From Pseudo-nitzschia pungens (Eukaryota > Bacillariophyta > Bacillariophyceae > Bacillariales > Bacillariaceae), in the NCBI GenBank assembly GCA_037355855.1, contig CM074765.1:1-64000 (forward strand): a DNA stretch of 64,000 bases, given 5' to 3'. The translations under genes were made by a program, and so were the position numbers. The notes beneath the pieces were generated by a model that saw only the letters and a program-made list of their open reading frames with translations, searched no databases and was not told where the DNA came from. Positions 1 to 64,000 of this stretch are shown piece by piece (position 1 is the stretch's first letter; every line of letters starts with the position of its first letter).

Positions 1-2327
1 ACGCTCTGTTCCATTCTCTTTTCTCCGGGATGGACCAGCATGCTGTGGTACCATTCCATAACTCTATCTTTGAGTTTGTCCGGGACCAGAATCTTCCCTT
101 CCTTGTGGATTAGACTGTACCCTTCCACATTTCTGGTGGTTAGGCGGTTGTCTTTTTCCAGAGCACTCATGATTTCCGTGTCCTTTTGTTGGTAGAACTG
201 AATCATGTCCGGGGCAAGTGGGAATGCACTATTGCCCTGGAATTCTTCCGGCGCTTCTTCTCCAAGTGGGAATAGTAGCTGTCGTAGGTGCTCTTCCTCG
301 TCCGCGTAGGTGAGGGGCTTATTTGGTGGTAGCCATTCCACAATATCTGCTGGATCATCGGTGATGTCCAGTCGGGATAATGCATCGGCTGCATCATTAT
401 CTTTGCCAGCAACATGCTTGACTACCGGATGGAACTCCTCCATGAGGAGTCTCCATCGTACCATTCTCTGGGTGGGCATCTGTTGGTAGAGCAAGTTAAG
501 GTGGTCTGTGTGGATAATCACATCTTGTCCTCGTAGGATTCCTTCAAACGCTTTGAGCCCTTCCACTATTCCAAGGAGTTCTTTTTCTCCTACGGTGTAG
601 TTGAGCTGCGCTGAGTTCAGTTTCCTCGTATAGAAACCGAGGGGTTTGCCATCTTGGCACACAGTTGCTCCCAGTTGCCTATCGCTGGCGTCTGAGTAGA
701 GATGAAATGGTTTTGTAAAGTCTGGGAATGCAAGCTTTGCTTCATCTGCGAGCATTCTTTTCGCCTCCATGAAAGCTTTCTGCTCTGCTGGACCCCAGTA
801 CCAGTTCATTTTTCCCTTTTTCCCTGCTAGCTTGTTCAGAGGGGCTAGGATGTGGGAGCGGCGCTTCCACATGTCCCGGTAGAAATTGACCATTCCAAGG
901 AACATTTTGAGTTGCTTGGTGTTCTTGGGGGCTTCCAGGCGCTTCATCGCCTCCAGCTTCTTTGGCTGGGGTTGAATGCCCTCTGTTGTTAACAGAAATC
1001 CCAGATATTCCACTTCTTTTTGCATGAAGAAGGATTTTCGGAGGTTGGCTCGAAAGCCGGCGTCATCCAGTCTTTGAAGGACTGTATCGATCTTGCGGAG
1101 GTGATCCTGTTCGGATTCCCCTTCTCGCTGGATAATTAGGATGTCGTCGATATAGACAAGGACATAGTCCAGATCCCCTAGTAGGTTCATCATGACTGAC
1201 TGGAAGATATCGGGTGCGCATGCAATCCCCATAGCCAGTCTCTTGTAGGCATATTTTCCCCATGGTAAAATGGTAGAGCAAATCTTTTGGCTCTCCTTGC
1301 AAATGGGAATGGTGTAATATCCCTGGGACAAGTCCAGCGCCGTAGCTGACTTGAACTTCTGGAGCCTTTGGATTGTTTCCCCTATTCGTGGTAGTGGGAA
1401 AGGCTTCCGTTGGATGGCTGCATTCATCTTCCGGAAGTCCGTAAGGACCCGAATATCCCCTGTCTTTTTGGGTTGACAGAAGGTAGGAGATGCCCATGGT
1501 GAATCGTCATCATGGGGGAGTTTTTCCAGGACCCCGATATCACAGAGCCTGCTGATCTCCGTGCGGAGTGCCTGTTCAAAGGCGTGGGGTACCGAATAGT
1601 ACCTCTGTCGGACCGGTTTGACCCCTGGTTGGAGTTCGATGGACACCGGTTCTATGTTCTTCAGAAGTCCCAGACCTCCTCCAAAGAGAGTTGGGAATTT
1701 CTTCAGTGTTTTCTTCAGGGCTTGCTTGGAGTCCGCAGTAATCTCCAGTTCATTGACCATAGCGTCTATATCGACTTTGGAGTAATCTGCGTCCAAGATT
1801 TTGGCTTGCCTTTCTTCCTCTTGTTGGAGGATTGGACTCTGTGTGTTGGCAAAGAATACTGCCTCACATTTGTCCGGGTTTGAGAGCTCCCCCATCCCCT
1901 TCATGGGAATGGAGTCACCCTGCCATTCAATCGTACGGGAGCTGTATTTTATATCCAGTCCCAGTTGTGCCATCAGGTCGGATCCTATGATCATGTCGTA
2001 GGGTACTTCCTCATGGTGATGGTATTCATCCACTTGGAAGGTCCATTTGATGGTCTTGGAGTTTGAAAATTCTATCAACCTCAGTCCCACTGAAGCCGCA
2101 GACTTGGTTCTGAACTTGCCTCCATACGTGTTGTAGGTGACAGATCTTTGGTCTCGGTTCGTTAGTTGACTTCGGTCGACAAAACGCTTTAATACAATGG
2201 ATTTGGAGCAGCCAGAGTCTAGTAGGCCCCGGAGCATCCTTCCCCTTCCCTTGTGGTCCAATACCTCCACACAGACGTCCGCAAATCTGTTGATGATGCG
2301 GGGTCCCGTGCGGATGGTATCGGCCAT
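1..2327 (-). CDS. pol: Ty3/gypsy Pol polyprotein (protease-RT-RNase H-integrase), partial
   Basis: The frame is open on the minus strand from the ATG at 2327 to the window edge, about 775 codons. Near the N-terminus an aspartic protease signature LLDSGCSKS is followed by a DMIIGSDL flap-like segment. Reverse transcriptase follows with TDFRKMNAAI, LDLSQGYYTIP and the catalytic YIDDILI (about 1200-1140). RNase H has YSDASDRQLGA and TDHLNLL, and a segment VMEWYHSMLVHPG near the edge looks like the integrase zinc-binding N-terminus. The start codon directly follows the gag UGA and is in the same frame, so expression probably needs stop-codon readthrough or reinitiation. The product would copy element RNA into DNA and integrate it. 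Confidence 0.92.
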   Translation of the reverse strand, partial: MADTIRTGPRIINRFADVCVEVLDHKGRGRMLRGLLDSGCSKSIVLKRFVDRSQLTNRDQRSVTYNTYGGKFRTKSAASVGLRLIEFSNSKTIKWTFQVDEYHHHEEVPYDMIIGSDLMAQLGLDIKYSSRTIEWQGDSIPMKGMGELSNPDKCEAVFFANTQSPILQQEEERQAKILDADYSKVDIDAMVNELEITADSKQALKKTLKKFPTLFGGGLGLLKNIEPVSIELQPGVKPVRQRYYSVPHAFEQALRTEISRLCDIGVLEKLPHDDDSPWASPTFCQPKKTGDIRVLTDFRKMNAAIQRKPFPLPRIGETIQRLQKFKSATALDLSQGYYTIPICKESQKICSTILPWGKYAYKRLAMGIACAPDIFQSVMMNLLGDLDYVLVYIDDILIIQREGESEQDHLRKIDTVLQRLDDAGFRANLRKSFFMQKEVEYLGFLLTTEGIQPQPKKLEAMKRLEAPKNTKQLKMFLGMVNFYRDMWKRRSHILAPLNKLAGKKGKMNWYWGPAEQKAFMEAKRMLADEAKLAFPDFTKPFHLYSDASDRQLGATVCQDGKPLGFYTRKLNSAQLNYTVGEKELLGIVEGLKAFEGILRGQDVIIHTDHLNLLYQQMPTQRMVRWRLLMEEFHPVVKHVAGKDNDAADALSRLDITDDPADIVEWLPPNKPLTYADEEEHLRQLLFPLGEEAPEEFQGNSAFPLAPDMIQFYQQKDTEIMSALEKDNRLTTRNVEGYSLIHKEGKILVPDKLKDRVMEWYHSMLVHPGEKRMEQS

Positions 2328-3746
2328 TCAGTTGTGGGAACCTTTCTTTTTGAAGATTTTCCTGTACTTTCTTCTGTACTCTTTGAGTTCGCGTTCGGAG
2401 ATGTCGATCTCGTCATCGGAGACTGCATGGTCAGCTTGGGCCGTGGCCAGTACGTAAGAGTACTCGTGGTTTGATAGGCTCCTTCCCCAGTGGGGTTTGG
2501 AGTACTCCTCAGAATCTGAGTTGTCTTTTGCCACAAAATGCTCCTTGAGCAAGTTGATGGTCTCCCGGTCGAACTTTCCCTTCTTGGGAGGTCCGCCGGT
2601 TAGTTTCCAGCATTTGCCAGCATGGACCTTGCCACAGGTCTTGCATAGCTGTTTGTTGCCGTTGTCTACAGGGCGCTTCTTTTTGCCAGGGGATTTCCCA
2701 TGGTGGGTTCCTCCCCCAGAGGCGGCCTTGGGAGTCTTCTTGGTACCACCGGTTTGTTTTTCGAGGTCCGAGATGCGTTTGCGGAGTTCATCCTCGTTCC
2801 GGATGGTGATTTCCAAGTTTTCGAGCTTGTCGATGGTGGTGTTAAAGGATTGGGTGTAGACGTCCCAACTGATATGGTCGAGTTTCTCGCGTTGTGAGTG
2901 GGTCATGTTGGCATCTAGGATTTCCTTCATGTCCTCCTCTGAGTAACTGGATGGGGCAGTGCCGTTTGCGGCGCCACTCTCCCAGAGGCAATCGGGTAGA
3001 TAGCTCTGTAGTTCGGCCATACGGTTTGCCCATGAGCGAATACCGTGTTTCATGTCGATTTTTGTGTTCCGAATGAATCTTCGGAGCAGGATGTAGGATC
3101 GTTTGCCATTCATGTCATTGCCAAAGATTTTGAGCTTGAGGGCATGCATGCATTCCTCAATGACATCCTTTCTGTACTCCTGGGTTTGGTAGTACTGGGT
3201 GAGAACAGACGAGACCCTTTTCTTGGGGACCGGGTCGTCGAGTGTGACGGACTCCGGTTCTGTCTCGGACGCCGCCGTAGCAGTCGCGTCGGCGGCGGCT
3301 GGGGTGCTGGCGCCCTCCACCGCCTCTTTGGATTTGTCAGCGGGGGGTTCCTTAGGAGGTTCCTTAGGTTCCCTCATGGCAATCATCTCGAGTTTTTGTT
3401 GGATCAGTTGGTTGTTGTGTACCTTGTGTCCTGGTTCGGCATAATATGTCCGACCGAGGACCATTTGGACGATGGAGAGTGCCTCGTTGGAGAGGATTCT
3501 CTGGAGAACGTCCAGTTTCTGATCTCCTTGGAGTTTCTCATTGCCAACAATTTTCTGGTCAAAGTCTCTCTTCCAGATGATGAAGAGTTCCGGTCTCTCC
3601 GTGCCGGTGAGTACCTTCAGGTAGTCACTGAAGGCCACTCCTCCCTTCTCGGAGTCTATGCTCATCTTCACACCAGCATTGGCATCTTCCGGCCAGTCCT
3701 CTCGGGCAAAGGTAAAGGGTTTCTGTTTGGTTCCTTTAGACGCCAT
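2328..3746 (-). CDS. gag: Gag-like nucleocapsid protein of gypsy element
   Basis: This 472-aa protein starts MASKGTKQKPF and is clearly paralogous along its length to the protein at 27180-28616. Toward the C-terminus a basic GKKKRPVDNGNKQ stretch precedes LCKTCGKVHAGKCWK, a compact zinc knuckle spaced C-x2-C-x3-H-x3-C (the canonical retroviral form is C-x2-C-x4-H-x4-C). An acidic-then-basic tail (SDDEIDIS, then YRRKYRKIFKKK) ends the protein. A variable low-complexity segment rich in Pro, Glu and Ala lies in the middle. It presumably packages element RNA. It ends in a single UGA directly before the pol ATG. Confidence 0.9.
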   Translation of the reverse strand: MASKGTKQKPFTFAREDWPEDANAGVKMSIDSEKGGVAFSDYLKVLTGTERPELFIIWKRDFDQKIVGNEKLQGDQKLDVLQRILSNEALSIVQMVLGRTYYAEPGHKVHNNQLIQQKLEMIAMREPKEPPKEPPADKSKEAVEGASTPAAADATATAASETEPESVTLDDPVPKKRVSSVLTQYYQTQEYRKDVIEECMHALKLKIFGNDMNGKRSYILLRRFIRNTKIDMKHGIRSWANRMAELQSYLPDCLWESGAANGTAPSSYSEEDMKEILDANMTHSQREKLDHISWDVYTQSFNTTIDKLENLEITIRNEDELRKRISDLEKQTGGTKKTPKAASGGGTHHGKSPGKKKRPVDNGNKQLCKTCGKVHAGKCWKLTGGPPKKGKFDRETINLLKEHFVAKDNSDSEEYSKPHWGRSLSNHEYSYVLATAQADHAVSDDEIDISERELKEYRRKYRKIFKKKGSHN

Positions 3747-4684
3747 GGTGGGTTAATCAGTTATTTTATTTAATCTAGTTACACTATTCCTGTTATCTTT
3801 GGTGCTTGTGTTGAAACTGAGCAAAAGTGATTGCTCAGTTCCTCCAGTTTTTCTTGCTGGATTTCCACTGCTCTCGCGATAACTCGTGTTATAACTGATT
3901 TTTCCCCTGGTTTGTCCAGTGGTGGGAGTTGTTTCTCTCTTTGCTTCCCGGGAATCCTGTGGTTCCCCGGAGTTGTTTCTGTTTTTATTTCGTGGGATTC
4001 GGTTCCCGTGGTTCTCCGGCGTTGCTTCTCTATTAAGCCGTCACCGGGCCGGTCCCACTTCCCGTTTCCCGTGGGATTAGTGGTGTTTGGGTATTTGATT
4101 ATATACCTTTCCGGATATCCGTATATTTCGGTTTTGGTTGACATGCCTCCTACGGTCTGTCCACCCACTCAGTGTTGGTCCAATTAGTCCACTCACTGGT
4201 TTATGTGTCACTTTTTCAGCATGTATTTTCGAATTTTTCGATTACATCCTGTTGTCGACCATGGTCCTGTTCAGGTACTCAGGTGTCTCTGTTGCTGCTG
4301 CTGTTGCCCCATCTAATGGTACTAACAGTTGCTGGGGTCGGTCTTCCTTGTGCTGCAGACACTGGATATCCTTCTCCCTGTTTTGCTTCTCTGTGCCTCC
4401 ATTTGTCGGCAGTCCTTTCGGTCTCGGCGGCGCCTTGGCCAGTCGGTCCCCTTCTGCTCATGGTCGTCAGCACTCAGCTTGATTTTAAAATCATGCCATA
4501 CCCCGGGTCTACTAGTGATTAGAATAGTAGTGATATGCAAATTGTGAGCCCTATTGGTTAGTCTATTTGCTACAGTTCCAAGAGTGCTCTGAATCGGCGA
4601 TTCTGTCGACTCGCTGATTGTTTTTATCCTTATCCTTATTCCAATCCCGAATGGATTCGTGACTGTATTCCGGCGCACGGCAAC
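3747..4684 (-). other. Gypsy 5' leader / presumed 5' LTR region
   Basis: About 940 bp upstream of gag is shared with the second copy (26240-27179) but carries many small insertions and deletions. Minus-strand reading frames here (for example 4678-4322 and 4168-3779) are partly shared between copies, but the frame is lost and regained through compensating indels. I therefore treat the region as LTR plus untranslated leader and not as a gene. The LTR/leader junction was not identified. Confidence 0.6.
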
Positions 4685-5116
4685 TCTTTAAAAAAAATGA
4701 GTCGGTGTGGATTTTGTTTTTTTGCTAGTTGAGTGCATGAGGTAGTAGTTACTACATCGCGATGGGGGTAGGGAATCGCGAGGGTGCTACGGGTCAAGCT
4801 ACACAAAAAAGCAGCCAGGAATGCATCGCGACCCCCCAAAAAAATTCTCAAAAAGGGTTGCGAAACAGTTTTCAGACGCACATACACTGATTTTCGCAAC
4901 CACATAGCGCGACCCATTCCCTGCGATCACCTTGAACGTATGGGTTGTGAGACGCAAGGTGATGCAAACATATGCTGTTGTGTTAAATTTGCACACAAAT
5001 GAGGTTGCGGCGGGGGGTCGCTACGGGGTTGCGTGACATTTATCAGACGGATCGATGGATCAACTAGATCTATTCTAACTACCACTTGTGGGCTCAGTCA
5101 GTTAGATCTTAGGCTT
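4685..5116. other. Intergenic segment, no gene seen
   Basis: No convincing reading frame. It contains GC-rich CGCGACCCCC-type motifs, and a 10-bp inverted repeat GGTTGCGAAA / TTTCGCAACC around 4855-4901 that could form a hairpin. The CGCGACC motif recurs near 16320-16335. Confidence 0.5.
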
Positions 5117-5339
5117 CGTCTAATAACTGATTTTCGACCATTTTGACCCGTTTCGACCACCCCCCTCTTATTTTTTAGATGTTTTTAGCTCCAATATTTC
5201 TATTATTTGGAGCGAAAGTGCCTTTCTTAAGCTCGAATTATTATTTTTTGGCTCCAAAAATTAATTTTTTGCTCCAAACTCGAATATTTGGGTCGAAAAA
5301 TTAAGAGCCGGGGTCAAAATTCGTTGTACAACCACCATT

Positions 5340-5460
5340 AGGGTTAATGTTTGTAGCGCTGCAGCGCTGTATCCCTGTATCGCTGTATATCTGTAGCGCT
5401 GTATTGTAGCGCTGTATCCCCTGTAGCGCTGTATCCCCTGTATCCCTGTAGCGAACGTGT
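5340..5460. repeat. Short tandem repeat, core GTAGCGCTGTATCCCTG
   Basis: Head-to-tail variants of a 10-17 bp unit built from GTAGCGCTGTATCCCTGTAT. The same array recurs at about 5886-6016, and a short version occurs near 6385-6420. The embedded AGCGCT is palindromic. Confidence 0.8.
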
Positions 5461-5559
5461 TGTACCGGTATGGGGTGCTAACTCCAGAGATACCAGGCTT
5501 TTCGCGTACGATTTGTACCAGTTGTACGTACCCCGGATATAGTAGCATCCGTACTACTA

Positions 5560-6880
5560 CAGTGCAGCTGAGTGCTACAAGGTTAGGGTTGCTAATGCTA
5601 CGAAATACTGGAGATGCTAACCTACCATGATATCATGCTAAGATACTATGCTACCGCCAGGGTCGGGTCATTGGTGTATAATATGTACTTTGACCGGATA
5701 CCTGACCCAGACAGTTACCCAACGCGCTAGCACACCTTTGAATCTAATTAAGCGGAGCTACGCTACGGTACTCCGCACACACTACTACGCTACCCGTAGA
5801 ATACAGTACTGGAGCTACAGAGCTCTGTTATTTTACGAGTTAGCGGAGCGCTGTCACGATACGATACAGAGCTGAGCTGCGCTCATCCCCTGTAGCGCTG
5901 TAGCGCTGCAGCGCTGTATCCCTGTAGCGCTGTATCCCTGTATCCCTGTATCCCTGTAGTGCTGTATCCCTGTATCGCTGTATCCCTGTAGCGCTGTATC
6001 CCCTGTAGCGCTGTAGCAGCAACGCATCGATAATAGAGGGGGGGGGGGACAGCAAGCAGCAAGCAGCAGCAACGCGTCGATAATACAGGGGGGGGGGGAC
6101 AGCAAGCAGCAAGCAGCAGCAACGCGTCGATAATACAGGGGGGGGGGGGGGGACAGCAAGCAGCAAGCAGCAGCAACGCGTCGATAATACAGGGGGGGGG
6201 GACTGCAAGCAGCAAGCAGCAGCAACGCGTCGATAATACAGGGGGGGGACTGTTTGGGCCGGGTATCCCGTCATGGTACATGTTATACACCAATGACCCG
6301 ACCCCGGCGGTAGCATAGTATCTTAGCATGGTATCATGGTAGGTTAGCATCTTTCAGTATCTCGTAGCCTTACCAACCCTAACCCTGTATCGTAGCGCAG
6401 TGCTGTAGCGCTGTATCCCCTGCTTAGTATGGATGCTACCAGAAGTTACTAGGGCCGTCGCGTACGATTTGTACCAATCATACGTACCCCGAGTAAAGCA
6501 CCTATTATGGTGTAGCTAAATGCTACAGGGTTAGGGTTGCTAATGCTACGAGATACTGAAAGATGCTAACCTACCCTGCTACCATGCTAAGATACTATGC
6601 TACCGCTGGGGTCGGGTCATTAGTGTGTAATATGTACTATGACGGGATACCCGGCCCAAACAGTTATCAAACGTGCTAGCATAAGTGAGCTAGCATACAA
6701 TTGGATCGCTAATAATTAAGCGAAGCTACGCTACTCCGTGCGATACGCTACTCCGTAGAATACAGTACCGGAGCTACGGAGCTCTGTTATTATACGAGTT
6801 ATCGGAACGCTCTGTTATTATACGAGTTATCGGAACGCTGTTACGATACGATACAGAGCTGAGCTGCGCTCAGCTCCCTT
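5560..6880. repeat. Compound direct and inverted repeat cluster
   Basis: A segment of about 330 bp at 5560-5890 (beginning near GGTTAGGGTTGCTAATGCTA and ending near GAGCTGAGCTGCGCTCA) is repeated in direct orientation at 6515-6880. Its first ~160 bp occurs a third time, inverted, at about 6240-6400. The first and third copies can pair as hairpin arms around the 5886-6240 arrays. No protein is supported. Reading frames here are artefacts of the repeats. Confidence 0.8.
6015..6250 (-). repeat. CTG-rich minisatellite (first site)
   Basis: About four to five units of 45-60 bp containing GCAGCAACGCGTCGATAATA, then a G-run of 8-14, then GACAGCAAGCAGCA. On the opposite strand this reads CTGTATTATCGACGCGTTGC followed by TGCTGCTTGCTGTCC. 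That is the same family as the arrays at 26070-26240 and 28820-29450. Length variation lies mostly in the G-run. Confidence 0.85.
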
Positions 6881-7218
6881 ATATTCACTCTTTATGTTTC
6901 ACTCTAAATTAAAAGCCTATCATGCCCTCCCCTTTCGATCGATTCCGATGTACCTCTAGGGAAGTGCCTTGTATTGCCTAAGTGTATGCAATAGACCTTG
7001 AACAGTCCACTGTAAACTCACCCTTTGCCAGGGATATAGGTGTTATTATTGTTAAGGCTTTCCCCTTATTTTTTAGTACGCAGTAAAAGACGATTTATCT
7101 ACGAGTCGGTCGGGTCATCAGGTGTCGCATGATCATAGTACAATAAAGCGTGTACAATAAAGCCAGTACATTAAAGTTAAGGGTTGTAGACGCTCGGTCA
7201 TTACGACAATATGTCCCC
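6881..7218. other. Intergenic segment, no gene seen
   Basis: AT-rich sequence without a supported frame. It lies downstream of the minus-strand ORF ending at 7219 and may contain its 3' untranslated region. Confidence 0.4.
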
Positions 7219-7833
7219 TTATCTGCACCTTTTTCGGGGCCTTCCCGTAAGGTTACTGGTATTTTCTCCGGTATTTTCTCCTCTGACACATTCGCACTCC
7301 ACACAAATCATCGACTTAAAACGGTCCATTTGAAACGAATGGATAACGACTCCACGTTCAATAATCAACCTCACTTCCTCAGGCAGGTAATTCTCGATAC
7401 GGATCTCACGGACGATTTCTTTTCCCATGTAGCACCTGATAATGTAATTTGCATCCCGGTGATCCATAGGATTAGTAACATCCTTCTTCAACTCAAACGT
7501 GAAGGTAATCCTGTATGTCGGTACAAAATATCCTATATCATCCCTTTTGGGGTATTTGACCACAACCTCGAACCCATCATCCCTGTGCTCTACATTGCGA
7601 ATAATCATACCTGTCTCCAGACCCCTGTCAATACCCTCGATCTCGCAATAATTTTTGTGATCAAAATGAATATCCAAAGTACCGAAAACTCCCTCTCCGA
7701 AATGGAAGCTGAATGGGGTGGTGCGGGTGGTTTGTGCGCTGTACCTATGAGGTTTATTTATGAATATGACCTTCATCTCATTTTGTTGGCCTGCAGTTCC
7801 CGTTGTCGCGTCCGTCGCGTCCGCGTCGCACAT
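7219..7833 (-). CDS. Hypothetical protein, 204 aa
   Basis: An ATG at 7833 opens a 204-residue frame. I do not recognise a family. After about 22 low-complexity residues the sequence becomes well mixed and looks like a folded, strand-rich domain (for example MKVIFINKPHRYS, GYFVPTYRITFTFEL, ANYIIRCYMGKEIV). It ends in a basic tail (GRPRKRCR). No signal peptide or membrane segment is seen. Its upstream side is the 33-bp tandem array at 7850-8340, so that array would be its promoter region. It is divergent to the dioxygenase gene and could be an accessory gene of the surrounding transposon. An upstream exon is possible. Confidence 0.5.
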   Translation of the reverse strand: MCDADATDATTGTAGQQNEMKVIFINKPHRYSAQTTRTTPFSFHFGEGVFGTLDIHFDHKNYCEIEGIDRGLETGMIIRNVEHRDDGFEVVVKYPKRDDIGYFVPTYRITFTFELKKDVTNPMDHRDANYIIRCYMGKEIVREIRIENYLPEEVRLIIERGVVIHSFQMDRFKSMICVECECVRGENTGENTSNLTGRPRKRCR

Positions 7834-7849
7834 AATGGTCAATCAGGTT

Positions 7850-8340
7850 GTCTTCTCTTCGGGAACACCTTTTTTGAATAATCACGTTGTCTTGTCGTCG
7901 GGAACACCCTTTTCCAATAATCACGTTGTTGGAACACCCTTTTTTGAATAATCACGTTGTCTTGACTTCGGGAACACCGTTTTCGAATAATCACCTTGTC
8001 TTCTCGTCGGGAACACCCTTTTTCAATAATCACGTTGTCGGAACACCCTTTTTGAATTCTTTGGGAACATCCTTTTCGAATAATCACGTTGTCGGAACAC
8101 CCTTTTTGAATTCTTTGGGAACACCCTTTTCGAATAATCACGTTCTATTGTCTTCGGGAACACCCTTTTTGAATAATCACCTTCTCTTGTCGACGGCAAT
8201 TTGAATAATCACGTTGTCTTTTCTTCGGGAACACCCTTTTTGAATAATCACGTTGTCTTTTCTTCGGGAACACCCTTTTTGAATAATCACGTTGTCTTTT
8301 CTTCGGGAACACCCTTTTTCAATAATCACGTTGTCTACCC
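7850..8340. repeat. Minisatellite with TTCGGGAACACC units
   Basis: About a dozen imperfect units of 30-40 bp built from TTCGGGAACACCCTTTTT followed by GAATAATCACGTTGTC. Several units keep TTCGGGAA, an inverted TTC-n2-GAA pair like a half heat-shock element (near 7857, 7967, 8154, 8222, 8261, 8300). The array lies directly upstream of the minus-strand ORF starting at 7833. Reading frames through it are artefacts on both strands. Confidence 0.85.
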
Positions 8341-8595
8341 CCGTATGTTGTATGTTTACAAATATCTTTCTCTGCCGGTACATATCCCTGTACAAATTGT
8401 TGTACCCGAATCTTTGATTGGCTACTACTGTCGATTCCATGATTCTATGTTCCTCAGCCAATGAAAAAATACGTTCCTAAACCAATGAAAGAATTTTATT
8501 TCTCATTACAAACTGTACAGGAAAACTAGTACCTTACCGGTAGAAACACAAATTACTTCCTACCTTATTACTCCATTACTCCACCATTCAATTTC
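8341..8595. other. Intergenic segment, no gene seen
   Basis: AT-rich, with a duplicated CCTAAACCAATGAAA-like phrase near 8455-8490. No coding signal. Confidence 0.4.
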
Positions 8596-8716
8596 GATCG
8601 ATTTCGATTTTGATTTCGATTTCGATTTCGATTTCGATTTCGATTTCGATTTCGATTTCGATTTCGATTTCGATTTCGATTTCGATTTCGATTTCGATTT
8701 CGATTTCGATTTCGAT
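8596..8716. repeat. Hexanucleotide microsatellite (GATTTC)n
   Basis: About 19-20 nearly perfect copies of GATTTC. The Ile-Ser frame across it is a repeat artefact. A related but degenerate repeat (GATTGCGATTCCGATA) lies at 10735-10870. Confidence 0.95.
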
Positions 8717-9387
8717 TTTTGTGCTTAATCACTTGTTTGCATCACAACCCACTTTGTACACAAATTTTCGATTCGGATTCCGACTTATTTTGAGCAGAGT
8801 TGCTTCATTGCACTCCGTCTTGTGAACGAAGAGAACCCCTACGGTAGGCTCTTGGCTCATTGTACTTTAGTCCTAAAATATCCTTGTCTGAAAAACGGAG
8901 AAGCACCTCTATGGCATGGACGAGAGATTGTTCGCTTGAAAGACATAGTTTGACTTGGCCCCCAAACGTCTTGAAATCAATCAATCTGCATCCATCGCCG
9001 GTTGGACTTCAACAGGCGCAAGTTCTTGTTTTCGTGACATAGGAGGAAGAATTGAATACGACCAGGGAAGACGACGACGGAAGACAACAACGGCGGAAGA
9101 CGACGGCGGAAGACAACGACGATTTGGACAAAGGTACGCTAACACGATGATGTTTTCACCCAGGAAGATTTAATTGTAATTATTACTAACCCACTATTTA
9201 ACCTTTCAAGAAGACGAGGGAGGTGCGGTACGACCCAAACAGTACAAGCGAAACTACGGAAGAGAAAAAAGACGACGACGCGACGCAAAAAAGACGACGA
9301 CGCGACGCAACAAAGACGACGCAACAAAGACGACGCAACAAAGACGACGCAACAAAGACGACGCAACGACGATTAGCGGAGGGCACG
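8717..9387. other. Upstream region of the dioxygenase gene, with GACGAC repeats
   Basis: 9055-9125 and 9260-9370 hold runs of GACGACG and a 14-bp unit GCAACAAAGACGAC. Because the unit is not a multiple of three, reading through it would be frame-sensitive, which argues against it being coding. The frame of the next gene is open through this stretch only from a GTG. Confidence 0.5.
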
Positions 9388-10497
9388 ATGAAGAAAGGCA
9401 GGACAACAATCACCGGGAACAAAATTTCCAAAAGAGGCCTCTACAAAAAAGCCAAAAGGAAAGCTGCTAAGGAAGCGAGAAGAAGAATGACATCGAATTT
9501 TATCAAAAATGCACCACCCAAGTCGAAAACCCACACCACCTATAAACACGTGGCTAGGATAAGACCAAGAATCGATGAACCTACTCATTCACCAACATCC
9601 AATAACGTCGTCAAAACACAGCTGAAGAGGGTAAGCAACAACGATCTATTTTACAAAGGTAAATTTTTTGTAACGAAATGGGATAAAGAGAAAGTTGAAT
9701 CCAACAAATACGAATGGAATGACGTTGTGTCTATTGATCCGCAACCGAAGATGAAACCTTTCGAGACCATGGATAGTACAGAGGATAACCACCTAATTGC
9801 AGTGGATCGATCGCAACCATCACTGCAAATATTTGCTAAAGCATCCAGAACAGAAGCGAGAAAACATCTGGCTGGAACCAATAATATCCGATATACAAGA
9901 ACGTTTGCAGAAGATGTTGTTGCAGCGAAACCAACAGTTGAAAGAGGATGCGAGTGTGGTAGCGTCGATGATGGGTATGCCATTGTTGGTATTCGACCCA
10001 ACCGTGCAAGTCGTGGCATAGGTCAGTATGCGTTCAAAAAGAATGTGGGGGAACGGAAACAGGCAGATTTGAACATGGTTGCATCTCATATTGTCAACGA
10101 ATTGGAGGATACTATACGTCCGGTTCGGAATTATTTTGGTCATGAAATTTCGGTGATACGTCAGGTGGTGAGGCAAACAACACTTGAAACGGTCGGCGGC
10201 GATAGTCACTATCTTGCCTTTTCAACGGGTAAGAATTACCACTCCAAATGCCATACCGATCGTGACTATTACTACAGTCTTTTGACTGTGGTAGGTCCCC
10301 AGGGGGTAGAGGACGATGAAGTTATATATTATTTTATATTCCCTACGTACGGAATCAAAATTCCACTACGTTCTGGGGAAGCACTGTTGTTTAACTCTAC
10401 CATCTTGCACAGCTGTTCGAATCCCAAATACGATGGTTGTTATATTATGAGCGCCTTCGTCCCATGTAGAACTGTACTCAGGGCCGATCCAATATAA
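9388..10497 (+). CDS. TET/JBP-like 2-oxoglutarate/Fe(II) dioxygenase
   Basis: This 369-aa protein has a basic N-terminal ~60 residues (nucleic-acid-binding or nuclear-import character) and a C-terminal double-stranded beta-helix core. The iron triad is visible as H289-x-D291 in KCHTDRDYYYS and the distal H341 in FNSTILHSCSNP. Between them lie YYFIFPTYGIKIPLRSGEA and LLF, a spacing and wording I associate with the TET/JBP group of base-modifying dioxygenases and their algal and fungal relatives. The Arg expected a short way after the distal His to hold 2-oxoglutarate is not obvious (CYIMSAF is there instead), so cofactor binding may differ. The ATG at 9388 is chosen because the upstream frame has only a GTG and runs through repeats. 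It lies on the same strand as the transposase 2.6 kb downstream. A role in oxidising 5-methylcytosine or thymine in DNA is inferred and not shown. Confidence 0.72.
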   Translation: MKKGRTTITGNKISKRGLYKKAKRKAAKEARRRMTSNFIKNAPPKSKTHTTYKHVARIRPRIDEPTHSPTSNNVVKTQLKRVSNNDLFYKGKFFVTKWDKEKVESNKYEWNDVVSIDPQPKMKPFETMDSTEDNHLIAVDRSQPSLQIFAKASRTEARKHLAGTNNIRYTRTFAEDVVAAKPTVERGCECGSVDDGYAIVGIRPNRASRGIGQYAFKKNVGERKQADLNMVASHIVNELEDTIRPVRNYFGHEISVIRQVVRQTTLETVGGDSHYLAFSTGKNYHSKCHTDRDYYYSLLTVVGPQGVEDDEVIYYFIFPTYGIKIPLRSGEALLFNSTILHSCSNPKYDGCYIMSAFVPCRTVLRADPI

Positions 10498-10890
10498 TAA
10501 TATTAATTTACAATTTAAAGTAGTTCGTTCGATTGCCATTTTGATTTAGATAGTAGCGTTTTCAAAACGCCGCCTTTGTTATTCGAAACGCAACGCCGCC
10601 GTTGTTGTTTGTGGGAATCGCTTCGATTCCGTTGTAAACAGCGTCATGTTTGGTGTTTGTTTTGGTTGACAGTAGAAATATCGTGACTGTAGAAATATCT
10701 CGTTCAGAAACACACGAATTTCGAAAAACTCTTTGTGATTGCGATTTCGATAGATTCCGATACTTCTTCGATTGCGATTCCGATACTTCTTCGATTGCGA
10801 TTCCGATACTTCTTTGATTGCGATTCCGATAGATTTCGATACTTCTTCGATTGCGATTCCGATAGATATGGTTGATTGTTGAAGTGGGGG

Positions 10891-11012
10891 CGCGAGGAGA
10901 TTGCGCTTTGCAATACTCCCCACTTGACTTTTAAGGCAAGCCCGAACCTATCGCGAGGAGATTGCGCGAAGCAATACTCCCCACTTGACTTTTAAGGCAA
11001 GCCCGAACCTAT
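10891..11012. repeat. 61-bp tandem duplication
   Basis: Two copies beginning CGCGAGGAGATTGCGC at 10891 and 10952, each ending AAGCCCGAACCTAT. They differ mainly at CTTT versus GAAG in the middle. Confidence 0.9.
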
Positions 11013-11999
11013 CAGTTTCTTCTCCAAACGGGCTGCCAGAGGCACTTTGTATATGGAGATGAGGCACCGATGACACCTGGACTGATACGGTCAGTTATCC
11101 AAACCGTCGCTGTGTACGGAGGTTATCCAATGAACAAAGGTAGTAACAACTGAAAGCAGTCGAAACCACCGCGGGGCCACCGCAAGTTCAATCAGAATCA
11201 CTCCTTTAAAGACACCAGCAGCCTCGTTGAAAAGACCTCAATCACAGCAAAATTATGCAAGGTTCACCACCCTGTCCCACCAGGGCCACTGCATTTTGCT
11301 ATGTAAAAGATCCTTCCCTTGTGGTTACACCCAACGATGACTCCGACTTGAGGAACCCAACGAAGACTCTGACTTGAGGAAACCAACCATCTCCAGTCTA
11401 GAGAGACATTTAGCAACCAGGCATACCTTGATCCAGAGTCATAGTGGAGGTATTAGGTTGTTGTCCCTCTCCATGGTATCTCAACAGTGCGCTCGTACAG
11501 CTAGTGGTATGATCTCAGGGAGCTACCCCACCACTAGGCTAGCCCTGTACATTGAGTTAGCCCTGAAGAGAATCCCATGGTGACCTTCGATCCGACGTTG
11601 TTGTGTGAATCCGAAGTATGAATTCAGTTTTGCCAGGATGCAAAACTAGAATTGTGATCTTATACTGTTGTTGGAAAATGGAGAAATGAAAATTCTAATT
11701 CCACTATTGCAACTGCTGGTGGTGATACTTCCACTATTCTGAGTGTTACTTTCATTACTGATCTAGTAGCGTGTTGATTCTGAAACAATTCAGGTTTAAT
11801 TTGGATACTTCTATATGTACACTTCACTAGAATCACAGAGTACAATTTACAGGAAATATGAAAAATCCAAAATTGATTCACGCTATCACAGAGTACAATT
11901 TACAGGAAATATAAAAAAACCAAAATTCACTCACAAAAGTTTAGGTTTTAACTGGTTACTTCTACATGTACACTTCATTAGAGATACAAACTACATTTG

Positions 12000-12240
12000 A
12001 AACCATTAAAATTTATTCACAGAAATGTTTATCATCCAACAGACACCACTTAAACTACCAACAGACAAAACTAAATTTAATCTTGATCATGTTAATTTAC
12101 CAACATACAACAAATTTAATCGCCTTAACATTAGTTTGCTCACAACAGACAACACTTAACCATTAAAATTTATTCACACAAATGTTTATCAGCCAACAGA
12201 CACAACTTAAACTACCAACAGACAAAACTAAATTTAATAG
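12000..12240. repeat. ~80-bp direct repeats
   Basis: 12000-12082 and 12159-12239 share AACCATTAAAATTTATTCAC, the AAATGTTTATCA phrase, and ACTACCAACAGACAAAAC, with few mismatches. A smaller pair of CACAGAGTACAATTTACAGG copies lies at about 11836 and 11887. Confidence 0.85.
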
Positions 12241-12449
12241 CCATTTTTCTTCCAGATCTTCTAACAGCACTGTTTTTGTATCTTATGAACTTGGATTTGA
12301 TACAGATTTTCTATTCTGTTACTAGGGGGCCCAACGAGGAAGTAACATCCCAAAGTACATTAAATAAATGTGGTATCATAGATATCCCATTCATTTGACT
12401 GTTGTATATTTTCTACTAGAAAGTATTGACACTACTGGAGGAAATATCC

Positions 12450-12783
12450 ATGAAACATAGGATCTTTTGAGTTTAATTCTTTTCATAGTCAGAAGCATAC
12501 ATATGGTGAGGAATATGGTTACTTGAATGCTGGAAATATTCCAAAAAGTATTCATGAAGATGCAAAATAATACACAGATAAAGCAAGCACTAAATAAGAC
12601 AAAAGAACATGATATGGGACACACCCCACACAATAGGATCTTTTGAGTTTGATTCTTTTCATAGTCAGAAGCATACATATGGTGAGGAGTATGGTTACTT
12701 GAATGCTGGAAATATTCCAAAAAGTATTCATGAAGATGCAAAATAATACACAGATAAAGCAAGCACTAAATAAGACAAAAGAT
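12450..12783. repeat. ~150-bp direct duplication
   Basis: 12452-12602 and 12632-12782 are nearly identical. Shared phrases include AGTCAGAAGCATACATATGG, then GCTGGAAATATTCC and CAAGCACTAAATAAGAC. Reading frames on the minus strand here follow the duplication and are not supported as genes. Confidence 0.9.
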
Positions 12784-13068
12784 GAGAGGCATGGGAGTGG
12801 CTTGAACTGACAGCAGCACAAGATAGCACATGCGCCTGTGTCACCACTAATTCACGATTAGCTTAAGAAAATGAAGAGTTTTTTCGTTCTTTAATTCATT
12901 TTGAATGCAAGTGCTGTACTAACGCTAAAGGAGCATCTTTCCGTGACGACGATTTTGGTTCTTGCTTCCTTTCTTGAAACGACAAGGTATGGGTGAAATT
13001 AATGATAACAAGATAATGAATATTGCTGTCCTTTGAGACCCAGAAATCATTATCTTCTTGTTGACGTG

Positions 13069-16000
13069 ATGCCAAAGAAAAGAAAGTATTCCGATGGTGT
13101 TAAAATCTTGGCAGACTTCTACTGTCTGGCATGTTTTAAGAACACGAACACACTGAAAAAATTTCGTGGGTACAAAAGAGTGTCTAAAAAGGATCAGTCA
13201 TCTTTCAAATACGTTTGCAGCGGGCTTACAAGCCACTTGACCAGATCAGGCGAATGCGGCAGATACTACTATCATAATGTACTAGATAAAACAGCCGCGT
13301 CCGTATTCGAAATCCACCACACGGGTGGAGGTGCGGGCCGACACAACCCATCCAGTTTTTCCTTGACGATGACAGGAAATGGTCCACAGGGAGAAGCGGC
13401 ATCTGATAGAATTTCGACCGGGGACCAGAATCAGGATTTAAATAGGCAAGTGGTACCAGACGTTCTGGTACCACCTATACAGCGCAATGTTATACAGTCC
13501 TATTTAGCAGCTCCGGAGGTAGATCAAGAGGAAGATAATGAAGAGGAAGACAACGACGGAGTTACACTGATGGATGATGCAAATGAACAAAAAAGTACAG
13601 AACCAGATGCGCTCAATAACATGGAACAGATGTTCCGTTCCCACCCAATACCTGATACAACTCAGCAGTTACACGCTGAAATCAAGCTTATGAATCTAAT
13701 GTCAAGGCATCGCTTACAATTAGGTACATTTCAAACCATAATGAATTGGGCAAAGGAATGTCAAAACCTCCCTGGTTTTGATTTTCGTACGGCGAAAATC
13801 AGAAAACGTGAAGTTGTTTTCCAAGAAATACAGAAGCATGTCAAAATACCCAACACAAGATTTGAACCAAAGCTAGTTACTTGGCTACCAGACAAGAAAC
13901 CTGCTCAGATTTACGTTCGCAATTTTAAAGAAGCACTGTATTCTCTTCTATCCAATAGTGAGCTGATGTGTGACCAAAATCTCTCCTTTCCAAGTATAAC
14001 AACTCCGCTGCAGCCAGACAATGATCCTGCCATAACGGAAGACACATACATTTCAGAGCTTCATCATGGAACTTGGTGGAAGGACTCATGGAGGTTAATG
14101 TGCCAGCAAAACGCAGATCCTCCTGAAATTTTGGTACCACTGATTTTTTACATGGACGGGATCAGCCTGGATGCGCATGGCAGATTGTCTCTTACTCCTC
14201 TCAATATGACTCTGGGTATTTTCAGTGTAGAGACAAGAAAACGCCCAGAGGCTTGGACTACTATTTACTTCCATCCAGACAGCGAATGGGAAAACACCCA
14301 TCATTCAAGGAAAGCTACGCCGACAGAAGCGGTACAGAACATTCATAATGCGATTGCCGTTGCACTAGAATCGTTGAGGGAAATTGATGCCGGAGGGGAT
14401 GGAATTCTGTGGGATTACCTTCCCTATGCAGGGAAAGTGTGGAGCGTTAGAATGAAATTTGCGATTGCATATGTTGTAGGAGATACCGAACTCCATGACA
14501 AGCTTTGTGGAAAATATGGATCCCGATCGGCCAGGGTTAAAAAACTATGCAGACACTGTGATTGTGCAACAACTGAAATCAATAGGCCAGCAGCACAACA
14601 ACATGTAAAACTGTGGAAACCAGACGACTTCGAAATACCAGACGGAGAAGATGCAACGGATTATTTCAAACAACAATCACACCACCGTATCGAGAACGCA
14701 TTCCACAGTTTAAATTTTGGGTCCAATCTCAATAATATACACCTCGCAACACCAGGTGAAACACTACATATGCATCAATTAGGGGTAGCCAGGCGATGTG
14801 TGGAAGCAATAGAACAACAGTTGGTAAACACTAGTGTTGAGTGTAAATACGCCGCGAACCTAAAGAAAGGGAGGGCGACGGTGGAAGCACTTGGATATAT
14901 TGCTCAAAGATATGGTGCGCTATTATCAAGACAATCCGACAGGGATTTTCCTAGAACCAAATTTGGAACAAGCATTATGTCCATTGCGAAAAAAGAAGGA
15001 AAAGATTATAGCGGTATGCTATTGTGCATCCTTGTAGCACTGGCGTCGGAAGCTGGCCAAGAGATAGTGGGTGATCTGAGATTTGCAACTACACAAATTG
15101 ACGTCATTGAACAAATCATATCAATGGAAGAGTTTCTCAAACATGGAAGAATTACTCCAAAAGGTCTCCGAAATCTACCAAAAACAATAATTCATTTTAT
15201 TAACACAATCAATACTGCATGTATTCGGAAAGGAATGGGGACGAGACTCATCAAGAACCATCTATATTTTCACATCCCAGAGTACATAAAGTTGTGGGGA
15301 CATCCACTGGGGTGGGATAGTAGCTTCAGTGAGAGTCATCACAAGACAGAGGTGAAGGCTCCAGCAAAGAACACACAACAAAACGCAGCTACATTGATTA
15401 GCCAAACAACAAAACGACAAACGGAAAAGTTGCTGTTGCGTACTGCCAATATGTGTTACGGGTTGGAGGAAAAGCATGAAGACCCGACAGCGAAACCCAG
15501 ACCGAAGAAAGCCGGCTCACTATTCAAAATACACCGTGACGCCAAACAAAGTAAGGGAAGCATGACATGGCATAGAACTTCAAATAAGGACAAACCGTTT
15601 TTGCCATCGGTAATTCTGGATTTTGTCTGCGATTCGGTGTTGCCGTTACTAGTCGATGGCACATCGGTAGAAGCATTCACAGAACACAATCGATGGGATT
15701 CAACAAACAAGGTCGGATATTTGTTTCGATGCCATCCCTCCTACAGATCGACATCTGGGCAAGTGAATGCCGTTTGGATGGATTGGGTAGTGGTCAGTGT
15801 TGATTCGGAAGCAATCCCGTGTCAGATTCTATGTTTTCTTGAACTAGATAACCTGAAACGTCCAACGGGTAGAGTGAATAATTACCCGGTTGAAAATGAA
15901 GGTCTTTATGCCGTCGTTAGAAAATTCAAGAAAGAGCCCACAAGGTCGAAGTCAAGATTTGTTTCCAAGGGTACTTTGGAAGAAGGTTTCTTTGTATTCA

Positions 16001-16215
16001 ACACAGACGCAATTTTATCAGATATTGCTGTTGTGCCAGAGTTGAATAAAGATGGAAGTATCTCGGCTGCAAACAGGTGGCTAGTAGTGGCCAATCGTGG
16101 TGCTTGGTTGGACAGTTTTGAAGAAAGGAATGAGAGCCTGGCTTCTACATCATATGCAACACTTTACAGTCAATGTCAATTGGCAAATGACATGGACGAA
16201 ACAGAGGAAGAGTGA
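13069..16215 (+). CDS. CACTA(En/Spm)/Plavaka-like DDE transposase
   Basis: This 1048-aa protein starts at the ATG at 13069 (MPKKRKYSDG). The 36 nt upstream are open only from a TTG. A possible N-terminal zinc-binding set is C19-x2-C22 with H56 and C63, followed by an acidic linker (about 150-170). The core has LIFYMDGISLDAHGRLSL around 358-375 with candidate catalytic D363, a GD at 471-472, a cysteine cluster CRHCDC at 494-499, and TPGETLHMHQLGVARR at 561-576. The last resembles the hydrophobic-HQL segment of Plavaka and CACTA transposases. The catalytic residues are assigned by position only. The frame is intact over 3.1 kb, so the element may be or recently have been active. It would cut and join transposon ends in the nucleus. 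KDZ-type transposases are an alternative and are linked to TET/JBP genes in fungi. Confidence 0.7.
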   Translation: MPKKRKYSDGVKILADFYCLACFKNTNTLKKFRGYKRVSKKDQSSFKYVCSGLTSHLTRSGECGRYYYHNVLDKTAASVFEIHHTGGGAGRHNPSSFSLTMTGNGPQGEAASDRISTGDQNQDLNRQVVPDVLVPPIQRNVIQSYLAAPEVDQEEDNEEEDNDGVTLMDDANEQKSTEPDALNNMEQMFRSHPIPDTTQQLHAEIKLMNLMSRHRLQLGTFQTIMNWAKECQNLPGFDFRTAKIRKREVVFQEIQKHVKIPNTRFEPKLVTWLPDKKPAQIYVRNFKEALYSLLSNSELMCDQNLSFPSITTPLQPDNDPAITEDTYISELHHGTWWKDSWRLMCQQNADPPEILVPLIFYMDGISLDAHGRLSLTPLNMTLGIFSVETRKRPEAWTTIYFHPDSEWENTHHSRKATPTEAVQNIHNAIAVALESLREIDAGGDGILWDYLPYAGKVWSVRMKFAIAYVVGDTELHDKLCGKYGSRSARVKKLCRHCDCATTEINRPAAQQHVKLWKPDDFEIPDGEDATDYFKQQSHHRIENAFHSLNFGSNLNNIHLATPGETLHMHQLGVARRCVEAIEQQLVNTSVECKYAANLKKGRATVEALGYIAQRYGALLSRQSDRDFPRTKFGTSIMSIAKKEGKDYSGMLLCILVALASEAGQEIVGDLRFATTQIDVIEQIISMEEFLKHGRITPKGLRNLPKTIIHFINTINTACIRKGMGTRLIKNHLYFHIPEYIKLWGHPLGWDSSFSESHHKTEVKAPAKNTQQNAATLISQTTKRQTEKLLLRTANMCYGLEEKHEDPTAKPRPKKAGSLFKIHRDAKQSKGSMTWHRTSNKDKPFLPSVILDFVCDSVLPLLVDGTSVEAFTEHNRWDSTNKVGYLFRCHPSYRSTSGQVNAVWMDWVVVSVDSEAIPCQILCFLELDNLKRPTGRVNNYPVENEGLYAVVRKFKKEPTRSKSRFVSKGTLEEGFFVFNTDAILSDIAVVPELNKDGSISAANRWLVVANRGAWLDSFEERNESLASTSYATLYSQCQLANDMDETEEE

Positions 16216-16674
16216 GTAAGAAATAGTAGTTACTTTTTTTTTTAATGTAAAAACTAAGATAGTCCCTACTTCGCAATTTTTTTTTTGGTAATAGCTAAGA
16301 TAGTCCCTAATTCGCAAATTCATCGCGACGCGACCGCCCCAAAAAAACGTTACTATGTCAGGTACAGAAATTATAAGAGAGCAAAATTGGCGCGGGCGAG
16401 TACGCTTCCACCTTGAGAGGATGCAAAGCTAACAGAGAATATCATGTAGAGGATAAGTACGTTTTTTGGAAACAATAAAATGGCGCGGCATGATGGCTTG
16501 CATTGATAGAGGAAGCCGTCCAGTAATTATTGGATGTGGACGTGTGGACGTGTGGACGTGATTTTTGTTGTAATTCTTCGATCTTGATTTTTGCGGAAAG
16601 TCTTCATAATTGAGTAACACAACTGATTGAAAACAACTTTTCAGAAATTCCACTAAATTACAACATTAATCACC
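16216..16674. other. Gap between transposase and coiled-coil gene
   Basis: A phrase CTAAGATAGTCCCTA occurs twice (16254 and 16293), each followed by a TTCGCAA and a T- or A-rich run, then CGCGACGCGACCGCCCC. It probably holds the 3' end of one transcript and the promoter of the next. No gene is seen. Confidence 0.45.
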
Positions 16675-18379
16675 ATGAATAGAGAAGCATTGCAACTGAC
16701 TAAAGCTATTGCAGAAATTAGTCCAGTCTCAGCTGATGTGAACAGTCCAAGAAAGAATCGCAGTGGATTATCCCTACCCGATCCCAATGTGATAACACCA
16801 ACTGTGGCATCGGCGCGGAAGCAGCAGCAGCCGTCGACGAAGAAGCAGCATCAGCCGTCGAAGAAGCAGCAGCCGTCGAAGAAGCAGCAGCATCGGAAAA
16901 CGAAGCACACAAATAAACCCCAATCCACCAAAACTTCGATAGACAATGTGACCTTCAGCACAAGAGGGAATGTGAACTTCAACGCAAACGGGAACGTTAT
17001 TGTCGCAGAGAATGCAAATATGACAGAGCCGAGGACGGTGCGGAACAGTGAATGGGACGACAGAGTCGCAGAAACAGAGAGACGATTAGCTGAAATGGAG
17101 AAACGACTTGAAGAAAAGGAGAAACGACTTGACGAAAGGGAGAGAAAACTGGTTGAAAAAGAGACAGAAGGACAACGAACGGAAAAGGAAAAAGGCAACG
17201 TCGATAAGGAAGAAATCGAGCGGAAACTTAGGATCCATCAAGCGACGGTGTTGAGCCAAAGGGTGAATCAGTATGTAAAGCTAAATATTTTTCAGAGTCA
17301 TAAATTTGTGGATAAGAAAGAGTCGATCCAAATTCTGAAAACAATGATGAAGGAGGAAAAGCTTCAACTACCGGAAGGCGTTGCCAAAAACGAATTCTAT
17401 GAATACAACTGGATGATAATCAGAAGGGCGGTAAATGACTTGAGAACTGCGGTGCAGTCTTTAGTTAGGAAGCATTGGATTGGTAAGTGCTAATGCTACT
17501 AATGTAAAATGATGTGGGAATGATTATTATAATGAGCAAGTGGATGCCAATACTAACAAGCACACGGTTACCGTTCCTGTTACAGATGACTTCAAGAAGG
17601 CAAAAACGAGGCGAAATGAATGGGTGCTGCCTGAAGGATTTCCAGGCACGCTAAAGCTTCTCGAGACGGAGGATGATGATGCTCCCGTCCTGCATCCGAG
17701 CTATAGGAAGAAGGAAGGAGAAGATGACTTCTATTATTTTGCAACCCGCATCTTGGCTGCATTCCTGCCATCGGTTTTTTGCCCAAAATGGCAAAAAACA
17801 AAATTGATTGGTGAAATATATTCCGTGAGTGATGAGGCATTTGCATTGGTTATAATTCATAACGAATATGCAAGATGGGTGAATTACTTGGAAAGAGTTG
17901 ATGACAAAAGTATTCCTGAGGTTAGCAAAAAATATTGTGACCCGAGAAGTGGAAACGATGAGGGGTGGTCGGAAGATGGAATAGAAATGTATGAAAGAGT
18001 GTGTGAAGAACTGATGGATATCCGCTTCCCTGGCTACAACCTAGGGGGAAAAGACGACAAAGATAAAGACAAAGACGAGGAAGAAGACGAAGACGAGGAA
18101 GAAGACGAAGACAAGGAAGAAGACGAAGACGAGGAAGAAGAGGAGGAAGACATCGAGGCAAGGGAAAAAGCAAAAATCGAGGCGAAAAAGCAAAAGGAAA
18201 AAGTGGTAGATTTTGAAATCGCCTTGATGAGACGAATCAACATGGCTTCGAAACGCAAAGGTGGAGGTGTGGCATTACAATCAGATTCTGCTAGTAGCAA
18301 GACAAAGCGAAAGAAGAGGAGAAAGCATATTGATCCAATAATGAGTAGTGAGAGAAGGAAGTGGTTGGCGGAATTGTAA
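16675..18379 (+). CDS. Coiled-coil and acidic-tail protein, two exons
   Basis: Exon 1 is 16675-17482 (ATG in CACCATGA context) and exon 2 is 17586-18379, joined in frame to give 533 aa. The N-terminal third is Lys/Gln/Ser-rich. Residues about 120-185 form a strong heptad coiled coil (EMEKRLEEKEKRLDERERK). A mixed region around 190-400 contains the exon junction. Then comes a run of Asp/Glu with Lys (DEEEDEDEEEDEDKEEDEDE), and the C-terminus is basic (TKRKKRRKH), a likely nuclear localisation signal. I do not recognise the family. Its position next to the transposase and the 22-bp repeat array suggests a DNA-binding accessory protein, as TnpA is in the maize En/Spm element. That role is inferred only. 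Coding without splicing would give two ORFs, the second lacking an ATG. Confidence 0.7.
17483..17585 (+). other. Predicted 103-bp intron
   Basis: The donor is GTAAGT at 17483. A perfect TACTAAC branch-site consensus lies at 17551-17557. The acceptor TTACAG ends at 17585 after a pyrimidine-leaning stretch. Removal keeps the frame (a G from exon 1 plus AT from exon 2 makes Asp) and avoids the stop at the end of exon 1's frame. Confidence 0.85.
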
Positions 18380-18489
18380 ATGGATGGTAATATTGAGGTT
18401 GATTAGTGATAGTTTAAATTAAAAGCAATTTGTGGTTGGAAACGGCGTCGCTCCATAATACCATAGGGTAGACAAAACGATCGTTCCGT

Positions 18490-19025
18490 CTCGAAAATTA
18501 ATGGGCGTTGCCTCAAAAATTAATGGGCATTGCCCAGAAAATTAATGGGCGTTGCCTCATAAATTAATGGGCGTTGCCTCGAAAATTAATGGGCGTTGCC
18601 TCGAAAATTAATGGGCATTGCCTGGAAAATTAATGGGCATTGCCTCGAAAATTCATGGGCGTTGCCTAGAAAATTAATGGGCGTTGCCTCATAAATTGAT
18701 GGGGCTTGCCTCGAAAATTTATGGGCATTGCCTAGAAAATTAATGGGCATTGCCTAGAAAATTAATGGGCATTGCCTGGAAAATTAATGGGCATTGCCTG
18801 GAAAAATTATGGGCATTGCCTGGAAAATTTATGGGCATTTCCTGGAAAATTCATGGGCGTTGCCTCGAAAATTCATAGGCGTTGCCTCAAAAAGTAATGG
18901 GGCTTGCCTCGAAAAGTAATGGGTATTGCCTCGAAAATTTATGGGGGTTGGCTCGAAAATTTATGAGCAATGCCTCGAAAATTTATGGGCGTTGCCTCGA
19001 AAATTTATGGGCGTAGCCTCTAAAA
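18490..19025 (+). repeat. ~24-copy 22-bp subterminal tandem array
   Basis: About two dozen units with core AATTAATGGGCGTTGCCTCG (alternatives GGGCATTGCC, TTTATGGGC). Positions 1-6 and the GGGC-TTGCC core are the most constant. The array starts about 110 bp after the coiled-coil gene's stop and ends about 125 bp before the candidate right end of the transposon. Confidence 0.95.
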
Positions 19026-19661
19026 ATAATTGGCATAGGCTGTAAAATATATATGGTACGGGACTGAAAAAATGAAGCCGGGGGACAATCCTTTGGTCAA
19101 ATATTTGACCCCAAAAGGACCCGGCACGAAAATTTTTGACCCACGTCTAAAATCAGTTATCAGACGTTGTAGTTCTACAGGGAGCTGGTGCTCAGCAGGA
19201 TGTAGTAAGTATTAAGGTATATCAATCGGAGTTAAACTAAAGATGTGAGGACAACAACCTTGTCGGGAAATTGACGTTGCTGTCTTGTTACTAGTAATTC
19301 TATCGGGTGTTTGCTGCTGCTGCTTGTGTTTTTCTGTACTGAGGACCCAGTAGAAAATTATTTGTTTTCTTTTCGCGCAGTGTGGTGTTCGATTGTACGG
19401 TATGTAAGATATGTAAGGTTAAGGGTTTGTCAAACTGCAACCGATTTTGGTTACAATTTAACAATACCTACAGCAACAGATGCCACAGACCTGCAGTTCA
19501 TGTGTGTTGTTGTTGTTGTTGTTGGATACTACAATAGAATCATCCATTTCGCTGAGTTCCTAATGCAAATCAAATTTCGTGGTATGCGTACTGTTTGTTC
19601 TTACTCTGTGTGCAATCGATAATGCGTGGAATGTCGTTCCATCTCGTCGTGAATGCTCGTT
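19026..19661. other. Right flank of the candidate transposon and 3' side of the membrane-protein gene
   Basis: It contains a perfect 16-bp palindrome GGTCAAATATTTGACC near 19094 and the candidate terminal repeat at 19149-19166. Thereafter it is ordinary AT-rich sequence. No supported gene. Confidence 0.5.
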
Positions 19662-20936
19662 TTAAAAGTACTTCATCCAAAAGTAGACAATCAAATAGGA
19701 AAGAGGAATCGAGAAATCGTATAGAGCGTGCCCGGTATAGTCCTTGAGGGCGGTGCACCTGAGGGCCAGGGCCCATCCCACGAGGGTGGTAAAAAGAGCA
19801 CTGCCCCAGGCGGAAACGGCATAGGGCTTGGCCTGGCTTTTCTTTTCCTCCGCACTCCAAAAGAGCAACTGGGAAGCGGCGGAGATGACATACATCGCGG
19901 TGAAGACAACCACAAAGGTCAGACCCATACCGTCCATCGGAGTGTCTGTCAAATCCATAACAAAGGCGCTGATGGCCCACGTAATCAGGCCAGAGGCGGC
20001 CAACGCGAATATCCGAACGTAGTTGGAGATGGTAGGCACCCCCGCCATGATTAAAATGTACATGGTCCCAATCATTACGCCATATTTGATGATATCACTG
20101 GTATCCTCGGATACGGCCGTCTGTGCCATTCCAATGGGTGCCAAAAAATGCGTGACCTTGTTATTCAAGTGATCAACGTGCTTCTCGTTTTCTTCCTTCG
20201 TGGCAATGATTCCGATGAGTTTCTTCAATTTGTCCAGAATGTCGGGAGTGATGTTGTACGATGCTAGTGCAGCCCCCGCCACCAATGTCTGTGCGGTGGT
20301 GCCGGTAAGCACTTGTTGCTTCTGAGGCATGATTTTGGAAAGAAACCAGTGCGCAGCGCCGTGACCCACAACGGTAAAAATTTTCTTTGAGGAGACAAAG
20401 TATTCGGCGAGTCCCAATTCTTCGAGAACGTCCCTGCGCTTGAACCATAGCCAGGCAAGAGGGACGGTCATGATGAGATCAATATACCACGAGAGCATGT
20501 GGGAATTCATCGTTGTGCTTAAAGGGTCGGAAAGACAAAAGCCGTCGCAGATGTAACAGTCATCGAGAAAGGATGATTTGAGCATGGGGTCGAGGTCTTC
20601 AGGAAAGATGCATTTTTTGCCATCTGCCGAGTAGCTACAGGCAACGGTAGCTTTACCGACTCGCAATGTCACGATCAGAAGCCAAACGGACAAGCCAATG
20701 ACAAGCACATTGCCAATGTCTCCGAGCGTGACGAGGCGGCTATTGTCTTCTTCCTTTGCTTTCGCCGCTCCTCCCCGGGCGGCGAGAGAAGCCTCGACGG
20801 GTTCTTCCTTGTGCAATACAACCTTTGCGGGGGCGGGAGTTCCGCGAGGAATCGCTAGGTCGTGACCTCGTGGCCGCCCCCAAGCCGATGCCGACGAAAC
20901 CGACATCAGGGCAACGATGGTAGTCAATAGTTTCAT
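19662..20936 (-). CDS. Multi-pass membrane protein with signal/plastid-type presequence
   Basis: This 424-aa protein starts at the ATG at 20936. The 18 nt further upstream are open only from a GTG. The first ~18 residues are a hydrophobic signal peptide ending ASA^W, and a Trp after the cleavage site is tolerated in diatom plastid presequences. An Arg/Pro/Ala-rich, acid-poor stretch follows. Hydrophobic segments fall at about 73-93, 149-166, 208-226, 285-305, 308-326, 338-358, 375-393 and 409-423, so seven or eight membrane spans are likely. A Cys-rich loop (about 100-135) between the first two is probably lumenal. I do not recognise the family. It could be a plastid envelope, thylakoid or ER membrane protein. 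Confidence 0.8.
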   Translation of the reverse strand: MKLLTTIVALMSVSSASAWGRPRGHDLAIPRGTPAPAKVVLHKEEPVEASLAARGGAAKAKEEDNSRLVTLGDIGNVLVIGLSVWLLIVTLRVGKATVACSYSADGKKCIFPEDLDPMLKSSFLDDCYICDGFCLSDPLSTTMNSHMLSWYIDLIMTVPLAWLWFKRRDVLEELGLAEYFVSSKKIFTVVGHGAAHWFLSKIMPQKQQVLTGTTAQTLVAGAALASYNITPDILDKLKKLIGIIATKEENEKHVDHLNNKVTHFLAPIGMAQTAVSEDTSDIIKYGVMIGTMYILIMAGVPTISNYVRIFALAASGLITWAISAFVMDLTDTPMDGMGLTFVVVFTAMYVISAASQLLFWSAEEKKSQAKPYAVSAWGSALFTTLVGWALALRCTALKDYTGHALYDFSIPLSYLIVYFWMKYF

Positions 20937-21607
20937 TGTTCTTTCAATGTTCACACTTAGTAGGACTGAGTCAATAGAAATGATAATCTATCACACAACA
21001 CTACGATATGGTAATAGATTGTTGTGACATGGAAGAAAGTGAGCAGCGTTCGGATCCGTGGCGGCAGCATCTGCTGTAGCAGACGATCGGATGCAGCGGG
21101 TTTTTGGGAAGTTGTGCACAAGTAAGTTAATCATACCGTAACTTCAGGTCTTACTTGTAGTGATGAAAAAGTACGGTAGCAGAAGGTAACCTTATCTTTC
21201 ACGAAAGAAATCTCCGAAGATGATGGCTGAGGAAGGAATCCGCCGCGGATCCTCCAACTTTCCAAATTCAACACTTTTGATTGGTCAAAGGGTGTTCTTC
21301 TCTTGACGTCCTCCCCAGAATTGACATGCCTGTTTCTAAATGCGTACAAGTAGAACTGTGCCAATGGTAAATCTTACGTAAAAATAATACCGAACATTCC
21401 GATTTGCACCTATCGATTTTTAGGGTTGGTGGGAAATTAATTTCGGAGTCCACCCAACAACAAAAATTCTCGAACCCCCGAATATATTATTATTTTCACC
21501 TCATTTTCTCTCAGTAATCTTAGCATCTGGCGCGCAAACAACAAGATTCCTATGCGACCAATCAGAATTCTGTTATCAGCTGTCCCCTCCACGACTTCCA
21601 TGTTGTT
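20937..21607. other. Upstream region of the membrane-protein gene, no gene seen
   Basis: Contains the putative promoter of the minus-strand gene. Near 21570 a TTATCAGCTGTCCCC phrase matches the ends of the small inverted-repeat elements at 24972 and 30012, so a fragment of one may lie here. Confidence 0.4.
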
Positions 21608-22155
21608 CAGGAACATTATGGAAAAAAAAACTTTTCTGGAAAATTTCCATTTTCATGCGCATTGTGCGCGCGACTACTCTCAAAAAATCTTAGGGCAATA
21701 ACGGCTCTTCTATATTTAAAGAAGAGCGACCATAATTTAACGGTCTTCAACCGTCGTCTTTGTCCTCAAAAAACGATTGTCCTCAAAAAGTGTCCTCAAC
21801 GATTTTGTCCTCAACAGACTGTCCTCAACCATTATGTCCTCAAAAATTATGTCCTCAACGTTTTGTCCTCAACCTCAACGTTGAAGTCATAGAGGTTGAG
21901 GACAAAACGTTGAGGACATAATTTTTGAGGACATAATGGTTGAGGACAGTCTGTTGAGGACAAAATCGTTGAGGACACTTTTTGAGGACACGTTTTGAGG
22001 ACAGTTTTGAGGACACTCTGCGTACTCATACAGCCGTTAAAGTGGATATTCAACAAAAAACAGCCGTTAAAAAATACATCAATTTTATTGCGCGCAACGC
22101 GCATGAATATGGAAATTTTCTCAAAAAAACTTTTTTCCATAATGTTCCAGTTGGG
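21608..22155. mobile_element. Foldback / MITE-like element with long nested inverted repeats
   Basis: The outer arms pair GGAACATTATGGAAAAAA (from 21608) with its complement ending at about 22151, and continue through AAAATTTCCAT and CATGCGC. The inner arms (about 21780-21878 and 21895-21995) are near-perfect complements made of TGTCCTCAAC units, with a short loop near 21880-21895. A possible 3-bp CAG target duplication flanks it. It has no coding capacity. The transcript would form a long hairpin. Confidence 0.8.
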
Positions 22156-22663
22156 AGTCTACTACCGTACACGACTCGGTCATCTCCCAGAAAGAAACTC
22201 TCAGTCAAGAAGTTCTTGCACCGCCAATACAGTAAATTACGATAGTATAAAGTAAGATTACGGTACTACTACGTACAACAGTAATTTTTGCGCCAATGAT
22301 GCTGCGAAATTTAAAACAGCAGCAGTAATTTATCTTACTCGTAGTAAAAAAATAATAGTAGGACTAAGATTATCGAACGAATTACTGTACCGTACGGTAA
22401 GTTATCTGGTGAGTGAATCTCTTCATATGATGTTTAACCTTGTTTTTTTAAAACATTATGATCTGCGAACTGACATCAAACGGCCGGAAGAAAACCAATA
22501 AATGCACGGCATTTGCTGTTTTCTTGTTCTTGTGGGGCCGTTGTTCTTTAATATTATTTATTTATAAATTCCGTGCGACGCACAAATTGCGCAACCGCTT
22601 CCATACGGTACCGGTTGGCACTACTAGTACTGGTAGAAACTCTGTGATGCGATTGCATTCGTT
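22156..22663. other. Intergenic, 3' side of secreted-protein gene
   Basis: No convincing gene. It contains several TACGGTA / GTAAGATTACGG motifs of the dispersed family. Confidence 0.4.
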
Positions 22664-23923
22664 TTACGCCAACAATGCGGCGCTTACTACAGCGGCAACT
22701 GTGCCAAGGAAGGTGACGCCGACAGAAGCACCACCAGCGGTTCTCAACGCTCCGGGTCCTTCTGCTCCTTCTGTGAGATCGACAGAGAGGTCAAACTCGG
22801 CTTCGGCGCCGTCCTGCAATCGACGCAGAGCTTCCTCCGAAATCTCACTGTCGTTGCCATCGGCTCCCTTCAACATACGACGTCTGGATGCGAAGGCAAG
22901 TGTGGCCTGACCGGCTCCACCGACAGTTCCGGCAGTCTTATAATATTCGGCGAACAGAATGGACTCGATAACCCATAAGACGTAGCCGTTACCGCCTCCA
23001 ATAGTAGGGTACTGCATCATTGGAGTTTCCGCAGACAAACCATTTCCGTTTGTTGCTAGGGGAAGGACAGGTTGCGTGACAACAGTGGAACCGAAGGTAC
23101 GTGACCACGAAAAAGAGGTGATCCCCGTCATAAGAATACCATCGTCGATGGCCTGGTTGTCAGGGAAAACACAAACGGTAATGAGAGCTCCTTGGTTGAA
23201 AGTCACACCTGCTGAAGTATCAGCGGGGACACCGAAGCTACGGGCACCAGTTCCGATAGTGTGGCTTGTGTCTTGTGTATTGCTGCACAGATAAGCAACG
23301 AGATTGTACTCTGCCTTCTGTTGTGTGGTGACAACTTTGTCCTTGGGTGCGACTCCAAACCCGGCGACAGTGAATCCAGCTGTAAGATCGTATTTAATCT
23401 CGATGAGCGTTTCGATGAAGTTCACTTCCTTGTAAGCATTATCCACCGTAGATCCGATACCATACCGCATACAGAGTGCCATGAAACCACCACCAACGTC
23501 AGTTGAATCGAGTGGGGAAGAGTAAGTTGGGTTTGTTGTTTGGGATTGGATAAAGGCATCGTCGATCGAGAAATACACGGAGGAATCCTTAACCAAGTTT
23601 GCGGTGTCGATGTCGAGAGTTACGGTGGAATCCGGGTCGGCAGCCAATGTGAGGGTTGCACCGGACGTAATCTCTTTTTCGGTGTAAGTACCGGTTCCGT
23701 CGTCCTTGCAGTTGTAGTCATAGAGAGTTGCCTGTTGCTGCACATCCCCCAAGCGAGTCTTGGAAAAAGCGAAAGTGAAAGTGTTAGTGGCGTCATCGTA
23801 ATTGACTTCTGGATCGCTGAGCTCCCACTTTGTAAGAAGTGCACTCAATTGACGGTCTTCGGAGGCGGAAACAGAGGCAGAGGTAGCCAATCCAAGGATG
23901 GTGGAGAGGGCGAGGAACTTCAT
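22664..23923 (-). CDS. Secreted or surface-anchored protein, 419 aa
   Basis: The ATG at 23923 is chosen because it is followed at once by a signal peptide (MKFLALSTILGLATSASVSA). The frame is open further upstream but low in complexity. The body is rich in Thr, Ser, Asp and Gly and reads like extracellular beta-sandwich repeats (for example GATLTLAADPDSTVTLDID). An RRRMLKG segment near residue 340 could be a processing site. The C-terminus is a small-residue hydrophobic tail (VTFLGTVAAVVSAALLA), fitting a GPI anchor signal or a membrane span. I do not recognise a named family. A cell-surface or frustule-associated role is only a guess from the layout. Confidence 0.82.
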   Translation of the reverse strand: MKFLALSTILGLATSASVSASEDRQLSALLTKWELSDPEVNYDDATNTFTFAFSKTRLGDVQQQATLYDYNCKDDGTGTYTEKEITSGATLTLAADPDSTVTLDIDTANLVKDSSVYFSIDDAFIQSQTTNPTYSSPLDSTDVGGGFMALCMRYGIGSTVDNAYKEVNFIETLIEIKYDLTAGFTVAGFGVAPKDKVVTTQQKAEYNLVAYLCSNTQDTSHTIGTGARSFGVPADTSAGVTFNQGALITVCVFPDNQAIDDGILMTGITSFSWSRTFGSTVVTQPVLPLATNGNGLSAETPMMQYPTIGGGNGYVLWVIESILFAEYYKTAGTVGGAGQATLAFASRRRMLKGADGNDSEISEEALRRLQDGAEAEFDLSVDLTEGAEGPGALRTAGGASVGVTFLGTVAAVVSAALLA

Positions 23924-24971
23924 GCTGGCGAATGAAACAAGTTTTGCTTTGGTGAAAGTGAACGTGAACGTGAACGTTTTGGTTTTCGTTTTCGGCTCGT
24001 TTTTGTTGATAGTCGAATTTGGATTTGTGAGAAGAGGGGGGTGGTCTGGGATGGTCCCTGGGTGTGGTGTGATGCATCGTTGAGCCTCGTGGTAGCAACG
24101 AGGGAGGCCTCGATCGGGGTCGGGTCGAACTTCGGAGAGTGAGTGGAGTTCTACGTGACCCCGGTAGAGCAAGAGCCTTCGGGCTTCGCGGAAACTTGAA
24201 AAGTCGTACAACCTTAAACAATCTATGACTGTCAATACCGGTCTAACATTAAGTATCGACCCTAGACTCGCTTGCATTCCGATTCCCGTTCCTAATTATT
24301 TTTCCACCATTTATTGATCGACTCGAAAGGGGAGAACGGAGACTAGTTGGACGCATCGCATCACGGATCTTATGTTTTCCTTAATTGTTCGAATCCTTCG
24401 ACCGTCTCCCTGCTTTCCGATTGGCTGGGAAGGAATTGAAGCTGGATTACGAGCATCGTACTTAACGTTACGCGAGAAATCAATCACTGTTCGCGACCAT
24501 CATTGTCTTCCGCTCAATTAATGTTGCATGACTACGCCGGGGGTTCGGGTCGTGAACTGTGCAATGTTCGTGCGCCACGCGAGTGTCGGAAAAACAAAAA
24601 AACAGATCACAGATCACACCATCGGCTTTTTTTTGGGGAGCGGATCGTTGTAACAACCTTACCTGTAAGGTTACGAGTACTGTCGGTAAGCTTTAAAAGC
24701 TTACAGATAGCTTGTTGGGCTGGTTAGAACAGTAAGTTAACCGTAGTTACGAATTTTGTACTACGAAGTAAGGTTACTCGTACGATATGTACGCACTAAG
24801 TAAATGTAGTGACATAAACCTAAGGTTACCGTAAGGTTAACCTCACCATCCTAAGATTACGGTATTGTCGCTCTCATATACTTCGTAAATTGTAAGATTA
24901 CCAGAGGGGCATCATACTAAATTTACCGTACATTATCACTGAGATCATAATTAGGCCTGCCTAACCTTACC
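23924..24971. other. Promoter side of the secreted-protein gene; dispersed GTAAGGTTAC motifs
   Basis: No gene is seen. From about 24655 it is dense in GTAAGGTTAC / TTACGGTA-type words in both orientations. Confidence 0.45.
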
Positions 24972-25072
24972 TTACTACAAAATTCTTATCAGGTGTCCCC
25001 CGGTTCTACGTCGCCGACTACTAATTTCTACTGAAACCCGTGGACAGCTGATAGGAATTAGTGGAGTTGTAA
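24972..25072. mobile_element. Short inverted-repeat element (MITE-like), copy 1
   Basis: Starts TACTACAAAATTCTTATCAG and ends GACAGCTGATAGGAATTAGT. The ends are complementary and the interior (CTACGTCGCC, ACTACTAATTTCTACTGAAA) matches copy 2 at 30012-30117 in inverted orientation. It is about 100 bp and non-coding. Confidence 0.75.
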
Positions 25073-25480
25073 ATGATTATCCTTAACTTCAATGATGTTT
25101 ACAATGGAACTTTAACTTCCTTAAGAAGCGGAAGAGTGTGAGAAACCAGGTTTTGGTAAAAACAGGATATTAGTGTTTTTAGTGCGTAGAGCCGGTAGGA
25201 TTTCAACGCTTAAAACCGAGGACATTCTTGCTTATGAAAATAGATATTTTTACTGTTTTTGATGAGAAATACTAGCTATATTAATCGATCGGTTTTTGAA
25301 TCAATCGGCATAATATATTTTCGTCCGAGTTGTAGTATTACTGGTTTTATGAGAAATTGGCATAATATATTTTCGTCCGAGTTGTAGTATTACGGTACGT
25401 ACTGGTTTTTAATGACAATTTTCTACTTAAATTTTGTACCTCTAGTGGTTTTGATAAGTATGTGTGTGGTTGTGATACCT
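25073..25480. other. Intergenic, no gene seen
   Basis: AT-rich. A ~50-bp phrase GGCATAATATATTTTCGTCC plus GAGTTGTAGTATTAC occurs twice (about 25309 and 25367). Confidence 0.5.
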
Positions 25481-25486
25481 AAATCG

Positions 25487-25950
25487 TACGGTACGGTACA
25501 ATTATTTTTTTTTAGTGAATTACTACGAGGTGAGATTACTAGTATAGTAGTGGCAGTACTAGTAGTAGATTCATCTAGATGGACATGTCTAGAATCAAAT
25601 AGGGATGGATTTTGGTTTGGTATCGTACGGTACAATTATTTTTTTTGGTGGATTACTACGAGGTAAGATTACTAGTATAGTAGTGGCAGTACTAGTAGTA
25701 GATTCATCTAGATGGACATGTCTAGAATCAAATAGGGATGGATTTTGGTTTGGTTTCGTACGGTACAATTATTTTTTTTTTGGTGGATTACTACTAGGTA
25801 AGATTACTAGTATAGTAGTGGCAGTACTAGTAGTAGATTCATCTAGATGGACATGTCTAGAATCAAATAGGGATGGATTTTGGTTTGGTTACTAGCAGTG
25901 GCAGTAGTATTAGATTCATCCAGGGATGAGCCTAGAATCAATAAATACGA
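25487..25950 (+). repeat. ~134-bp tandem repeat, three full copies plus a partial
   Basis: Marker TCTAGAATCAAATAGGGATG occurs at about 25588, 25721 and 25856, giving periods of 133-135 bp. Each copy contains CGTACGGTACAATTATTTTT and AGATTACTAGTATAGTAGTG. A degraded fourth copy follows to about 25950. The open frames through it are repeat artefacts. Confidence 0.92.
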
Positions 25951-26069
25951 AAGGATTTTGTTTGGCCTTTTTGTACTAATAGCTACTTCGTACAATATTT
26001 TATTAGTGGATTACAAGGTAAGATTAGTGGTACTTTAATCACCAATCGTACAATTTTTTATTAGTGGAT

Positions 26070-26240
26070 TATCCATGCGTTGCTGTCCCCTGTATTATCA
26101 CCGCATTGCTCCTGCTGTCCCCCGTATAGTATCGACGCATTGCTGCTGCTGTCCCCTGTATAGTATCGACACGTTGCTGTTCACCATATTATCAACACAT
26201 TGCTGCTGCTGTACCCTCTATAGCATTGCTGTTCACCGTA
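26070..26240 (+). repeat. CTG-rich minisatellite, left part (split by gypsy copy 2)
   Basis: Units of the form TAGTATCGACGCATTGCTGC then TGCTGTCCCCTGTA. The array stops at the left end of the truncated gypsy copy and resumes at 28820. Confidence 0.9.
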
Positions 26241-28820
26241 GTTGCCGTGCACCAAAATACAGTCACGAATACACACGGGACTGGATTAAGGATAAGGATA
26301 AAAACAATCGGCGAGCCGACAGAATCGCTGATTCGGAAGGCTCTTAGAGCTGTAGCAAATAGACTAACCAATAGAGCTCACAATTTGCATATCACTACTA
26401 TTCTAATCACTAGTAGACCCGGGGTATGGCATGATTTTAAAATCAAGCTGAGCGCTGATGACCATGAGCAGAAAGGTACCGATCGATCAAAAAGGACGAC
26501 GAGACTGAAAGACTGCCAAAAATGGAGGCGCAGAGAAGCAAAAACAGGGAGAAGGATATCCAGTGTCTGCAGCACAAGGAAGACCGACCCCAGCAACTGT
26601 TGGCGCCCAAAGAAGGGAGCAACAGCAGCAACAGAGACACCTAAGTGCCTAAACAGGACCATGGTCGACAACAGAAATAATCGAACAAAAGAAATAATGA
26701 AATAAGTGTCGAAAAAGTGACACATAATCCAGTGAGTGGACTAATTGGACCAACACTGAGTGGAGGGACAGACCGAACAGGGGATGCCAACCACAACCGA
26801 AATATACGGATATCCGGAAAGGTATATAATAAATACCCAAACACCACCAATCCCACGGGAAACGGGAAGTGGGACCGGCCCGGTGATTGCTTAATAGGGA
26901 AGCAACGCCGGAGAACCACGGGAATCGAATCCCACGAAATAAAAACAGAAACAACTCCGGAGAACCACAGGATTCCCGGGAGCTAAAGAGAGAAACAACT
27001 CCCACCTCTGTACAAGCCTGGGAGAAAAACCAGTTACAACACGGGGTATCACGTGGAAGTGAACCTCAGGGGGAAAAACTGGAGCAATCACTTTTTGCTC
27101 ATTTCCAACCCAAATAACAACTTACAGAAATACTGTAACTAATTAAACTAAAATATAATAACTGACTGATTAACTCACCATGGCGTCTAAAGGAACTAAA
27201 CAGAAACCCTTCAACTTTACACGAGAGGACTGGCCGGAAGATGCCACCACCGTGAAAATGAGTATCGACTCAGAACAAGGTGGAATCGCATTCAGCGACT
27301 ACCTGAAGGTTCTCAATGGTACTGAAAGACCAGAACTCTTCCTTATCTGGAAGAGAGACTTTGACCAGAAAATTGCTGGCAATGACAAACTCCACGGAGA
27401 CCAGAAACTGGACGTTTTACAGAGAATCCTCTCTAATGAGGCACTCGCACTTGTCCAGCGAACACTCGCTCAGACCTACTTGGCCGAACCAACCCACAAG
27501 GTCCATCACACCAGACGCGTACAGAAAAAGATCCAGGAGATCGAACAAAGGGACCAAGCAAACATACTACTATCAATGGGGCAAGACGCCACCGAAACTC
27601 CCACGGGAGCCTCCAAGGAGACGGCAAAGGAGAAATCTCCAAACGCCAACAAAACCGACACAGCCACGGCGAGATCGGACAACGAATCGGAGACCGACAA
27701 CCTCGAGTCTCCAATCCCAAAGAAAAAGGTCGCAAGCGCCCTCACCCAGTACTACCAATCCCAGGAGTACAGGAAGGATATCATGGAGGAATGCATGCAT
27801 GTCCTCAAGCTCAAAATCTTTGGCAATGACCAAAACGGCAAGCGCTCGTACATCGTCCTCCGACGATTCATGCGAGGCATGCGCGTGGACCTCAAATATG
27901 GCATCAGAACCTGGGCCAATCGAATGGCCGAACTCCAAAGCTATCTCCCAGAATGCCTCTGGGAATGTGGCAGTGACCAAATGGAAACACCAAGAAGTTT
28001 CACCCAAGGAGAACTGAAGGAAATCTTGGATTCCAACATGACCCACTCCCAACGCGAGAAGCTGGAACACATTGGATGGGACCTCTACACCCAATCCTTT
28101 AACACCACTATCGACAAGCTCGAAAACCTGGAAATCACCATCCGGAAGGAGGCGATAATGCAACAACGCATCACCGACCTCAAAAAGCAGACCGGCGTCA
28201 CCAAAAAGACCCCCAAGGCCGCATCTGGGGGAGGACACCACGGGAAGTCCCCTGGCAAAAAGAAGCGACCTGTGGACAACAGCAACAAACAGCTATGCAA
28301 AACCTGCGGCAAGGTCCATGCCGGCAAATGCTGGAAACTAACCGGTGGTCCCTCCAAGAAGGGAAAGTTTGACCGGGAAACCATCAACTTGCTCAAGGAG
28401 CACTTTGTGGCAAAGGAACAAGACTCAGACAACGAGCAGTACCCCAAACCCCACTGGGGAAGGAACCTATCGAACCACGAGTACTCCTACGTACTGGCCA
28501 CGGCCCAAGCTGACCACGAAGTCTCCGATGACGAGATCGATATCTCTGAACGAGAACTCAAAGAGTACAGAAGAAAGTACAGAAAGACCTTTAAAAAGAA
28601 AGGATCCCACAACTGAATGGTTGATACCATCCACACCGGACCCCGGATCATCAACAGATTTGCGGACATCTGTGTGGAGGTATTGGACCACAAGGGAAGG
28701 GGGAGGATGCTCCGGGGCCTATTAGACTCTGGCTGCTCCAAATCCATTGTATTAAAGCGTTTTGTCGACCGAAGTCAACTAACGAACCGAGACCAAAGAT
28801 CTGTCACCTACAATACCTAT
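26240..28820 (+). mobile_element. Truncated Ty3/gypsy element, copy 2
   Basis: It begins at the same GTTGCCGTGC as copy 1 and carries the leader, a complete gag and only the first ~68 codons of pol. Similarity to copy 1 stops at ACCTACAATACCTAT (28820), after which minisatellite resumes. Most of pol and any 3' LTR are missing. The copy cannot move by itself. It sits inside the CTG-rich minisatellite. Confidence 0.9.
27180..28616 (+). CDS. gag: Gag-like protein of gypsy copy 2
   Basis: This 478-aa protein is intact and starts MASKGTKQKPF in CACCATGG context. It has the same compact zinc knuckle (CKTCGKVHAGKC) and the same acidic/basic tail as the copy-1 protein. The main difference is a replaced, length-variable linker around residues 110-165. 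It ends in UGA followed at once by an in-frame ATG. The reading frame survives although the element has lost pol. Confidence 0.9.
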   Translation: MASKGTKQKPFNFTREDWPEDATTVKMSIDSEQGGIAFSDYLKVLNGTERPELFLIWKRDFDQKIAGNDKLHGDQKLDVLQRILSNEALALVQRTLAQTYLAEPTHKVHHTRRVQKKIQEIEQRDQANILLSMGQDATETPTGASKETAKEKSPNANKTDTATARSDNESETDNLESPIPKKKVASALTQYYQSQEYRKDIMEECMHVLKLKIFGNDQNGKRSYIVLRRFMRGMRVDLKYGIRTWANRMAELQSYLPECLWECGSDQMETPRSFTQGELKEILDSNMTHSQREKLEHIGWDLYTQSFNTTIDKLENLEITIRKEAIMQQRITDLKKQTGVTKKTPKAASGGGHHGKSPGKKKRPVDNSNKQLCKTCGKVHAGKCWKLTGGPSKKGKFDRETINLLKEHFVAKEQDSDNEQYPKPHWGRNLSNHEYSYVLATAQADHEVSDDEIDISERELKEYRRKYRKTFKKKGSHN

Positions 28821-28826
28821 ATATAG
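28617..28826 (+). pseudogene. pol: Truncated gypsy pol (protease start only)
   Basis: From the ATG adjoining the gag stop, the frame includes the protease signature LLDSGCSKSIVL. It then leaves the element at about 28820 and stops two codons later in minisatellite DNA. Reverse transcriptase, RNase H and integrase are absent. Confidence 0.9.
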
Positions 28827-29450
28827 TATCAATGCGTTGCTGTTCACCATAGTATTGACGCATTGCTGCTGCTGTAACCTAGCAAAACCCATGTACGTCA
28901 TTTGCTGCTCACTGCTTCCTGTTCCTCTGTATACTATTGACGCGTTGGTGCTGCTTGTGTATAGTATCGACGCATTGCTGCTGCTGTCCCCTGTATAGTA
29001 TCGATGCGTTGCTGTTCATCGTATTATCAACGTGTTGCTGCTGCTGTCCCCTGTATAGTATCGATGCGTTGCTGTCCCCTGTATAGTATCGATGCGTTGC
29101 TGTCCCCTGTATAGTATCAACACGTTGCTGTTCACCATATTATCAACGTGTTGCTGCTGCTGTCCCCTGTATAGTATCGATGTGTTGCTGCTGCTGTCCC
29201 CTTTATTATCAACCCGTTGCTACTATTTGCTGCTTGTTCTCACCCCCCTGCTATATTGATTCTATCTTTGCTGCACTAGGGTATTGTTTCACAGTACAAA
29301 AACAATGCATTGAACCTAGCAAAACCCATGTACGTCATTTGCTGCTCACTGCTTGCTGTTCCTCTATATACTATTGACGCGTTGCTGCTTGCTGTCCTCC
29401 TATATTATTGATGCATTGCTGCTGCTGCTTGCTGTCCCCCTGTATACTGT
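28820..29450 (+). repeat. CTG-rich minisatellite, right part
   Basis: About fifteen units of varied length built on TATAGTATCGACGCGTTGCT followed by GCTGCTGTCCCCTG. A ~60-bp block with CCTAGCAAAACCCATGTACG is repeated inside (about 28877 and 29314), giving a higher-order repeat. Frames here are artefacts. Confidence 0.9.
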
Positions 29451-30011
29451 AGTAGTAGTTGATCTATCCTCGGTTTTTCCATCTATATCTTAGCACCCTG
29501 TATCTCTAATAATATAGGGCTGAGGTATGTAGATCTAGTAGTACTAATCCTACTACAAGGGCTTAGCATCCTGTCTAGCATCCTGTTTAATATTGCCTTT
29601 TTGGTTCTTCAGTTCCGTTCTTATCTTAGCATCCTGTATATCTTCTAATATAGGGCTGCTAAGAGTTGGGGTATGTAGATCTGGTACAAATCCTACTTAC
29701 AATTCATACAGTAAAATAAATCCCTAAAAAACAAGGGGATTTAAATGTGACCGATTTATCCAATGAGATTAGGTAAAACAAATCCCTAAAAAACAAGCAA
29801 AATTAAAACTCATCCAGGCAAGAGGCCGTGATAGCTGGCTACAACTCCACTACCCCCCGAGGTCCAATTCTGTAGTATCAGCACCATACTAAGATTACCG
29901 GTACTACCGTAACCTTAATCTTACCAATACCGTAAAAATTCTTACATTTTTTTGATATCAATCAAAAAAATTATCGTCTTGGTGCTTGGTTCACATGTAC
30001 CGGTAACCTTA
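29451..30011. repeat. Degenerate direct repeats, no gene
   Basis: 29500-29560 and 29632-29700 share TAATATAGGGCTG, GGTATGTAGATCT and AATCCTACT. 29705-29740 and 29770-29800 share AATCCCTAAAAAACAAG. No coding signal. Confidence 0.6.
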
Positions 30012-30117
30012 CCGGTACTACAGAATTTCTATCAGCTGTCCCCGGGTTTCAGTAGAAATTAGTAGTCGGGGACGTAGAACCGGGGAACAGCTGATAAGAA
30101 TTTTGTAGTAAACCTTA
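30012..30117. mobile_element. Short inverted-repeat element (MITE-like), copy 2
   Basis: Begins TACTACAGAATTTCTATCAG and ends CTGATAAGAATTTTGTAGTA. The termini are complementary over about 30 bp with few mismatches. It is inverted relative to copy 1 at 24972 and flanked by GTAAGGTTAC-type words. Confidence 0.8.
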
Positions 30118-30940
30118 CGGTGAACCTTACGGTAAGATAACCTTACGGTAAGATTAACTTACCATACGGTAAGGTTACCGTAGAGATTGATTCCAATTGA
30201 TCCTACTGGTAAACCTTACATACCGGTACCGTACCGGTAACTTATCCTAGAAACCAAACAAATACTAGTAATAAAAGAAGGCAAAACAACTCAACTCCCT
30301 CGCCCCTGCAAAGCGACAAATACAATATCCTTCCAGTCCTGCTACCAGTGCTGGTAACCTTACTTGTACCGGGTGAGGTTTCCCTTTGTGAATGTTGCGA
30401 TGCGGCAATGAATACACCAATGAATACGAAGATCGAGTAAGAGTAACCTTACGGTAATTAGGTGAGCCGTATTCGATACAGCTTGCAAAATGCATCATGC
30501 ACAATGCATCATGCATCATGCGAGTCACACATAATGCACATAATCCGAAGATTTCTTTCAATCAATACGGTGCAGTGGAAGGACTTTCAAGTAAGTTTAT
30601 TCGTATCCTTGGTAATCCTACTCCTACTGATTTTGGAAGCAACAACAAGGTCGGAACGGAACGGAACGGAACGGAATGGAATGGAATGGAACGGAGCATA
30701 CTGGCTTGAATTGAACTGAATTGAATTGAATTGAATTGAATTGAATATGATATTGATTAGAAGGGCATCCGTTGTGTTGGCTGGCGTGGGTGTGACGGCA
30801 ATTACCATCGGTATATGGTTTTGATAGAGTTAGGCGGACTTCGACGTGTTTTCTCAAGCAAGTCGAAAATCGAGGGATCGATCGATGTTTGCTTTTTCCT
30901 CGTTTTTGTGTCGAAACTCCCGAAAAAAAACACGAACAGA

Positions 30941-30978
<38 letters not shown>

Positions 30979-31799
30979 CTCGACGATGCCATTCCGTTCA
31001 ATCCAATCTATCCGGTCCGTTGTGGCATGGTTGAAGTCGATTGATTTGATTTGATTCGATTCGATTTGAGATTTGAAATTATTTGATTCGATTGACTTTG
31101 TTCGGTTCTATGGGTTGACTTAGTTCCAATTCTAGTATTTAGTGTGCCCGCAACAATTTTGTAAAAATTTGTAACGGCTCGTCACCTAGTCATATTGATA
31201 TTCATACCGTATCACCTCACAACATTTCATCTCGATTCGTTTCTTATCGTATCGCATCGTTTCATTTTTCATTTTCTGTCCCATCCACATCCACATCCAC
31301 ATCCATATCATACATCCTAAATCATAAATCATACTCCGTGTCAAAATCCACATCGCAATCCATGCCCATGTCGGCATTCGCGTTGGATATTCGTTGATTC
31401 AAATCCCGTCTTCGTCTCGTATCTCGCGATCCGCAACCCGCATCTGGCATCTGGCACAGATAGCTCAAACACACCTTACAACCTTTTCGCTTTCTTTTTT
31501 TCTCAATCAATCCACGGTGTACCGCAGTATTTCTTGCCTTTTGCCGGCTGCGCCAAACAACACGACGCGCATGAGCATCAGCATCCGCAACAGCGTCGTT
31601 GGCAGCAACACCGGACGTTCGATCCAAAAAACACCACGGTCACACTTTCACTTTTAACTCCAAATCCTCATTCCAATTCCAATTCAAATCCTCATCCACA
31701 TCCAACCGACCACAAATCCATCACTACATCTGTGGTTTCGGCTACAGCTACGGCTGCGGCGACACAATCAATCAAGACTTCGGACCCGAGACTCTCGGC
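30118..31799. other. Gene-poor region with microsatellites
   Basis: Dense GTAAGGTTACCGTA words at 30118-30250. (GGAAC)n then (TTGAA)n at about 30655-30745, (CA)n at 30943-30975, and GATTTGATTCGATT-like repeats at 31035-31095. 31266-31330 is ATCCACATCCAC-like. No supported gene. The last few hundred bases would be the 3' side of the plastid-protein gene. Confidence 0.5.
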
Positions 31800-33567
31800 T
31801 TACTCCCACCAGAGACGGTCTCCCATATCGTCGCCATTGTCGGCAACGGTGTGGGGTTCGACGACAATCTCGTGCGGGTACTCCATGGGGGACTTGGACC
31901 ACATGCGAATCGTCCATCCACTTCCGGGAGTCTCGATGATGGCGTGGTAGGGCTGGGTGGATCCCTCGCAGTGCAGATCAAAGACCTGACGAATCGAGTT
32001 GGGTCCCTGCAGGACCTCGATCTTGGACTTGCAGGATCGCTTTCCGGTGTCCTTGGACCACCACATGATCTGGACGCTCTCGATCGAGTCCGAGATGGGA
32101 AAGGCCTTGACGGCTCCGAGTCCTCCCTCTTGAACGGTTCCCTGCATGGTGTGCTTGGGGTTGGACTCCCAGACATCATTCTGGAAGGCAATGAGCTGCT
32201 TGGTGCGTTCCATGGACGGAACCTCGGCTCCAAAGGTGCAGGGGAACTCCTGGGATCCGGTGGTGGAGATCTTGAGGGCCTTGGGTCCCTTGGGGAAGGC
32301 GAGCATTCCCTTGTAGGGGGTTTGGGAGCCGTCCTCGAGGTTGACGTCCATGGAGTGGAGCAGACGGACGGGTCCTTCCCACCTGCGTCGTTTTGCATTG
32401 TGTTGCATCGTTTTGCATTGTGTTGCATCGTTTTGCATCGTTTTGCATTGTGTTGCATTGTGTTGCATCGTTTTGCAAAAGGAAAAACAAGCAGCGAAGA
32501 GGCAAGGCAAAGCAAAGCAAAGCAAAAGCCAAGCAGAGCGAATCGAGGCATTGGTTTGTGGGTTTGTAACACGCATTACGTGCATGGCATGGCATGGCAT
32601 GGCATGAATTGAATTGAATTGAATTGAATTGCGTTGCATTGCATTGAATTGAATTGCAGGAATTGTAACCATTGCCAAGCGACAACGAGAAGAGGAACCA
32701 ACAAGGAATGGATCGGATTCGTTGAAGTAAAAGTCAAAAGTCAAAAGTCGAAGAACGAACACCAACACCAACACAAAGCAGCCGGGACCGGGGCATTGTT
32801 TGGTTTTCGTTTGTGGTTCGTCGTGAGTAGTATTTCGTTCGTCGTGTATCGTTCGTCGTTTTTCGTTTGTCATGGTTCGGTTCGGTTTCGTTCCGTTCGT
32901 GACAAACCGAAAGGAGGCAAGGAATCAAGAACGAGAGAGAGAGAGGGACAGAAACGGAGAGACAGTGAGTGGACAGAAGAATCTCAATGAGCAACAAACA
33001 TTCGATCCGATCAAACCGGTGACGGTGACGGAAAAGAGAAGCGGTGCCAAAAGAAGCAAAGCAAAGCAAATCAAAGCAAAGCAAAGCAATGCGATGCAAT
33101 GCGAAGCGATGCGATGCACTGCGAAGCAAAGCAAATGCCATCGCCATTGGATGATGCCGGTGTGAGTGTGAGAACTCTTGCTTCTCGCAACCGGATAAAG
33201 ATCTTCCAACAACGATTGGTTCGACTCCAATTCTGTGTTACTCGATAAGTCTTACGTACAGTTCGACCTTGGCCTTGAGGGGACGTCCGTTGGTCTCGAG
33301 AACGTATTGCAGACGCTCCGTGTCGGTGGGAATGTCCCAGGTTCGGACGGTGCCACCTCCCTCGATGCGCTTCATGGGAATGTCGGGGGAGAACAACTCG
33401 AAGGGACCACCGCCGGGAGCTCCGAGGGCGGGAGGACCCGAGGCGGACCAGCTCTGGCCTCCGACATTGAGGGCGGTGTTGGTGTTGACGGAAGCGGGCT
33501 TGCTGTTGGGGGCAAAGGCAGCGGACGAGGCCACGAGGATGGAAGCAATGGCGGCGGTGAACTTCAT
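31800..33567 (-). CDS. Conserved plastid-targeted protein, two exons
   Basis: Exon 1 is 33567-33260 and exon 2 is 32382-31800, joined in frame to 296 aa. The N-terminus MKFTAAIASILVASSAAFAP is a signal peptide ending in the diatom plastid-import motif SAA^FAP, followed by a Ser/Asn/Ala-rich transit region. The mature part starts near GGQSWSASGPPALG. It contains IEGGGTVRTWDIP and WEGPVRLLHSMDV and looks like a soluble beta-rich domain with several Trp residues. I recognise it only as the type of conserved plastid protein found in diatoms, not as a named function. Codon use is GC-rich like the other host genes. Without splicing exon 1 would stop four codons after the donor. The long frames on both strands over exon 2 are shadows. 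Confidence 0.78.
32383..33259 (-). other. Predicted 877-bp intron filled with microsatellites
   Basis: On the minus strand the donor is GTACGTAAGA (33259) and the acceptor GACGCAG (ends 32383). This choice is the one that keeps the frame (phase 2). A GTAAGA donor four bases further on would be phase 0 and does not fit this acceptor. Inside are arrays of TTGCATCGTTTTGCATTG (32390-32475), GGCAAAGCAAAGC, GGCATGGCAT, GAATTGAATT and AAAGCAAAGC. Confidence 0.7.
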
Positions 33568-34582
33568 CTTGCTAGTGAGTGGAGTTGAGTGGAGTGGAAT
33601 AGAATAAATTACGAAGTAATTGTGGGTGGTTGGGGGATTGGGGCTGGGAATTCGAATGGGAATTCGAAATTGTAGCAGCGTCGGGAGAGCGAGACAACTC
33701 TTTGTTTGTAAGTTACTTGTAGTTATCTCGGTTTGCTTGCGAGGAGGCAGGAAGTAAGTTACAAGCACAAGTACGTCTCCGCTCGTGGTGTGGTGTGGTG
33801 TATCGTATCGTATCGTATCGTATCGTATTGGAGTGGAGTGGAGTGGAGTGGAGCGTAATCTTACCGTATTGGAGTGGTGACATCGACGCTGCTTCTTTCG
33901 GCTCGTCCAAATCTACGAGGACGACTACGAGAGGAAAGGTACAAAGTACGAGAATTGCTGTTCGAAGTAAGGATTCCCGTACTTCGAGTACTCGTACGTA
34001 CGGGTAAACCTTACTGGTAACTTACTTGTAGTTTTTGGTTTTGGAGGATGCGTGCGTATGCGTGTTGGGTGGGTGGGTGTGCGGGTGGGTGTGCGGTAGA
34101 ATTAAATAGTACCGTAGTAATTACCTCGTAGGTGTTCTTCCGTTGCAGCGATCGCCGTAATTACTCTACAGTACGCCAACAGCACGCAGGACGGGTCCCG
34201 AACGATGGACACACCGCAAGGCCACCTAAACCTTACACGGATCTGATTGAGATTGAAGTTTTCTACTGCCACCTAATTGCGTACCGTACAATCCAGTAAG
34301 TTAAGATTACTCTTACTTACACTAAGATTACGGTGGATCCCACCCTGCGCTTTGGATGCCGAACTCTCCCTCCACCAAAAATTCAAATCAAGAGTATTAA
34401 TTATTTAAGTTACTCGTAACCTTACGAGTACCGTATTTATTGTGCATTGTACCAAGTAACTTACGAGTACGCTACTCGTACGTACCAGTAATTACTCGTA
34501 TCTACGTCTGGCGTTCCGGAACGAACCACAAACTGCTCGAGCCGCGCCATCCTTCCAACGCGCGTCGCCCGCTCAAAGACCA
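33568..34582. other. Promoter side of the plastid-protein gene
   Basis: Contains (GTATC)n and (GGAGT)n pentanucleotide runs (33797-33853), then many GTAAGGTTAC-type words. No gene is seen. Confidence 0.4.
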
Positions 34583-34596
34583 CTGACGTACGTCAG
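34583..34596. promoter_or_regulatory. Palindromic CRE-like site CTGACGTACGTCAG
   Basis: A perfect 14-bp palindrome containing TGACGT and its complement. TGACGT is the core bound by bZIP factors and the core of the CO2/cAMP-responsive elements described in diatom carbonic anhydrase promoters. It lies about 1.0 kb upstream of the plastid-protein start. Function is inferred. Confidence 0.4.
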
Positions 34597-35002
34597 CAGG
34601 ATCCTTCGGGGGGTTCTGATTGGTACGTGGGTTTGCGTCACCGTCACTTCCGAGCGCACCGCAAGAATGAAAATTTAAACAATGCAAAAGTACATAAGAC
34701 TTACGGCAAAAAAATAGCATACGAGTAACTTACGAGTAACTTACGAGTAACTTAACTTACAAGTAAGGTTACGAGTAATCATCGTAAGTTACCGGTAGAT
34801 CCAACTTCGGTCGGAAGGTGTCACGCCGTAACTCATCTCAATCTGCATTGCGTACTGTACCGGTAAGACCTTACGATACAAGAAGCACAGTACGATAATT
34901 AAACCTTACCCTCCATAAACATCTTTGGCTTCGGGGTGGAAGCAGCCCGCCGAACGAGCCGGCATGATCTATAGTACGCAAGCCCAACAAAAATTTCAAA
35001 AA

Positions 35003-35027
35003 TGACGTGAGATGACGTCATGCTGAC
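35003..35027. promoter_or_regulatory. CRE-like cluster with ATGACGTCAT
   Basis: TGACGTGA, then the perfect CRE palindrome ATGACGTCAT (35012-35021), then TGACGACG, all within 25 bp. It lies about 1.45 kb upstream of the plastid-protein start. Confidence 0.4.
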
Positions 35028-35120
35028 GACGAAGATGACAAAGACGACAACAATGCCCTCCAAAGGGGACATCGGTTAAATCTTACGGTAAGAATTAAGG
35101 TTTACCGGTAGGATTTTGAT

Positions 35121-35151
<31 letters not shown>

Positions 35152-36007
35152 GTTGTTGATGAGAACTGTATTTTTTTTGGCGCGGAAGATACACGGAAAA
35201 CTTTAACGTAACTTACCTGTCTGTAACTAACTAAGGTTACCGGTAAGATTACGGTTAAGATTACGGTTACGACTCACTCGAGGAACTGTACAAGTCACAT
35301 TCCGGTAAACCTTAATCTTAATTACGGTACACATTGTAATCTTACTCATACCGTTGGTAAACCTTATCTTTACTCGTACTCCGAAATACGACGTACACGT
35401 ACAAAGTAAGAGCTCAGTAACTTACCTACGGTAGTACGTACTCCTGCTCTTACTCGTAGTTACTGGCGAGGGCAAAAGGCAAAAGGCAAAAGGCAAAATG
35501 CAAAATGCAAAATGCAAAGAATGCAATATTAATATTATTGTGATCTTCTCCTCCGGTAACCTTACCAGCAGCACTCTCATTACGATTACTACTATTAGTA
35601 AGAGGCAAGGAGGAATCATCTTTGCGTTGCTGTACCAGTTCCAGTTTGCATTCAATAACTCGTCAGATTGTGCATTCAGCAGCAGCAGCACTGCTGGTGG
35701 AGTAGGATGATGTTAGTAGTAGTAGTCCTACTAGTAGTACTACAAGCAGGTGCTATTACTAGTAGAGTGTTTTGGAAAGGTGGGACGAGTCAGGGAGGAT
35801 GGATTATGTGTTGGTACAGCACAAAGTCCTCCTGGCAAATAGTGAGACTACTGGTGGAGAGGATAGTACTGTTGAAGCGCTATTCCATACACTCAGGAGA
35901 TACTACAAGAAGATACTCCCCTCTAGTAGAGGTAGAAAGGAATCGGCCATTAGGGAGGGCATGATAGAGCACTTAGGTTTTTAAAGGTGATGAGAACATG
36001 AGAAGTG

Positions 36008-36062
36008 AGAGCTGAGCTGAGCTGAGCTGAGCTGAGCCCTCAGCTCAGCTCAACTCAGCTCA
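36008..36062. repeat. GAGCT pentanucleotide hairpin
   Basis: Five to six copies of GAGCT, a CC centre, then the complementary AGCTC copies, with one AA interruption. It can fold into a ~24-bp stem with almost no loop. Confidence 0.85.
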
Positions 36063-38114
36063 GTAATCTTAAGGTATCTGTGACAACTTCGCTGTCTCAT
36101 AAGGTTTACTACTGTACAGTGGCATACAGCCCTGCTGTGGAGTACATTGCTGTAATCTACGGAGTAGAGTGTAGCGTATGGAGTAGAGTGTAGCGTACAG
36201 CAGAGTAAAGCTTAGCATACATAGTAGTAACCCTTCCATTATTTTATCCAGTAGTAATTCAATCGTGTGCTTGCTCACTTTGCTTGCTAACAAGATGCTT
36301 GCAATAACTGAAGGGCCGAGTATCAGGTTCTAGTGGTCAACAAGCAAGCTATTTCTAGTAGACACTTTGACTGTGATATACAAAGAGTGACTCCATTGCA
36401 GGGTGTGCTAGCTCGGACTCTTGTCATTTCGGAAAGCATTTGGGGTATGCAGCAGTAGTAGTACCAGCAGGATTAAAATAATCCTAAATACTTTTTGTTT
36501 TGTGCTAAAGTGCCATAATATAATATAGTTCTCCTCCAGCAGTCTGCACACCCTGTGATTCTACTATCTGTCATTAGTCAGTGGGTGTAGCAAATTTGCT
36601 ACTACTACTACTCTCCTTGGAAGCAAGCAACAAAGTAGAAAAACCTGTTTGCTTTTGTTGGGTTTTGATTCAATAACCATTCCCTGTCAGCAAGAGCATG
36701 CATGAAGATTGAGATTTCAACTTGTTGCTGTTCTGACTTGTATTGATCTAGCATTGCTATAGCTCCTGTAGCAGAAGGTGATTCTTATACTGTAGTTTCT
36801 TCTTCCAGCACAGGAGATTTTTACTACTACTGCTGCTGCTGCTGCTGCTACTATTACTACAGACAAAAGAAATAGTGCAATCACTTCCCAGAATACTACT
36901 AGTACTAGTAATAGTTCCTGCTGATTTGCAACTTCTCTTGGGGCTTTGTTTCACCCGACTTAGCAAAAAGATTGCGAAGCAAAATATTTTCATTTTCATC
37001 ATTATTTCTTTGTTATGATATTATGTACATCTGTGAAAATTTAGTGAGCCAAACTTGTAGGTAACTTAACCTTACTAATACTCGTACTACTTGTACAATA
37101 GACAATACTGTGCATTACTATCATCGCTCGTTGTTGCCCACCGGATAGCTCCCGTCCAGTCCAGTAAAAATAGATTTGTCAGATGAAAGAAACTATAGTT
37201 TACCGAAACAAGACATGTGCACGAATCGATAATGTCTGTGTTCCTCCTGCTGTTCCGATGCTTCGACAGAAAACCGAACAAAGCGCGTGAGTCGATGATA
37301 ATTATAATCATCATCATCATTCGTGTGTGTAACAATCAAAGTCCATTTTAATGAATCGATCAATCGATGAATCGAGCGAGTGGCACAGTTCGGCACACGG
37401 GCTTCTCCTCAGGAGCAGGTTTGGCTTCCATCGCTGGCTTCCAATGCGAAAAATCCAATACTAACTGCAACTGCAACTGCAACTGCAACTTTACCTGCAA
37501 CACAAAGGCACAATCCAACCAGCGATGGTAGTAGTCATATAATATGAGAAGGAGTGTTAGAGCTATCATTGTTGTACAAAATGGTGCGAAGTACCTTTTT
37601 CAGCGTCAGCGTCAGCGTCAGCGTCCGCGCCAGCTTTTGCCTCCGCATCTCAAAAGACGGCAGCGCACGCTTTCTTTCGGCAGTATTGTGCAGTTCTTCT
37701 TGTTTTGGTTCATTCTTGTTGTTGTTGTTGTTGTTGTTGTCTCTGCTGCTGCTGCTGCAAATTGCGGGGCATACTAAGAACTATCCATCTTACATGCACT
37801 AGGAATTGCAAACATTCAGTGGCACATTGACCACGTCGTCGAATCGAATCGATTCGAATCGATTCGAATCGAATTGAATCCGACAAGGTGCAAGTACAAG
37901 TATCCCCAATCAAACGACGCGTTTAATGATTCGCAGTTTCATTGCCTTTTGCTTCGTCGCCAGCGATTTCATTTCATTTCAGTTCAGTTCATCAATTATC
38001 ATCTCATCTCAAATCGTTTCTTTCTTTGCATTCCATTTTGGTTCGTTCGACATCAACTGCAGTGTTTTTGGTTTTGGTTTTGCTTCCCTTCCCATTCTAA
38101 TTTCGTGTACCGTA

Positions 38115-38825
38115 CGCCTCCAGTTACTCGTATTCGTATTCGTATTCGTATTCGTACTCGTACTCGTATTCGTACAGTACCATCTGTAAATCCACGAAGA
38201 AATTTACTTTTTTCCACTCCTCTATACTTTATTCTACTCACTCAATTGATTCTCTTCACTTCTCTCCAATTCTCTTCTCTTCTCTTCTCTTCTCTTCTCT
38301 TCTCTTCTCTTCTCTTCTCTTCTCTTCTCTTCTCTCCACTCCACTCCACTCCACTCCACTTTTGTTTGTCATTCCTTCGATCATCACTTCATCACTCCAT
38401 CGCTCCCTCCCTTCTGATCGATATTCGCATTTCCATTTCCATTTCCATTCCCACTCGTACAGTGTTCGCATTTCCATTTCCATTTCATTTCATTTTCATT
38501 TTCATTTTCATTTTCATTTCCATTTCCATTTCCACTCCACCATGGATCGATTCGGTAGCTGTTTCTTTTCTTTTCTTTTCTTTTCTTTTCTTTTCTTTTC
38601 TTTTCTTTTCTTTTCTTTTCTTTTCTTTTCTTTTCTTTTCTTTGTTTGTTTGTTCGTTCGTTCTTTTCTTTCCCCGCTCTCTTGTCCTCCTTCTCCATCC
38701 TCGTTTTCTTCGATGATCAAAGCAAACCTATTCCATGTTCCATTTTCCAAAAGTTCCATGCCCGCATCGTCCCAAGGATGATTGTTGTTTTCGTTTCTTC
38801 TTTCTTTCTTTCTTTCTTTCTTTCC
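38115..38825. repeat. Long polypyrimidine microsatellite cluster
   Basis: In order: (GTATTC)n at 38128-38172, (TTCTC)n at about 38265-38335, (CCACT)n to 38360, (CATTTC)n at 38425-38530, (TTTTC)n at about 38562-38641 and (TTTC)n at 38798-38822. Almost the whole plus strand is pyrimidine. The long ORFs on both strands are artefacts of stop-free repeats. Confidence 0.9.
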
Positions 38826-41800
38826 ATGATTGAATCCAAATCCTTTCAAAACAAATCGATTGATCCATTATTTGTTGTTATTACTATACTTCGCATTGCG
38901 AAGTAAAACCTTACTACAGTAGTATTTATTTCTCCATTCCTTTGAGTTGATGCATCCCTAACTTACCGTACACATACAAAATGCTTCGCCACGAGTCAAT
39001 CGTTCCCAAGTAAGAAGGAATAGAAGTACGAAGTAATTACGAACGAAGTTAACCAACCAGGCGACCCCAACCAGGCGACCCAACCAGGTAACCAAACACT
39101 GAACTTCTCTGGACCGAAAGTGTATAGTGTCGGTGTCGTGCTTCTCTCTTGTTGCCAAAGAAAAGAAGAAGCACTCATATTGTATCGTACGGAACGATAA
39201 ATAAGGTTACTAGTTACTACTACCGTACAACTGATAACAAAAGTGACACATGGTAAAGTAATACAAGTAACTTGCTTGTACGGTATGTTTCGAACACTAT
39301 CGAAATCAGACTGCAATCTTTCGTCGGCCTTCAACCTTGAGTCTCGTCAATGTTTGCTCCTCTTTGTTCTTCGGCATCAAAAGATCATGCCATCCGTTAA
39401 ATAAATAATGATGTTCACGGGAACCGTAACTAATACTTCGTACTTCGGTAGTACATTACGGACTGTTAGTCAATACGGAGTACTACTTCTACGAAGTAAG
39501 GCTACAGCAGTCGACAACAATGACCATTCTCAACGCCACAATTATCATGGTGCGGTGTAACGAAGTGACCTTACTTCTTCAGAGACGACCGGTACAAGTA
39601 TTCTTGCGCTAATTCTGTGCCTAACGATTAGATTTTTGCGAGCCTGGCACGCCCGGTGGGAGTTTCGATCTCTTCCTGCGATGAAAAGGTAATAAGGTGT
39701 ACCGTAATTACGGTACAGTATTTGCGAAGATACTATGTCCAGTACGGTACTACACGTACCTAAATCTTACCGTACTACCTCTCAGTAAGGTCTACTTGTT
39801 CCTTGCTTCTACGTGTAATTACCAGTAAGATTACGGTAGACACAACAGCGCAATGGTTTTCGTCACAGCCTTTTGGTTCACGAGCTCGCCCAAAGCCGCT
39901 CAAAATCACTTGCGCTACGAGTAATCTTACGAGTACGATTACGGTAAACTTACTCGTATGTAAACCTTACCGGTAGAGTTCGGAATGTCGGATTGGTTCC
40001 GGCGCTTCTTTTGCGCTTACCAATACCAATAAGATTACCATTACTAGTACTGGTAATTACTGGTAACTTCTACGGGTACTGATATCGTCCCGGAAGTTTT
40101 GTCCCGTTTTTTTTTAATCGTTTTCGAGTTTGATGAACCTCAAACCACCAGTACAAAGTAGTACTGTACTTCTTGTACAGTACAGTACGGTAACTTACTC
40201 GACTTCGTACTTGTATTGGTTTGTTTCGTTTCGTCGTCCAAGTAATCTTAAGGTTTACTTGTGGATGTACCACTTGTACGAGTTGTTGTACCGCGACACC
40301 GTCTCTGTCTGTCTCTGTCGTCAACACCGGCACTGACCAACGACACCCAGATCAAACATCACCCCATCTTATCCACCCCCCGCATCATGATGAGGCTGAA
40401 AATGGGAAAGAAACACAAGGAGAAGGTAAGCACCCTAGACTTGGGCGCATGCGGGTGACGGCGGACAACGGTCATCTCGGTCGTCGTCGTCGTCGTCGTT
40501 GTCGTCGTCGTGCGCCCGCGTTGCGACGGGATGGATTGCTACTATTATTATTTATTTTTTTCGTCGTAGCGTCGTGTCGTGTCGTGTCGTGTCGTGTCGT
40601 GATTCATCGTTCGATTGATCCGATTGGTCGGATTGGTCCGTTTCTACGTGATGGGTTTGGGTTCCGCAAGGGATGGAGTTTTCGTGTTCGAATTGGATGG
40701 ATTGGGGTTGGGGATAAAGTGATGGGGTTTGGAAACAGACTGATTGATTGATTGATGGACAGGCCAGAACTTTTCGAGATCAGTGGGAACCGAAAACTAA
40801 CAAGTTACGGTAAGATTACCGTAAGGTTACCCGTAAGGTTACGATCGATGGACGGACAATTTGTCACCCCCGCAAGAGCATCACACGCGCTACAAGACTC
40901 GCCAAAGCTACACCCGATCAACGCACTTTGGGTCGCCAAAGTGTCCATGATGCTAATTGTTTGTGAAACGGTCGGGAAGACGAACGTGACCCAGCACTTG
41001 CAACCGTTCGGATAACGGTCGATGGATTCATTCATTCCGCGGGTACGACTGAAAATAAGGTTACGTCTGTGTGTAAGGTTACTTTTGCGAGCACCTTACG
41101 TTTGAGAGTAAGGTCTTACCTTACGTAAGGTTACTTTTGCGAGCAATCGTTCGAGTGGGATTGTTGGCTTTGCCTACCGCTCCGTTGGGACAGAGGGGGT
41201 AGGTGGCATGTGTTGGGGGCGCCCAAACCGTCCCGACTCCCCCGTGCGAGCAGCACCTTAGACTACAAGAGTGACTGGGGTCTTAAATGGAGTCGAACAA
41301 CATTCAAAATATTATCAATGTCTGCGATTTCGTTTGTGGAGCATTCAACCATTCAACCATTCGTGGGGATACGACCAATATCACTAACGCACGGAGATGA
41401 CTGCGCGATCCGCACTGCAGCATGATACTAGGTGATACTACAGGATACATGACACAAGTCACAAGTACGATTACGTACTAGCCGTGAGATAATGGAACAG
41501 TTGAATGCCGGACTATGATGCAGGAGCAGTCTACAATACAAAACTCGTACTCCTACTCGTAATTGTACCTTACTTGTACTTGTGAATGCTTGTACCGGTA
41601 AGGTTACGAAAAAAGAAGATTTGGCAGCGATGAAGCCGTAACTTACGGTAAGATTACGAGAACAAACTACAGGTGAGTACGGAGTACAAGGAACCTTACG
41701 AGTACCCGTACCAAGAACCAAGTACCAAGTACGGTATGTGCATCAAACCAGGAACAACGAGAGCACGAATAACCTACTCTTACTTGTACGTGCACTTCTA

Positions 41801-42176
41801 CTTGTGCTTGTACGAGAATACGGTGTGAATACGAACGAATTTCAACCGGGATCCTGTGCAGTTCCGTGCAATGCACCGCAATTTAGCGCAATGCTGCCCG
41901 CTTGCGAAGGAAAGAACCGCATGCAACATGTGCAATAGCGGTAACCTTAGTTATGCCAACAAGCAGTAAGATATCACTTCCATTCCATCGAAAAGAAACG
42001 AACAGATGATACCTGTGCTCGACTGAGATCTTTCCATAACTAAGTCTTACCGCACACACCAGAACACACTGCACCTATTGCACCTATCGCATCTATCGCA
42101 TCTAATCGAAATCAAGACAAGACAAGAGAAGACAAGACAGCAGAACACAATATATTTTCGCGACTCTCCATTCGCA

Positions 42177-43496
42177 ATGCCCTCTCACACAACGCGGTCT
42201 CGCTCTCAGCCTCATCGGAGACGAAGCTCCACCGGATCTTTCAAATACCAGCACCAAATTCATCAACGGCACCATCAGAATCAGAATCAACAGATCCACC
42301 GTCGATCCCCCACGAGCGTCAGAGATGTTCGCTCGTGTACGCAGCACAATCCTTCGCACTCGCACTCGCACTCTCGCCAACGGTCCGCCACATTTGATGA
42401 GGCCTTTCGTAGCGGAACCGTCCTTCCCTACGTTCTGGATTCCGCGGTCCGCTCGCTGGATCTGAACTTTCTAAGCTTCCACACGGCCCTGTGCTCCTCC
42501 TTTGGAGCAAATGCGACTGCCACTGCCACTGCCACTGCCACTGCCGCTGCAACCGAAGAAATGGAACGATGGACGAAGGATTGCCGCTACGGCACTGTTG
42601 CTCATCACGAGGTCGAGCTCGGTCACGAATACCAACACGAATACCAAGAGGACGAGGAAGACGAGCAGCATCTCGAGCAGGAACAACAGCATCCCCCTAC
42701 CCCTTTGCCTTGTCGCGAACCTCTTCATCTGATCTCGTGTCACTGCGACGACAACCACAGCCACAATTGCGAGAATGCCAGTGTCAATGCCGACGTGCCT
42801 TGCCGTGCTTGTGGCTCCCATACCGAGAGCGAACGCAAATCCAGAGGTCTGCATCCAAGCTGCTGCCAAAACACACCAAATTCAAAGTCGAATTTGAGTT
42901 CGAATTTGAATACGAATACGAATACGAAGCCAAACGCAACCCCGGCCCCAAACGATCGCAAACGGTCGTGGATCACAGTGCCGCGGCACAAACCTCCCGA
43001 ACAGAAAAAACAGCAGCAGCAGCAACAACAACAGAATCATCATAACCACCAACAGCAACAGCCGTATGCTTCCTCCCGGTGCTCTTTCCCCAACCCAAAA
43101 ACGACCCCACTACCAACCCACGATCGTTTGCCATTCGGTTACTATTCGTACGAGTACGAAGCGAACTGGATGGGATACCGGCCCTTGGCTCCCTGGGTCA
43201 TGTCGATGGTACGAATAGAAGGAATATTCATTCCACTCCAATTCACGAGTCGACGGTTCAATATCGGCATCTGTTCCAAACCTGTTCTTCCCCCCCCATT
43301 CCATACTCGTGTCGTGCTGCTTCTTCTTTTCCTGGAAGTGGTTCTTCTTTCCACTTTCAATTCCATTTCCATTTCCATTTCCATTTCCATTTCCATTTCC
43401 ATTTCCATTTCCATTTCCACCTCGATTCCCTTTTACATTCCAATTCGAGAGTCTATCCCTCACTGTCGGATAACAAACAACGAACAATTGCACTAA
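42177..43496 (+). CDS. Doubtful low-complexity protein, 439 aa
   Basis: The frame from the ATG at 42177 is rich in Gln, His, Ser and Arg. It has short less-biased stretches (for example SATFDEAFRSGTVLPYVLDS and GYYSYEYEANWMGYRPLAPW) that look coding. Its last ~60 residues run through a (CATTTC)n microsatellite at 43362-43420, so the true 3' end may differ, perhaps by splicing near a GTACGA at about 43209. It is on the same strand just upstream of the B56 gene. No family is recognised. Competing frames overlap it, so it may not be a gene. Confidence 0.35.
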   Translation: MPSHTTRSRSQPHRRRSSTGSFKYQHQIHQRHHQNQNQQIHRRSPTSVRDVRSCTQHNPSHSHSHSRQRSATFDEAFRSGTVLPYVLDSAVRSLDLNFLSFHTALCSSFGANATATATATATAAATEEMERWTKDCRYGTVAHHEVELGHEYQHEYQEDEEDEQHLEQEQQHPPTPLPCREPLHLISCHCDDNHSHNCENASVNADVPCRACGSHTESERKSRGLHPSCCQNTPNSKSNLSSNLNTNTNTKPNATPAPNDRKRSWITVPRHKPPEQKKQQQQQQQQNHHNHQQQQPYASSRCSFPNPKTTPLPTHDRLPFGYYSYEYEANWMGYRPLAPWVMSMVRIEGIFIPLQFTSRRFNIGICSKPVLPPPFHTRVVLLLLFLEVVLLSTFNSISISISISISISISISISTSIPFYIPIRESIPHCRITNNEQLH

Positions 43497-43593
43497 CGAT
43501 TTTGCTTGTTTCTCTTCATAACCTGTCATTTACAATCCAATGCAATCCAATACAATCCAAACGTAACCCAAGAATGACGACTCGTCGTCCGGC

Positions 43594-45123
43594 ATGTCTT
43601 CTCCGGGGAGCTCGAGCAAGTCTGGTAGGTCCAGCGGAAGCAGCAGCAAGGGTGCCCCCTTAGCCTCTTCCAGCAAGCAAGCAGCGGATGCCTCCTCGGG
43701 CAGCAGCTCAGCCGCCGTCTCCTCGAAGCGCGGATCCTCGACACCCAAGTCCTCCTCTTCAGCCGCTTCCTCTTCTATGGCACACGGCAACAACACGGGT
43801 GAACTCGAACAGGTCCACGTTCAGCACCCCGGGGCCGACCGATCGGCCCTCAAGGAACTCCCGGCCCTACGGGATGCCCCCCCCGCCAAGCGAGAGGAAC
43901 TCTTTGTCCTCAAGCTGAAGCTCTGCTCAGTCATTTTCTCTTTTGATGATCCCATGGCCGACAAGCGAGGCAAGGACATGAAGCGACAGACCCTACTGGA
44001 GCTTGTCGATTACGTCAACACTCCGGCGGGACAAAAGATCTTTACCGAATCCGTCATGGGAGATCTCATGGCCATGGTCTCGGCTAATGTCTGCCGTGCC
44101 CTTCCTCCGGCCACGGACGATTTCGATCCCGAGGAGGACGAGCCCGTGCTGGAACCGGCCTGGCCACACCTGCAGGTGGCCTACGAATTCTTTTTGCGGT
44201 TCATTGTCAGCTCGGAAGTCAACGCCAAGGCCGCCAAGAAGTACGTCGACCAAAAGTTTTGCCTCCAGCTCGTCGAGCTCTTTGATTCGGAGGATCCACG
44301 CGAACGCGACTACCTCAAGACAATCCTTCACCGCATCTACGGAAAGTTCATGTCCCACAGATCCTTTATTCGACGGGCCATCTCCAACGTATTTTACCGA
44401 TTCGTCTACGAAACGGAGCGCCACAATGGAATCGGCGAGCTGCTGGAGATTCTCGGTAGCATCATCAACGGGTTTGCTATTCCCCTCAAGAAGGAGCACT
44501 TGCAGTTTTTGGTGCGGGCGCTGATTCCCCTGCACAAGCCCAAGTGCGTAGCCCTCTACCACCAGCAGCTCTCTTACTGCATCATCCAGTACGTCGAAAA
44601 GGACGCCGACACGGCCACGCCCATCCTCAATGGATTCTTCAAGTGCTGGCCGTGGTCCTCTTCCGGCAAGCAGGTCATGTTTCTGAACGAGCTGGAAGAA
44701 ATCCTTGAACTACTGGGCGCCGAGCAGCTCGCTCAGGTCTCGGACATGCTCTTTACCAACCTGGCTCGCTGCCTCGACTCGGACCACTTCCAGGTCGTTG
44801 AGCGGGCCCTCTTTTTGTGGAACAACGAGCACCTGGTCAATTCCGGATGCCTCTCGCGCCTTAACGCCCAGGCCGTTCTGCCCATCATCTACGGGCCCCT
44901 CTACAAGAATTCGGCCGGACACTGGAACGCGACCGTCGAAGGACTCGCCCAGAACGTTCTCAAGATGTACATGGAGTACGATCTCAACCTCTACGACCGA
45001 TGCACGGCTAACTACTTCCGCGAGGAAGAGGAGGCCAAGCGCAAGCTCGCTGCACTGGAGGAGCGGTGGACGGCGATCGAGAAGGTGGCGTCGACCAACA
45101 CGCCATCCATCTCGGTCCGTTAG
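43594..45123 (+). CDS. Protein phosphatase 2A regulatory B subunit, B56 (B') family
   Basis: This complete 509-aa protein has a Ser/Ala-rich N-terminal tail of about 75 residues followed by the all-helical B56 HEAT-like solenoid (about 85-490). Recognisable family segments are RDYLKTILHRIYGKF, FIRRAISNVFYRF, GIGELLEILGSIINGFA, PLKKEHLQFL, YCIIQYVEKD and FLNELEEILE. B56 subunits bind the PP2A A/C core and choose substrates, usually through LxxIxE motifs, in the cytosol and nucleus. The coding region is unspliced and GC-rich with many C-ending codons. The ATG at 43594 is the first in this frame. Confidence 0.96.
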   Translation: MSSPGSSSKSGRSSGSSSKGAPLASSSKQAADASSGSSSAAVSSKRGSSTPKSSSSAASSSMAHGNNTGELEQVHVQHPGADRSALKELPALRDAPPAKREELFVLKLKLCSVIFSFDDPMADKRGKDMKRQTLLELVDYVNTPAGQKIFTESVMGDLMAMVSANVCRALPPATDDFDPEEDEPVLEPAWPHLQVAYEFFLRFIVSSEVNAKAAKKYVDQKFCLQLVELFDSEDPRERDYLKTILHRIYGKFMSHRSFIRRAISNVFYRFVYETERHNGIGELLEILGSIINGFAIPLKKEHLQFLVRALIPLHKPKCVALYHQQLSYCIIQYVEKDADTATPILNGFFKCWPWSSSGKQVMFLNELEEILELLGAEQLAQVSDMLFTNLARCLDSDHFQVVERALFLWNNEHLVNSGCLSRLNAQAVLPIIYGPLYKNSAGHWNATVEGLAQNVLKMYMEYDLNLYDRCTANYFREEEEAKRKLAALEERWTAIEKVASTNTPSISVR

Positions 45124-46080
45124 GGACAAAATCTGGTGGTATGGTATGTTATGATATGATATGATATGATATGGTGTAGATGCGGACGAGAAGACGAGAT
45201 GATGAACCATTGTTGAATGGCATGAAATGAAATTAATGGAAATGACACGGGCGTTGCACTGCGGTGTGATGTAGTGCATTCGTCTATTGCGTCATAGATT
45301 TCAGGGGGAGTGGATGTGCACAGTACATTGCAGTATGGTGCAATGCAATTCATTGCATATTCTATCATATATCGGAAGGAATGCAACGGAATGGAATGGA
45401 ATCGAATCAAGTCGCTTTGGATTCATTTTTCTGTTTTTTATCGTAACGTTACATAACATTGCACTACATTGCGTTCGTCTCTTTCCTTCTGTTACGTGCT
45501 CGTCCTGCACCACCCAAATTTATTCTGAGCTATCTATCTATCGCCACTGTCTATTGAGGGATGGAGGGACACAAACAACATTCCATCTGCAACCATTCGA
45601 TGAAGCATTGCATAATTTTTACCAAGTCACTATTAATTCTAAATACACTAAGAGAATACCGGTATGCTGTTACTAATGAGTCACCATCACCAATACTATA
45701 GCATATTAGAAAAAAGGGACAGGAGCGGATATGAATGAGTCAGTTTCTTTTTCGGTTAGCTTTTCGTTGGTCTGTGCTCCCTCCTCTTGGCACAGATGTC
45801 GCTGTCACGATGCCTATGGTTTCCATGCTATGGTATACTATGGCATGCTAGGGCGTGGTATGGGATGCTCCTTTGTATACCAGAACGATGTTTTGGGATT
45901 CTATGGCATGGTTTGGAATGGCTTGGTATGCTATACCATGCTATACCATGCTATACCATGCTATACAATGCTATACAATGCTATACAATGCTATACAATG
46001 CTATACAATGCTATACAATGCTATACAATGCTATACAATGCAATACCATATACCATGCTGTGACATGCTGTGACATGCTA
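45124..46080. repeat. B56 3' flank and 10-bp CTATACAATG array
   Basis: 45140-45175 has (TATGA)n. 45927-46040 is an array of about 12-13 units, first CTATACCATG and then CTATACAATG, switching variant once. The ORFs through it are artefacts. No gene is seen to 46080. Confidence 0.85.
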
Positions 46081-49000
46081 TGCTATCATGTTCGTCGGAA
46101 ACTGGTTCCTTCCGCTATTGCACACCGCCTCAGCCCGGTGATAGGCTCCGTATCCTACCTACCAGTACATTAATGTGTGTTCGACATCGCGGGCAAGTGA
46201 GGCCGAGCGAGACTGACGACTCTGAATTGAATTGCGATTCATTCTTTCGTTCCTGTCGTGATCTTGTTCTTGTTCTTGTTCTTGTTCATTCCCCACCCTC
46301 GGAGCGAGTAGTCACTCGCCGTGCCAACTGTTGGTTGTTCGGTTTGCTCCATTGCTCCGTTGCTCCGTTGCTGTTCTACACACAAGAAAGGCCTCGTTCC
46401 CTCTGTTGAGAAGCTGCGGTGGTCTACCGGTATCTATCCGCCGCTTCGCAGTTTCAATCGTCGAATTCCTTTGCTTTGGTTTGCTTTGTGTTCGTATTAG
46501 AGTATGTGTACTATCCCGATCCAAAAAAGCAAAACCGGTCCCGCAAACCCTGTTCGGTCCCCGTGCCAAGCCGACGATCCGGAGGAAGGAAACCACTCCT
46601 TTCATTATCCCCCAGTGCCTTTCCAATTCAATTCCATGTCCTGTTTCGTCGATACGAGGCGACGAGATTGGCCGCGTTCACACTCCGAGTCATCCCGTGC
46701 TAGCTTACCAAGGTCTCCATTACTATTTCTATTTCTATTTCTATTTCTATTTCTATTTCTATTTCTATTTGCGTTTCGTTTCGTTTCGTTTCGTTTCGTT
46801 TCGTTTCGTTTCGTTGTCGTCGCAGCGCAGCATGCTTTCCACTTACCTTTCGATTTGTTTGTGTAAGTGCGTGTTTGTCTCTCTCTCCCCCCCCCCCCTC
46901 CCAATTCATAGAAGACATAGGAGAACGCAGCGCAACACACTCTGGAGGCAGTAGAACAAGAGCTGGCTCGGGTATGCAGAGACACACGCAGATTGGATAC
47001 CATCTATGAATGCATCTCTGAATGCATCTCTGAATGCACCTATGAATGCACCTATGAATGCATCTATGAATGTATCTATGAATGCATCCATGAATCAATC
47101 ACTCTATCAATCAATCCATGAACTCATCCATGAATGCACATATCCATGAATCCAACCTACCATGAATCCACCCATGAATCCATCCTACCATGAATCAATC
47201 CATGAACCCATCCATGAATGCATCCATGGATGAACCCATCCATGAACCCTTCCACGAATCCATCGTTGTTGGAACCCGGTTTGTGGATTACGTGATCGGT
47301 TGAACGGTGGTGTTTTGTTTTGCGTTGCGAAGATTTCCACCAGTCTCGACCGCCACGACCGATTTCCTCCAATTATGGAAAGTACCCAACCGAAACCATT
47401 CCTTGCGGATTGTCTTCAGCAGATACGAGGTATATTTACAGGTACAGGTACACATACTAAGTACTTGTACTACACGACACTTCTGCACACCACCATCCCG
47501 CAAGAGAACTCTAGCTAGATGATTCGTTCCAGCTCCTTTGCAACGCTACTCGTTTGGTTTGTTTCGATTAGGTTGCCCTGCTTTTCCCATACCGTCGCTT
47601 TTGGTCGGACAGTTCCTTGGGTTTGGTTAGATTTCGTTTCGATCCAATCCGTCTCGCATATTGTGTTCATTCTATAATTATATTACGACGAGCACAAGAG
47701 ATGAGTCCATGTTGTAAAAAAAAGATAATACTTTGGTCACAGTTGCATGCTGCAAAATGCTGCATAACCCAGACCATATATTGTGACAAAACCATCTGAT
47801 GACACTTCCCTCTGTCACATCCATACCCGTACTTGTACGCATAACCATACCCATACCGACGATGGCATACGTCAGTGTCACTATTAGTGTCGCTATCGCT
47901 ATCGCTATCGGTCTCAGCAGATATACCGTACAGGAAATGCTTCCCGATACAGCGGCATTATTGTTATGCATCCTTATTTTGAAATCAAAACCACGGTGAC
48001 CGATCTGCTTCCAAGACTTACCTGTCCGCCGTCACAAACATGCCTCACGGCTCATCCTGTCTTTAGGTCATGTTTTTTTCATCAATTTCTATGTACAACA
48101 TTATTTTTCTATATATAATATATTCCTTTCCATGAACCTAAATTTTTCAAACTTAATCTTGCTACCGCCATTATTGTGGGGGCATCGACGCTTTTCAAGC
48201 TCCAATATTCATTGGCTTCGTCGCCAAATTACGGGTCTTTCGTAGATAACCGTGGAAGTGGGATAATATTATGACACCATTCCACGTACGGAACAAATGC
48301 TCTTTACAAGCACGAACTCGTAAAGAACGGTACTCGTCGTACGCATCGTGATTGCATAGTGACTGCACTGTGATTGGAAGTGTCCCAACAATCCTGCGAG
48401 GCACTTAGATCATACCATTCGTCCTCCCACCGAAATTCTCCCAAATTTTGTGTCTGTTCCTAATATCCATTCCGGTCCACGAGTGGAAGTCACCAAAAGT
48501 CTTTTAATCCATGAACGGGCACAGGCTTAAATGAGTCGTGTGGGGAGGCACCATTTAACGGATTCGGTAGTTCGAATCGTTTCTAAAGAATTTTCCTCTC
48601 GAATCTACTGCCTGTCACAAAGTTTTTCGACTCCTAACTCCTTTCGAACCGTTGAGGTTAAAAGTTGAAAGGAAATTTCCACACACATCGCATTCCCTAA
48701 CCACGAGTTTGTAGGAAACGAAAACACTTATCGTTCTACAAGATAAGTGTTTCCAGCACTCGGAATGTTCCTTTCCGACAGTGCCCTATACCGTCACCTA
48801 TCGCCATACCGCCATTGATAGAAATAGCGGTTCGGATAGTCGTAGTTCTTCCTGGAAGATAGGTTCTGCGGGAGGTGGTAGTATCGAGCGAACGGGCGAT
48901 AGGGAAGGAAGCAGTACCAGGATCCTGCCCTGGGGATTTGTTGTTCATTGGTGTTTCGTTTTTGTGTTTGTGTCGGCGCATGGCTGCAATTCTCACTGCG

Positions 49001-49537
49001 ATTGCGAGTTGTGGCGGTGCCTGCATTCTTCTCTCCCCGCGGAGGAAACAGCAGAACCGGTCCATAGATTCGAGCCGCTCCGCCAATGTTATTATTCGTG
49101 GACGAACCGAAACCATACGACCTAAGCACACAACAAGTACTCGTAGTCGGACCCGCAGACGCAGTCACAAGATAAGGTTGGACACAATACCCATAAATAC
49201 CACTGCTACATCAATTGCATTCCATCCATTGCATCAATCCATCCATACATTAAATCCATCCACACCAGATATTCTTTCCCCGCCGTGCCAGTACGTGCCT
49301 CGAATGTTTCGTGATTCGCATGCTGAAGTGGAACAGGAAGAAAGGAAGGAATACGTGCACGGCTGGTGGTATAGATTAGAACACAAAAGCAGAAGCCCAA
49401 ACTGACACAAACATTCACATGCACTTGTACACACGCCAATACTCGATCTGTCTCTCTCACAGTTTTCTCCTTCCGCCTTGCCAACTTCTCTCTCCTACTA
49501 CCACAGGAAGAATCAAAGTCAATCTATTCCAGGAACG
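46081..49537. other. Gene-poor stretch with microsatellites
   Basis: (TTCTTG)n lies near 46262, (CTATTT)n then (CGTTT)n at 46724-46812, and a C-run near 46888. 47005-47260 is a 12-bp repeat of the type GAATGCATCTAT / GAATCCATCCAT. A frame at 48875-49405 has some normal-looking residues but no domain, so I do not call it. A CTACCACAG just before the next gene (near 49497-49506) could be a splice acceptor of a 5'-UTR intron. Confidence 0.5.
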
Positions 49538-51316
49538 ATGGGAATTCTATCTTCTCAGGCGGCCAAGAAGAAACAAAGTTCCTTCTCCAAGTCCACGTCT
49601 ACGTCTGCATCCTCGTCTTCATCCTCGTCTTTTTCGGAGTCCGTGTTGGAGTCTGTTTCGGAGTCTGCCCACACGGCTACAACGACATGGACCGAAACGA
49701 TGCATTCGTTGTCAACCGTGGAGTCGGTCGGGTCCCGCTGCTGCGAGTCCTCTTCCATTGTGTCCGCCTCGTCTCTGTCGGGATCCTCTGACTCTCACTC
49801 CACGGTCCTCTCGCTCTCGGCAATCACGCTGGCAAGCAAATTGTCCAACAGCGAAACGAAATCCAAGTCTGAATCCAAGGCAAAATCCAAATCCAAATCT
49901 AGTAGCAAGAGCGTGAACAAGAGCAGCAAGACGAAGAAAAGCACCAACCAGGGGACAAAAGAATCCAAGAATGAATGCGGTAGGAACGATCTGCTACTGT
50001 CACCTTCGAAAAAGAAACGACCCAAGGTTCTGAAACCAACAACGACAACATTTGTCGATGACGCCTCTACCACCGTCGATTCCGTCTGCACTACCTCCAC
50101 CACTGCCGATACTACCTCGTGCTCTGCTTCCTGTTCCGCTTCTGCGGTTTCTTCCTCCGTACTTTCGGTCTCTGCAGCTTCGGTTTCGGCTTCTACCTAT
50201 GCTTCCGTGGAAACAACCAAACGGAAGAAATCGAAATCCAAGAAATCAGAAAGAAATCCAAACTCGGAATCCAAATCCAAATCCAAGTCAAAATCCAAGT
50301 CAAAGTCGAAATCAAAGTCGAAAACAAAACGGGACAAACCAGAAGGTAATTCGAATTCCACCACAAAACCAAGAGCTAGCGAGAGCGTCGCAGGTTCGGA
50401 AACCGAACCGGAGACCGATCCCGAACCGGATTCAGACCACGAGATCGATGCAGTATCGACCATGACGATGGCAACGGCAGAGCAATCGGAGTCCGACACA
50501 AAATCCGTACGTTCGAGAACCAAAACAAAATCTTCCAAGTCCAAGTCCAAGTCCAAATCCATTTCCAAATCCGGTTCCAAGCCCAAACCGAAACCGGAGG
50601 ACTCCGATACGGAATCGAGAGCGACCACCACGTCGAGAGCCACTACCCAAAGCAAAAAGAAAAAGAAGAAATCGTCAAAATCCAAGACAGCACGAGTGAC
50701 TGCAGACCCACACGAATCTCCCACCAAGAAACAACCGACGGACCGATCCAAAGAGAAACCCAAACCACAACACAAAAGGGCGGTATCCTTTCTCGAGACG
50801 GTGGTGGTCCGTAGAGTCCGAAAACGAACCCCCCTCGAAGGCAAACTCTCCTGGTACTCTTCTGGGGATTACCGGGCATTCCGGCAGGATTCGATCGATG
50901 CTATCGACCTCCTCGCCCGGTGCGTCGAAGAAAACGACGATCCTTTGGCCTACGCCACGGCGCGGGACCACGCCCGGGGACTGGAGCCGTGGGCCTCCCT
51001 CTCGAGCATCCGCCAGCATCGACGGAGCTGGGAAAAACCCGGCAAAGCACAAGAAGAATCACAGGAGTTCGTCCTTACCAAGGCTGAGAAACGCCGGCGC
51101 ATGGCGGTGTGGGCCGTCCTTGAGGAGCAAGAATCTCAGTGTCGCAAGGCCGAGGCTGAGGGAATCTACTCCGTCTTTGACTACAACCACGAGCGAATCC
51201 GGGACGCATACGGGAGGCATACCCTGGCAGCGTCCGAGGTGGCATTTGCAATGGGGAAAATCGACGAGCTCAACGCGGGGTATCACAACGATGTTCCCGT
51301 TCCGATGGGCGACTAG
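49538..51316 (+). CDS. Ser/Lys-rich protein with N-myristoylation-type start and conserved C-terminal domain
   Basis: 592 aa from the ATG at 49538. MGILSSQAAKKK fits the N-myristoylation pattern (Gly2, Ser6, followed by Lys) and supports this start over the TTG 60 nt upstream. Residues about 10-410 are low complexity: Ser-rich at first, then long Lys/Ser runs (KSKSKSKSKSK), acidic patches and SRTKTK repeats, probably disordered. From about 411 (AVSFLETVVVRRV) the composition is normal. SWYSSGDYRAFRQDSIDAID is followed by helical segments to LAASEVAFAMGKIDELNAGY. The WYS-x2-DY-x2-F phrase recurs, as I recall, in many diatom proteins of unknown function. It may be a membrane-tethered or nuclear scaffold. 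Confidence 0.8.
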   Translation: MGILSSQAAKKKQSSFSKSTSTSASSSSSSSFSESVLESVSESAHTATTTWTETMHSLSTVESVGSRCCESSSIVSASSLSGSSDSHSTVLSLSAITLASKLSNSETKSKSESKAKSKSKSSSKSVNKSSKTKKSTNQGTKESKNECGRNDLLLSPSKKKRPKVLKPTTTTFVDDASTTVDSVCTTSTTADTTSCSASCSASAVSSSVLSVSAASVSASTYASVETTKRKKSKSKKSERNPNSESKSKSKSKSKSKSKSKSKTKRDKPEGNSNSTTKPRASESVAGSETEPETDPEPDSDHEIDAVSTMTMATAEQSESDTKSVRSRTKTKSSKSKSKSKSISKSGSKPKPKPEDSDTESRATTTSRATTQSKKKKKKSSKSKTARVTADPHESPTKKQPTDRSKEKPKPQHKRAVSFLETVVVRRVRKRTPLEGKLSWYSSGDYRAFRQDSIDAIDLLARCVEENDDPLAYATARDHARGLEPWASLSSIRQHRRSWEKPGKAQEESQEFVLTKAEKRRRMAVWAVLEEQESQCRKAEAEGIYSVFDYNHERIRDAYGRHTLAASEVAFAMGKIDELNAGYHNDVPVPMGD

Positions 51317-53577
51317 CGATTCATTCCTGAGGGAAGAGGGAATCGAGCCATGCTGTGTGAGAGGTTTGCTGTGCTCTGCTACAGTTGGAGGGGAAAGAAC
51401 CGATCGGGGCCAACGGCCTTGTTGCCAAGTCCGAGCGTGAGCACAAGCACAAGCACAAGCTGCAGGGTCACCGAGTGAGCGAGCCGACCAACGAAACAAG
51501 TGACAGTCTTCTGTTGCTGCTGCTGCCACAGCAAAAGCAGATGCATTCGTCCCCGTTTCGTTCCAAGAGAGCATTCACCGAGTAATGTACATCGTATCGT
51601 CCAAGAGTGAGCAACACCATATCGGGAACCGGAATGGAATTAAGTACGCACGTACAACATCACCGGCGAGACCCGTTGTGCTAGATTCTTCTGTAGCAAG
51701 CATACTAACAAACAAACAAACAATTCAAGACAACATCGTTTCCTTGCCGACACGCTTTGCATTTTGTTCTATTTCTACATGCTGATTATGCAGAATTCAC
51801 AAACCAACAGAACAAACCGCAAATGGACCAAGTCGTGTTGGCCCAACAACTGCCCTCTGCGGTTTTCACTATTTTCTTTTCACACGCGGTACGTTGCACT
51901 TTCACACCAAGCGAAAATTCTTTCCATGGGCCGAGTTGTGTTGGCTAAATGCTGGATGAACGTATCGAGGCAAGGAAAACCAAACCATGGCCTATTCGTG
52001 TTGGCCAAACGGATTCGTACGAACTACTAGTAGTGGTGGTTGAACGGAACGGAACCACACTCAGTCGTCAGTGATGTCATGGACACACTAAACTATATTA
52101 TATCAATATAGCAGTATACTACTAGTAGTAGTAGTATTCGCATTACATACTAGTAGTAGTAGTTTGATGACCAGCGTTCCAGGATCGCAATGCATCGCTG
52201 CTGCTGTATACTAATCATCCATCCCCAATTCTTCGTATTCCGCAGCAGTAGTACTAGCGAGGAATGCTATGCAGTGGCGTCCATTTGGTGCTTTGGAATA
52301 GTACTAGTACGCTAGTAGTAGCTTCTATTCTTGCTGGTTCTTTCCATTATGAATAGGGTGAAACCTCCAACTCTCGACTCACTCGCGACCATGTTCCCGC
52401 TTACATCATTGTGACGGGTAAAGCTACAAATCCTTTAGTGGTTCACATGAGATCATCGATAGGCTTCAGAAATACCTATAAATGACGGTTTTTTTGCATG
52501 CATGATACCTTTGCGGTTCTCCATATTATTCTAAATTACTTATCACATACGTCAGCAAATCCTTTTTTCGCCAAAGGAAGAAGTACGGAGAGCATTCTTC
52601 TTCATATGACGGTTTTCATCTTTCACTTAATAGATCCCCAGCGGCAGTGGTTAAGCAGTTCAAGCAAAATCTGTTGCCGGTAGATGGTACACGGATAAAT
52701 GTCATGATAAAATTGTGCAGTAATCACTCGGGGTAACAATTTTCGCTAATGATCACTCGAGAACACCGTCAAATATCACACGTAATGACGTGTGTGATGT
52801 CACCGTTCTTTGCATATTGTTATGCATTCGGAAGAGCACTAAATAGGACAACAATGAATCTGCGTCATCGCTCGTGGCGATCTATAACTGCGATTGGTTG
52901 ATAGCATCGCCCTCTGATACAAAAATACGAAGTATTTGGTTTGGCTTAACGTTCATATGTATTTTGTGGTTCCGACCATACCTTCGCTTATTCCCGCGGG
53001 TAGGAATTTGAAGCCGATCGGCATTCAGTTTTTCTTCAATTTTCTGAATCCCCCTTTTGTATGATTAAAAATAAATATTTCACAACAACGCCTTGAAGTT
53101 TTCGACCGCGGGGAACAAACAATCTCATTTTCCTCCTTCACTTTTCTTCGACAGCACGTGGTCTCCAGTAATCCAAGACTCCTTATAATTGATTTGTTCT
53201 GAAATTCTGTATCGAATTCAAGGTTCTCAAGTTTTTCGTTGAAGCACAAGTAAAGATTCCCAGAAATTCCCTCTTTTGACAGAGTAGTATGGGGATCTCT
53301 GATCCCAGAGCAAACAAAATCCCGAGTTTTTTGGAAAACGCTTTTTGCAAACACCGGATCCGTACGGTAATTAGAACAATGTACAGTTTTGGATCCTGTC
53401 CACTTAAATTAGGTGCGACGGTTATCGGTATCCTTCTCTCGCTGCTCATCGAGACGAACACGCACACAGCTGCCCATCCACACAAGCTGCTATTTTCTGC
53501 AAGACACAAAAGCCATCAACCCACCCACCAACGGATCTAAATCAAATCACATTACTCCAGAGTACGACAACTTCACT
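51317..53577. other. Intergenic region, no gene seen
   Basis: Contains GTTGGC-containing phrases repeated three times (TCGTGTTGGCC near 51833, 51936 and 51998) and AGTAGTAGTAG stretches at 52105-52165. An inverted repeat CACACGT-AATG-ACGTGTG lies at 52777-52794 with a TGACGTG core. No convincing coding frame. Confidence 0.5.
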
Positions 53578-54078
53578 ATGGACTGGTCGAACGCAACAGG
53601 AACAATGGAGGAAGAGAGCAACAGATCGAGACAATTCCATCTTTCGAAAAGAAGGAAGGTTGTTCGATCGTCATCAATAAAGATTCCATCGGCATCTTCG
53701 CATCACGAACCATCATCATCATCATCAACAAAGGTTTGTGACCTTTCGTTTCCGCATTCGATGTTGCCTCCCACAACAGAGTGCGTCGGTGACAGCCGAG
53801 ACCACGGCAACAGCACTGCGTGCCACCAGAGCCAAACTCCCGATACCTTCATGCACTCCGGCCACTCCTGTTGCATGTCCTCATCGTACTGCACCACGGC
53901 ATCCATGATGTCCTCGTCGTGCAATTCGGAAATCGGACTTCCAGACTTTATAACGAGCATACCTCCCATTCCCAATCTTTCGGGCCTTGACATGGAAGAC
54001 AGCACGGGTCGAGGAAATAGCAGGAGAACTTTCTCTATTTCCCGAAGATCATCGACGACTTCGTGGCACCTCAAGTGA
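53578..54078 (+). CDS. Small Ser-rich probable nuclear protein, 166 aa
   Basis: The ATG at 53578 opens a frame beginning MDWSNATGTMEEESN. A basic cluster SKRRKVVRSSS (about 23-33) is a likely nuclear localisation signal. The middle is Ser/His/Cys-rich. A more ordered stretch EIGLPDFITSIPPIPNLSGL lies near 120-140, and the tail RRTFSISRRSSTTSW offers basic-directed phosphorylation sites. No family is recognised. The frame is open further upstream, but that part is less convincing. Confidence 0.5.
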   Translation: MDWSNATGTMEEESNRSRQFHLSKRRKVVRSSSIKIPSASSHHEPSSSSSTKVCDLSFPHSMLPPTTECVGDSRDHGNSTACHQSQTPDTFMHSGHSCCMSSSYCTTASMMSSSCNSEIGLPDFITSIPPIPNLSGLDMEDSTGRGNSRRTFSISRRSSTTSWHLK

Positions 54079-57000
54079 GGCGTGCAGACAGAGGTCGCTC
54101 GGTTACTCGGTTACCATCCATCTCCATACTCAAAACAACAAAAACCGCTAAATAGCGATACTTGCACACAACCAACGCCTTTGGTTGCTACATACATCTG
54201 CATACATGAGCACTTTTCACTTTTTTCATTTCGATCGCAAGTATCGTTATCACCATCCAGAGAGTCAAGGATACGGTAGCTTTCCAGGGACGCGAAAAAT
54301 TCCTCGTTTAAATTCTCTATTACTCTTTCCTATATACAATCTAATGTGTGAAAGACATAACAGCTTGTATATTCAAGTAGTATTCGCGCGTTTTCCAGTC
54401 ACAATAGTATTGCGATACTATGGCATCCATCCATTGTACAACGTGGCTGTTAGATGCAAATCAGTGAAGATTGTTTGCCTCGAATTCGATGCTCCTGCTC
54501 GTGGACACGTAGATAGTTGTTCTATGAATCCTTTGGAATTGCGAATAACTTCCTAAACAACATTTGTAGACTAACGATTCTGGGCGAAAAGCGTGTCGTG
54601 TTGCATGAATGAGTGCCCAACTCCGTAACTACTTTCTTGCAGGGAAGTTACTGCCTAAATGATTGGAGGCAATTGTTCTGTCCGGACGACAAAACACTAC
54701 TTGTACGCACCCTAGACCGAACAACTGGAATGAAATACGTTGGTATTGTGTACACGTGTTGAACAAGCAGTGCTCGTGCTTTCTGCAACAGCAACCATTG
54801 ATGTATCCCGTTGAAAAGAAACGAAACCTTGTAGGAGCATACATACACAAAACACGGAGCAACATACAGATACTGACAAGGACTATTCCGGATTGATATG
54901 GATGTCAAAACACTACTTGTACGCACCCTAGACCGAACAACTGGAATGAAATACGTTGGTATTTTGTACACGTGTTGAACAAGCAGTGCTTGTGCTTTCT
55001 GCAACAGCAACCATTGATGTATCCCGTGAAAAAGAAACGAAACCTTGTAGGAGCATACACAAAACACAGAGCAGCATACAGCTACTAATAAGGACTTTTT
55101 CGGATTGATATGGATGTTTGCAATCCACGGTGTGTATTGAAACAGAAAAATATCCGAGCATCTCGAAAGCGTGCAGCAGTGCTCTTTGGCCAGGTGTCCT
55201 TTTGGATTAGATTGCCAATTCTAGAGTTAGAACCGCAACGATTTGCATACCTTGAGCATCCCGTTTATTCCGGGAGACTGATTCGGCCTTCGAACACCGC
55301 GATCTCATCATGGAGCTTTCCCATCCGTCACTTCCACACAGAGCATGTCGATGTCGTCATCGTTGGTGTTGGCGCTCGTGTTGGTGCTCGTGTTGGTGCT
55401 CCTGTTGATGTTGATGTTGATGTTGATGTTGGCACTGTTGCTTCTGCATTTCCATCGGTTCTTTCGACTCCAACGGAAGCAGCTTCTCATCGGTGCCGGG
55501 TATGAAGGTAGTATTCGTTGTTGTTCGAAATGAGACAGTGTGTGCGTAATTCTGATGATTACCTACCGGTATTCTAGCTTCTTCTATTGGCGAGTGTCGA
55601 CGTGCGCATACGGTATTTTGACAAATTGGTTTATACCCGCGGTAAAATTAGCGTGAAGCATACCCGTAAATTATTACGCGCACTCCCAGTTGTTCTGAGA
55701 TTTGTTCTTCCTGTTCTCGCGGAAAAAGAATTCTGAAGGACTACAGTAAGTTAGTCCAGTTCGAATCGGATTCTCGGCAACACACAAACTGCCTCTATAA
55801 ATTGTAAATTGCGTCCTTTGGACATACCGTAACTTAGAAGGAATGATTCGATACTGAAAACCGTAGTTTGTGTTCCATAGACAAACGGGACTAGTTGCAC
55901 ATAATGACGAACATCCGTATGATGCAACAGAGAATATGCAGACAGCTTCTTCCAACTATTGTAACGGCTGGTACAACGAGCCAAGAATGACGACGACAAC
56001 GGGACTTGGGAAGCGGCAAGACCAACCAAATTATCTTTCGACGACCCCGGGGCCCGGCAGCTTGTAGGAAGTTGTCTCATTCCAAGTCTGAATCCCATTT
56101 TGAATCATAAGAATGCAGTCAGGCATATGTCATTTGATCTCATTTCCTCACTGTGTATTGGATCCCCAGATGACAGGATTCGAATTTGTGTAATCGTTCG
56201 TTCATTTCCAATCATAGTAAACCTTACGGTACGTAAACACTGTTTTTCATTATTATTGTTTCTACCGTACAAATGGAGTTGACGTTATTGTATGTGCTAC
56301 CTGTTTCACTATCCTACCATTGCAACATAATACTAGGTACGTACACGCGGTTTTGAGTAGGAATTCCGTTGTACGGTAAACCTTACGAGTAAAATTACGA
56401 CTACGAGAATGAATTTACCACATTTTTCAGGACGAACGGGTAAGGTTACCCGTTTGTCATCAAAACGCAAGTCACATTACTGTACGGAATAGTAGTATAT
56501 ACTAACCATACGAGTAGCCGACTGTGGTAGCTAGAGTGCTGTAGCTCCTCGTGGCACATAGCTCGTGGCATGCAACATCCTATCCTGTTAAGCATCCTGT
56601 TAGTACTAAGCATCCTCCTGTTAGTACTAGAAAGCATTCTGTTAGTACTGAGCATCCTGTTAAGCATGGTTCTGTACGGTACGGTAGGTTGCTACCAGTG
56701 CAACTAGGAGCTAGTAGTACTAGTACTGCTACTAGTACTAGTACTAGTACTACTACTAGTATGGTGGTGGTGTATCATGTAGCTCGTCCAGCGGTACATC
56801 ATGCTACTCAGGGACCCATCACCTTTGCACTGCTGTTGAGATATGCTGGTGTGGATGTGTACCACTACGGTATATCTTGTGGTTATATTATTATTTCTAG
56901 TATTATTATTAGTAGTAGTATAACAAGTACGCTACAAGTAATACTAGTATTAGTACTACCAGCACCAGCACCATCTCCTCCTGTCAACAAAATGCCTCCT

Positions 57001-57938
57001 CTTGCTTCCATTCATACTAGTATGGCTTGATATTGCTCGTCGTTAATAATAACAACAAGAAGGCTGTGGTGTAACCACAGCACGAATACTAACATCAACA
57101 GCACCACCACCAGCAACAACGGTAGCACACAAAGTGCTAGGAAACAGTGAGTCTACAGAGCATACTAGTACTAGTACTACTAGTACTAGAATCCGGAGCA
57201 TGTGGTGGAAGAATGTCTCGGTATGAATGGATGGATGATGGATGGATGAATGAATGAATGCATGTACGTACTAGTATGTACGTACCCAAGAATACAACAG
57301 TACTACTACTACTACTACTACTACTAGTAACGCCAGGAGGAAACCGCTCCACCTAGGAGGAGGTATGGTACTTGTAGTAGTAGTAGGTATGGGCTTGAAT
57401 GTTGGTGTATGCACCAACGAGAGGAATGACATTCATGCATGCGTCCGGATGTTCCGAGGCCCAGCGGGAGACGAAGAAACTTTTGGTGGTGCGGGTAAAA
57501 TCCTTATACTCGAGAACGTTGCGGAACGCGAATTCGTTTTGGTTGGTTCCACCAAGACGATGCTGTCTTCGATGCGATGCACACCGGTACGCACTAACGA
57601 ACGCAGCGAAACAAACAAACAAACAAAGTACAGACGGCAAATGTTGCCAACCCGGAAAAGCTACTAGCACAAGGATACGAACTCTTCTGGTTTGGATTGG
57701 TATGGTTTCATGTATTTCGGATTACAGATATCATGCCCTAGTTTTTTTGGTGTTGTTACAGTGAATTTGCATTTCAGAAACATGAAGAAAAAATATTGTG
57801 CTTTGTTTCGGTGCTGTCCTTGAGACGGTTCCAACATCGCCAAACCGCATCCATGGTTTTGTGTTGTGTTGTTGTTTTTGTGTTGTTATCATGCGTGTGT
57901 TGCGTTGCATTGCGTTGCGCCGTTTGGTTTGGTTTGGT
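54079..57938. other. Gene-poor stretch with repeats
   Basis: Apart from the 210-bp duplication listed separately, it has (GTTGATGTTGAT)n and (GTTGGTGCTCGT)n near 55365-55435. AAGCATCCTGTTAGTACT repeats lie at 56575-56665. Many CTAGTACTAGTA words fall at 56705-57330, and GTAAGGTTAC words at 56375-56450. No supported gene. Confidence 0.5.
54693..55113 (+). repeat. ~210-bp tandem duplication
   Basis: Copy 1 is about 54693-54903 and copy 2 about 54907-55113. Both start AAAACACTACTTGTACGCAC, contain GAACAAGCAGTGCT and CAGCAACCATTGATGTATCC, and end GGATTGATATGGATGT. Differences are few, so the duplication is recent. ORFs inside occur in both copies but have no domain. Confidence 0.93.
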
Positions 57939-59258
57939 TTAGTAGACCTCCACGTGCCACTGGTGGTTTGCCTGGTATCGCTTCAGGGTGGGTCCCCAGT
58001 CCAGTCCCCGCTCGGTGGCCACCTCTTCCAGCGCCTCGAGAATGCCCGGCATCATGCCCTTGAGGCCGCAAAAGTAAATGACGGCCCCGTTCTCGAGCCG
58101 CCCAAAGAGTTCGGAAGCCTGCTGCTTCAAAAAGTCCTGGACATAGAATCTGCCGCCCGAGGAATTGGTCATTTCCCGAGAAATCGCATAGTCGATGCGC
58201 AAACTGCTGTCATTTGCATTTGCATCTGGCGACTGCCGCCGGAGCATGGCGTCGAATTCCGGCTTGTACAAGAGCGATCCGGTGGTCGGCACCCCCAGAA
58301 TTAGCCAGGCCCTTCCCTGGAACATGTGGTTGGCGGGCGTGTGCTCGATGAACAGTCGGTGCAAAAAGCTGCGAAAGGGAGCAATCCCCGTTCCCGTCGC
58401 CACCATGATGATATCCTTGGTGGGATCCTCCGGGAGGACCATCGTCTTGCCGACTGGACCGGCGACCTTGACGGTTGTGCCAGCGGTGGCGTCGCACAGA
58501 AAACCGGAGCAGACGCCGGCCTTGGAGGGATCGGCAATGCCAGTTTCGGGATCGTAATACTCGGCCCGACGGACGCAGAGGCTGACCGTGGTTCCGTCCA
58601 GCAAATCTCCGTATCGTGTCGAGGCAATGCTGTACAATCGGGGCTTGTGGGGCTTTCCCTTGGCGTCCACACCGGGAGGAATGACGCTGAGCGATTGTCC
58701 CTCGACGTAGCGGAATCCTTCGGGCAGCTTCAGAACGACGTGCTGAATGTCTCCCGGTGCGTCTTCCGTGATCAATCGGGTGCGTCCCAGAACGGTGGCC
58801 TCCACGGGAGCCTTGGGAGTCGCAAAGAGCGGGGGAACGACCGGATCGCCGATATCTTCCAGCCAGCACTGGGCCGAGTGCAGAAATTCTGGAACGGGGG
58901 AAGCCACCATAGCTTGCGAGATTTCGGAGTTGCTGCTTCTCGACGTGCTCGTGCTCGTGCTCATTCCCAGCGAAAAGTCCGTTCCAAAGGCCAATCGCTC
59001 GTCCAGACTATAATCCCCGTCCATTCCACGCATGCCTTCGCTGGCGGGATCCCAAAAGTGTTCCCGGTCACCGCTGGGAACAAAGGGAACGCCGCCCCCG
59101 GCCTTTTTGACGAGGTTGCGGTTGGTGGGAGACGGTGGTTGCTCGCTGTTGAGAGCAGTTGTCCTTTGCGTTTGCTTTTGAGTTTTGGGCACTACAAAGG
59201 CGTCGGCGTGCAAGGCACCGGCGGCCAAGAGGCACAAGAAAAAGGAAGAAGGATTCAT
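57939..59258 (-). CDS. petH: Ferredoxin-NADP+ reductase, plastid-targeted
   Basis: This 439-aa protein transfers electrons from reduced ferredoxin to NADP+ at the stromal side of photosystem I. The presequence MNPSSFFLCLLAAGALHADA^F is a signal peptide with the diatom plastid cleavage motif, followed by a Thr/Gln-rich transit region. FAD binding: RLYSIAS (207-213) and KAGVCSGFLCD (246-256). NADP+ binding: GTGIAPFRSF (289-298), SREMTN (360-365, contacts the 2'-phosphate) and YFCGLKGMMPG (395-405). The C-terminal HVEVY ends in the stacking Tyr439 typical of plant-type enzymes. About 90 residues between the transit region and the catalytic core (about 60-145) are longer than in plants and hold a Ser/Thr run. 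Unspliced, GC-rich. Confidence 0.96.
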   Translation of the reverse strand: MNPSSFFLCLLAAGALHADAFVVPKTQKQTQRTTALNSEQPPSPTNRNLVKKAGGGVPFVPSGDREHFWDPASEGMRGMDGDYSLDERLAFGTDFSLGMSTSTSTSRSSNSEISQAMVASPVPEFLHSAQCWLEDIGDPVVPPLFATPKAPVEATVLGRTRLITEDAPGDIQHVVLKLPEGFRYVEGQSLSVIPPGVDAKGKPHKPRLYSIASTRYGDLLDGTTVSLCVRRAEYYDPETGIADPSKAGVCSGFLCDATAGTTVKVAGPVGKTMVLPEDPTKDIIMVATGTGIAPFRSFLHRLFIEHTPANHMFQGRAWLILGVPTTGSLLYKPEFDAMLRRQSPDANANDSSLRIDYAISREMTNSSGGRFYVQDFLKQQASELFGRLENGAVIYFCGLKGMMPGILEALEEVATERGLDWGPTLKRYQANHQWHVEVY

Positions 59259-60856
59259 GGTTGGTTGCTTTTTTGTTGAAAAGAAGTGTTGTCGGCTGTT
59301 TAGTGTCGAATACTGTAACTAATGATAGAGGTTCGAAGAAACTGTTCTGTAGTCGGAACAGATGCCAACTATTCGAGAGCAGGTATGTTGTGCGTGCGTT
59401 GTAGGGCGTGCTTGGTGAGCTTCAGGCGGTGAATCGGTCGAGTGAGATGTGATGTGAACTAAGCGATGATATGATTATTTTTTGATGATATGATTTGATG
59501 ATAGGATAGGATATGATATGATATGATGGAGTTATTGTGTCTGGAACGAAACCAGGATGTGAGAGTGAAGGAATGGACTTGAGAATAATAATGATAACAG
59601 TCCAAACGAAACAAGAGAAGACGGATGAATGGTAATGCCGCAGGTTTCGGAGAAGGTATGCAACAATGCCCACCGTTAGTGCACAATATTTCACATCATT
59701 AGTACGAAGTAAACCTTACGGTAAGATTATTTCCTCTCCCATTTTTTTTTCGTTGTTCTCACGAACAGCCACCATAATCTTACTGTAAGTTAACCAAGAT
59801 ACGACCCTGTTGTTGACCGTGATTTCAAAATTTAGCGTTCCATTAGTTTGCGTTTGTTCTTTGGTCTGCCCGCAGTCGAAGCGAGCCAGCCGCCCGGGTT
59901 TTTGGATGAAACTACATTGCGTTGCGTCTTTCGGCGTTTTATCCAATCGCAACACAGCAAAATGCCCAAAACAGATGGTGGCCATCACCACACGCCGCGA
60001 ACCGTGCGCAGGACGTACGGACGCTTGGTCTTTTGATTCCAGAAGTTTGAGGCTCGGAGAAACGAAAGAAACGACAAACGAGCTCGTGGGGAACACCGGA
60101 GAAGGCGTCGGGGAACAAAAGCGTCCGTCCAACACCCGAAATCCAACCGGGACTGCTTCGCCTTCTACGGTAGTAATACGAAGTTGCAGATACAGTAAGG
60201 TTTAAGGTACCAGGAAAGCAGGTTACGTGTACGAGTAACTTCCAAGCAATACTGTACTTCGTAATAATAATCATACGGTAAGGTTTACCCCCACCAAAAC
60301 GATCAAGAATGGCAATGCATCACATTATCGTCCTCACGAGATAGTACAGATCCCTCCTACTACTAAAATTTCAGGACCCAGCAGCACGAGGACCCTACTA
60401 TTCTTCTTCTTCACCACCAGCCTCTTGTTGCTGCTGTTAGAAAGCATCATCCTCCTGTTCGTAGTGAGACGAAGCATAATCCTCTGTGATCTTTAGTAGT
60501 ACTACTAGTAGTAAGCATCCTGCTGACCTTTTCTTAGTACTAAACATTAGTATGCTGTGAAGTATCCTGTGATGATTTAGGTTATTGCTACCACTACTAC
60601 TAGCTAGTAGTACTACTAGTGGTAGGAGTAGAAGGAGTGACTACTACTGGTATTACTACTACTACTAATAGTAGTAGTGTTACAACTAGTAGTAACTACT
60701 ACTCTAGTAGAGTAGTACTACTACTACTACAACTAGTATTTTATTTTGGTATGTAGTATTGCTTCTTATAGGATTTGTATGCTGATTTATACTACCCCCT
60801 TCCACCAGCAGTCCTACTACTAGAGATTTGAGAAATGACAATTAGTAAAAGACGTA
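59259..60856. other. FNR promoter side and repeat-rich intergenic DNA
   Basis: (GATATGAT)n lies at 59462-59525. GTAAACCTTACGGTAAGATT at 59707 and similar words at 60190-60290 belong to the dispersed motif family. 60500-60740 is built of AGTAGTACTACTAG. No supported gene. Confidence 0.5.
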
Positions 60857-62338
60857 TCACTTGTTGTAGAAACAAGTAGCAAAGACTGTACCACCAAGAA
60901 CTAAAAGCAAAAGTCCCGCCTTCAATGCGTAGGAGCCCCACGATACACTGAACCAAAGCCACTTCAAATAGTCAATGCCTGCATCCTTCACGATATCCTT
61001 TTTCGGCTCGAGGAAATTGAAATTCTGCAAGAATTTCAAACGTGCATACTCGTTCCCAGTCGAATTAACCAGTAATTCCTTTTGCAAGAGGAGAAGATCA
61101 CCCTTGGCTTCAAGGATCCTAGTAGTGTTAGCCTGTTTTTCATATCTTCATCTTGAAGATTTCGCCCATATTGATCAAGGGCGTCGCCATCTCGAACAAT
61201 CACTTCAACCGCAACGCCTTCAGTACGTAGAACGTACTTATCTTCTCTGATGATTACACCATCAATACCCTGAATTCCAACATTATCTGCAATCTCTAGT
61301 AAATTCTCCTTCAAGCCTTTATTGAAAACAATGGTGGGGGCGATTCTGACAGTTTCTTTCCCGTCGGTAACTGTTTCTGGCGTCGTCTCCTCTAAGTGTC
61401 CGTTTTCCAAATTGATTGTGTTGAAAGGCTTTGAGAAAGGAGGCGCTTGTTTTTGGACAAGAACGTCTACGAGTTTGTCCTCGTAATTGTCAACAAAACG
61501 AATTTTGTTGATAATACCTGTTGTAACCAAATCTACTGATCCCTTTTCAACATATGTCTCAACTAAGCCCCTGAGTCCAGAAAGATGGGCGTCTCTGAAT
61601 CTATCATCCGCGCCCAAGAACTTGATCCTGATATCAACTAGGTGCAGAACACTCACATATTCTTGGTTCAGCTGACCAAACACAAAGTTCAGAGTGCGGT
61701 TGTTGTTGAGGTTCTCAAGAGTCCTTTTGTTCGATTGGGATTCATTCGAAGACTCTTTAGTGGAAGAGAAGGTGTTTGCTTCGACGGTACGTTTGGCAGA
61801 ATACGCGCTGGCTTGTTTTTCAACAGCACTTGCCACTGCTCGGGCAGCTTCTTGTCTAGATTCTGAACTGCTTTGACTAGCACTGGCCGAAGCACTGAAC
61901 GAAAAACCAAATGCCCCGCCACTTGCTGATGCAGAGACGGATTGCGAATCAGAAGATGACGTCTCGGATGAAGTAGACTTGTTCCTGTTCAACAGAATTT
62001 TCAAGCTCCTTCGACGTCTCAGAGCTAGCTTTGTCAAAGACTGTATCCTTCCTTTCGCTTTGGTCTGTACGTTCCCTTGTTTTTGAAATTTCAATCGTGG
62101 TTGTTTCACCAGGTAGCAACGTGAATGTGTTGATAGTTCTACCAAGCCCATACCTTCCGTAGAACAGAGACAAATTGTAAACCTCTATCGCAAAGAAGTT
62201 CATGTCTTTGATGTCAATACGCGGGGGCTCGCTGAAGTTGACTTCGAAAGACAAGGAAATTTTCTCGTTCTTGTATTCTACCACCGGAGGAGCATAGTAA
62301 ACAGCTCCAATTTCAAAAGAATTCACCTTTCTCTTCAT
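60857..62338 (-). pseudogene. Frameshifted gene resembling a prokaryotic protein family of unknown function
   Basis: Three minus-strand frames read as one protein. The first is 62338 to about 61980 (MKRKVNSFEIGAVYY ... YGRYGLGRTINTF, LLPGETTTIEIS). The second is about 61980 to 61140 (Ser/Ala-rich coiled segment, then TLNFVFGQLNQEYVSVLHLV). The third is about 61140 to 60857 (ending in a hydrophobic segment LKAGLLLLVLGGTVFATCF). The frame changes lie near 61975-61990 and 61135-61145. The N-terminal beta-domain, the LPGETTTI phrase, the Ser-rich helix and NFVF-x-QLNQEY-x5-LHLVD resemble, as far as I recall, a widespread bacterial and archaeal family of unknown function. The C-terminal membrane span suggests a tail-anchored product. 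Two frameshifts suggest a pseudogene, though consensus errors cannot be excluded. Confidence 0.65.
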
Positions 62339-62957
62339 ATTGGTTCCCTCCTTTCCGTTATACCGTCATCATTTTCATCCACTTTAGATGAAAAGTCCGT
62401 TCTTCCTATCAATCTGTCATTGAAATAACCGCTAATAACCCTGTTTTCTAGCGAAATTCGAAGGACATCAGTGCTTTGGATAGATCTCCCGGATGGTAGC
62501 TTGACCCCGTTTTCCCTCTCTCCAAAGTCCGTACTCGTGTAGACGCTGTAAGAGTTTTCGTCCAATAATTTTGCTGTTTCAAAAAAGAGAGAGAAGCTTT
62601 TGGGATTTTGGGAAGCAGCTTCAGAAACAACCTCCCTTACCATCAATCCGAACTTAGGAGGTACTACTCGTTTCCGCCCATCACCAGTTTGGATATTAAA
62701 TCCTTTGAAGGTAGCTTCAAAGTTTGAAGAAGCGTAGGTCTTTTGATAGAATCCATATTGATCATTGGGGCTTCCTTTGTTTTCTAGTGGTTCAACCAGA
62801 CCGAGAATCCCCTCCCTCGACACATCATCTGGTACTAACACCTGCAATCCATCATCACCGAAGTTCTCGGCAATATCAGCGACCTTCCTTTCAACAAATA
62901 ATGTTGTAGTCCCTGCAGCGGATTCATCGGGTGCATTATTGACAGTTTATTTTTTAA
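62335..62957 (-). CDS. Hypothetical protein upstream of the frameshifted gene, N-terminus unclear
   Basis: A frame open from just after a stop near 62957 down to 62335 encodes about 205 codons and includes LFVERKVADIAENF and GLVEPLENKGSPNDQYGFYQ. No ATG lies in frame at the N-terminal side, so the start is missing, spliced or lost. The last codon overlaps the next ORF's start in an ATGA (62338-62335), an arrangement usual in prokaryotic operons and large DNA viruses. The body looks like a beta-rich, non-membrane protein (SIQSTDVLRISLENRVISGY). No family is recognised. Confidence 0.5.
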
Positions 62958-64000
62958 TAACCGACCTCCAACAAGAGTCGACGGTCAAGGATCTAACATT
63001 GTTGCTTATGCCCTCATGGAAGCTACCATCCGAGGACAACTGATTGGTTCTACTCTTGTACCGGAAAAAGGCACAAAAGGTGCTGTCATCCTCCGACCCG
63101 AAGAGGGTAAACCGGACGCCATAGAAGGCCTTGAGAGAATTCGGGATGCTCCGGAAAATCTGCCCCCATCAGTTGATGTGAAGAAGGAGCAACATATCAT
63201 GAGAACGAACGGTTACAAAAGATAAAATCAAGACTCTTTTGGACAGTTTGAAGCCAATCAGAAATGAAGTTATCACTCTTGGATCGAACAGTAACCAGCA
63301 ACCAGCTGTCAAATCGCAAATTCGGAAGAAGCTTTCTCTTCTGAGACAAGGCCTAAATATTGTTGCCGAGGATATCATAAGATTGTGGAATAAACGTGAC
63401 ACTGCAGTTTATCCCTCTGCCGGTACTACACTACTAAAACCCGTTCAAATCTACGGGTCGGGTATAGATAACCTTGAAAGCACAGCCGTTGGAGCAATAG
63501 AGTCCAACTCGAATCAGCAGGCTTAGAACTTGGAACTTACGAAGTTGAAGGTACCAGAGAAGATGAAGCACAGGAAAAAATTGGATCGAGTCAAACTCTA
63601 GACAAAGTTGAAATCGCTAAAGAACTTTCTCGTTTGATTGACATAAGAAGTAAAGAGGAGATGACGTGCGAAAGCCTCAGGGCGCAGTTCCCTGAACCTG
63701 GCAAAGACGAGAAAGACAAGAAAGACCCACTCAGTGATATTATCGAAAAAGGGGAAGATGGAAAATCTTTTGAGCTGCAGTCCGATATAAAAGAAGAGCA
63801 CAAGAAATACCTCAATCAGGCAGCAAAGGAGGCGGCTGTATTGGGAAAGTTGGCCTTCAGGAGCGTCCGTGATGGGGAAATTCAAGTCGATGAGCTCGCA
63901 AAAGCAATCATAACCAATACGGCCGAGGCTACAATAGAGACTTTTGCGAAAAGACTTGAGCCTGGTAGTAAATCCAAGAGGAAAGATGAATATGCAAGAA
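62944..64000 (+). pseudogene. Frameshifted coding region, divergent from the minus-strand cluster (runs off right edge)
   Basis: Three plus-strand frames continue one another. The first is about 62944-63225 (NIVAYALMEATIRGQLIGST, GAVILRPEEGKPDAIEG). The second is about 63226-63500 (LLDSLKPIRNEVITLG, RQGLNIVAEDIIRLWNKRD). The third is about 63500 to the edge (GLELGTYEVEGTREDEAQEK, then Lys/Glu-rich helical sequence to KRLEPGSKSKRKDEYA). The frame changes lie near 63215-63235 and 63495-63510. Amino-acid composition is normal in each part, which supports a formerly continuous gene. No family is recognised. It is head-to-head with the minus-strand genes. Confidence 0.55.

Follow-up and report, generated by a model that had tools for sequence, protein, structure and literature searches.

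We find that the 64-kb stretch of DNA analyzed here (the window; C8:1-64000 of a scanned genome of 66.9 Mb in 28 contigs) contains an apparently autonomous, Plavaka-like (CACTA-related) DNA transposon which encodes, in addition to its transposase, a dioxygenase with a predicted TET/JBP-like fold. Our preferred reading, to which we assign a probability of roughly 0.6, is that this element carries the gene for a TET/JBP-fold Fe(II) oxygenase of its own in order to counter methylation-based silencing, with the oxidation and anti-silencing steps both being putative. Under this reading, the dioxygenase would be made together with the transposase and would target modified bases in the DNA of the element, with 5-methylcytosine as the likeliest substrate, and the resulting modification would either counter silencing by methylation or turn the mark into a non-silencing one. 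We consider such a putative anti-silencing function of the dioxygenase likely.

TET-bearing (TET+) DNA transposons of fungi were reportedly described by Iyer et al. in 2014. The kind is already known from the available portion of a recent survey, according to which fungal DNA transposons with terminal inverted repeats (TIRs) and target site duplications (TSDs) encode a TET/JBP-fold dioxygenase beside the transposase, Plavaka is a carrier lineage, and TET-minus relatives exist (Kojima 2025, PMC12730594). The diatom element shares with these the TIR/TSD-bounded organization and the TET gene next to the transposase, but differs in that its TET gene alternates with an unrelated cassette, which we denote X, and in its termini (CGTCT..AGACG). 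Moreover, the fungal PE-type TET has an HxE motif, whereas the diatom TET belongs to a separate, divergent group with HxD. That portion of the survey describes TET+ transposons in Basidiomycota and Ascomycota and mentions no diatom, alga or stramenopile (PMC12730594); the initial annotation had known of no such linkage in diatoms, and our search of the open-licence literature likewise found no prior description. New here are the group to which the host belongs, the divergent group of enzymes and its odd active site, and the exchange of cassettes. Transposon-borne TET-like enzymes thereby occur outside fungi, in a diatom lineage, which suggests that the same weapon was captured more than once or in the distant past.

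The element (Table 1) is delimited by a pair of 22-nt TIRs that are 91% complementary and 14,006 nt apart, and is flanked by a 2-bp TSD, TT. These TIR-defined ends agree with the points where homology to other copies stops, as, among the matches listed, homology to the window starts at 5117 in copy L017 and, in several others, runs out at 19166-19173. Allowing up to 2 mismatches, the terminus pattern occurs 165 times in the genome, compared to 0 occurrences of a reversed control, and 42 of the 48 exact 3'-type ends have a partner 5' end no more than 40 kb away. Among the 23 of these 42 paired elements that were sampled for TSDs, the flanks were identical at 2 bp in 22 (98 of 506 for mismatched pairings), the exception being C5:4914729, with agreement at 5 bp in 2 of 23 (15 of 506 in the control) and at 3 bp in 0 of 23. 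Together, the TIRs and the 2-bp flank agreement indicate an element of 14,050 bp with a 2-bp TSD. The repetition of the dioxygenase and the termini is far beyond chance. The proposal that the dioxygenase is carried by a DNA transposon is thus borne out, given that the gene lies inside a TIR/TSD-bounded element and is repeated with the transposase, but the extent originally assigned to the element, 9388-18379, proved too small at both ends.

Table 1. Coordinates of the transposon and its components in the 64-kb window
Feature	Position	Strand	Remarks
Whole element	5117..19166	+	14,050 bp; based on TIR pair, homology boundary of other copies, and flanks
5' terminal inverted repeat	5117..5138	+	CGTCTAATAACTGATTTTCGAC; 71 exact 5'-type ends genome-wide
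207-codon frame	7219..7842	-	204 aa from first ATG; present in both versions (TET and X)
39-bp tandem repeat	7841..8336		~13 copies; within element
Stretch exchanged for X cassette	7925..12513		Limits from L036
TET/JBP-fold dioxygenase (predicted fold)	9388..10497	+	369 aa; Fe triad H289, D291, H341
Plavaka-like DDE transposase	13069..16215	+	1048 aa; D363, D472, C494-x2-C497, H731-x3-H735, E755
Third gene, exon 1	16675..17482	+	Best splice choice; ATG at 16675; putative coiled coil, by eye
Third gene, exon 2	17586..18379	+	Stop at 18379; ~533 aa in all
3' subterminal 22-bp tandem repeat	18490..19036		~25 copies; within element
3' terminal inverted repeat	19145..19166	-	Reads CGTCTGATAACTGATTTTAGAC on the - strand; 48 exact 3'-type ends genome-wide

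As initially read (~1050 aa, CACTA/Plavaka-like), the transposase is intact and lies on the same strand as the dioxygenase. In an alignment of the window protein with 27 relatives, all of the motif residues listed in Table 1, from D363 to E755, are invariant in 28 of 28 rows. Transposase homologs named by organism came from Psemu1, which we take to be Pseudo-nitzschia multiseries, and from Cylindrotheca fusiformis. Of 136 homologs found, 120 were listed, 42 of which carry the PF18759 domain; it was matched in 26 of the 28 aligned sequences, 24 of the 27 relatives having been picked with this label. The relatives bearing it reach 46% identity to the window transposase, in which hmmscan itself did not reach PF18759. 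The motif order D, D, C(2)C, H(3-4)H, E is that of Plavaka and the CMCT clade, as described in the available text of Kojima (PMC12730594), and it is from this order that catalytic roles among the invariant acids are presumed. The diatom element shares this order, with H(3)H, and its 2-bp TSD falls within the 2-3 bp of the clade. The termini, in contrast, are unlike those given in the same text for PlavakaA (TGT..ACA) and PlavakaB (CATCA..TGATG), so we call the element Plavaka-related and place it in neither sublineage (PMC12730594).

Downstream of the transposase, the spliced third gene that had been noted on the same strand was recovered as two exons. Its most plausible intron is 17483-17585 (GTAAGT...TTACAG), with 16 further GT/AG choices also keeping the frame; the second frame is matched from about residue 18-20 onward in several copies, as expected if the first residues are intronic. 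In Spm, TnpA binds subterminal repeats, and the product of the third gene, a putative coiled coil as read by eye, might bind those of the diatom element in the same manner. The element also carries a small frame on the opposite strand (7219-7842), for which a Pfam search returned no match.

The assignment of the dioxygenase rests on its predicted structure. Using an AlphaFold model (pLDDT 77.5, pTM 0.77), two scorings ranked human TET2, CMD1, NgTET1 and CcTet above all other solved structures listed, a ranking that covers the listed families and leaves room for those absent from the VIA-align list. CMD1, the vitamin-C-using TET homologue of Chlamydomonas, is to our knowledge not transposon-borne. 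In Foldseek, CcTet was matched at 4.2e-9, compared to 1.5e-4 for the prolyl hydroxylase PHD2, so that the best structural match did not fall to another dioxygenase class, the outcome that the initial annotation had named as adverse; TM-scores to TET structures are modest, at 0.34-0.48 by query length. The double-stranded beta-helix (DSBH) fold of the model is thus closest to the TET members, and we regard the TET/JBP-like fold as well supported by the modeling. An alternative is that the protein is a DNA/RNA oxygenase from a different branch (AlkB/FTO-like), or else hydroxylates proteins, with the TET likeness reflecting the general DSBH fold. We consider this unlikely, given the ranking of the TET structures and their alignment over residues ~67-369 (CMD1 from 32-55), compared to ~122-366 only for FTO, and given that the first named matches of the dioxygenase in a viral library are JBP1/TET.

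At the sequence level, Pfam, PDB-sequence and family-profile searches yielded no convincing match of the dioxygenase to a known family, and its family profile found no TET among PDB sequences. Stray profile matches to PhyH (E 0.058, 6 of 21 members) and Cupin_2 (E 0.012, 2 of 21) were not convincing. The PF12851 (Tet_JBP) profile had 0 matches at E<=1 in the whole genome, in a search that came without a positive control (0 of 14 control genomes above the cut-off). We accordingly do not place the dioxygenase in PF12851: of the original description of a TET/JBP-like protein, the fold stands, as the predicted structure ranks TETs first, but membership by sequence profile does not. When viral contigs were scanned using the alignment of the dioxygenase family, 49 pattern matches appeared, with no relative among them.

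The intact frame and the residues that had been singled out in the dioxygenase are all present, as is the phrase FPTYGIKIPLRSGEA, the core of which is conserved. Across 21 aligned dioxygenase sequences, drawn from environmental contigs as well as from Psemu1 and this genome, the iron triad HxD...H retains H289 and D291 in 21 of 21 and His at position 341 in 19 of the 20 with a residue there (one Tyr, with one gap). At H+5, where CMD1 has its base-contact residue, Asp350, the family has Met, Tyr or Phe, with Asp or Asn at H+4 instead; provided that the HxD numbering is right, the counterparts are presumably Asn1387 (TET2) and Asp234 (NgTET1). The residue matched to the base-stacking aromatic is F/Y357 in 18 of 20 sequences (plus one Trp and one Cys). 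In the available text on CcTet, the 2-oxoglutarate (2OG)-binding Arg, R385, precedes the base-stacking F391 by six residues (PMC11040006), and the same spacing is given for R1896/Y1902, R289/F295 and R410/F416 of CMD1 (PMC7854593). This spacing in solved TETs, combined with the aromatic at 357, points to position 351 as the Arg place, where the family has Cys in 14 of 20 sequences and Ser in 6 of 20; position 351 corresponds to H+10, compared to H+9 for the Arg of CcTet and H+13 for that of CMD1. Judged by spacing, the canonical 2OG Arg has apparently been lost in this family, and we take the Cys/Ser to be a real oddity, although other cations, namely K/R347 (16 of 20) and K/R361 (18 of 20), could serve in place of the anchoring Arg. 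CMD1, by comparison, keeps R410, pointing away, in the available description (PMC7854593). With human TET2, NgTET1 and CcTet, the diatom enzyme shares the DSBH fold, the HxD...H triad and a matchable aromatic, but it differs in its ~8-14% identity to them, the hydrophobic H+5 and the lack, as judged by spacing, of an Arg at the 2OG position.

Given the apparent Arg loss, the chemistry of the dioxygenase may differ from that of textbook TETs, and the odd active site makes its co-substrate and product a biochemical question. A more elaborate possibility, which we think would probably not hold, is a TET-fold enzyme that would depart from the usual use of 2OG and would write an unusual base on transposon DNA, perhaps relying on ascorbate like CMD1, within a system of two interchangeable anti-silencing cassettes, the enzyme and the unrelated X protein, which would be exchanged between element clades by recombination. 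The possible loss of the 2OG anchor, together with the fact that the dioxygenase travels with the transposase, would also fit a protein that no longer oxidizes and has become a DNA-binding accessory in transposition; however, a binding-only role would not require the Fe triad, which is kept across the 21 sequences, and we consider this quite unlikely.

The dioxygenase is a repeated gene, with 27 matches in the genome: 14 full-length copies at >=95% identity (the window copy included), 3 near full-length copies at 62-63%, partial copies at 90% and 61% (one each), a split copy in 3 pieces, and 5 fragments. Searching with a second query, the Psemu1 protein P0003, gave 26 matches at these locations and did not extend the set to more distant copies in this genome. 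Across 9 copies, dN/dS was ~0.34 (mean dN 0.0086, mean dS 0.0251), with single pairs ranging from 0.17 to 0.99, and Psemu1, the source of the homologs named by organism, accounts for 9 of 20 homolog matches, at 37-47% identity and with several per source. This dN/dS value and the Psemu1 homologs, along with the co-occurrence of the dioxygenase with 13 of 18 close transposases described below, argue against the view that a single chance capture made the gene a passenger with no role in the life of the element, a view we hold to be very improbable even though X-bearing elements lacking the dioxygenase (5 of 18 close copies) are also multi-copy and a split dioxygenase (C3:269286-270394) sits in an element that keeps a largely open transposase.

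As regards the preferred anti-silencing reading, the genome contains 6 matches to C5-methyltransferases, and the available text of one study likens diatom methylation patterns to fungal ones, with repressive 5mC (PMC12344493). For fungal TET+ transposons, Kojima proposes methylation escape, a function described in the available portion as not experimentally validated (PMC12730594). The CpG content of the element compared to the rest of the window gave no clear signal of a methylation footprint either way (observed/expected 0.97 and 0.98, respectively); the dioxygenase frame stands at 1.01 and the transposase frame at 0.76.

We explored the linkage between the genes using the transposase copies in the genome, the counts of which are lower bounds (44 of 242 candidates scored). 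Of the 18 close copies (>=92% identity), 13 are preceded on the same strand, at a distance of 2.5-3.8 kb, by a dioxygenase, so that chance linkage of the two genes is rejected and the pattern of transposase copies consistently lacking the dioxygenase, put forward initially as grounds for doubt, did not occur. Conversely, 12 of the 14 full-length close dioxygenases sit 2.5-3.0 kb before a listed close transposase, and one more (C3:385383, in element C3:380035) lies ~3.1 kb before a transposase in pieces. This arrangement speaks strongly against a host-serving, domesticated enzyme gene accidentally hit by a transposon, an explanation to which we give almost no credence, although the full-length close dioxygenase at C1:4831201 is near none of the listed transposases.

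The remaining 5 of the 18 close transposases carry X, an unrelated ORF in the opposite orientation (full-length in four, a 75-residue remnant in the fifth), and none of the 18 carries both; the corresponding exclusion figure of 8.6e-5 is illustrative only, as it counts 19 related copies as independent. On the question, raised initially, of whether the genes move as one block, the dioxygenase is repeated alongside the transposase but is replaced by X in these five. Among 25 scored transposases of a sister clade (56-57% identity), X is found 0.6-1.6 kb downstream in 22, and no dioxygenase lies within 10 kb of any of the 25. In the X-bearing copy L036, homology to the window element breaks off at position 2808 of the element and picks up again at 7398, and X copies 92-96% identical to that of L036 adjoin sister-clade transposases, for example, at C7:4669178. 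Another locus, L042, contains part of a transposase of 60% identity, X and a 457-aa ORF, after which comes a close-clade transposase, an arrangement that looks as if the X cassette had arrived from the sister clade through recombination.

The X protein has no Pfam family above the cut-off, no match among PDB sequences at E<0.9, and one distant homolog, P0141 (29% identity), and its AlphaFold model is worthless (pLDDT 38). An HxD-like pair, H495/D497, is invariant in 5 aligned sequences, 4 of which are 94-100% alike, but no conserved distal His follows it in these five, and we did not adopt X as an oxygenase. Its position and the mutual exclusivity suggest that X may do a job equivalent to that of the dioxygenase by another route. 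The exchange of TET and X within otherwise alike elements constitutes a natural, built-in comparison. Were the enzyme to counter methylation, one would expect base modification and expression within a single genome to differ between the copies bearing TET and those bearing X. The dioxygenase, too, may have moved between element lineages, given that the C1:4831201 copy, at 96% identity, lies 7 kb before a distant relative of the third gene (30-41% identity).

Some close-clade elements, whose transposases are at least 92% identical to that of the window, carry protein X (643–719 aa) and a 457-aa Lys-rich ORF where the dioxygenase otherwise stands. In alignment, protein X shows conserved cysteines in its N-terminal part; it matched no Pfam family above the cut-off and has 63 matches in the genome. 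A reverse-strand frame is kept at 88–93% identity across the dioxygenase and X cassette versions, and a Pfam search with this frame gave no match.

Relatives of the third gene, the two-exon frame of the window element, lie about 7–16 kb from three further dioxygenase copies and belong to another subgroup, at about 40% identity, which suggests a second element lineage bearing the dioxygenase.

Coordinates of features in the window, at other loci (L) and on contigs (C) of the same genome
Feature	Location	Strand
207-codon frame	window 7219–7842	(-)
X cassette (likewise in L038, L040/L041, L042)	L036 3599–5530 and 7282–8655	
Dioxygenase copies, 62–63% identity	G000:C6:4841687; C1:3242809; C10:2866948	
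Stretch found inverted in L029, L030, L032, L033, L047	window about 8766–9051	
Retroelement	L048 1582–6258	
CGTGTTATAACTGATTTT string	window 3885–3902; L018 4382–4399; L048 6397–6414	

Eight short elements of 5.8–8.2 kb (L029–L033 and L046–L048) have the same ends as the window element, with no transposase match inside them. A stretch from upstream of the dioxygenase recurs, inverted and at 93–98% identity, in five of the eight, where it comes without the dioxygenase coding part. The short element L048 contains a retroelement in which a domain search identified reverse transcriptase, RNase H and integrase; an ORF upstream in it appears gag-like by eye.

Of 23 elements examined in their 5' flanks, nine have TA as the 2-bp target site, frequently inside TAGTAGTA-like runs, so that insertion may favour such sites. 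The string CGTGTTATAACTGATTTT, which resembles the termini and in the window stands directly before TCCCCTGG, occurs in three places with flanks alike in all three, and perhaps represents another element family with related ends.
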